A stretch of DNA of 36,928 nt from Candidatus Stoquefichus massiliensis AP9 (lineage in GTDB: Bacteria > Bacillota_I > Bacilli_A > Erysipelotrichales > Coprobacillaceae): assembly GCF_000455285.1 (NCBI RefSeq), contig NZ_HG005284.1:146908-183835 (forward strand). The letters run 5' to 3'. The notes under the pieces are model-generated. The model was not told where the DNA came from, did not search any database, and was given only the letters and a program-made list of their open reading frames with translations. The position numbers were made by a program, and so were the translations under genes. The first letter of the stretch is position 1; each line of letters opens with the position of its first letter. This document shows, piece by piece, positions 1 to 36,928 of the stretch.

Positions 1-363
1 TATCTACTATCATTTTAGCGAGTTCTATTCCAACAACTCTTGCTCCAAAGGCTAACATATTGGTATTGTTATGTTCTCTTGATAACTTCGCTGAATAAGG
101 TTCACTGCAAGTGACACAACGAATGCCATTGACTTTATTAGCGGCTAACGAAATCCCTACACCCGTTCCACAAATGACAATGCCTTTATCCACTTCACCA
201 GATATAACAGCATTTGCGACTGCTTCACCAGCAATAGGATAGTTAAATCTTTCAGTGCTATCTGTTCCAAAATCAATCACTTCATAACCAAATTTGTCTT
301 GAATATACTGTATTATTTCTTTTTTATATTCAACTGCCACATGATCATTTCCAATTCCTATTT

Positions 364-367
<4 letters not shown>
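1..367 (-). CDS. rpiB: RpiB/LacAB-family sugar-phosphate isomerase (3' end cut by window edge)
   Basis: This is the first 122 codons of an aldose-ketose phosphate isomerase of the RpiB/LacA/LacB family, usually about 145-150 aa. The reading frame runs off the left edge. My translation begins V(M)KIGIGNDHVAVEYKK and contains the family signature ICGTGVGISLAANK, whose Cys is the usual catalytic base, followed by REHNNTNMLAFGAR, which holds the second conserved active-site region. The start is a GTG (367-365) that overlaps the TGA of the upstream epimerase gene in a GTGA arrangement, so translation is probably coupled. RpiB enzymes interconvert ribose-5-P and ribulose-5-P, and several, including E. 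coli RpiB/AlsI, also act on allose-6-P. Beside an AlsE-like epimerase, the allose-6-P to allulose-6-P reaction is a reasonable inference. Confidence 0.9.
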
Positions 368-2488
<2,121 letters not shown>

Positions 2489-3775
2489 CTAATTTTTCTC
2501 TTCAGATTCAAGTTTTAATTGTTGTGTATCCATAATCTTTACAAATGGATAATAGACAATACAACTCAATACACACATAAGAACAATAAATATACCAAAT
2601 CCAATACCTCCACTAGCTAAGAACCCAAGAATTGGTCCTGGAATAAAACTTGTTGCCATAGTTAATGGCGTTGTAAATAACTGAAGTTTCATACCAAAAT
2701 ACATTAAGATATACGAAATAACGGGTAAAAGTACAAATGGTAATAATAATGTAAAGTTTAAAACTATTGGCAAACCATATACTACAGGTTCAATGACATT
2801 AAATAATCCTGGCACCAATTGTAACTTACCTTGTGTTTTATATCTTTCAGATTTTGTAAAAAAAGCCATATCTATAAATAACCCAAACAAGCAACCTGGG
2901 CCTCCAACCATTTGTATAATAGCCATAATTGACATCATAGTTAATAAATTTGGAGCGGCCATACCAGAAGCAACAGCTGCAATATTTTCTTGTAATGGTG
3001 CAGTCCCTAAAACCATTATCACAGGCATAATAATCATTGAACCATGTAGCCCTAGCCACCATAATAAGCTACAAAGTATTAATAAAACCAAATGACCTGT
3101 TAAACTATTTCCAATTCCAGTTAATGGTGCTTGAATAACCGTATTAATAAATGGAGTAAATCCACCATATGGAGTCAATCCAAATAAAACGCGTAATGCT
3201 ATGAATGGTACAAGTGTAATCACAAAACCTGGAATATTTTCAAAACTTTGTGAAACAAATGGTGGTACAGATGCAGGCATCTTAATTCTCAAAGGGGTTT
3301 TAGATAATTTCATAAATAAAACTCCTGCACATACTGAAACAATCATACTTGTAATAATTCCTTGAGCTCCTAAGTTTTCAAGCCCAACTGAATAAGCATT
3401 ACCATAATCTCCAACAACTGTTGTGAGAGGTGTAACAATTAAAAATGAAAATAATGCAATAATTCCTCCTTCAACAGGATTTTTTGCTCCCATCTTTTCA
3501 GAAATAACACGTCCAATTCCAAATGAAATAAACAAACCTGTACAAGTTGCTATTTGAACAATTTCACTTAATGGCACCATTAATCCTGTATCTTTAAGAA
3601 AATTTATCCATGGTGTAATTGGCAAGTTTATTAAAATATTAATAATTGCTGACCCCATTAAAATAGGCATTGTTGACATCATACCCTGAGTAATAGAACT
3701 CACTACAAGATTATTTTGAAATTTTCCTGCAATTTTCATAATCTTTGTTGTAAAACTTTGATTTACTGCTTTCAT
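2489..3775 (-). CDS. PTS lactose/cellobiose-family EIIC permease
   Basis: This 428-residue integral membrane protein is the sugar-translocating subunit of a lactose/cellobiose (Chb/Cel) type phosphotransferase system. It has about ten hydrophobic segments and the family landmarks VPPFVSQSFENIPGFV, WWLGLHGSMIIMPV (near residue 245) and FNVIEPVVYGLPIVLN. It would import a beta-linked disaccharide or beta-glucoside while EIIB phosphorylates it. The frame is open to an ATG at 3805, inside the EIIB gene, but GGAGGGA sits eight bases before the ATG at 3775, which I take as the start. It lies between EIIB upstream and the GH1 enzyme downstream in the same transcript, which ties uptake to hydrolysis. 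Confidence 0.93.
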   Translation of the reverse strand: MKAVNQSFTTKIMKIAGKFQNNLVVSSITQGMMSTMPILMGSAIINILINLPITPWINFLKDTGLMVPLSEIVQIATCTGLFISFGIGRVISEKMGAKNPVEGGIIALFSFLIVTPLTTVVGDYGNAYSVGLENLGAQGIITSMIVSVCAGVLFMKLSKTPLRIKMPASVPPFVSQSFENIPGFVITLVPFIALRVLFGLTPYGGFTPFINTVIQAPLTGIGNSLTGHLVLLILCSLLWWLGLHGSMIIMPVIMVLGTAPLQENIAAVASGMAAPNLLTMMSIMAIIQMVGGPGCLFGLFIDMAFFTKSERYKTQGKLQLVPGLFNVIEPVVYGLPIVLNFTLLLPFVLLPVISYILMYFGMKLQLFTTPLTMATSFIPGPILGFLASGGIGFGIFIVLMCVLSCIVYYPFVKIMDTQQLKLESEEKN

Positions 3776-3788
3776 ATATCTTTCCCTC

Positions 3789-4097
3789 CTACCAACTAAA
3801 CTCATTTAATAACTTACTAAAAATATTTTTAGCATTCATTGTCCCATAATCCATCATAGAAATAAGTCTTACTGGAATATCAGAAAACTGTTTCTTGACT
3901 TCATCTTCCATATAACAGACTTGAGGACCTAGTAAAATCACATCACTACCAATTGCTACAGGATTTAATGCATTTGTTGCATAAGCTTTACACTCAACTT
4001 CAAATCCATTACTTTTTCCTTCTTCAATAATACGATCACATAAAATACTTGTTGATACTCCACCAACACATGCGAGAGTTATTTTTAGTTTTCTCAT
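3789..4097 (-). CDS. PTS lactose/cellobiose-family EIIB subunit
   Basis: This soluble subunit of about 102 aa passes phosphate from EIIA to the incoming sugar. The phospho-cysteine loop is seen at the N-terminus in TLACVGGVSTSIL, and the family pattern continues with DVILLGPQVCYME and MMDYGTMNAKNI. The ATG at 4106 directly abuts AAGGAG; the ATG at 4097 (MRKLKITLAC) has that ribosome site nine bases away and is the better start. The gene ends 13 bases before the preferred EIIC start and is followed in order by EIIC, GH1 and the epimerase. EIIA precedes it by 63 bases, so a complete lactose-type PTS is encoded here. Confidence 0.93.
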   Translation of the reverse strand: MRKLKITLACVGGVSTSILCDRIIEEGKSNGFEVECKAYATNALNPVAIGSDVILLGPQVCYMEDEVKKQFSDIPVRLISMMDYGTMNAKNIFSKLLNEFSW

Positions 4098-4160
4098 TTT
4101 CTCCATCTCCTTTTATATCATTTAAAACATTATAAGTGCACTTTTATAATATTTATAAAT

Positions 4161-4469
4161 CTATTTATTTTTTAGTATTTCAATCATTTCAACAACCAAA
4201 TCATGTGTAACAGTTGCCATTGTTAAATGATCTTGACCATGAATGGTTACAATTGTAATATCAACTGGTTCTCCTCTTGATTCTTTTTGGAGCATATCAA
4301 ATTGCAAGTTATGAGCATTGTTCATTTCTTCTTCAGCAATTTTTAATAACTCTTGAGCTTCCTGAAATTGTTCTTGTCTTGCTTTTTTTAAAGCCATCAT
4401 AGATTTCGCTCTAGAATCTCCTGCTAATGCTACTATTTGAAAATCATTTAAATATCTTGAATCTTCCAT
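4161..4469 (-). CDS. PTS lactose/cellobiose-family EIIA subunit
   Basis: This is a 102-residue, all-helical EIIA of the Lac/Chb type, which forms a trimer and accepts phosphate from HPr. The active-site segment VTIHGQDHLTMA carries the expected phosphorylated His (H77) and the metal-binding Asp (D80); the more usual sequence is VHAQDHLM, so an Ala is replaced by Gly. The start is supported by GGAGGGA seven bases upstream. It is the first gene of the PTS-GH1-epimerase-isomerase transcript. It is also the only stand-alone EIIA in the window, although three EIIC proteins are encoded, so it may serve more than one transporter. Confidence 0.92.
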   Translation of the reverse strand: MEDSRYLNDFQIVALAGDSRAKSMMALKKARQEQFQEAQELLKIAEEEMNNAHNLQFDMLQKESRGEPVDITIVTIHGQDHLTMATVTHDLVVEMIEILKNK

Positions 4470-4530
4470 TATATTCCCTCCATTGACACTTATATTTTAA
4501 CAATAATAATCTGTTTTTGATATCTCTATA

Positions 4531-4552
4531 TTTACCGCTTTCAAAACGTACC
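4531..4552 (-). promoter_or_regulatory. Operator-like element, copy A, upstream of PTS EIIA
   Basis: On the minus strand this reads GTTTTGAAAGCGGTAAA preceded by GGTAC. The same core recurs at 4631-4651 and 7345-7368. It lies about 60 bases before the EIIA start codon. The adjacent regulator is a LicR-type PRD activator, and that family generally binds inverted repeats near the -35 region of its target, so this is the obvious candidate site. Bases 4530-4543 also match a CcpA cre consensus at 12 of 14 positions, so catabolite control is an alternative reading. Confidence 0.5.
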
Positions 4553-4630
4553 TTTTATACCAATATCAAAGACTGTCTGACACATGATATTCCATATTAC
4601 ACCACTATTTTGGTGAATTTTACTATAAGA

Positions 4631-4651
4631 TTTACCACTATCAAAACAAAC
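4631..4651 (-). promoter_or_regulatory. Operator-like element, copy B, upstream of PTS EIIA
   Basis: On the minus strand the core is GTTTTGATAGTGGTAAA, identical to copy A at 15 of 17 positions, and 100 bases further upstream. Between the two is a short perfect inverted repeat CACCA-N6-TGGTG (4600-4615), whose left half shares ACCACTAT with copy B. Binding by the PRD regulator is inferred from repetition and position only. Confidence 0.5.
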
Positions 4652-4658
4652 TTTTCAT

Positions 4659-4688
4659 AAAAAAAGGAGAGCACGTAACTCTACCTTT
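4659..4688 (-). terminator. Rho-independent terminator after the tandem EIIB gene
   Basis: Directly after the TAA at 4690, the minus strand forms a stem AAAGG(T)AGAG / CTCTCCTTT with a seven-base loop and one bulged T, followed by a run of seven T. It separates the regulator/tandem-EIIB transcript from the PTS structural genes, which implies that the latter have their own promoter in 4470-4658. Confidence 0.8.
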
Positions 4689-4689
4689 C

Positions 4690-5334
4690 TTAATCCTCTA
4701 TAATACGATATTCTTGTAAATTTGTAATTATACAACCCAATATTTCTTCTACATTCATACATCCATAATCTTTTGTATCAATAATATAAATTGGTTTATT
4801 ATGAATTAAATCTCTTATATTTTCACTCATATAAAAAACTTGTGGACCAAGAACATATATATCATAATCATTATAATTTGAATAAATCTTACTGACTGCA
4901 AAAGCATCACATTCAAGTAAATAACCTTGTTTTTTTGCTTCTTCTACAATTAAGTCTTTTAAAATATAACTAGATAGTCCTGACATGCAGAATAAAGCCA
5001 TATGAATGACTTTTTTATTATGTTCTATTTTTATAGCTTTATTTTTCATATATTCTCTTACTGATTGCATTGTCGAAAATCCATCCATAGATCCATAAAC
5101 AACATTATTAATTAAGAAACACTCTGTTTTCGCATTCACACATTGTTCTTTAATAGCATCATACATAAAAGAAATTTGTGGAGCAACTAATACAATATCA
5201 AATTTTTCAATCAATATTGGTAATTTCCCAATACTTATTGCTTCAATATATTCATCGTCTAAAGCATGCTCTAACATACTTTGAACCATAATACTGGTCG
5301 AAATACCACTACTACATACAATTAATATTCGCAT
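4690..5334 (-). CDS. Tandem double PTS EIIB (lactose/cellobiose-type) protein
   Basis: This 214-residue protein consists of two lactose/cellobiose EIIB domains in a row. Domain 1 (about 1-95) has ILIVCSSGISTSIM with the phospho-Cys at C7, then VLVAPQISFMYD and VVYGSMDGF. Domain 2 (about 108-205) has MALFCMSGLSSYIL with C116, then YVLGPQVFYMSE and KDYGCMNVEEI. Both catalytic cysteines are kept, but the P-loops and spacing differ from each other and from the ordinary EIIB at 3789. The gene starts inside the last codons of the PRD regulator gene (13-base overlap) behind GGAGGGA, and ends at a terminator. Coupling to the regulator rather than to EIIC suggests a signalling or phosphate-shuttling role; a true transport role cannot be excluded. 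Confidence 0.85.
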   Translation of the reverse strand: MRILIVCSSGISTSIMVQSMLEHALDDEYIEAISIGKLPILIEKFDIVLVAPQISFMYDAIKEQCVNAKTECFLINNVVYGSMDGFSTMQSVREYMKNKAIKIEHNKKVIHMALFCMSGLSSYILKDLIVEEAKKQGYLLECDAFAVSKIYSNYNDYDIYVLGPQVFYMSENIRDLIHNKPIYIIDTKDYGCMNVEEILGCIITNLQEYRIIED

Positions 5335-7226
5335 GAATCTCCCTCCAAAATGCTAATCAAAGTTTCATAATTTTGATGAAATAATAATCTTTGTATCTTA
5401 TTTTTATCTAATATCAACTGTGATGTTTTTTTATATAAATCTTGCATATCCTTTTCAATTTCACTATTTACAGAAATCAAGATAACAATCTGAACATCTC
5501 TGTTTCCCCAAAAAATAGGTTTATCTAATATTCCAACAGATACAAAAGCAAAATCTGTATTTAATCCATAAGGATGTGCTAATGCCACTGACTCACCAAA
5601 ATCAGTTGGTGCAAATGATTCTCTTTTCAATACTGCATTGGTAAATTGAGATGGTAATTCTATATGATTTCCAACGAGTTTACATAATTCTATAATAACT
5701 TGTTCCTTAGATTCTGCTTTAATATTTGTATAAAATAATTCTTCTTTAAAGTACTTTTTTATTTCAAAAAGAGAGTTTTGTTTAAACTTTTGTTTTAAAA
5801 ACACTTCTTCTTCATCTGAAAGCAGCGTTTTGACTCTTAAAATAGGAACTGGTATTTCATCATAAATAGGTGTTGTTGTCACAACGTAATCAATCAATGA
5901 AAAATCTTGTTTTGATAATTCATTCATATTACAAATACTAACCTTATTTAGATATGTTCCAAATAATTCTTGATATTGATAAGCTAATAACTCAGCTAAT
6001 GTTTTACCTGTTGCACAAACAATTAAAATATTCTTTTTTTTAATTTGATTTAATGATCTTAAAGAAACTTCAAATATAAGAGCAAGATATCCTATTTCAT
6101 CTTCTCTAAGACAAGTTTGATATTTATTATCAATACAAATTTTTGCTTGTGATGCTAATGTATATCCTAAAGCATATTTCTTTTTAATATCACTGATAGA
6201 TGGATTTTTTAAATTCAAATGATATTTTATACGTACTTCCAACGATACCATATGTATTGCTAAATTCATAATGATCCCTAAGTTTTTACTCATATCTATA
6301 TTTAAAGTCAATTTTATAAATTGCAAAATATCAATAACTAAATCATATACTTCTTGCGAAATAACAACATTTGTTTTTCCTAAACCCACTTTTTCTGTAA
6401 CACGATGCCCAAATAAATGAATAGCTAATGAAAAAATCTCTGTGTCCAAAAAAACAATATCAAATATTTCTTCTAATTTATGACATATATTTTTAGATAA
6501 TATCTCACATAAGTTATCATCATGTATTTTCAAAGTATTGTCCTTCTCATCAATACAACATCCTTCTTTAATCCTTACAATTGCCATATATAAATGTTGT
6601 GTCATATTCTCTAATGATAATTCTGACATGGAAATATTATATTCATTTAAAGAATCAATTAATACTTTAGAAATTTGTTTTTTCATTTCACTATCATTTT
6701 GTTCTTTATAAAAATCATAACTATAATTTACCATAAAGATTCTTAAATCAAATTCTAACCCTTTCATCTTTATGCCCTTGTTTTTCCTATAAATGAGTTT
6801 TAAATGATAAATGCCTAATATCTTTTTTATTTTATTGATATCAGATTGCAACGTTGATTCACTAATACATAAATAATCTAATAAATCTTCAATAGGAACA
6901 AAATCATTTGTCATAATCATTTTTGATAAAATATAATGACATCTTTCTTCTGAATTCTCAGGTAATCTCTTTTCATCAATAAATAATCCATTATTTTCAT
7001 GTGAATAAATTGTAGAAAAAAGTTTAGAATCAATAATACTCAATCTATACCCATAACCATGTTTAGATTCAATCCTTGCCCCATACTGCTGAATAATTTG
7101 AGATAAACTTCTTAAATAATTTCTTACAGTTTTCTCACTAATAAGTGCTTTTTCACCTAAAAGTTTTGCAGTAACGTATTTTTCAGTTGATAAATTATAA
7201 AGTAGTATATTGTGTATTCTATTCAT
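5322..7226 (-). CDS. LicR/BglG-family PRD transcriptional activator with EIIB and EIIA domains
   Basis: This 634-residue multidomain regulator is close in size to B. subtilis LicR. Visible domains: an N-terminal winged helix (about 5-62), a second HTH (about 95-155), PRD1 (about 165-280, His211 and His270), PRD2 (about 290-395, His325), a GatB-like EIIB domain (about 398-480, Cys404 in LIVCATGKT) and an EIIA-2 (fructose/mannitol) domain (about 495-630, His551 in VALAHP). PTS phosphorylation of these sites normally tunes activation of the cognate PTS operon. The second PRD2 His is replaced: DEIGYLALIFEVSL has Ile384 where the family has His. The start ATG has only a weak ribosome site. A shared operator-like motif lies upstream and before the PTS genes, which suggests it controls both. 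Confidence 0.9.
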   Translation of the reverse strand: MNRIHNILLYNLSTEKYVTAKLLGEKALISEKTVRNYLRSLSQIIQQYGARIESKHGYGYRLSIIDSKLFSTIYSHENNGLFIDEKRLPENSEERCHYILSKMIMTNDFVPIEDLLDYLCISESTLQSDINKIKKILGIYHLKLIYRKNKGIKMKGLEFDLRIFMVNYSYDFYKEQNDSEMKKQISKVLIDSLNEYNISMSELSLENMTQHLYMAIVRIKEGCCIDEKDNTLKIHDDNLCEILSKNICHKLEEIFDIVFLDTEIFSLAIHLFGHRVTEKVGLGKTNVVISQEVYDLVIDILQFIKLTLNIDMSKNLGIIMNLAIHMVSLEVRIKYHLNLKNPSISDIKKKYALGYTLASQAKICIDNKYQTCLREDEIGYLALIFEVSLRSLNQIKKKNILIVCATGKTLAELLAYQYQELFGTYLNKVSICNMNELSKQDFSLIDYVVTTTPIYDEIPVPILRVKTLLSDEEEVFLKQKFKQNSLFEIKKYFKEELFYTNIKAESKEQVIIELCKLVGNHIELPSQFTNAVLKRESFAPTDFGESVALAHPYGLNTDFAFVSVGILDKPIFWGNRDVQIVILISVNSEIEKDMQDLYKKTSQLILDKNKIQRLLFHQNYETLISILEGDSCEY

Positions 7227-7344
7227 ACATGTTTATCAGGCATATTATAAAAATGATTTCAAACTCTCAATATACCATTTCCCTTTCTCGTGATTTTTTC
7301 ATAACTTTACTATAAAGCATATATTGATTTTTATAAATTTATAT

Positions 7345-7368
7345 TTTTACCACTTTAAAACGGTAAAA
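7345..7368 (-). promoter_or_regulatory. Palindromic operator-like element, copy C, upstream of the PRD regulator
   Basis: This is a perfect inverted repeat TTTTACC-N10-GGTAAAA. Its interior matches copies A and B (4531, 4631), except that it is one base shorter: GTTTTAAAGTGGTAAA on the minus strand. It sits 119 bases before the regulator start and just past the stop of the cardiolipin synthase gene. No hairpin-plus-T-run terminator signature accompanies it, so an operator is favoured over a terminator. Confidence 0.5.
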
Positions 7369-7373
7369 TATTA

Positions 7374-8882
7374 TCACATTAAAGGTGCAAATAACCTTAA
7401 AATTGCTTCATAAAATCCTCTAAAGCGTTGACTATGTTTTTGATCTATTTTTTGACTTAATAAAAGCGTTTCTTTAAAGTCTTTAGAGATATCCTGAATT
7501 GTCTTAGATTGGGTTAAAAGGACATTACATTCGAAATGTAAATAAAGACTACGATAATCAAAATTAATTGTTCCTACAGTCGCAATTCTTTGATCACATA
7601 AAACCATTTTCGCGTGTAAAAAACCTGGCTGATATTCATAAAATTCAATGCCTTCTTGAATTAATGAATAATAGTATGAACGAGTCACTCTATAAACATT
7701 CTTTTTATCTGGGACTCCTGGTGTAATAATTTTAATTGTAACACCTTTTTTACGAGCGAGAATAAGTGCTTTCATCATTGTATCATCAATAATGAAATAA
7801 GGTGTCATAATAAGGATTTCATGCTGAGCCTGATGAATTAAGTTGAGATATATGTTTTCTCCTGTTCTTTCGTTATCCAATGGTGAATCACCATAAGCAA
7901 CAGCAAAACCATCAGGTATTTGTTTATCAATTGTAAAATGTGGATAGAACTGCTTATAATCTTTATCAGTAGGACAATAAGCATTCCATAAAGATAGAAA
8001 CATTGTTGTCAGGTTCCATACACCATCACCCATCAAACGTATTCCTGTATCCTTCCAATGACCAAACCGCATCTTCGCATTAATATACTCATCAGCTAAG
8101 TTAAAACCACCACTATAACCTATATAACCATCAATAATACATATTTTACGATGATCACGATGATTCATCGCAACAGATAACATAGGTATAAAAGGATTAA
8201 AAACAACACATTTGATTCCCATTTGAGTTAATTGCTTTTCAAAATGATAAGGAACTGTTGTTAAACTTCCCACATCATCATAAATAAACCTAATTTCAAC
8301 ACCTTCCTCAACTTTCTGTTTTAAAAGTGTTAAGATAGTTTCAAACATAAACCCCTCAGCCACAATAAAATATTCAATAAAAATATAATGTTTGGCATTT
8401 TTGATATCTCTTAATAAATCAATAAAACAATAATCTCCTAAAGAATAATATTTTGTCCATGTATGAAGATATGTTCCATATCCCAAATCACTTAAATAAG
8501 TTAAACCATCTCTTTGACCATTTTCTATCTGCTTAGAAATTTCCTGTGGCATTAATAAATCCTTATCAATATCATCTAAAACTGGTTGTAATTTTTTACG
8601 AATACGATGTGATGGTTTTTTATTTCCTATCATTAAATATAATAGACCACCAAACACTGGAAAAACCAAAATTAATATAATCCATGATATTTTATAAGAA
8701 GGATTTTCATCTTTGTTCACTAACCATAAGACAACCAGCATACTTAAAACAGATAATGCTGGATTGAGCCAATGGAAGTTAGATAAAACTGAGCTTGTTA
8801 TTAAAACAATCCAAATGACCTGTAATAATATCAGTACACCAAATATAAAAACACGACTTAAAAAAATTTTGAGCAGTTTCAT
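7374..8882 (-). CDS. cls: Cardiolipin synthase (phospholipase D family)
   Basis: This 502-residue membrane enzyme condenses two phosphatidylglycerol molecules into cardiolipin and glycerol. Two hydrophobic helices sit at the N-terminus (about 8-60), as in bacterial Cls. Both HxK(x)4D motifs of the phospholipase D superfamily are present: NHRDHRKICIIDGYIGYSGGFN in the middle and FLHAKMVLCDQRIATVGTINFD near the C-terminus. The start has CAGGAGG five bases upstream, and its ATG overlaps the stop of the DUF1934 gene as ATGA, so the two are translated together. Length is typical for the Bacillus-type enzyme (about 480-510 aa). Confidence 0.95.
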   Translation of the reverse strand: MKLLKIFLSRVFIFGVLILLQVIWIVLITSSVLSNFHWLNPALSVLSMLVVLWLVNKDENPSYKISWIILILVFPVFGGLLYLMIGNKKPSHRIRKKLQPVLDDIDKDLLMPQEISKQIENGQRDGLTYLSDLGYGTYLHTWTKYYSLGDYCFIDLLRDIKNAKHYIFIEYFIVAEGFMFETILTLLKQKVEEGVEIRFIYDDVGSLTTVPYHFEKQLTQMGIKCVVFNPFIPMLSVAMNHRDHRKICIIDGYIGYSGGFNLADEYINAKMRFGHWKDTGIRLMGDGVWNLTTMFLSLWNAYCPTDKDYKQFYPHFTIDKQIPDGFAVAYGDSPLDNERTGENIYLNLIHQAQHEILIMTPYFIIDDTMMKALILARKKGVTIKIITPGVPDKKNVYRVTRSYYYSLIQEGIEFYEYQPGFLHAKMVLCDQRIATVGTINFDYRSLYLHFECNVLLTQSKTIQDISKDFKETLLLSQKIDQKHSQRFRGFYEAILRLFAPLM

Positions 8883-9274
8883 AATTCCTCCTGAAAACTA
8901 TAGGATAGTAAAGTAACCATGAGATAAACTGTTGATATCAATCCTCTTTGATCATGTAATTCATATTTCATCTTTATTCGATCATCATTAGCTTCAAATT
9001 TTAACAACTTTGTTTTTAAAGGAACACTTCCATAAGGAAGTTGATAATCATTCCACGTTTCCTGACCAAAATGGAATGTCAATGTTGAACTTCCATGATT
9101 TAATATAATAGGTTCTTTCCCATAAGTTATACTTATTGTACCCTCTTTTGTCTCAAAACTCACTTGTGTTTGTTTTCCTGTACACATAATTCCTTTTGTT
9201 TTATATTCAATTGTTTCGATTTCATTATCTTGTTTAAATATTGCTTTATAATGAATATTTTTTGTTTGATACAT
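8879..9274 (-). CDS. DUF1934 family protein (YwiB-like beta-barrel)
   Basis: This small soluble protein is of the DUF1934 family, a calycin-like beta-barrel of unknown function found in Firmicutes. The pattern of alternating strands, the central TLTFHFGQETWNDYQLPYGSVPLKTKL segment and the C-terminal YELHDQRGLISTVYLMVTL agree with that family. The frame is open to a GTG at 9283, but the ATG at 9274 follows GGTGATG with usable spacing, giving 131 aa; the 9280 ATG is also possible. It heads a two-gene transcript with cls. A -10-like TATAAT lies at 9292-9297 on the minus strand, divergent from the penicillin-binding protein gene. The function is not known. Confidence 0.8.
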   Translation of the reverse strand: MYQTKNIHYKAIFKQDNEIETIEYKTKGIMCTGKQTQVSFETKEGTISITYGKEPIILNHGSSTLTFHFGQETWNDYQLPYGSVPLKTKLLKFEANDDRIKMKYELHDQRGLISTVYLMVTLLSYSFQEEL

Positions 9275-9314
9275 TTTCATCACCAGTGAATATTATAACA
9301 CACTTTCGGTAAAA

Positions 9315-11204
9315 ATGAGAGATGAGGTGATGGACTTGAAAACTTTTATCAAATGGCTACGAAGAATTATCATTTCTGGGTTTGTTTTTATGATTGTTGT
9401 TTATGGTGTGAGTTATATTATTGAAGCTCCTGATTTAGGTCAGGGTCATTATATTAAAATGTATGATCAGAATAATCAACTTTATTATCAATCTAATCAA
9501 CAAAGTAATGATATTCAATTAAAAGATGTATCTCAGGATTTTTTAAAAAGTATAGTTGCTATTGAAGATCATCGTTTTTATAAACACCGTGGATTTGATC
9601 CTATTGGTATTTTAAGAGCAGTAAAAGCAAATATTGTAGATGGTGGTAAATCTGAAGGAGCAAGTACCATTACACAACAATACGCTCGTTTAATGTTCTT
9701 AACGAATGAAAAAACATGGTCAAGAAAAATTAATGAAGCTTTTTTAACAACGAGATTAGAAGCTCATTATGATAAAGATACAATTTTACAAGGATATATT
9801 AATACTGTTTATTTTGGACACGGTATTTATGGAATTAAGAATGCATCACACTATTATTTTAATAAAGAACCCAAAGATTTAGATTTAAATGAATCAACAT
9901 TATTAGCTGGAGTTGTTAATGGTCCTGAATACTATTCTCCTTTTAAAGATATGGAAGGTGCAAAAGCAAGACAAAAATTAGTTTTAAATCAACTTGTTAA
10001 AGAAAAATATATCACTCAAGATAAAGCTAATCAAATTAGTAAAACACCATTTCAATTGAATCAGAATCGTTCATCCACACTTATCTGTGCTTATCCTTAT
10101 TATAAAGATACAGTTATACAAGAATTAAAAGAATTGGGATTCTATCAGGAAAACTATATCAATCAGGGACTGAATATTCAAACAACACTTAATCCTTCTA
10201 TTCAAGATCAATTAAATCAAACAATTGAAAAAGAAATGAACGAAAGAGATGAACTAGAAGTATCAAGTATCATTCTTGATAGTCATCAAGCTTCAGTACT
10301 TGCGGTTGTTGGCGGAAAAGACTATGCGACATCACAATTCAATCGTGCAACAAGTGCATCACGACAAATTGGTTCTACGATGAAACCATTACTCTATTAT
10401 ACAGCTATTGAAAATGGTTTTACTCCCACAACAAAATTTAAAAGTGAACCTACACAATTTAAAATGGATAGTGGCAAACAATATTCTCCAACTAATTTTA
10501 ATCAAAAATATGCCTATAAAGATATAACATTGGCACAAGCCATTGCAGTCAGTGATAATATTTATGCTGTAAAAACACATATGTTTTTAGGTGAACAAAC
10601 TTTAGTTAATGCATTATCTCAATTTGGTTTTAAACATATCTCTCCCCATCCATCATTAGCTTTAGGAACATTAAATACAAATATTTATGAATTATCTTCT
10701 ATTTATAGTACATTTGCTAATGTTGGAAAATATAATGATGTACATACAATCACCAAAATAACAAATAATGATGGTGATGTATTATATAAATATAAAGCAA
10801 AGGAACAACAATTACTCAATCAGGAATCAACACTTATTTTAAATCAGTTACTCACTGCTCCATTCCATTCTCAGTTTAATACTTATGCTTCAGCAACAAT
10901 GTCATCATACCAAACAAAAACAACTTTTGCTGCTAAAACAGGTTCAACATCCTATGATTCCTTATGTGCTGGATATAATCCCAACTATACAATTCTCAGT
11001 TGGACCGGTTATGATGACAATCGTGATATGAATATGTCTTCTGATACAAAGATTCCTAAAGTTATTTTTCAAACCATGGCTAACTTCTTACAAAAAGAAG
11101 AAGAGTGGTATCAGCCAACAGATAAACTTCAACAAATTCCTATCAATCCGATTACTGGTGACTTCCAAGAAAATGGGCTTGTTTATTGGTTTAGAAACAC
11201 ATAA
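9315..11204 (+). CDS. Class A penicillin-binding protein (bifunctional transglycosylase/transpeptidase)
   Basis: This 629-residue peptidoglycan synthase has a cytoplasmic N-terminus, one transmembrane helix (about 16-37) and two extracytoplasmic catalytic domains. The transglycosylase signatures are EDHRFYKHRGFDP (catalytic E84) and GASTITQQYARLM. The transpeptidase has its three motifs: S354-T-M-K357 (GSTMKP), S413-D-N415 and K541-T-G543. The protein polymerises glycan strands and cross-links them outside the membrane. The start is uncertain: the ATG at 9315 has little ribosome site, the ATG at 9330 abuts GAGGTG, and a TTG at 9336 would have that site six bases away. The gene is single, divergent from DUF1934, and ends at a bidirectional terminator. 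Confidence 0.95.
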   Translation: MRDEVMDLKTFIKWLRRIIISGFVFMIVVYGVSYIIEAPDLGQGHYIKMYDQNNQLYYQSNQQSNDIQLKDVSQDFLKSIVAIEDHRFYKHRGFDPIGILRAVKANIVDGGKSEGASTITQQYARLMFLTNEKTWSRKINEAFLTTRLEAHYDKDTILQGYINTVYFGHGIYGIKNASHYYFNKEPKDLDLNESTLLAGVVNGPEYYSPFKDMEGAKARQKLVLNQLVKEKYITQDKANQISKTPFQLNQNRSSTLICAYPYYKDTVIQELKELGFYQENYINQGLNIQTTLNPSIQDQLNQTIEKEMNERDELEVSSIILDSHQASVLAVVGGKDYATSQFNRATSASRQIGSTMKPLLYYTAIENGFTPTTKFKSEPTQFKMDSGKQYSPTNFNQKYAYKDITLAQAIAVSDNIYAVKTHMFLGEQTLVNALSQFGFKHISPHPSLALGTLNTNIYELSSIYSTFANVGKYNDVHTITKITNNDGDVLYKYKAKEQQLLNQESTLILNQLLTAPFHSQFNTYASATMSSYQTKTTFAAKTGSTSYDSLCAGYNPNYTILSWTGYDDNRDMNMSSDTKIPKVIFQTMANFLQKEEEWYQPTDKLQQIPINPITGDFQENGLVYWFRNT

Positions 11205-11228
11205 AAATGAGGAAATTCCTCATTTTTT
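11203..11228. terminator. Bidirectional rho-independent terminator
   Basis: The perfect hairpin GAGGAA-A-TTCCTC is extended by flanking A/T pairs into an A run on the left and a T run on the right. It lies between the convergent penicillin-binding protein gene and the membrane protein gene at 11220, and contains the stop codons of both or their neighbours, so it can end transcription from either side. Confidence 0.9.
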
Positions 11229-11876
11229 CAATTCTTCTAATTCATCATTCCACTTTTTCTCATAAGTTCGTGAAACTTGATAGCGTTGATATTCTTCATT
11301 ATTTTTAAGAATTTCTTTACATCCTTGATTTCTAACAAATATAATTTTTGCCTTCTCCATATTTTTTACATATTCATTTTCTAATCTTAATGATTCTCTC
11401 AATATGCTTAAACATATTACTACAAGTCCATTAGCAAAATTTAATGTCATAAAATCTTTATCAATAAATGATTGAAAAAATAGTATAGGCAAAAATATAA
11501 ATACGCCTACCATCACAATATAATAAAAATCATCTACTGGTGATGTTCTCATTTCTCTTACAAACTCAATATTTCCAAATCCCCATGATACATATCTCCC
11601 AGGTTTTAACCAAATTGAACTCTTCACTAATGGATCTGGTCTTTCTACCGTTTGTACATACATCACTACTGTCGATATTGCCCATATTAAATAAAATGAT
11701 AAAAATATCATTACAAATGTTATCCATGATACATGAAAGTCATTTAAGCAAAATGAAATAAAACATATAAAGATATTATATGCTAATACAATGAAATGAA
11801 TGCGTTTATGATTCTGTAGAAATGGGGTTAATAAATATTTTAGAAAATCTCTTATTCTTATAATGATTTTTCTCAT
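11220..11876 (-). CDS. Membrane protein of unknown function
   Basis: This 218-residue protein has about four hydrophobic segments, roughly FIVLAYNIFICFISFCL, ITFVMIFLSFYLIWAISTVVMYV, YYIVMVGVFIFLPILFF and FANGLVVICLSIL, followed by a charged, helical C-terminal tail. I do not recognise the family. The frame is open to 11954, but the ATG at 11876 follows AGAGAGGTG with six-base spacing and the upstream stretch looks non-coding, so I start it there. It lies 64 bases after another small membrane protein gene on the same strand. The two may be co-transcribed. Confidence 0.7.
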   Translation of the reverse strand: MRKIIIRIRDFLKYLLTPFLQNHKRIHFIVLAYNIFICFISFCLNDFHVSWITFVMIFLSFYLIWAISTVVMYVQTVERPDPLVKSSIWLKPGRYVSWGFGNIEFVREMRTSPVDDFYYIVMVGVFIFLPILFFQSFIDKDFMTLNFANGLVVICLSILRESLRLENEYVKNMEKAKIIFVRNQGCKEILKNNEEYQRYQVSRTYEKKWNDELEELKK

Positions 11877-11940
11877 TCTCACACCTCTCTTCTTGTTAAA
11901 GATTAACATAATATAATAAAGAAAAAAACCTGTTTTAGCA

Positions 11941-12303
11941 CTAAGCTTCAACAAGTTCTTCTTCTGTTTCTTCTAATTGTGTTTCTTCAACAACATCTTT
12001 AGTTGTCACTTCTTCATTTTGATCTGTAGTTAAATCTTTTACACTCATATTCTTATATAACTGTATTCCATAACCACAACCAAAAATAATAGTTCCTAAC
12101 CCAAGGAATAAAAATGTATTATTCACATAATACAAAAAGATATCCATCCAGTTTGCTGCAAAACTTACATCACCAGAAGCAACTAATCCCATAATATAGA
12201 TAGTTACATTATAAAATGTTAATCCAAAACCAATAATCATTAATGCTGCAATCACATAAAATAATATACTCATTTTAGATATTTTTTTATTCTTCAATTT
12301 CAT
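11941..12303 (-). CDS. Small two-helix membrane protein with acidic tail, unknown function
   Basis: This 120-residue protein has a basic N-terminus, two transmembrane helices (about 12-37 and 60-83) and a highly acidic C-terminal tail rich in Glu and Thr (TTKDVVEETQLEETEEELVEA). A GAGGAGG ribosome site supports the start. No family is recognised. It is placed between DedA and the 218-residue membrane protein, all on the minus strand with short gaps. This could reflect a membrane-related operon, but no specific role follows from the sequence. Confidence 0.7.
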   Translation of the reverse strand: MKLKNKKISKMSILFYVIAALMIIGFGLTFYNVTIYIMGLVASGDVSFAANWMDIFLYYVNNTFLFLGLGTIIFGCGYGIQLYKNMSVKDLTTDQNEEVTTKDVVEETQLEETEEELVEA

Positions 12304-12366
12304 GATATTTCCTCCTCAAACATGATGGATACTATTCTACATAATAATTATGTGATAAATATGTGT

Positions 12367-12978
12367 TTATCTTTTATCTTTACGTGAAAAATATTTAAAT
12401 ATCCAATATCCTACAATAATGACAATAATTCCTTTCCATACAATATCATATTGACTCATTATTGTCGAAATATAAGGCCACTGTTCTCCTAGATATGTCC
12501 CTAACAATACTAAAATCGTATCCCACAAAAGTGTTCCTAATAATGTATATAAAGAATAAGAAACAAAAGACATTTGTGCCATTCCAGCTGGTATAGATAT
12601 TAAACTTCTAATCATAGGAACAAGTCTTCCAAAAAACACAGCTTTTTTACCATGTTTTAAAAACCAATCTTGCGTTTTTTTTACATCTTCTTTATGAAAA
12701 TGCAATCTTATTGCCCATTTGCTATTCAATAAATTCTCTAATCTTGATGGGGTTAGTAATCTACCTAAATAATAAAGAACAAATCCACCTAAAAACGACC
12801 CACATGATCCTACAATAATGACTCCAGGAATTGTTAAATACGTCATAGCTGTCATAAAACCTGCAAAAGTTAAAATAACTTCTGAAGGAATTGGGGGAAA
12901 TACATTCTCAATTATCATTAATACAAACAAACTTATATAACCATACTCTTGTATTAACATCGTAATCCATTCTTGCAT
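12367..12978 (-). CDS. DedA/SNARE-associated family membrane protein
   Basis: This 203-residue integral membrane protein is of the DedA family, implicated in flipping or trafficking of lipid carriers and in membrane homeostasis. Family landmarks are the N-terminal IENVFPPIPSEVILTFAGF, the central FFGRLVPMIRSLISIPAGMAQM with its conserved arginines, and LGTLLWDTILVLLGTYLGEQW. Length is typical. GGAGGAGG precedes the ATG. It is probably the first gene of a short minus-strand set with the two unknown membrane proteins. Which lipid it handles cannot be told from the sequence; members include undecaprenyl-phosphate (UptA) and phosphatidylethanolamine flippases. Confidence 0.92.
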   Translation of the reverse strand: MQEWITMLIQEYGYISLFVLMIIENVFPPIPSEVILTFAGFMTAMTYLTIPGVIIVGSCGSFLGGFVLYYLGRLLTPSRLENLLNSKWAIRLHFHKEDVKKTQDWFLKHGKKAVFFGRLVPMIRSLISIPAGMAQMSFVSYSLYTLLGTLLWDTILVLLGTYLGEQWPYISTIMSQYDIVWKGIIVIIVGYWIFKYFSRKDKR

Positions 12979-13066
12979 TTTTTATTCCTCCTCCATAAAC
13001 TGACATTCTTTTTTATAAAAGTATGCTTTAATACTATATAGGCAAAATAAAATAAAATATTCGCTA

Positions 13067-13095
13067 TTTACATATTTAATCGAGTATGGTAATAT
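13067..13095 (+). promoter_or_regulatory. Sigma-A-type promoter for the riboswitch/ATPase transcript
   Basis: The -35 TTTACA (13067-13072), a 17-base spacer and the -10 TAATAT (13090-13095) place the start of transcription near 13102, exactly where the riboswitch P1 helix begins. Confidence 0.7.
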
Positions 13096-13101
13096 AAATG
13101 C

Positions 13102-13190
13102 AATGAGGGAGTAGTCTCACAACATGTGTGATGTCATCAACAAACGCGGATAGGCAACTATTCTGGTGCATCTTAAAGACAAGACTCGTT
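13102..13190 (+). ncRNA. yybP-ykoY (Mn2+) riboswitch aptamer
   Basis: The leader carries the conserved GGGAGTAG of the yybP-ykoY class just inside a P1 helix formed by AATGAG (13102-13107) and CTCGTT (13185-13190); the 3' side of the junction reads GACAAGA, matching the class's usual AGCAAGAC. Inside are a hairpin TCACA/TGTGA (13117-13131), a longer arm closed by GATG/CATC (13130-13172) and a GCAA-capped hairpin ATAG/CTAT. This class binds Mn2+. The 3' P1 strand is also the 5' arm of the terminator stem, so metal binding should prevent termination and turn on the downstream ATPase. Confidence 0.85.
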
Positions 13191-13224
13191 AAAGAATGAA
13201 ATCTTTAGCGAGCTTGTCTTTTTT
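13176..13224 (+). terminator. Riboswitch-controlled intrinsic terminator
   Basis: A long stem joins AAGACAAG-A-CTCGTTAAAGA to TCTTTAGCGAG-CTTGTCTT with one bulged A and one wobble pair, an ATGAA-type loop and a run of six T. Bases 13185-13190 are shared with aptamer helix P1, so the two structures exclude each other. Confidence 0.9.
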
Positions 13225-13250
13225 GTTTGCTAAAGTGAAGGAGGAAAACA

Positions 13251-15824
13251 ATGTATTATCAAAAAAGTATTGAAGAAACTTTAAAAGAGTGTCAAACATC
13301 AAAAAATGGTTTATCAGAAAATAATGTAGAAAGACGTCATCAGGAATATGGTTATAATGTTCTTGATGAGAAAAAGAAAGAAAGTCCTCTCATTATATTT
13401 CTTAAACAATTTCAAGATTTATTAGTCATTATTTTAATCATTGCAGCCATTATTTCAGGAGTAAGTGGTCAATTTGAAAGTGCTTTAGTTATTGTTGTAG
13501 TTATTATTGTTAATGCAGTACTTGGAACAGTTCAAACATTAAAAGCTGAAAAATCACTAGAAAGCTTAAAAAAACTTTCTATCCCACAAGTCAAAGTCAT
13601 TAGAGATGGTCAATTAAAAGAAATTGATTCAACTGAATTAACAGTTGGAGATATTGTTCAAATTGAAGCCGGTGATATTGTTAGCGGTGATGGAAGAATA
13701 TTTGAGTCCTCATCATTACAAATTAACGAGAGTGCTTTGACAGGTGAAGTTGATAGTGTTGATAAAATCATTGATACTATCCATGACCAAGTTGTGGTTG
13801 GCGACCAAAAAAACATGGCTTTTTCTGGGAGTTTAGTCACAAATGGTACTGGACGCTATATTGTAACAAGCATTGGAATGCATACTGAAATTGGTAAAAT
13901 TGCTTCTATGCTTAATGAAGCTAAAGAAAGAAAAACACCTTTACAAAAAAGCTTAGATGAATTTAGTGGAAAATTATCTATTGCCATTATGTTTATATGT
14001 GCTCTTGTATTAGCTTTAAATATATTTTTAGCAAAACAATCTTTATTAGATGCTATGATGATTGCTGTAGCACTCGCTGTAGCAGCAATTCCAGAAGCAT
14101 TGAGTTCAATTGTGACCATTGTTTTATCTATGAGTACACAGAAAATGGTAAAAGAAAATGCAATTATCAAAAATTTAAATTCTGTCGAAAGTTTAGGTTG
14201 TGTTTCTGTAATTTGTAGTGATAAAACAGGAACATTAACGCAAAACAAGATGACACCTCAAACCATTTATTTCTATAATCAGCTTTTAAATATTGATGAT
14301 TTAGACAGCCATAACCATGATCATAATGTTTTATTAAAGGCATGTTTATTATGTAATAACTCTGTTATTAATGGTGAACAAAGAATTGGTGATCCTACTG
14401 AATTAGCACTTATTGATTTAGTCAATGAGCATACTAAAAATGATTCCCAATTTATAAATACTGCTATCCGTAAAAGTGAATTACCATTTGATTCAGATCG
14501 TAAACTTATGAGTATCTCATCATTAAATCATATTTATACAAAAGGTGCCCCTGATGTTATTTTACAAAGATGTACAACAATTCTTATTAATGGTCGTAAA
14601 GAAATTCTTTCTCAAAGACATAAAGATTTAATTTTACAAAGAAATCAAAATTATGCTAATGAAGGATTACGTGTTTTAGGCTTTGCCTATAAAGATTATA
14701 AAGGACAACAAGTCACACTTGATGATGAAAAAGAATTAACATTTGTTGGTCTTGTTTCCTTAATGGATCCACCACGTGAGGAAAGTGCTGATGCGGTTGC
14801 AAAATGTAAGATGGCTGGTATTAAACCAATTATGATTACAGGTGACCATGTTGTGACAGCTAGAAGTATTGCTAAAAAGATTGGAATTTATGAAGATGGT
14901 GATTTGTCTATTGATGGTCAGCAATTAAATAACATGAGTGATCAGGAATTAGATGGCAAATTAACACATATTAGTGTTTATGCAAGAGTTGCTCCTGAAC
15001 ATAAAATTCGTATTGTCAAAGCTTGGCAAAAACGTGGTGATATTGTTGCAATGACGGGTGATGGTGTCAATGATGCACCTGCCTTAAAACAAAGTGATAT
15101 CGGTGTTGCAATGGGAATTACCGGAACAGAAGTTTCTAAAGATGCAGCCAGTATGATATTAACTGATGATAATTTCTCAACGATTGTCAAAGCAGTCATT
15201 ACTGGACGTAACGTTTATCGTAATATTAAGAACTCAATTAATTATTTATTATCTGGTAACTTTGCTGGTATTTTATGTGTGTTTATCGCTTCTTTATTGT
15301 TGTTACCAACACCGTTCTTCCCAGTTCATTTATTGTTTATGAATTTGATTACTGACTCCTTGCCAGCCATTGCAATTGGTATGGAAGCAAGTCGTAATGA
15401 TGTTTTAAAAGAAAAGCCTAGAAATGCGAACGATTCTATTTTAAATAAACCAACATTTTTACAAATTGGATTTGAAGGTATTGTTATTGCATTATGCACT
15501 ATGTGTTCTTATTTAATGGGATTGAAAGGAGATCCAATGACAGCTTCAACCATGGCTTTTGCTACAATTTGCTTAGCTCGTCTATTACATGGATTCAATT
15601 GTCGTAGTGACCAACCATTAACAAAAATAGGCTTGTTCTCAAATCGTTCTAGTATTATTGCTTTCTTAGTTGGATTTGCATTGTTACATCTCATTTTATT
15701 TGTACCAGTTATGCACTCTCTCTTTATGATTCATACAATTTCTATGACCCAATTGTTATGTATCTATGGATTTGCATTACTTCCAACATTAATTATACAA
15801 GCAAGAAAAATGCTAGTTAAATAG
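13251..15824 (+). CDS. P-type cation ATPase (P2A type), predicted Mn2+/Ca2+ exporter
   Basis: This 857-residue membrane pump has the phosphorylated Asp in SDKTGTLT (D324), actuator motif LTGEV (164-167, usually TGES), membrane-4 motif IPEAL (E282), hinge motif GDGVNDAP and membrane-6 NLITDSLPAIAIG. In membrane 5 the sequence GNFAGILCVF has Gly where SERCA has the site-I Glu, which fits single-site Mn2+/Ca2+ pumps of the PMR1 kind. Streptococcal MgtA and lactococcal YoaB are related ATPases under the same riboswitch class, and MgtA is reported as a Mn2+/Ca2+ exporter. A strong GGAGG lies eight bases before the ATG. The gene is transcribed alone from the riboswitch leader to a terminator. Confidence 0.92.
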   Translation: MYYQKSIEETLKECQTSKNGLSENNVERRHQEYGYNVLDEKKKESPLIIFLKQFQDLLVIILIIAAIISGVSGQFESALVIVVVIIVNAVLGTVQTLKAEKSLESLKKLSIPQVKVIRDGQLKEIDSTELTVGDIVQIEAGDIVSGDGRIFESSSLQINESALTGEVDSVDKIIDTIHDQVVVGDQKNMAFSGSLVTNGTGRYIVTSIGMHTEIGKIASMLNEAKERKTPLQKSLDEFSGKLSIAIMFICALVLALNIFLAKQSLLDAMMIAVALAVAAIPEALSSIVTIVLSMSTQKMVKENAIIKNLNSVESLGCVSVICSDKTGTLTQNKMTPQTIYFYNQLLNIDDLDSHNHDHNVLLKACLLCNNSVINGEQRIGDPTELALIDLVNEHTKNDSQFINTAIRKSELPFDSDRKLMSISSLNHIYTKGAPDVILQRCTTILINGRKEILSQRHKDLILQRNQNYANEGLRVLGFAYKDYKGQQVTLDDEKELTFVGLVSLMDPPREESADAVAKCKMAGIKPIMITGDHVVTARSIAKKIGIYEDGDLSIDGQQLNNMSDQELDGKLTHISVYARVAPEHKIRIVKAWQKRGDIVAMTGDGVNDAPALKQSDIGVAMGITGTEVSKDAASMILTDDNFSTIVKAVITGRNVYRNIKNSINYLLSGNFAGILCVFIASLLLLPTPFFPVHLLFMNLITDSLPAIAIGMEASRNDVLKEKPRNANDSILNKPTFLQIGFEGIVIALCTMCSYLMGLKGDPMTASTMAFATICLARLLHGFNCRSDQPLTKIGLFSNRSSIIAFLVGFALLHLILFVPVMHSLFMIHTISMTQLLCIYGFALLPTLIIQARKMLVK

Positions 15825-15833
15825 TGAATATCA

Positions 15834-15873
15834 AAAGCACATCAATAAACCCAATAGGATTATGATGTGCTTT
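15834..15873. terminator. Bidirectional rho-independent terminator
   Basis: The 11-base arms AAAGCACATCA and TGATGTGCTTT flank an 18-base loop. It lies between the convergent ATPase gene and the glycosidase-like gene and has T-rich sequence on both sides. Confidence 0.85.
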
Positions 15874-15878
15874 CTCTT

Positions 15879-16973
15879 TTATAAAATATTTAGAAATAAT
15901 TCATCCATTTGCATAAGATCCCAACATAATGAAATAATTGGATAATCATTAAAAAGTTCTAGATTTTGTTTTAGTTTCAATGGATCAGTTGAACATATCC
16001 CATCAATTGGATTGATTTCAATTCCAGGAAAAACATGAGTTGGCAAATGGGATAAAAATACATTTTGTTTTCTTATACTATCATCACTAGCTGGATCATC
16101 ACCCCAATAATCAGCAAAACAGCTTGGATCTTCAAAATTTTTAACATAATCCTGATATTCATAACGCATCCCTGCAGGAGCTTCTGTGTATCGATACATC
16201 ATTGGTTTAATAAAATCAACAACCTCACTTATTTCTTTTATATTTTGTCCTACATGATAAGCTAAAAATGGTGCATAAATATCAGCTCCAACAATCAAAT
16301 CACGAGATGAAAAATAAGTTGCTAATGCAGTTATATAATCAGTAATCATACGAGCTCGCTTCGCATAAAAAGCATCAATTCCCTGATGTTTAAAATGATA
16401 TATGCCATTATCATCATATTGACCAGTTAATAGCAATTGATCATGATTATGAATAAGAGTTTTTAATTCATTCAAATCAATTCCAGCAAATTTTTCTTGA
16501 CATGTTTTACAAAAACAGCCAAATCCTTCATCATATCCATTAGCAAAAGATGGAAAACGTATTTTATCAATAAAGACACCATCAAAGGGTACATCTGCAA
16601 AATATTCTTCATAAATACTCATCACATAATCAATATTTTGTTGTGTCGCTGGACATGCAAAAGAAAAACTTTCATGTTCGATAACACTGACCCTTTCTCC
16701 TTGCGTTCCATTTATTGTTGTAAGCATAGTTGTATCACGAACTTGATCAGTTTCAGATAAAACAGGTAACCACAATAATACACGAATCCCTTTTTTATGG
16801 AAATAAGAAACCAACTGTTTATTTAAACTCTTATCAGTATTCCATCCCAATATAATATCATTAATTTTTATTTTCTCTATTATGCGTTCAGACTTTTCTT
16901 TTATTTCATCAAATGTATGCATCTGATGAACAAAACTTCCTGTGTGAAGTTGTAATGTATAACTATGTCCCAT
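15879..16973 (-). CDS. TIM-barrel glycoside-hydrolase-like protein (GHL type)
   Basis: This 364-residue soluble protein resembles the GHL/GH10-like putative glycosidases. The best evidence is FDGVFIDKIRFPSF (about 130-143), which matches the barrel strand DGIxxDxxRFP of those families and makes D136 a candidate catalytic or substrate residue. It is followed by a C-x-C-x2-C cluster (C153, C155, C158) in GFGCFCKTCQEKF, as seen in a number of TIM-barrel glycosidases. Other barrel strands are visible (IRVLLWLP, LIVGADIY, DFIKPMMYRY, ISLCWDL). No signal peptide is present, so it would act in the cytoplasm. The start has AAGGAGAT at good spacing. No substrate can be assigned, and its neighbours give no help. 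Confidence 0.65.
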   Translation of the reverse strand: MGHSYTLQLHTGSFVHQMHTFDEIKEKSERIIEKIKINDIILGWNTDKSLNKQLVSYFHKKGIRVLLWLPVLSETDQVRDTTMLTTINGTQGERVSVIEHESFSFACPATQQNIDYVMSIYEEYFADVPFDGVFIDKIRFPSFANGYDEGFGCFCKTCQEKFAGIDLNELKTLIHNHDQLLLTGQYDDNGIYHFKHQGIDAFYAKRARMITDYITALATYFSSRDLIVGADIYAPFLAYHVGQNIKEISEVVDFIKPMMYRYTEAPAGMRYEYQDYVKNFEDPSCFADYWGDDPASDDSIRKQNVFLSHLPTHVFPGIEINPIDGICSTDPLKLKQNLELFNDYPIISLCWDLMQMDELFLNIL

Positions 16974-17049
16974 ATTAATTATCTCCTTCTCTATTTTCTA
17001 TACTAAGTATACAATGAAATAAATAACAAAAACATATTCATAATCTTGT

Positions 17050-17496
17050 CTATTTACATATGTGATAAACACTCAAATCTTCATTAATCAATGTTTTCTT
17101 CATATGCACATGCGGACAATACTCATCAAGATATTCATCTCCATATGCTTGATAGCCATTCTTTTTATAAAAATTGCTTGCTCTTAATTGAGCAGATAGA
17201 GCCACTTCATGATAGCCTAACGCTTTGGCTTTATCTTCTAATACCTGAAGAATATAACTTCCTAGGTGTTGTTGTCTTACTTCTTTTAAGACAGCAATTC
17301 TCCCTAACATCATAATGCCATTTTCATCAAACATTCTAGCACAGCCAACTGGCTGTTCTTTATCATAAATCACAAGATGTAAACAATCATGATCAATCTC
17401 ATCAAACTCATTTTCAAATCCTTGTTCTTCTATAAAGACTTTTTGTCTAATCATTTTTGCATCATCATGTAATTGATTATAGAATTGAAACTTCAT
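17050..17496 (-). CDS. GNAT-family N-acetyltransferase (ElaA-like)
   Basis: This 148-residue acetyl-CoA-dependent acyltransferase has the N-terminal MIRQKVFIEEQGF similar to ElaA and related GNAT proteins. Motif A follows as MMLGRIAVLKEVRQQHLGSYIL, which corresponds to the acetyl-CoA pyrophosphate loop (Q/RxxGxG/A), and motif B as ASNFYKKNGYQAYGDEYLDE. The substrate is unknown. It starts inside the last codons of the HD-phosphohydrolase gene (20-base overlap) behind AAAGGAG, so the two are co-translated. It ends 76 bases before the GHL gene. Confidence 0.88.
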   Translation of the reverse strand: MKFQFYNQLHDDAKMIRQKVFIEEQGFENEFDEIDHDCLHLVIYDKEQPVGCARMFDENGIMMLGRIAVLKEVRQQHLGSYILQVLEDKAKALGYHEVALSAQLRASNFYKKNGYQAYGDEYLDEYCPHVHMKKTLINEDLSVYHICK

Positions 17497-18742
17497 CTTT
17501 GATCTCCTTTGGAAAAAATACTTTTTTATCTGATTTAAATTTTTTTGAATTTAATATAGCTGAAACGATTTCTGATTTGCTAGGTAATGGTGAAAGATTT
17601 CCATCTAGATCAAGAATCTCTATTTCACTTAATTCACCACTTTCACCATAATGTAGATAAGGCACTTGTTTTTGATTATCACTTATAATATAGTAATTTG
17701 GATTATAGCCTAATTGCTCTGATAAAGCTTCTATTCTTTTTAATTCTTGTTGATCTTTTAACTGTTTGTATTTAAATAAACGACGATTTAAGAAACGTGA
17801 TGATAAATCATTTAATATAAAATCATCTTCATTCATAAACTCTTTAAAATAATATAATAATACAGATTCATCCAAACTTGTAAAATCATCTACAGTCATA
17901 TGATGATCTAAAAAAGGAATTAAATATTTCAAATCAGTTTTAAATTCAAATCCATAATAATATAAATCTTTAACTCTTTTGAAAATACTTTGTAATAAAT
18001 GTTCATAACTCCTTGCAGTAGGATGATAATAAACTTGCCAATACATATGATAACGAGCAAGAATATAATTTTCTATTGCTTGGACTCCAGATTCCTTATA
18101 GACAATCTTATGATCACATATCCTCATTGTTCTTAAGATTCTAGACATATCAAATTGTCCATATGTTGTCCCTGTCATATATGAATCTCTTAATAAATAA
18201 TCCATACGATCAGCATCTAACTGACTCGATACCATCTGAATAAGTATCTGATTGGGATGAGTATGCTGAATAATACTGGCAACATCTTGTGGAAAATCCT
18301 CATATACTAAACTCAAAATATCATGAACTTCACTATTTTCTAAAATCATTCTCACTGTTATATCTTCATGGTTTTCTTCAAATACACCTTCAAATGAATG
18401 GGAAAATGGTCCATGTCCAATATCATGCAATAATCCTGCACACATAACAGATAGTTTATCATAGTCACTTAAAGCATAATCTAGACATTCTGTTTCTAAC
18501 ATTCTTCTAACAACCTGATAAACTCCTAATGAATGGACAAAACGGGAATGTTCTGCACTTTGAAAGACTTGATAGGTTCCACCCAATTGTTTAACGCGAC
18601 GTAGTCTTTGCATTTCTTTAGAATTAATGAGTTTCCAAATCACTAAATGATCCACATGAATATAATCATGAATTGCATCTCTTAAAACTCTTTTTTCATT
18701 CATTTCAATACTTGATAAAGTCAATTTATCTTTAAAGTTCAT
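17477..18742 (-). CDS. HD-domain phosphohydrolase (YwfO/dGTPase-like)
   Basis: This 421-residue protein has an HD metal-binding domain near the N-terminus: RFVHSLGVYQVVRRM supplies the first His, LLHDIGHGPFSHSFEG the HD pair, and SSQLDADRMDYLLRDSYMTGT the final Asp. This arrangement is that of the dNTPase-like group (B. subtilis YwfO, E. faecalis EF1143). Activity as a deoxynucleotide triphosphohydrolase is likely but unproven. The C-terminal part (about 280-421) is the usual variable helical region. The frame is open to 18763, but the ATG at 18742 has GGGGTGAG at proper spacing. It is coupled to the downstream GNAT gene. Confidence 0.9.
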   Translation of the reverse strand: MNFKDKLTLSSIEMNEKRVLRDAIHDYIHVDHLVIWKLINSKEMQRLRRVKQLGGTYQVFQSAEHSRFVHSLGVYQVVRRMLETECLDYALSDYDKLSVMCAGLLHDIGHGPFSHSFEGVFEENHEDITVRMILENSEVHDILSLVYEDFPQDVASIIQHTHPNQILIQMVSSQLDADRMDYLLRDSYMTGTTYGQFDMSRILRTMRICDHKIVYKESGVQAIENYILARYHMYWQVYYHPTARSYEHLLQSIFKRVKDLYYYGFEFKTDLKYLIPFLDHHMTVDDFTSLDESVLLYYFKEFMNEDDFILNDLSSRFLNRRLFKYKQLKDQQELKRIEALSEQLGYNPNYYIISDNQKQVPYLHYGESGELSEIEILDLDGNLSPLPSKSEIVSAILNSKKFKSDKKVFFPKEIKDEVSIL

Positions 18743-18831
18743 TATCTCACCCCTTTTCCTCATTTTACCAAATATAACTAAGCGAAGTCTATCTTTTCTT
18801 CTGTTTTGGAAAAATATGAGAGTAAAATGAT

Positions 18832-18860
18832 TTGTTAAGATATGGATATAAGCGTATAAT
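18832..18860 (+). promoter_or_regulatory. Sigma-A-type promoter for ferritin
   Basis: The -35 TTGTTA (18832-18837), a 17-base spacer and a perfect -10 TATAAT (18855-18860) precede the ferritin ribosome site by 18 bases. No clear Fur box was seen. Confidence 0.75.
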
Positions 18861-18887
18861 AAGAGTAGAAAATAAATGGAGGTAGAA

Positions 18888-19409
18888 ATGATGTTAGATT
18901 CAAAAGTTGCCGATTTGTTAAATGATCAAATCAATAAAGAAATGTATTCTGCTTATTTGTATTTAGATTTTGCGAACTTTTATACTCATAAAGGCTTAAA
19001 TGGCTATGCCAACTGGTATAATGTTCAAGCAAAAGAAGAAATGGATCATGCGATAGGTATTCTTAACTATTTGCAAGACAATGATTATGAAGTCACATTA
19101 TCTGCTATTGATAAACCTGATAAGATTCTAGAAAAGTTAGATGATCCTTTAAAATATGGTTTAGAACATGAAAGATATGTCACAAGTTTAATTCATAATA
19201 TTTATGATGCTGCACATACTGTTAAAGATTATCGTACAATGAAGTTTTTAGATTGGTATGTAAGTGAACAAGGTGAAGAAGAGAAAAATGCCACTGACTT
19301 ATTAACTCAATTTGAATTATTTGGGCATGATCCAAAATCTTTATATTCATTAAATAATGAATTATTAACAAGAACATATACACAAGCATCAATTTTAACT
19401 GCTGAATAA
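18888..19409 (+). CDS. ftnA: Bacterial non-haem ferritin
   Basis: This protein of about 173 residues forms a four-helix bundle that assembles into an iron-storage shell. Ferroxidase ligands are visible in order: E in NKEMYSAYLYLDF, E and H in AKEEMDHAIG, E in EHERYVTSLI, and Q/E in VSEQGEEEKNA. There is no haem-binding Met as in bacterioferritin. The ATG at 18876 overlaps the ribosome site itself (ATGGAGG); the ATGs at 18888 and 18891 lie five and eight bases after GGAGG and are the real candidates. It has its own promoter and ends at a compact terminator, so it is monocistronic. Confidence 0.95.
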   Translation: MMLDSKVADLLNDQINKEMYSAYLYLDFANFYTHKGLNGYANWYNVQAKEEMDHAIGILNYLQDNDYEVTLSAIDKPDKILEKLDDPLKYGLEHERYVTSLIHNIYDAAHTVKDYRTMKFLDWYVSEQGEEEKNATDLLTQFELFGHDPKSLYSLNNELLTRTYTQASILTAE

Positions 19410-19426
19410 GACCGAAAGGTCTTTTC
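19408..19426 (+). terminator. Rho-independent terminator after ferritin
   Basis: The stem AAGACC / GGTCTT is capped by a stable GAAA tetraloop and followed by TTCTTTT. It begins within the ferritin stop codon. Confidence 0.85.
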
Positions 19427-19472
19427 TTTTAATGATAGAGTTTGTTATAATAAGAAAACAAGGAGGATGAAT

Positions 19473-20285
19473 ATGTATAATAAAATTAATGAAGCTTATA
19501 AGTATATTTTTGAACAATATAGTCAACCTATAGATATTGCTATTATCTTAGGTTCAGGTTTAGGACCATTGGCGAATGAAATTGAAAATCCTGTAATTAT
19601 AGATTATAAGGATATTCCCTTCTTTCCTCAATCAACCATTCCAGGTCATGAAGGAAAATTATATATTGGTAAAATTGCAGGGAAAACAGTTTGTGCAATG
19701 AAAGGTCGTTTCCATTATTATGAAGGACATGATATGGATATTGTGACTTTACCTGTACGTGTTTTTGCAAAACTTGGTATTAAGTATTTATTTATCACAA
19801 ATGCTTGTGGTGGGATAAGAGATGATTTAAATCCTGGACAGATTACTTTGATTAGTGATCATATTGGATTTATGGCACCAAGTGCATTACGTGGTCCTAA
19901 TTTAGATGAATTTGGTCCTCGCTTTAAGGATATGACAGAGGTCTATTCTAAAGATTTACAAGCTATTGCAAAACAAGCTGCTAAAAAAACAAATGTAGAT
20001 CTTAAAGAAGGCGTTTATTGTTTCTTTAAAGGTCCCATGTTTGAAACCCCAGCTGAAATAAGAGCATTAAGAGTCATTGGTGCTGACATGGTTGGAATGT
20101 CAACTGTCCCTGAAGCTATCGTTGCAAGACATTCTGACATGACAACATTAGGTATTTCTTTAGTCACAAATAAAGCAGCTGGACTTGGCAATAGTGAATT
20201 AGATCATAAAGAAGTGATGGAAGCAGCAGATAATGCTGAAGAGAACTTAGTCAAATTAGTTAAACAAATTATTCAAGATATGTAA
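19473..20285 (+). CDS. punA: Purine nucleoside phosphorylase (trimeric, PunA/PNP type)
   Basis: This 270-residue cytoplasmic enzyme splits inosine or guanosine with phosphate into the base and ribose-1-phosphate. Conserved segments of the trimeric family are intact: ILGSGLGPLANEI (phosphate loop), PGHEGKLYIG with its His, KGRFHYYEGHD, FITNACGGI, and GPMFETPAEIRALRVIGADMVGMSTVPEAIVARH, which contains the purine-binding Glu and the VGMS motif. The ATG at 19467 is fused to AGGAGG; the ATG at 19473 has correct spacing and is chosen. A TATAAT lies about 20 bases upstream of the ribosome site, just past the ferritin terminator, so it is probably a separate transcript. Confidence 0.95.
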   Translation: MYNKINEAYKYIFEQYSQPIDIAIILGSGLGPLANEIENPVIIDYKDIPFFPQSTIPGHEGKLYIGKIAGKTVCAMKGRFHYYEGHDMDIVTLPVRVFAKLGIKYLFITNACGGIRDDLNPGQITLISDHIGFMAPSALRGPNLDEFGPRFKDMTEVYSKDLQAIAKQAAKKTNVDLKEGVYCFFKGPMFETPAEIRALRVIGADMVGMSTVPEAIVARHSDMTTLGISLVTNKAAGLGNSELDHKEVMEAADNAEENLVKLVKQIIQDM

Positions 20286-20290
20286 AAAAG

Positions 20291-20313
20291 TCAGGAAGTG
20301 TCCTGATTTTTTT
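20291..20313. terminator. Bidirectional rho-independent terminator
   Basis: The hairpin TCAGGA-AGTG-TCCTGA is flanked by an A run on the left and seven T on the right. It lies between the convergent purine nucleoside phosphorylase gene and the ABC permease gene. Confidence 0.9.
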
Positions 20314-21109
20314 ACAATGGTAAATCTCTATTTTTAAAAATGATATATGTTGCTATTATACATCCAACTGCTAAGACAAATAAAATCACAGTATTGAAAA
20401 CGGCCTGTTGATCATAAACTTGTAATCCTTTTGCATTAAATAATGTTAATGGAGTCATATATTTCAAAAAATCTATCTTATCACTGACCTGTGATAACAT
20501 TTGAATTAAAAGTGACCCAATACCAATTCCTGCCCCAATACCAATAGATAGCTTTGTTTCATTGAAACAACATGTTGTTAAAAAGCATATACATGCAAAT
20601 AGCATATGAATACCTAATAATCCAATATTCATCACAAAAAATTTTCCAATATTCAGCGATTCACTGAACATAACAATACTACATCCTAAAATCAAAACAA
20701 CAGAATAAACAATTAACAAGATAACCCCACTTAATAAAACCATTAGCTCTGTGGCCATGATTTGAGTACGTGTATGTGGTGTTGTTAAAAGATAAGCCAT
20801 TGAACCTTTATCAATATATCTAGCCATCAAACGATGGCACATAATGATTGTATAAATTAAAGGAATAACTGTTAAAATAAATCCATAAAGATAATTGGTA
20901 ATAAAATCTAATAATGTCAGTCCAGGATCCATCATTCCAAAAGCCGCAAAGAGCTGAGGCATAGATTTAGCCATAAGATTTAAACTTTCTCCTAATTTTG
21001 GATCATACATAGCTACAATTAATGATTCATATAAAGTTAAAACTGCTATAAATATGAAAAATATTTTATAATTTGATTTCCATTCTCTTTTCAATAAAAC
21101 AGTGATCAT
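20312..21109 (-). CDS. ABC-2 type transporter permease
   Basis: This 265-residue membrane protein has about six hydrophobic helices (roughly residues 17-35, 70-90, 110-140, 150-175, 182-200 and 238-258) in the arrangement of ABC-2 exporter permeases. It partners the ATPase encoded immediately upstream, whose stop overlaps its start as ATGA. Such pairs export drugs, peptides or lipids; the substrate is not apparent. It is the last gene of a TetR-ATPase-permease operon and ends at a bidirectional terminator. Confidence 0.88.
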   Translation of the reverse strand: MITVLLKREWKSNYKIFFIFIAVLTLYESLIVAMYDPKLGESLNLMAKSMPQLFAAFGMMDPGLTLLDFITNYLYGFILTVIPLIYTIIMCHRLMARYIDKGSMAYLLTTPHTRTQIMATELMVLLSGVILLIVYSVVLILGCSIVMFSESLNIGKFFVMNIGLLGIHMLFACICFLTTCCFNETKLSIGIGAGIGIGSLLIQMLSQVSDKIDFLKYMTPLTLFNAKGLQVYDQQAVFNTVILFVLAVGCIIATYIIFKNRDLPL

Positions 21110-21990
21110 TTTTCCTCACCTCCATAATAATGCAGAAATAATTCTTCCAATGATTGAGGTCTCGCATTGAAATCATCAATATCATATTGACTTAAATCTT
21201 GTAATAACTGATTGGTATGTCCTTTCAACATCAAATGAATAATTGCTCCATCTCTTTTTGCCTGATGATATTTCTCCATAAAAGCAATTGCATCATTTTC
21301 ATCATAGAAATGAATCTCATAATGTTTCAATCTATTCTTTCTTAAATTCTCCATTGTTTCAGTGGCTACGACATGCCCTTCTTTTATCATAACAACGCGA
21401 TCACAAGTATTCTCAACTTCTTCAAAAATATGTGATGACATCAAGACAGTCTTCCCATCTTTTTTAGCTTGTTGAATTAATTCAACAAACTTATTTTGCA
21501 TCAATGGATCCAATCCACTTGTTGGTTCATCTAATATAAGAATCGGAGCATCCTGCATAAAAGCAATTACAATCCCTATTTTCTGTTTCATTCCCTTAGA
21601 CATACGTTTCATTTTTCCACGTGCATCCAATTCTAAAAATTGCATTAATTCCTCAGCATAACTTATATCCTTCATATTTTTCATTTTAGCAATAAAACGA
21701 ATAAATTCTTGCCCTGTCATATCTTCCATAAAGGCAATTTCACCAGGTAAATATCCTAATTTTCCCTGAACTTGTTTTGCATCATCAAAACAATTCATAC
21801 CTAAAATTTTAACATCTCCCTGATCCGGTTTCATAAATCCCATTAATTGACGAATAGTTGTTGTTTTCCCACTTCCATTAGGTCCTAAAAATCCAAGGAC
21901 TTCTCCTTCTTCTACTACAAACGAAACATCAAAGACTCCCTTATGATGACCATAATCTTTGGTAATATGATTAATTTCTATAACACTCAT
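21106..21990 (-). CDS. ABC transporter ATP-binding protein (exporter type)
   Basis: This 294-residue ATPase has Walker A GPNGSGKTTT (about 36-45), a signature loop RMSKGMKQKIGI in the MSKGMKQ form common in ABC-2 exporters, Walker B ILILDEPTSGLDP and the switch His in SSHIFEEVE. The C-terminal 80 residues form the extra domain seen in antibiotic and lipid exporter ATPases. The gene overlaps the TetR gene upstream and the permease gene downstream by four bases each, so the three proteins are made in step. It has a good GGGAGG ribosome site. The cargo is unknown. Confidence 0.94.
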   Translation of the reverse strand: MSVIEINHITKDYGHHKGVFDVSFVVEEGEVLGFLGPNGSGKTTTIRQLMGFMKPDQGDVKILGMNCFDDAKQVQGKLGYLPGEIAFMEDMTGQEFIRFIAKMKNMKDISYAEELMQFLELDARGKMKRMSKGMKQKIGIVIAFMQDAPILILDEPTSGLDPLMQNKFVELIQQAKKDGKTVLMSSHIFEEVENTCDRVVMIKEGHVVATETMENLRKNRLKHYEIHFYDENDAIAFMEKYHQAKRDGAIIHLMLKGHTNQLLQDLSQYDIDDFNARPQSLEELFLHYYGGEEK

Positions 21991-22607
21991 AAATATTCCT
22001 CCCTATAACACATTCTTTTAAACATCACTTTCCATTTTTCAAATTCAGTCAGCATTTCATCAACATCTAATGATTGCTCATTCCTTAACATATCCACTAA
22101 ATATCCTTCCATCATCCAAACAAGCATCTGATAAACCTGTCTCACATCAATATCTTCCTTGAATTTACTCATATCAATATTTTGAAAGTAATTATCAAAA
22201 GTTTGAGATAAAATTTTCTGTGCCAAATAATTCATATCATGACTGACATCCTCTTTTTGTGAATAAAAAGCTTTCAATATAAAATTAAGCATATATGGAT
22301 ATTTTATCATGATTTCCATTTTTCTTACTGCCCCATAATCCATAATATCAAAGAAATCTGTAATCTCATGAACATCTTGTATACTTATAAACTGTTTTAA
22401 TATGTCTTCGCAAAAGTGAAACAAATATATGAAGAAACTCTTTTTATTTTTGAAATAATAAAACAATAATCCCTTTGATATACCAGCCCTAGCTGCTATA
22501 TCATCTGTTCTTGCATTTTTATAACCATACTTTCCAAAGTATTCCATACCTGCATTAATAATTCTTAGTTGTTTTTCCTTAGGTAATTCTAAGAATTTAT
22601 CTTCCAT
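21987..22607 (-). CDS. TetR/AcrR-family transcriptional regulator
   Basis: This 206-residue regulator has an N-terminal helix-turn-helix (about 12-58): LRIINAGMEYFGKYGYKNARTDDIAARAGISKGLLFYYFKNKKSFF. The C-terminal ligand-sensing part is helical and has no family-specific motif I can name. As the first gene of the ABC operon it most probably represses its own transcript and responds to the exported compound. A TGAC-N7-GTCA inverted repeat lies 15 bases upstream of the start. The ribosome site is GGGGGAAC. Confidence 0.92.
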   Translation of the reverse strand: MEDKFLELPKEKQLRIINAGMEYFGKYGYKNARTDDIAARAGISKGLLFYYFKNKKSFFIYLFHFCEDILKQFISIQDVHEITDFFDIMDYGAVRKMEIMIKYPYMLNFILKAFYSQKEDVSHDMNYLAQKILSQTFDNYFQNIDMSKFKEDIDVRQVYQMLVWMMEGYLVDMLRNEQSLDVDEMLTEFEKWKVMFKRMCYREEYL

Positions 22608-22621
22608 AAAGTTCCCCCTAC

Positions 22622-22636
22622 TGACTTACTTGGTCA
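22622..22636 (-). promoter_or_regulatory. Candidate TetR operator
   Basis: The inverted repeat TGAC-N7-GTCA lies between the likely promoter (TAATAT-type -10 near 22640-22650) and the TetR ribosome site. Size and symmetry suit a TetR-family operator, and the position suits autorepression by blocking elongation or initiation. Confidence 0.5.
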
Positions 22637-22711
22637 ATTACTATATTATCATTGTACTTCATTGACTATTTTTTACAACCCCCTAAAGAAAGATAATCCC
22701 TGTTCATTTTA

Positions 22712-22740
22712 TAAGAAAAAACTCATCACAGATGAGTTTA
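22712..22740 (-). terminator. Rho-independent terminator after the second EIIC gene
   Basis: The stem AACTCATC / GATGAGTT has a three-base loop and, on the minus strand, runs into six T. The TAA of the EIIC gene lies at its base. Confidence 0.9.
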
Positions 22741-24105
22741 TTCAACCATTGCAGCTTGTTTATTTTGATATCTTTCATAAAAGATAAGAAATGGTGTATA
22801 AATAAGAATACAACATCCAAAACAAATCAATTGTGTAATTGCTCCTGTTATACTTCCTCCAGTTGCAATGAAACCAAATAATATTGGTGGTGTTGTCCAA
22901 GGTGCCTCAATGACAATTGGATGACAAAATCCAATTGTGATAAGGAAATATCCAATGAGAAGGCTTGCCATTGGTGCTAAAATAAATGGAATCCCAAGAA
23001 TTGGATTTAAAACCATCGGTATACCAAATACCACTGTCTCATTAATATTAAATAATCCTGGAATGAGTGATAAAGAAGCAATGGCTCTATTATCTTCTCT
23101 TTTCCCAAAGATAAAGATAGCAGCCACCAAAGCTCCAGTAATACCTGAACCAGTCATTTCTCCAAACATTTGTAAGAATGTCACATTAATTGTATGGTAA
23201 CCAGATTTTGCTCCCTCTTGAAACATTGTCATATTTGCGATTAACAGTGGTCTAAAGAATGGATCTTTAACTGCTGAAATCATATTTGCACCATGAATAC
23301 CCACTAGCCAAAACAAAGAAACAAGCAAGTATAGGAATAATACAGCAATAATATTTTCCCCAACGATACCCATTAATGGTCCTTGAATATAAGTACTGAT
23401 TAAATCATTTAAATATAACCCTGTAGCTAAATAAATAAAATGACCAACAGCTCCAACTATAACTAGCATAATACAAGCTGGAATTAAAACTTCAAAAGCT
23501 CGCATAACTCCAGGTGGAACTTGATCAGGCATCTTAATTTTCAATGAATCCTGTTTTCTTAAGAAACCAAAAACTTCCATTGCAACAATCCCAACAATTA
23601 AGGCTGTAAATAGACCTGTAGCACCTAAATAACTTGAACCAATTCCAGTAAATGTTGTCATTGATTCACTTCCACCAGGTAAAACTGCTCCATTCGAAAT
23701 AATGTTTTTTCCTTCACTACTTACACTTTGCCAAAAATAGAAATTTGTTGGCGTAACAACTAACCATGAAATAAAAGATAAAACTGTAGGGAAAGCCCCT
23801 GTCTCTCCATTTGCTTCAGCAATTTCATGCCCCACAAGCATAACGATACCTACAGAAATACATGAGATTGTTGCAAAGTTAATAGCATTAAAAATTGGAT
23901 TAAGAAATTCTAATGCCATAATTGGTGACCAAACTTGACCTAATCCTGTATCAGCATTAACCAATACATTAGACCAAAGAACACCAATAGCACCAGCAAT
24001 TGTAGCTGGCATAAAATTTTGGAACGCATTTTTAATGGCACCTAAATACTTGTTTTGTCCGCACCACGCTCCAACACGTCCTAGCTTATCAGCAAAAGCA
24101 TCCAT
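22738..24105 (-). CDS. PTS lactose/cellobiose-family EIIC permease (second system)
   Basis: This 455-residue membrane permease has the Cel/Chb-type landmarks VPPGVMRAFEVLIPACIM, WLVGIHGANMISAV and LFNINETVVFGIPMVLNPILGIPF. The N-terminal segment up to about residue 30 is amphipathic, as is usual. GGGAGG lies seven bases before the ATG. It follows the RpiR regulator gene by 126 bases on the same strand, with EIIB further upstream, so the order is EIIB, RpiR, EIIC. No EIIA and no adjacent hydrolase gene accompany it; the nearest hydrolase is the GH4 enzyme 3.8 kb upstream. The specificity cannot be read from the sequence. Confidence 0.93.
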   Translation of the reverse strand: MDAFADKLGRVGAWCGQNKYLGAIKNAFQNFMPATIAGAIGVLWSNVLVNADTGLGQVWSPIMALEFLNPIFNAINFATISCISVGIVMLVGHEIAEANGETGAFPTVLSFISWLVVTPTNFYFWQSVSSEGKNIISNGAVLPGGSESMTTFTGIGSSYLGATGLFTALIVGIVAMEVFGFLRKQDSLKIKMPDQVPPGVMRAFEVLIPACIMLVIVGAVGHFIYLATGLYLNDLISTYIQGPLMGIVGENIIAVLFLYLLVSLFWLVGIHGANMISAVKDPFFRPLLIANMTMFQEGAKSGYHTINVTFLQMFGEMTGSGITGALVAAIFIFGKREDNRAIASLSLIPGLFNINETVVFGIPMVLNPILGIPFILAPMASLLIGYFLITIGFCHPIVIEAPWTTPPILFGFIATGGSITGAITQLICFGCCILIYTPFLIFYERYQNKQAAMVE

Positions 24106-24231
24106 ATATTTTCCTCCCTTTCTATATGTCTCTTATATTATAACTTTCTATAATTTCATAACAATTCATATAAAAAGGAATGGTGGAAACACTTCTTTAA
24201 ATTTATAGAATAACATTTTCTTTGACGATAT

Positions 24232-25020
24232 TTAATCACTCTTATTTTGAAACTTACCTTTTAAAAGCATATAAATAAGATTAACAATATATTCACCTGT
24301 AAATAAATCTATCATGACATCTGTATGATCAATTTGATTTGTAAAAAAAATCAAATGATCATCACATAAATCAATTATTTTATTCTCTTTACAACCTAAT
24401 ATAGAAACAATATAATTCTTTTGCTTTGATAAAGTTTGTACAATATTATAAATAGCTGGATTTTTCCCTGATAATCCAAATACTATTGAAACATTCCTTT
24501 GATCCCTCTTATGAACATAATGAATATTTAATACATCATGAAATGTACATTGTAAGCCAAGTGATTGAAGTTTAAATACCAACTGCCTCCCTAAAACACT
24601 TGATATCCCTATAGCATAGACATCAATCGAGGATGCACTCAATAAACGATTACATATTCTTATAACAACATTCTTATCTAACAGTATATTCGTTTTCACC
24701 AAAGATAAAGCATACATCTTTGAAATCAATGATTTCACTTCTTCATAATCTGACATATAATTTTCTGATTCTTCAAATGCAATATCATCAATCTTAAAAT
24801 ATTCATTTCTTTCTAAAATTAATTGTGAAATAAACTCTCGATAAGATTGAAAACCTAATTTCTTATATAATCTCATAACTGTAGATTGTGAAGTATAACT
24901 TCTTTTTGCAAGCTCAACACTCGTCATTGCTAATTCATTATTCTTATCAAGAATATAGTATCCAATCTGTTTTTCTGATTCTGTCAGTTCTTTTTCATCA
25001 ATCAATCTTTCTATAATCAT
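24232..25020 (-). CDS. RpiR/MurR-family transcriptional regulator
   Basis: This 262-residue regulator has an N-terminal RpiR-type helix-turn-helix (about 1-75: LTESEKQIGYYILDKNNELAMTSVELAKRSYTSQSTVMRLYKKLGFQSYREF) and a C-terminal SIS sugar-phosphate-binding domain (about 105-240: IDVYAIGISSVLGRQLVFKLQSLG, then SIVFGLSGKNPAIYNIVQTL). SIS domains sense phospho-sugars, so it probably responds to the product of the second PTS. It lies between that system's EIIB and EIIC genes. Autoregulation and control of the neighbouring EIIC and EIIB, and perhaps of the GH4 gene, are inferred. Confidence 0.92.
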   Translation of the reverse strand: MIIERLIDEKELTESEKQIGYYILDKNNELAMTSVELAKRSYTSQSTVMRLYKKLGFQSYREFISQLILERNEYFKIDDIAFEESENYMSDYEEVKSLISKMYALSLVKTNILLDKNVVIRICNRLLSASSIDVYAIGISSVLGRQLVFKLQSLGLQCTFHDVLNIHYVHKRDQRNVSIVFGLSGKNPAIYNIVQTLSKQKNYIVSILGCKENKIIDLCDDHLIFFTNQIDHTDVMIDLFTGEYIVNLIYMLLKGKFQNKSD

Positions 25021-25154
25021 ATCAAAACCCCCTTTGTATAAAATTATAATATTCCACTAATATATCTATGTATATATCATCTATGTATTTTGACATATTT
25101 TCTCACTTTTATTTTTTTAAGTTTCCCTATTATGCAAAAATTCTTTCAATATAA

Positions 25155-25201
25155 AATGAACAAGATAGAATATATCAAAATATACTCTCATCTTGTTCAT
25201 T
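25155..25201 (-). terminator. Long hairpin after the second EIIB gene, probable terminator
   Basis: There is a 12-base perfect outer stem AATGAACAAGAT / ATCTTGTTCATT. Inside it, three further pairs (AGA/TCT) and a TATAT/ATATA stem continue after one bulge and one mismatch, closing on a CAAA-type loop. On the minus strand it is followed by ATTTTATATT, which is U-rich but not a clean T run. It lies between EIIB and RpiR and could end or attenuate the EIIB transcript. Confidence 0.6.
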
Positions 25202-25215
25202 CTCAATAATACTCA

Positions 25216-25539
25216 CTAGATGTCTTTATGATAAAAATCTTTATACATCTCGATAGCTTTCTCTAAAACCTTTTTTCCATTCATCATCCCATAATCACGC
25301 ATATCAATAACATCATAAGGCACTTTCCCCTCACATACTTTCCGAATATTTCCTAACGCATATCTGACTTGTGGTCCCAAAAGCAGGACATCAAATTTCC
25401 CCATATATTCTTCTATATTTTTCTCTGGACCTGCTTCTACACTCACATCAAGATTTTGTTTTTGAGCTTCTTCCTGCATTCTTAACATAAGGAGACTTGT
25501 TGACATTCCTCCTGCACAAACCAATAAAATTCTTACCAT
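25216..25539 (-). CDS. PTS lactose/cellobiose-family EIIB subunit (second system)
   Basis: This 107-residue EIIB has the phospho-Cys loop ILLVCAGGMSTSLLML (C8), then VLLLGPQVRYALGNI and DMRDYGMMNGKKVLEKA. AAGGAGG at ideal spacing supports the start. It presumably works with the EIIC at 22738, from which it is separated by the RpiR gene, and needs an EIIA from elsewhere, possibly the one at 4161. It begins a minus-strand set whose promoter should lie in the 250-base gap 25540-25790. Confidence 0.93.
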   Translation of the reverse strand: MVRILLVCAGGMSTSLLMLRMQEEAQKQNLDVSVEAGPEKNIEEYMGKFDVLLLGPQVRYALGNIRKVCEGKVPYDVIDMRDYGMMNGKKVLEKAIEMYKDFYHKDI

Positions 25540-25760
25540 TATCTTTCCTCCTTTTTTATAACTATATAATTTTTATATTCTTTATTCTATTCCATTTCTA
25601 ACAAATGATGATTTTTATGCATGATTCTATATACGTCTATAAAATACTGACACCAAAACTTCATTTACACTTAAAGTCATTGTTTTTTATTTACTTTCAT
25701 TTAAAATGTGAGATGTCCATAAATTCCTAACTGAAATATTTTTGACAAAATATGTGGACA

Positions 25761-25792
25761 AAAAACACAAGTGACAATTCACTTGTGTTTTT
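25761..25792 (-). terminator. Rho-independent terminator after the helical-protein gene
   Basis: The perfect 13-base arms AAAAACACAAGTG and CACTTGTGTTTTT flank a six-base loop. It ends the transcript of the metallophosphatase and the 135-residue protein. The remainder of the gap 25540-25760 holds only AT-rich sequence where I see no gene; it should contain the EIIB promoter. Confidence 0.9.
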
Positions 25793-26198
25793 ATAAATAG
25801 GCTTTTAATTCTTCTATATATTTCTTTGATATATCTTCAAAATCATCACAATAACCTTTTAAAGTCTGATCTACATGTTCCTCTTTATTTAAAAGATGTG
25901 TCATTGTTATAATTGCCTGATTACTGCCTTCAGTTAACATTTTCGCAATTTTCGCATCATCACTCATCAACATTTTCATCTCTATCATAGATTCTAACAT
26001 AAATTTATTTTTGACTTCATCTTCTGCATTCGTATATGTATTTTGTACTTTTGTTTTTAAATCACCATAATTTTTTCTTTGATGAATGACGATATCTCTT
26101 AACTTTGGATTTTGAATTTTATCTAGAAGATGATCTATCGCAATCATCCCCATATTTAAGCCATTGAATAACTCTTCAATACATGTTTCTTCATTCAT
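25791..26198 (-). CDS. Helical protein of unknown function, possibly ferritin-like four-helix bundle
   Basis: This 135-residue, almost wholly alpha-helical protein has no signal peptide or membrane segment. The spacing of helices and segments such as MGMIAIDHLLDKIQNPKLRDIVIHQRKNYGDL and NQAIITMTHLLNKEEHVDQ recall ferritin-like or DUF2383-like bundles, but no metal-ligand E-x-x-H motifs are clear, so this is only a structural guess. The ATG at 26210 lacks a ribosome site; the ATG at 26198 follows GGTGAT and is preferred. It lies some 20 bases after the metallophosphatase and shares its transcript and terminator. Confidence 0.65.
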   Translation of the reverse strand: MNEETCIEELFNGLNMGMIAIDHLLDKIQNPKLRDIVIHQRKNYGDLKTKVQNTYTNAEDEVKNKFMLESMIEMKMLMSDDAKIAKMLTEGSNQAIITMTHLLNKEEHVDQTLKGYCDDFEDISKKYIEELKAYL

Positions 26199-26221
26199 TT
26201 CTATCACCATTAATAGTATGG

Positions 26222-27328
26222 CTATAATGCTTTTAAATATTCATATTTTATCCAGCCAATTTCATTTTGATATATAACATATGCATATTGATCATAAACA
26301 CCAAGTAGTTTGACATACTCACCTACATGAACTGAAATCATATAATCAGTATAATCATCTAAACAATATGTTTTTCCATTTTTCTGATATAAAAATTCAT
26401 TTTTAATGAACAATCTTTGATGTGTATCTTCCTGATAACATCGGCTGAATTGGTCACCTGTTTTTTCAACTTGTATTTCAAAATAAGGATATCCAATCTT
26501 ATGAACATATTCCATAGGTTCATAAACATCTTCAATTACCCAATATACTGGTAAAGGTTGAACATAATCTTGTCTATATTGAACTTGCCTATTTTTGCAT
26601 TCTATAATTAATGCATTTAATTGTGAAACAGATTTCACACCTGTTCCACCATCTATACAAATAATTCTTTTATCCTGATCAATAATAATATCATTGCATA
26701 TATGATTTTGATAATAATTCGATGTTGGTAAATGTCCTACAATAACCATTTCATCAAGAATATGTCCCTGATCATAAAAATGCTGCATTTCTAATAAAGA
26801 TGATAATGAACTGTTTTGATAATCTTTTCTTTTTTCAATTCCAGCATGGACAAATAGAAATTCATTGATTTTTAATGTGACTGGTAAATGAGAGATGAAA
26901 GCAAGTTCGTTTTTTAGATATTCTGCAATTTTCTTTTGAACACCTAGTTTTGTTTCATGTCCATCATCTAAATGAAGAAGATGATAAACTTCTCGAATAC
27001 AGCCATTTGATGAAATTCGTTTTAAATATTGTGGTATTTGTATAGCAAGCTCTGGTATAGTTAGTAAAGCATCTAATGCCCATTCACAGTTTCCTGCCAG
27101 AACATATGTTCTTTTATTTTGATTCAGTTTTTGTACATAATGAATGGTTTCAATAACCTGATCTCCTTTTTCTACAAAATCTCCTAATATAATTAAATAA
27201 TCATCTGGTGTGTATCTTACTTTTTGTAGTAATGATTTAAATCTATCTAAATGTCCATGAATATCACTGATGACAATGATTCTATAATCTCCAGTAATCT
27301 TCTTTTTCAAGTGTTTTGGTGTTATCAT
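26222..27328 (-). CDS. Metallophosphatase (calcineurin-like) with C-terminal SH3-like domain
   Basis: This 368-residue protein has an N-terminal Ser/Thr-phosphatase-type metal domain (about 15-245): SDIHGH (D22, H24), LGDFVEKG (D50), AGNCEWAL (N80), FVHAGI and VGHLPT. The position normally held by the catalytic His of GNHE is Cys81. The last 50-60 residues (VGEYVKLLGVYDQYAYVIYQNEIGWIKYEYL) look like an SH3b-type barrel, which is rare on phosphatases and suggests binding of a wall peptide or protein partner. There is no signal peptide. The substrate could be a phosphoprotein, a dinucleotide (ApaH/PrpE-like) or another phosphoester. AAGGATGTGAG precedes the ATG. Confidence 0.85.
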   Translation of the reverse strand: MITPKHLKKKITGDYRIIVISDIHGHLDRFKSLLQKVRYTPDDYLIILGDFVEKGDQVIETIHYVQKLNQNKRTYVLAGNCEWALDALLTIPELAIQIPQYLKRISSNGCIREVYHLLHLDDGHETKLGVQKKIAEYLKNELAFISHLPVTLKINEFLFVHAGIEKRKDYQNSSLSSLLEMQHFYDQGHILDEMVIVGHLPTSNYYQNHICNDIIIDQDKRIICIDGGTGVKSVSQLNALIIECKNRQVQYRQDYVQPLPVYWVIEDVYEPMEYVHKIGYPYFEIQVEKTGDQFSRCYQEDTHQRLFIKNEFLYQKNGKTYCLDDYTDYMISVHVGEYVKLLGVYDQYAYVIYQNEIGWIKYEYLKAL

Positions 27329-27452
27329 TTTCTCACATCCTTATTATTAGTATACATCAATTTTATAAGAGTGTAACTTTTATTTTTTTAGGATAATATT
27401 TTTTACCTTGTCCACATAAGAACATGCTATAATATAAACAAGGAGGGAAATT

Positions 27453-27863
27453 ATGAAAACATATGATTTCGAAAATACTATTCATGCTTCAATAGAAAGG
27501 GTATGGGATGTCTTGCATAGTCCATCTGATATTATTTCTGAATGGAATGCTAAAATCGAGCCGATTTCTAACACACAATGGAAAGAAATAGCTGATGGTG
27601 ATCTCTACAATGTTTTCACTGCATCTTTTAAAAATGATGAATATCTTTTACATATCGAGTCTGTAAACAGTAAATACAGTTCAGAAAGCAATAATATTCA
27701 TATTAATCTAAAAGCAATTGACTCAACAACTACAAAAGTTTCTGTTCATTACGAAATCAAAACTGGAGCTATCTTTAATAAAATATCATTAGCATTGTTT
27801 GGTGAAAAATTAGCTCATCATGCTGAAAAAGTTATTATGAAAAATATTGAAAAGAAGTTATAG
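27453..27863 (+). CDS. SRPBCC/START-like domain protein
   Basis: This is a 136-residue single-domain protein with the helix-grip fold pattern of SRPBCC proteins: an opening strand and helix TYDFENTIHASIERVWDVLHSPSDI, a series of alternating strands, and a long C-terminal helix KISLALFGEKLAHHAEKVIMKNIEKKL. Such proteins bind hydrophobic ligands or act as cyclases. No specific ligand is suggested. A strong AAGGAGGG ribosome site and an extended -10 TGCTATAAT about 20 bases before it support expression as a single gene on the plus strand, divergent from the metallophosphatase. Confidence 0.75.
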   Translation: MKTYDFENTIHASIERVWDVLHSPSDIISEWNAKIEPISNTQWKEIADGDLYNVFTASFKNDEYLLHIESVNSKYSSESNNIHINLKAIDSTTTKVSVHYEIKTGAIFNKISLALFGEKLAHHAEKVIMKNIEKKL

Positions 27864-27864
27864 A

Positions 27865-27890
27865 AAAAGATCATTGTGGAATGATCTTTT
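27865..27890. terminator. Bidirectional rho-independent terminator
   Basis: The arms AAAAGATCATT and AATGATCTTTT flank a GTGG loop, with T-rich sequence on the right and A-rich sequence on the left. It is placed between the convergent SRPBCC and GH4 genes. Confidence 0.9.
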
Positions 27891-27898
27891 CTTTTTTC

Positions 27899-29293
27899 TT
27901 ATAAACCTTTTTCAGTTAATTCTCTAGCCACATCATCTTTAATTGTCACACCTGCTGCTTCTAATTCTGCAATTTTATCAGCAAATTGTGGTAAGTATTT
28001 TTTATGAGCAATTAATAATTCATCTAAAACTCTTTTTGCATTTTCTCCAGAAGGGACTTGAGGATTTAAGATAAATGCTTGTAAAGCTAATCCATAATCT
28101 CCTGTTACTGCTGCTTCTTCAACACACATTTCCATGTTCTTCATGCATTGTAGCCATCCTCTTTGAGCTGGCTCTAATGATCCAAATGCAATGGCTCTTG
28201 CTCCTGCTGAACCAATAAATGCAGAAACTTCTACTGCACAGTCAGCTGGTAAATCAGGAACTGCTCCATTATTTTTAGTTGTAACAACCATATGAGTATT
28301 ACTATTTGCATAAATAGATGCAATTGTTTCACATGCTGCATCTGAGTAATGAGTTCCACCACGTTTTGTTAATTGTTCTGGTTTGTAGTTCAAAGCAGGG
28401 TCTTTATATAATTCAAATAGTTCTTCTTCTGTTTGTTTCACTTGTTGTCCACGTGTTCCAATTGTATTAAATTCTTCAATACCATGAGCTAACATTTCTT
28501 GTTGACGATAATAGTATCTATGATATCCACAAGGAATCATTTTCATTTGATCTAATTGTTCTTTAAAGAATGGAATATCATGAATATTAGCAGGAATTCC
28601 ACCATCTTTACCTTCATACATTGCATCAATGATTTGTTGTGTTACATCATTACCATTTAAATCAAAGACTTTATGCCAATGGAAATGGTTCAATCCAGCA
28701 AATTTATAAACCAATTCATCTAAAGTTTTCCCAATTGTTTCAGGTTCAGCCATCATAGCACCTACTGGTACATTACATAATCCAATGACTTTATCCCATT
28801 GACCATATTTCATAACAGCTTCAGTAACCATACCACTTGGATTTGTGAAGTTAACTAACCATGCATCTGGACATAATTCTTTCATATCTTCTACAATACT
28901 TAAGATAACAGGAATTGTTCTCAATGCTTTAAACATTCCTCCTGCACCATTTGTTTCTTGTCCTAACATTCCATAAGAGAAAGGAATTCTTTCGTCTTTA
29001 ATACGTGCATTTAATAAACCAACTCTAAATTGAGTAGTTACGAAGTCTGCATCTTTTAAAGCATCTCTTCTGTCTAATGTTAAATGAACTTTCACATCAT
29101 AAGGAGATGCATCCCACATACGTTGAGCCATAGCACCAACGATTTCTAATTTTTCTTTACCATCTTCAATGTCAACTAACCACATTTCTTTAATTGGAAG
29201 TTTTTCATATCTTTTGATAAATCCTTCCATTAATTCTGGAGTATAACTGCTTCCTCCACCAATTGTTACAATTTTTACAGGTTTCTTTTCCAT
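27899..29293 (-). CDS. Glycoside hydrolase family 4, 6-phospho-beta-glucosidase (LicH/CelF-like)
   Basis: This 464-residue NAD+- and Mn2+-dependent enzyme would hydrolyse 6-phospho-glycosides by a redox mechanism. The N-terminal nucleotide-binding loop is KIVTIGGGSSYTPEL, followed by LGQETNGAGG, VNFTNPSGMVTEA, the metal-binding GLCNVP (C173) and GLNHFHWHKV (H203). The sequence fits the LicH/CelF branch better than the alpha-specific GlvA branch. It has its own promoter with a 9-base-arm inverted repeat just upstream. It may process the product of the second PTS (22738-25539) or of the operon at 30167-36795, neither of which is certain. GGAGGAT lies seven bases before the ATG. Confidence 0.92.
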   Translation of the reverse strand: MEKKPVKIVTIGGGSSYTPELMEGFIKRYEKLPIKEMWLVDIEDGKEKLEIVGAMAQRMWDASPYDVKVHLTLDRRDALKDADFVTTQFRVGLLNARIKDERIPFSYGMLGQETNGAGGMFKALRTIPVILSIVEDMKELCPDAWLVNFTNPSGMVTEAVMKYGQWDKVIGLCNVPVGAMMAEPETIGKTLDELVYKFAGLNHFHWHKVFDLNGNDVTQQIIDAMYEGKDGGIPANIHDIPFFKEQLDQMKMIPCGYHRYYYRQQEMLAHGIEEFNTIGTRGQQVKQTEEELFELYKDPALNYKPEQLTKRGGTHYSDAACETIASIYANSNTHMVVTTKNNGAVPDLPADCAVEVSAFIGSAGARAIAFGSLEPAQRGWLQCMKNMEMCVEEAAVTGDYGLALQAFILNPQVPSGENAKRVLDELLIAHKKYLPQFADKIAELEAAGVTIKDDVARELTEKGL

Positions 29294-29321
29294 TATTCAT
29301 CCTCCTTGTTTTTATACTTAC

Positions 29322-29373
29322 AGTATAATGAAAATTAAGAAATTTGCACATTATTTTCATCTATTGAAAATAA
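29322..29373 (-). promoter_or_regulatory. Promoter and inverted-repeat operator of the GH4 gene
   Basis: A -10 TATACT (29322-29327) is preceded at 17 bases by a poor -35 TGTGCA (29345-29350). Immediately upstream lies the perfect inverted repeat TTATTTTCA-N5-TGAAAATAA (29351-29373). A weak -35 with an adjoining palindrome fits an activator site, or an RpiR-type repressor; the regulator at 24232 is the nearest candidate. Confidence 0.5.
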
Positions 29374-29498
29374 ATATTTCTCCTTATATTCTATCACATA
29401 TTTTCTTCACTTTAACAAAAAGAATCATTTCAAATTAAAATTATTTATTCTATTTTCATAATATTGAATCATCTATCTCTCACTATTTAAACTTTATT

Positions 29499-29714
29499 TC
29501 ATTTTACTCTTTTAGTACATTTTTTAACACCAATTATTATTTCATCAATTTGTTTATTTGATAGTTCTTCATTTTCATGATGTGGATCCCATTTTTCCAT
29601 TGAATCCTTAAAAACAATAAAAGTATTATTATAGAGTAATTCACCTTCTGCTTTTAATGTATAATCATTTTCTAAATCAAAGTATATATATGACTTCTCA
29701 CCTGTAATTTTCAT
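29499..29714 (-). CDS. Small protein resembling the Imm74 immunity family
   Basis: This 71-residue protein has a good GGGTGA ribosome site seven bases before the ATG. The pattern EGELLYNNTFIVFKDSMEKWDPHHENEELSNKQIDEIIIGVKK recalls the Imm74 immunity family: a short beta-sheet half, a conserved S-x2-KW-x-P core and a C-terminal helix. That identification is from memory of the family pattern and is only moderately firm. Imm74 proteins protect against polymorphic toxins delivered by neighbours. No toxin gene survives beside it; a short possible remnant lies 216 bases upstream. It could be an orphan immunity gene or a stand-alone protein of unknown role. Confidence 0.6.
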   Translation of the reverse strand: MKITGEKSYIYFDLENDYTLKAEGELLYNNTFIVFKDSMEKWDPHHENEELSNKQIDEIIIGVKKCTKRVK

Positions 29715-30166
29715 ATAATCTCACCCTTCTTATATAGCTTAGATAATATTATCAATGTTCTTATCTTATAAAACATTTTATTACTAACTAAATGAGAATC
29801 TTACATATCAACGTGCAAGATTATTTTTCTACGCAGCCGTTACACACAGTCCATAAACATAAATAAACTTATTAACTTTATAAAAGAATAATCTTTCTTC
29901 ACTCATAATATATCACATATATAAAATGATTCAAAATATTTGAACTACGTTCTTAATTACATCCATACTATTAGTGGGTAAGACACTCGCTTTTTTATCT
30001 AATTTATGGAAAACTTTCTATAGGCTAATAAAGTTGACTGCTATTTATTAAAACTCATAGATTTTTATGATAATAATATCCATAAGTATCTTAATATAAT
30101 TATTTACACCTTTAAAATTCAAAATAAATATATTATTTTCTTACTAAGCAAAAAGATAGCACTAAG
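29715..30166 (-). other. Gene-poor gap with a possible coding remnant
   Basis: This 452-base stretch has no complete gene. The minus-strand frame 30017-29931 is open for 28 codons between stops and reads like protein (KVFHKLDKKASVLPTNSMDVIKNVVQIF), without a start codon. It may be the decayed 3' end of a gene, for example a toxin once paired with the downstream Imm74-like gene, but chance cannot be excluded. The rest is AT-rich and shows nothing else I can name except the terminator at its right end. Confidence 0.3.
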
Positions 30167-30175
30167 CTATCTTTT
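30151..30175 (-). terminator. Rho-independent terminator of the PTS-GH170-KdgK operon
   Basis: The perfect arms AAAAGATAGC and GCTATCTTTT flank a five-base loop. The kdgK stop codon (TAG) lies inside the hairpin. It marks the end of the seven-gene operon. Confidence 0.9.
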
Positions 30176-31162
30176 AATATCTTCTTTCCCATTTTCCATA
30201 AAATCTATGATTTGTTGTTTGGTTGCTATAGGACTATCCCCATAAGTTGTATGTGCTAAGATTCCACTCACTGTTGCATAATTGATTAATTGCTGATGAT
30301 TCATCTGATGTAAATATCCATAAATAGCTCCTGCTGCAAAACCATCTCCACCACCAACACGATCATACACTGTTAATGGATATGTTGTACTTGTGATAAG
30401 TTGATTTTCACAAAACATATACCCAGTGAGATTATCCGTTTTACGATTTGTTCCAAATATTGTTTCAATATGATATTGCTGACACATTTGACGTAATAGG
30501 ACTTCTAATTGTTTTTCAAAAGGGAGATTTTGATCAACAGTCATTTCTAACAATAACGTTGCATCTTTATAGCCAGCAAATACAATATCTGCCTGATTAA
30601 GCATTTCTTCATAAATATCTTTCACATAAACTCTTTCATTTTCATCCCATAAACTTGGTCTAAAATTACAATCAAAGATCACTTTGATTCCTCTTTTTTT
30701 GGCTTCTTGCACAATTGCAAATGCGACTTCTCTTACATTTTTATTCATGGCAAGTGAAATGCCACAAATATGTAAGGCATCTTGTCCATCTAAACAAGAG
30801 AAATCATAATCACTGAATTGGCTATGTCCAAATGAACTATCTTTACGATTTAAATAAGTCACCTGACTGGCACGATTGCCAATGCCTTTTTCCAAAAAGT
30901 AAATGCCCATATGCTGATCACCATAAACAATATATTGATCAATAATGCCAAGTTTTCTGATACTAGCACTGGCAGCATGTCCAACAGCATTATCTGGCAA
31001 TCTCGTAACAAGAGTCACTTGCTCACCCATTTGATATAAACCTGATAATATATTGACTCCTGTTCCTGTAAACAGAAATTCAAGTTCATTGACTTGTGTT
31101 AAAGTTTTATAATCAGATGGCATCATACGCATCATGACTTCTCCAAATGCTAATATCTTCAT
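30167..31162 (-). CDS. kdgK: 2-keto-3-deoxygluconate kinase (PfkB family)
   Basis: This 331-residue sugar kinase would phosphorylate 2-keto-3-deoxygluconate (KDG) to KDG-6-phosphate. The N-terminal MKILAFGEVMMRMMPSD matches KdgK proteins. The C-terminal PfkB signature DRVGGGDGFAAGAIYGYL contains the catalytic Asp and the anion hole. The middle IKVIFDCNFRPSLWDE is also typical of KdgK. It is the last gene of the operon and lies eight bases after the DgaF-like aldolase gene behind AGGTGAAG. A kinase that makes KDG-6-P directly beside an aldolase that cuts it implies that free KDG arises in this pathway. Confidence 0.9.
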   Translation of the reverse strand: MKILAFGEVMMRMMPSDYKTLTQVNELEFLFTGTGVNILSGLYQMGEQVTLVTRLPDNAVGHAASASIRKLGIIDQYIVYGDQHMGIYFLEKGIGNRASQVTYLNRKDSSFGHSQFSDYDFSCLDGQDALHICGISLAMNKNVREVAFAIVQEAKKRGIKVIFDCNFRPSLWDENERVYVKDIYEEMLNQADIVFAGYKDATLLLEMTVDQNLPFEKQLEVLLRQMCQQYHIETIFGTNRKTDNLTGYMFCENQLITSTTYPLTVYDRVGGGDGFAAGAIYGYLHQMNHQQLINYATVSGILAHTTYGDSPIATKQQIIDFMENGKEDIKR

Positions 31163-31170
31163 ATCTTCAC

Positions 31171-31911
31171 CTACTTTGTTAAATCTTTCATGATTTCATA
31201 TAATTTTTGAACATCTTCTTCACGTGTTAATTTTGTATTTGGATCTATAATTGATGAATAAACGTGAGGAATGACTTTTTTAACACCTGCATCTAATGCG
31301 ATTTGACAGATTTCTTTAAAGTTATCTAAATCAATACCACCTGTTGGTTCTAACATAAAATCTTGACGTACACAAGCTTTGCAGACTTCAATATATTCAT
31401 CTCTTGTTGATAAACCTTTCATTGGGAAGAATTTAACTGATGAGCACCCCATGTCTTTTAACATCATGATAGCTGTATCAACTGGGACAATAGCATCTTT
31501 TCCTTGACTGCTTAATGGTCCTGTTGAAATCTTCACCATACCTACTGTTCCAGTTGGTGATATTAACCCATTGACAACTGTATCATTTTGTCCAAGTAAT
31601 GCACGTGTTGTTCCAACTCCTGTAAAGACTTGATTGACATGTCTTGGCTGGATATATTGTGAGATAGTACTCACCATATTTGATTGATTCGGATCACCTG
31701 CACCTAATCCTACCGAAATACAATTATCTGTAATAGCTGCATATTTAAGCATATCTTCAATAGCAGAAGCATTATCAAGATAGTTCTTTGATAATAAACC
31801 TAATAAAATATGTCCTTCAGTTATATCATATAATGCCTTAGCATTTTCTAATGAATTTGTTAAAACATTTAAGCAAATACGATCATTTAAGTAATTTGGT
31901 TTCTTTTCCAT
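31171..31911 (-). CDS. dgaF: DgaF-like 2-dehydro-3-deoxy-phosphogluconate aldolase
   Basis: This 246-residue aldolase is of the DgaF family, known from D-glucosaminate use in Salmonella. It splits KDG-6-phosphate to pyruvate and glyceraldehyde-3-phosphate. The likely Schiff-base Lys lies in CSSVKFFPMKGL, similar to the VKFFPA of Eda aldolases, and the phosphate-binding loop is LEPTGGIDLDNF. ISVGLGAGDPNQ near residue 66 is characteristic of the DgaF group. GGAGGAAT lies inside the last codons of the DgaE-like gene, two bases of gap separate the genes, and the two proteins are the usual DgaE-DgaF pair. Confidence 0.9.
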   Translation of the reverse strand: MEKKPNYLNDRICLNVLTNSLENAKALYDITEGHILLGLLSKNYLDNASAIEDMLKYAAITDNCISVGLGAGDPNQSNMVSTISQYIQPRHVNQVFTGVGTTRALLGQNDTVVNGLISPTGTVGMVKISTGPLSSQGKDAIVPVDTAIMMLKDMGCSSVKFFPMKGLSTRDEYIEVCKACVRQDFMLEPTGGIDLDNFKEICQIALDAGVKKVIPHVYSSIIDPNTKLTREEDVQKLYEIMKDLTK

Positions 31912-31913
31912 TC

Positions 31914-33005
31914 TTATTCCTCCACAAGTTCTTGAATACGACGATAAATCATCATTAATTCTTCATCATTGACATCTCTTATATCTATTTCAATTTGTCC
32001 TAAGTTTGCTTTATAATCACGTGTATAAATATGAATATCTCCTGATTTTAATAAAGCACTGATTTTTTTTGCATCTTTCTTTGTAAAAGTGATTTCACTT
32101 CTTATAATTGGACGTCCTGCTCCATCTTGAACAGATTTTGCTGATACACCATTTAGCTGATTTAATAAATCATTAAATGGTTTTAAACGTTCCATTTGTT
32201 GCTGTAATGTTAATTCAGGAGTCTGCATATATTTTTCAATCGCATAAGTCAATCCAATGATATTTTCTTTACCAATTTTCATGATACGTCCAATACCAGC
32301 ATATTGTTTTTTGATTAACTCAATATAATCATTCTTTCCAATAACCAATCCAGAAGTTGGTCCACATAATGCTTTTGTTCCTGAATAAATGACACATTCA
32401 GCACCCATATGATAATATTTCACTAAATCACCTTCCGCTGCGGCATCAACAATGACAGGCAAACCATATTGATGACCTAAGTTGATAAAATCTTCTGGTG
32501 AAGGCATCCCTTTTTGGACACAATGATGTGATTTGACATAAAGCAAAGCGGCTGTATTTTCATTCATACATCCTTTAAGACTTTCTAAAGTACATTCGTT
32601 GGCATAACCTGCTTCAACAACCTTAGCTCCACCTAATCTCATTGTCACTTCAATTGCTGTTCCGTAATTGACATTATGTCCTTTGCAAATCACAACTTCT
32701 CTTTTTTCATAAGAAGGATCATAAAGATTCATGATTTTATGATGATCGTCTCGACAAATTGCAGCACTTATTGCCTGGGCAATACCACCTGATGCACTAT
32801 TCACAATATATGCACTTTCAATATCTAAAAGATTAGCAATGTATTCTCCTGTTTTATCAAGCAACTCTTTCACTTCAAAGAAATTACCTGCTCCTAAGGC
32901 ACATTGTTCAATAATATCATCCTGAACACGCGAACCTCCTAAGATAGTCATTTTTCCAGAAGCATTAATCACTTGACTGACCTGATATTTTTCATAAACA
33001 TTCAT
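31914..33005 (-). CDS. dgaE: DgaE-like PLP-dependent ammonia-lyase (SelA-like fold)
   Basis: This 363-residue PLP enzyme resembles DgaE, which turns D-glucosaminate-6-phosphate into KDG-6-phosphate and ammonia. The PLP Lys is K211 in YSGTKALCGPTSG, the cofactor-binding Asp is D187 in VIVDAAAEGD, and VNSASGGIAQAISA binds the PLP phosphate. The frame continues to 33125, but AGAGGAGG precedes the ATG at 33005, which overlaps the stop of the amidohydrolase gene as ATGA. Placed between a deacylase and a KDG-P aldolase, it probably deaminates a 2-amino aldonate. Whether its substrate is phosphorylated is open, because a KDG kinase is in the same operon. Confidence 0.88.
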   Translation of the reverse strand: MNVYEKYQVSQVINASGKMTILGGSRVQDDIIEQCALGAGNFFEVKELLDKTGEYIANLLDIESAYIVNSASGGIAQAISAAICRDDHHKIMNLYDPSYEKREVVICKGHNVNYGTAIEVTMRLGGAKVVEAGYANECTLESLKGCMNENTAALLYVKSHHCVQKGMPSPEDFINLGHQYGLPVIVDAAAEGDLVKYYHMGAECVIYSGTKALCGPTSGLVIGKNDYIELIKKQYAGIGRIMKIGKENIIGLTYAIEKYMQTPELTLQQQMERLKPFNDLLNQLNGVSAKSVQDGAGRPIIRSEITFTKKDAKKISALLKSGDIHIYTRDYKANLGQIEIDIRDVNDEELMMIYRRIQELVEE

Positions 33006-34117
33006 GACTTTTCCTCCTCTAATTGATAAAGTTGATTTTTGACAATCGTATGTGTTGGTTGAATATAATAATGACTCTTCACTTCTAAATGTGTAGAATC
33101 CATTAATTTTATATCCTTTGAACACATCTTAAAGACTGTAAAATCAGCTATCTTTCCAATTGCGATTTCGCCAAGATTATTGAAATGTAATGCTTTAGCA
33201 GCATTTTTAGTCACTGCATTGATGACTTCTTCTAACATATATCCTATGTATAATAATTTATTCATTGTTGTGACTAAATTATAAACAGGTCCATTTAATC
33301 TATTTCTAAAATAAATATCACTACTGATTATATCAACATGAACATTTTTATCAAAAGCAATCTTAGCCACTTCAAAAGAAAAACTATCAGTACCATGACC
33401 TACATCTAATAAAATCCCTTTTTCCTTTGCTTTAAAAACACATGCTTTTAAATCTCGATTCTTAACAATTCCATTATCCTTAGGATTAAAAATATGAGTA
33501 ATGATATCGTCTTTATCCAACATATCAACAACATCTTCTAAGACACTAGGAGCTGTTCCAATATGTACCATAATCGGTAAATTCACAAGTTTTTGCATTT
33601 CTTTTGCAAATACCAATGGCTGATTCCCTGAATCTCCTAATACACTTTTTGACATTCTCGCTTTTAAACCAACAATAAAGTCAGGATACTTTTGACAAGA
33701 TTTTAAAATAGCTTCTTTATTTAAACGATTTAAATCAGCTAATTCATCCTGAGCATAAATACCAGGACTTGATATATTCAATAAAGAATACACTCTTGTT
33801 TTAGCAGATAATGCTTGCTGATAAAATTCATCTATTGTATCACTACCAGCAGTTCCTGCATCTACAACTGTACATACACCATGAGGATAGCCAATTAAAT
33901 CTGGCTGATCCCCATAAATTTCAAATTTATCAAAACAATGTGTATGTATATCAATCCAGCCAGCACTGACATAATCATCATAAAAATTCACAGTCTCATA
34001 TGAACTTTCAATATGTTCAGCAATATCTTGAATGATTCCATTTTCAACAAGTATATCTACTCGCTGTTCATTTATAAGTCTTGCTTGTTTGATTACATAA
34101 TTTTCCACTTGCATCAT
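33002..34117 (-). CDS. COG3964-type amidohydrolase/deacetylase
   Basis: This 371-residue metal-dependent hydrolase of the amidohydrolase superfamily has all ligands in place: HTH (H58, H60), a probable carboxylated Lys in VGLKARMS (K152), H185 in MVHIG, H208 in ITHIF, and D267 in ISSDIY; H241 in DVGHG is another conserved position. It resembles E. faecalis EF0837-type proteins, often mislabelled dihydroorotase or adenine deaminase. As I recall, characterised members remove acetyl groups from alpha-substituted carboxylic acids such as acetyl-mandelate. N-acetyl-glucosaminate has that alpha-acyl-carboxylate arrangement. Four-base ATGA overlaps join it to both neighbours. Confidence 0.88.
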   Translation of the reverse strand: MMQVENYVIKQARLINEQRVDILVENGIIQDIAEHIESSYETVNFYDDYVSAGWIDIHTHCFDKFEIYGDQPDLIGYPHGVCTVVDAGTAGSDTIDEFYQQALSAKTRVYSLLNISSPGIYAQDELADLNRLNKEAILKSCQKYPDFIVGLKARMSKSVLGDSGNQPLVFAKEMQKLVNLPIMVHIGTAPSVLEDVVDMLDKDDIITHIFNPKDNGIVKNRDLKACVFKAKEKGILLDVGHGTDSFSFEVAKIAFDKNVHVDIISSDIYFRNRLNGPVYNLVTTMNKLLYIGYMLEEVINAVTKNAAKALHFNNLGEIAIGKIADFTVFKMCSKDIKLMDSTHLEVKSHYYIQPTHTIVKNQLYQLEEEKS

Positions 34118-35202
34118 TTCTCTTTCAATTTAAATTTTGTCCATGCATCAATATAATTCATCAAAAACAATTCTTCATCAACAACTCTACCCACTTTATT
34201 CTTACGTTTATCATAACATTCTTCTAAGATAATTTGAAGTTCTCCTTTGTATTTTCCAAAATCATTATTCCCAATCACAACATCTCCTGCTGTAAAGGCA
34301 TCTAAATGATCATGACATGGGATATCTTTTCCCACTTGTTTCTTTCTGACTTCAGTTGAACGAACAGCTTGTTTTGTAATATCTCCACGACGATAATGTT
34401 GTTCTTGATACATAATTTCTTTTTCTAATTGACTTGTTTTTTCAATCGGTTTTACGCTTAATTCTAATTGATAACGATTGACATTAGATAATGCTTTTAA
34501 TTCATCTTCACTTGCATAAGCATTACCAATAATCACATCATCAATTAAGTTTGTCGCAAATAAGTGTTTTGCCTGAACTTCAACCGGTAAATGTCTATGC
34601 ATTTCTAATGTACATAAACCATCGTTAATAGACCAAGGACCAATATTGGCTGCATGTGAGTTAATAAAAGCTGCTGTTCTAATGCCATGTTGTTTAAAGC
34701 GTGTTGAACATTGAACAAAGAAATCGTAATCTAATCCTGTTCCAAGTTGTGGATAAAAGTTATGACACCCATAAAGGAATGGAACATTTGGCTGATATGT
34801 CAAAATGTTATCAAGATAAGCAACATTGTTTGACATATTGATTTCAATTGCTAATTGATAAGGGTTAAATGTAAGCATAGCTTCTTTTGCACCATCAAAT
34901 CCCATGTCTAAACGAATACCAGTTGCTCCCATTTCATGAAAGAATGTTAAATCATCATAAGAGATACCTAACTGATCAAAGACAGCTGGAGCTACATCTA
35001 ATATTACTTCATAACCTAATCCTGTTGCATATTCAATAATCTCTTTAAATTCAGAAACAATTTCTTCTTTTGGTTTATTCACTGATAATAAACATGTAAA
35101 GACTCTTGTAAAACCATATGTACTTGCTAATTTAAGATAAGCTTTATCCTTTTCTACTGTACTGTGTTCTGGATAAATAGATATTCCTAATGATCTTTTC
35201 AT
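34114..35202 (-). CDS. DUF871/GH170 family 6-phospho-glycosidase (MupG-like)
   Basis: This 362-residue protein of DUF871, now GH170, has MupG of S. aureus as the model; MupG is a 6-phospho-N-acetylmuramidase that cuts MurNAc-6P-GlcNAc inside the cell. Visible are the TIM-barrel N-terminal domain opening SLGISIYPEHS, then FTCLLSV, VILDVAP, GATGIRLDMGF, YGCHNFYPQLGTGLDYDFF and AAFINSHA, and a C-terminal cyclophilin-like domain (about 250-362) with HDHLDAFTAGDVVIGNNDFGKYKGELQI. The carboxylates in IRLDMGFDG and nearby are catalytic candidates. A GGAGAGG site and ATGA overlap couple it to the small membrane protein. No murQ is present, so its substrate here may not be a muramic disaccharide. Confidence 0.88.
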   Translation of the reverse strand: MKRSLGISIYPEHSTVEKDKAYLKLASTYGFTRVFTCLLSVNKPKEEIVSEFKEIIEYATGLGYEVILDVAPAVFDQLGISYDDLTFFHEMGATGIRLDMGFDGAKEAMLTFNPYQLAIEINMSNNVAYLDNILTYQPNVPFLYGCHNFYPQLGTGLDYDFFVQCSTRFKQHGIRTAAFINSHAANIGPWSINDGLCTLEMHRHLPVEVQAKHLFATNLIDDVIIGNAYASEDELKALSNVNRYQLELSVKPIEKTSQLEKEIMYQEQHYRRGDITKQAVRSTEVRKKQVGKDIPCHDHLDAFTAGDVVIGNNDFGKYKGELQIILEECYDKRKNKVGRVVDEELFLMNYIDAWTKFKLKEK

Positions 35203-35465
35203 GCTTCTACCTCTCCTGGAATCTTACGATGTGAATTAAAGACATTAAAGAAACTTGCCATAACTACACTTCCATAAATTAAAATTGGAAATGCTGCTGG
35301 AATCAAGACAACGATTGTTAATAAGACAAACATATATGCCATAATATAAAGAATCATTGTACGTAATCTTGTTTTGATAGAATGTTTTTGATAATACTTT
35401 TCAGATAAAATTGTTGTGATAAAGAAACTTAATAATACACCTATAAATGTTGAGACTTGAATCAT
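35199..35465 (-). CDS. Small membrane protein encoded between EIIC and GH170
   Basis: This 88-residue protein has two or three transmembrane helices (about 4-20, 38-58 and 60-78) and a short charged tail. I do not recognise a named family. It overlaps the GH170 start by four bases and lies 31 bases after EIIC, so it is made as part of the operon. It may be an accessory to the transporter. The ribosome site (GGTGA) is weak but present. Confidence 0.75.
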   Translation of the reverse strand: MIQVSTFIGVLLSFFITTILSEKYYQKHSIKTRLRTMILYIMAYMFVLLTIVVLIPAAFPILIYGSVVMASFFNVFNSHRKIPGEVEA

Positions 35466-35496
35466 TTTTATTCACCAAAGACTATGTCTTTCCTTT

Positions 35497-36795
35497 CTAT
35501 GCTTCTGAATGTGCTGCTAATTCTTTTTCTAATTGTTGTTTTTCAAACATTTTAAAGAATGGATAATAAATCACTAAGGCAATAATAAAGTTAATAATAA
35601 CGAGTACCCCTGCCATAATAGACCAGTCAGTTGACATAACAGCGGCTAATGGTGCTGGTAATGTAAATGGTAATTTTGCCATCATCATTGGTACTAAACC
35701 TGAAATTGTAAATAAATAAGAAACAATTGTCATAATAATTGGTGCAACAACAAATGGTATCGCAAGAATTGGATTCATAACAATTGGTGCACCAAAGATC
35801 ACTGGTTCATTGATATTAAAGATACCCGGAATCAGACATAATCTTCCTAAACTCTTAATATATTGAGATTTTGATCTTAAGAATAAACATACTAAAGCTA
35901 AAGTTGCTCCAGCTCCACCAATCCAAATAAACCATTGTAAGAACTGTTCTGTAAATAAATTTGGTAATTGACTTGCTGCTGTTCCTGCTGCAAATACTTC
36001 CATGTTTTCTGCAATTGTCATATCCCAAATTGGTCTGATAACTGGTGACATGATGGCTGGACCATGAATACCAAGTACCCAGAAGAATGTAATTAATGTC
36101 ACTGTTAATAAACCACCTAATAAACTATTTCCTGATAATGTGTCTTTTAAAGGCATTAATAAATTACTTAATGTTGCACTAATATCAAAGTTAAATACAT
36201 AACGTACAACCCAAAATAATAAGATAACAACTGCTGCTGGAATCAATGCACTAAATGAATTAGCAACTTCTGGTGGTACTCCATCTGGCATTTTAATCAC
36301 GATATTTTTTTCTTTACAGAAACGATAAATTTCTACAGATATTAATGCTGCAACAATTGCTCCAAATAATGAACTTGCGCTTAATGCTCCGATTGATAAA
36401 TAACGACCATCAGCAATAACTTCTGGCATCCCAGCTGTGATTTTGATTGGCACAACTGTTGAAACTAAGAAAGCGACAGTTGCTAACATACCACATCCTA
36501 ATTGATCTAACTTGTAGTATCTTGCAAGTGATGAACCAATACCATAAGCAGCATATAACGCTAAGATACCTACAGTAAAACGAAATGGTACATCTACAAT
36601 ATTAAGATATGGGGCAATAAATTCTGAATATCCATCAATAGGAATATTCAATAGGATACAAAAGAACGACCCTACAATTGTGAGCGGTAATGTTGCAACA
36701 ACCCCTTGTCTTACCGCTTGCATATGACGTTGTCCGCTAATCTTCAACGCCACAGGCATTAACTTTTCTTCAATCATTTTCATAAACTTTTCCAT
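35497..36795 (-). CDS. PTS lactose/cellobiose-family EIIC permease (third system)
   Basis: This 432-residue permease has the landmarks VPPEVANSFSALIPAA, FFWVLGIHGPAIMSPVI and IFNINEPVIFGAPIVMNPILAIPF. A frame extension to a TTG at 36810 overlaps the ribosome site; the ATG at 36795 follows GAGGAG at proper spacing. It is the first gene of the seven-gene operon and so defines that operon as PTS-fed: its sugar enters 6-phosphorylated, matching the GH170 hydrolase. No EIIA or EIIB is encoded in this operon, so both must come from elsewhere. Confidence 0.93.
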   Translation of the reverse strand: MEKFMKMIEEKLMPVALKISGQRHMQAVRQGVVATLPLTIVGSFFCILLNIPIDGYSEFIAPYLNIVDVPFRFTVGILALYAAYGIGSSLARYYKLDQLGCGMLATVAFLVSTVVPIKITAGMPEVIADGRYLSIGALSASSLFGAIVAALISVEIYRFCKEKNIVIKMPDGVPPEVANSFSALIPAAVVILLFWVVRYVFNFDISATLSNLLMPLKDTLSGNSLLGGLLTVTLITFFWVLGIHGPAIMSPVIRPIWDMTIAENMEVFAAGTAASQLPNLFTEQFLQWFIWIGGAGATLALVCLFLRSKSQYIKSLGRLCLIPGIFNINEPVIFGAPIVMNPILAIPFVVAPIIMTIVSYLFTISGLVPMMMAKLPFTLPAPLAAVMSTDWSIMAGVLVIINFIIALVIYYPFFKMFEKQQLEKELAAHSEA

Positions 36796-36816
36796 ACTTT
36801 TTCTCCTCAACTATTT

Positions 36817-36830
36817 TGTTTACGCTTACA
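36817..36830 (-). promoter_or_regulatory. cre-like CcpA site at the operon start
   Basis: On the minus strand this reads TGTAAGCGTAAACA, which matches the cre consensus TGWAANCGNTNWCA at 13 of 14 positions. It lies just downstream of the -10 box, over the expected transcription start, a position where CcpA represses. The operon is therefore probably subject to catabolite repression. Confidence 0.7.
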
Positions 36831-36872
36831 CTATAACATTATAATGTTTATTTGTAAAGATTATAATGTTAT
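36830..36872 (-). promoter_or_regulatory. Promoter with doubled palindromic operator for the PTS-GH170 operon
   Basis: The -35 TTTACA (36853-36858), a 17-base spacer and -10 TATAGT (36830-36835) form a good promoter. The spacer is largely filled by the perfect palindrome AACATTATAATGTT (36835-36848). The 11-mer ATTATAATGTT recurs 22 bases further upstream (36860-36870), two helical turns away. Such symmetry fits a dimeric repressor of the GntR or RpiR type binding twice. No regulator gene is inside the operon. Confidence 0.65.
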
Positions 36873-36908
36873 ATTTTTTATAAATTTTACCATTTTTTTA
36901 TTTTTATA

Positions 36909-36917
36909 TGCTATAAT
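36909..36917 (+). promoter_or_regulatory. Extended -10 promoter reading out of the window
   Basis: TGCTATAAT is an extended -10 element on the plus strand, the same form as before the SRPBCC gene. It points to a divergent gene just beyond the right edge, plausibly the regulator of the PTS-GH170 operon. No clear -35 is seen. Confidence 0.45.
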
Positions 36918-36928
36918 AAGACTATCAT

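Follow-up and report, generated by a model that had tools for sequence, protein, structure and literature searches.

The PTS locus and its didomain EIIB

The window is the whole stretch of 36,928 nucleotides that was analysed, from Candidatus Stoquefichus massiliensis AP9, and all coordinates of its features are counted from its first letter. It holds a phosphotransferase system (PTS) locus whose genes all read on the reverse strand. A LicR/MtlR-type PRD regulator (5322–7226), in which Pfam recognizes HTH_11, an Mga HTH, two PRDs, and EIIA_2, is followed by the gene for P0001 (4690–5334), a reading frame of 214 residues with an ATG start. Downstream of P0001, in the same direction, lie an EIIA of the lactose/cellobiose family (P0004, 4161–4469; Pfam PTS_IIA, E = 9.3e-28), a freestanding EIIB (P0003, 3789–4106), an EIIC of the lactose/cellobiose family (2489–3805), and a GH1 6-phospho-beta-glucosidase-like enzyme (1007–2482), whose matches to NCBIfam subfamilies fall below the curated cut-offs. 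P0001 is thus an additional EIIB, since the operon with EIIA and EIIC has a single EIIB of its own. Elsewhere in the window a lone EIIB gene (25216–25539) stands beside an RpiR-type regulator (24232–25020), with an EIIC gene further on (22738–24105).

Two lactose/chitobiose-family EIIB domains make up P0001. Pfam finds PTS_IIB (PF02302) twice (E = 2.2e-21, 76.7 bits against a gathering score of 23.6), and structures in the PDB match the halves separately: Borrelia IIB aligns with residues 1–99 and the E. coli chitobiose IIB with residues 111–199. Domain 1 spans residues 1–100 (5035–5334, reverse strand), with the codon for Cys7 at 5314–5316; domain 2 spans residues 108–204 (4723–5013, reverse strand), with the codon for Cys116 at 4987–4989. 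The Cys loops are intact and have the form C-x-x-G-x-S in both domains, Cys7 lying in VCSSGISTS and Cys116 in FCMSGLSS, and the later motifs APQI/GPQV and YGSM/YGCM are also retained in both. An AlphaFold model, built from an alignment of only 3 sequences (mean pLDDT 78.8, pTM 0.47), shows a pair of alpha/beta domains of EIIB-like form, with a linker of low confidence between them around residues 100–106. Foldseek matched the model best to structures of IIB-chitobiose and IIB-cellobiose, with TM scores normalized to the target of 0.72–0.88. The two fused lactose-type domains, each with its own Cys, that a first-pass annotation had read from the letters are borne out by the Pfam matches, the PDB relatives of each half, and the two loops.

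Each domain of P0001 matches the lactose/chitobiose EIIBs (TIGR00853; E. coli ChbB, 1iib/1h9c; B. anthracis, 4mge) in fold, Cys loop, and length. P0001 differs from proteins of the TIGR00853 type in having two copies per chain, in scoring below the NCBIfam curated cut-off (97.2 bits against 110), and in being encoded with a regulator rather than with EIIC. The cut-off appears strict for this clade, because the freestanding P0003 likewise falls short of it (58.9 against 110). P0001 has no membrane domain, and by Pfam its domains are of the lactose family and are not fused to IIC. Judged by its domains and phosphocysteine loops, P0001 is a PTS EIIB of the lactose/cellobiose family.

Transcription units

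The first 13 nt of the P0001 gene coincide with the end of the regulator gene, which also contains a good ribosome-binding site for P0001, GGAGGGAG (5339–5346, reverse strand). Directly 3′ of the P0001 gene is a predicted intrinsic terminator, a hairpin followed by a U run (4660–4691, reverse strand; −13 kcal/mol, z = −3.6), which none of 200 shuffled sequences equaled. Between terminator and EIIA, a 30-nt direct repeat occurs in two copies that are 80% identical and spaced 100 nt apart. From the repeat and a pattern test, these copies (4630–4659 and 4530–4559, both on the reverse strand) are candidate operators of the EIIA operon. Similar palindromes (GTT-N-GGTA or GTT-N-CGGTA) occur in the related loci of G224 and G765, where they separate the regulator gene from EIIA, and in G224 a palindrome of this GTT type is also found upstream of the regulator gene. 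In the window, a related inverted repeat, TTTTACCACTTTAAAACGGTAAAA, upstream of the regulator gene (7345–7368) may be an autoregulatory operator or the terminator of a neighboring gene. A first operator pattern, allowed 3 mismatches, did no better than chance and was dropped; only the palindromes shared across species and the 30-nt repeat are relied on here.

The terminator after P0001 and the candidate operators before EIIA would place P0001 in the transcription unit of the regulator. By overlap, terminator, and repeats, the gene falls with the PRD regulator and apart from the transporter genes, as the first-pass annotation had proposed. The simplest reading is that there are two units under one regulator, the first comprising regulator and P0001, and the second EIIA, EIIB, EIIC, and GH1.

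Relatives of the didomain EIIB

A didomain profile, with which full-length didomains stand clearly apart from single EIIBs by score, was used to search about 1,000 genomes from the order, the class, the phylum, and one Lachnospiraceae family. In the large searches the best 5–15 candidates per genome were scored, and rare misses are possible. The search yielded 11 distinct didomain genes, the one in the window and 10 further genes, one of them cut by a contig edge. Among these genomes and candidates, didomain EIIBs are confined to Erysipelotrichales and one Lachnospiraceae metagenome-assembled genome (MAG). Candidate relatives on plasmids and phages were rejected as matches to single EIIBs only; in the matches to Enterococcus raffinosus plasmids, which reach 84% coverage, both halves of P0001 align to one EIIB-sized stretch.

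All 10 further didomain genes lie in PRD-regulated PTS loci, the linkage for which the first-pass annotation had suggested looking. A PRD regulator adjoins 11 of 11 didomain genes, whereas among 93 other EIIB loci 18 have one alongside (Fisher p = 1.6e-7, uncorrected for shared ancestry or ascertainment).

The relatives form two groups. The larger, which we call the ChbG clade, comprises a second locus in the same genome as the window and loci in G001, G005, G019, G022, G035, G203, and, in part, G032. The gene order is EIIC, PRD regulator, didomain EIIB, and ChbG-like deacetylase, and a small EIIA-sized gene precedes EIIC in most loci where the contig shows the region. No further EIIB was seen in these clusters. 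The active Cys of domain 1 is retained, and that of domain 2 has been lost in all seven readable didomains. In the second locus of the own genome (L009:6350–8811, contig C3), the didomain gene lies directly 3′ of another PRD regulator; this locus type, EIIA-EIIC-PRD-EIIBB-ChbG, is common to other Coprobacillaceae-like genomes.

The smaller group consists of the window and the two systems nearest to it, those of G224 (Erysipelotrichales) and G765 (the Lachnospiraceae MAG). Both Cys residues are present in all three didomains. G224 and G765 share the order PRD regulator, EIIA, didomain EIIB, and EIIC, and the didomain is their only EIIB. The EIICs of the window locus and of G224 share 60% identity, and a search of genome contigs with EIIC returned only the G224 operon and one truncated operon.

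Nine of the 10 relatives have no visible EIIB gene in the cluster other than the didomain, which must therefore serve the transporter there; the tenth is cut by a contig edge. The didomain form is thus needed as transporter EIIB in the homologous systems of G224, G765, and the ChbG clade. The claim that P0001 is not the transporter's EIIB accordingly finds no support as an inherent trait of such proteins, but it may hold in the window, where a separate EIIB is present. Consistent action of homologues as transporter EIIBs had been named in advance as the outcome that would speak against a signalling role; this largely describes the homologues but does not describe the window. The combination of a didomain with a separate EIIB is seen in the window only, that is, in one genome.

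Several other unusual EIIB arrangements were encountered. Three proteins of about 200–224 residues in the same genome combine an N-terminal domain with one EIIB-like domain (L010:7786–8460, L011:6619–7218, and L012:7102–7707) and have neither EIIC nor PRD regulator alongside. Several genomes from the same family carry, at a conserved place between phosphoesterase-like and ACT-domain-like genes, two adjoining single EIIB genes with neither EIIA nor EIIC (L147:7130–7837; also L014, L019, and L020), a possible orphan pair. In G144, a divergent PRD regulator accompanies two unfused tandem EIIB genes that precede EIIC and EIIA (L146:3433–7879), an unfused counterpart of the didomain EIIB.

Domain phylogeny and origin

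Trees were built from 95 and from 46 EIIB domains; the duplication history drawn from them rests on about 107 columns and includes one long branch. Domain 1 of P0001 pairs with domain 1 of G224 (support 100/91 and 99/90 in the two trees). Domain 2 falls in a clade with P0003 and with the second domains of G224 and G765 (100/97 and 99/97). The two domains of P0001 have thus diverged from each other, as had been noted from the sequence, to the extent that they fall into different EIIB clades. In each of these clades there are also EIIBs that stand alone in other operons linked to PRD regulators. This placement disfavors an origin of P0001 by tandem duplication within a single EIIB, with an AU test of the two domains as sisters falling short of rejection (p = 0.08).

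The end branch of domain 2 of P0001 measures 1.9–3.2, roughly tenfold the length of the P0003 branch (0.22–0.28). P0003 is 68–69% identical to domain 2 of G224. Because the short-branched P0003 is the orthologue of that domain, and domain 2 of P0001 is long-branched, the transporter job most likely lies with P0003. Domain 2 of P0001, by the same trees, is a fast-evolving paralogue of P0003 and a diverged duplicate. In relatives the gene order is PRD regulator, EIIA, EIIB(D1)-EIIB(D2), EIIC, and GH1. The best explanation is that P0001 derives from an EIIB that served the transporter of a beta-glucoside PTS under PRD control.

Proposed role of P0001

We favor, with a probability of roughly one half, the reading that P0001 takes up phosphate from EIIA and hands it to the regulator, transport being its lesser or lost role. 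The transporter EIIB would have been displaced into the transcription unit of the regulator, closed by the terminator, and its second domain would have diverged fast while retaining its Cys loop; in this genome the transporter job would be held by the freestanding, D2-type P0003. Phosphorylated EIIA would phosphorylate P0001 as it would P0003. When substrate is absent, phosphorylated P0001 would build up and phosphorylate, or dock on, the PRD, EIIB-like, or EIIA-like domains of the regulator, much as phosphorylated EIIB-Lev acts on LevR. When substrate is flowing, phosphate would drain through EIIC and the regulator would switch state. Production together with the regulator could ensure a cognate EIIB partner even with the PTS operon off, and one domain of P0001 may mainly be a docking copy, by analogy with fructose IIB′. 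We infer the phosphorylation of P0001, the regulator as its target, and the direction of the effect.

The regulator has features that suit such an input. It includes a GatB-like EIIB region with Cys404, read from the sequence, and an EIIA_2 domain with His551. This Cys and this His are invariant in 13 of 13 aligned regulators, and the PRD histidines vary: in the window Ile384 replaces the second His of PRD2, the same His is lost in the G224 and G765 regulators, and these two also lack both histidines of PRD1. Such a pattern of invariant EIIB Cys and EIIA His with variable PRD histidines fits EII-type phosphotransfer input to the regulator.

Several observations weaken the signalling reading. 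All relatives with readable context use the didomain for the transporter, and P0001 may do so too; the arrangement of didomain with separate EIIB comes from one genome only; and the fast branch of domain 2 could reflect relaxed constraint. The first of these bears on the main competing reading, somewhat unlikely in our estimate, that P0001 is an ordinary second transporter EIIB that passes phosphate from EIIA to EIIC alongside P0003, its position beside the regulator being incidental. The intact Cys loops agree with this, as does the PTS operon of G144, whose two separate adjoining EIIB genes indicate that doubled EIIBs occur in operons of transporters. However, the slowly evolving orthologue P0003 occupies the position between EIIA and EIIC, and P0001 precedes the terminator and lies outside the repeat-controlled operon.

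It is also conceivable, if rather unlikely, that the EIIB duplication split two jobs, the freestanding copy taking transport and the didomain, produced along with the regulator, becoming a dedicated soluble sensor-effector, with one domain carrying phosphate and the other docking on the regulator.

The long branch of domain 2, about tenfold that of P0003, together with the rarity of the window-type arrangement, could be taken to mean that P0001 is a decaying duplicate under relaxed selection since P0003 took over, with no distinct role. This is improbable, for despite strong divergence the gene retains a full reading frame, a ribosome-binding site, both Cys loops, and the GPQ and YG-M motifs. 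Least probable of all is the internal relay or buffer put forward in the first-pass annotation, in which phosphate moves between Cys7 and Cys116 and the store reports PTS status: the didomains of the window, G224, and G765 do have both Cys residues, but transfer from one EIIB domain to another via their Cys residues is not known to us, and the loss of the domain 2 Cys in 7 of 7 readable ChbG-clade didomains indicates that the didomain form needs no second phosphosite. The relay finds no support here.

Comparison with known systems

P0001 is analogous to the fructose IIB′B proteins but is not a member of that group. Like P0001, FruA (IIB′BC) of E. coli has a duplicated IIB in one PTS protein, and the ChbG-clade didomains resemble it further in having one copy without Cys. 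FruA, however, belongs to the fructose family and is fused to IIC, whereas P0001 is of the lactose family and has both Cys residues. For the additional fructose IIB′, a part in protein–protein contacts rather than in the transfer of phosphoryl groups has been reported (PMC6872149), and the IIB domains of E. coli FruA are required for full activity (PMC2405797).

In its domain set (HTH_11, Mga, two PRDs, GatB-like EIIB, and EIIA_2) the regulator of the window matches the LicR/MtlR/CelR-type activators, and it differs from them, with the other regulators of its clade, in the absence of the second PRD2 histidine. Phosphorylated EIIB-Lev phosphorylates LevR, and phosphorylated CelA has been proposed to phosphorylate CelR (PMC10864463). 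These systems resemble the proposed one in that a soluble EIIB is thought to bring phosphate to a PRD regulator; their EIIBs, in contrast, are single-domain proteins that double as the transporter EIIB, and the sigma54-type LevR and CelR of that work have a layout other than that of the window regulator. EIIB input to a PRD regulator is thus already established for free single EIIBs, and such a role for P0001 is not new; the earlier view that free EIIB proteins are rarely credited with it was mistaken. A further precedent is MtlR, which is reported to be tethered through its permease (PMC8560693). Another is SacX (PMC6148471): this PTS-derived protein does not sustain growth on its sugar, sucrose, and serves a PRD regulator, SacY. 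It differs from P0001 in being a membrane EII, and SacY differs from the window regulator in being an antiterminator. Overall, the divergence of the domains and the PRD linkage stand from the earlier interpretation; an inherent non-transporter role and the novelty of signalling by a free EIIB do not. The functional idea behind it is plausible, though the role is one already known for single EIIBs and the homologues mostly occupy the transporter position.

A 2019 paper states duplicated IIB for fructose EII only. In a literature search that covered few subscription papers, no description of a tandem EIIB was found, and a duplicated EIIB of the lactose family is apparently undescribed. It would correct the published claim that fructose EII alone has a duplicated IIB. 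In this gut bacterium P0001 is probably a displaced, signalling variant of a known part and not a new kind of system. If the split of jobs with a docking domain is true, P0001 would give fructose IIB′ its first counterpart in the lactose family and would show a way in which a component of a transporter can evolve into one of signalling. The ChbG clade, in which domain 2 is without Cys in all readable cases, offers a second test of a duplicated EIIB domain as a docking module. PTS regulators sense sugar flux via the phosphorylation state of EIIB; if one EIIB transports and the duplicated EIIB signals, the two functions could be mutated separately in one natural locus.
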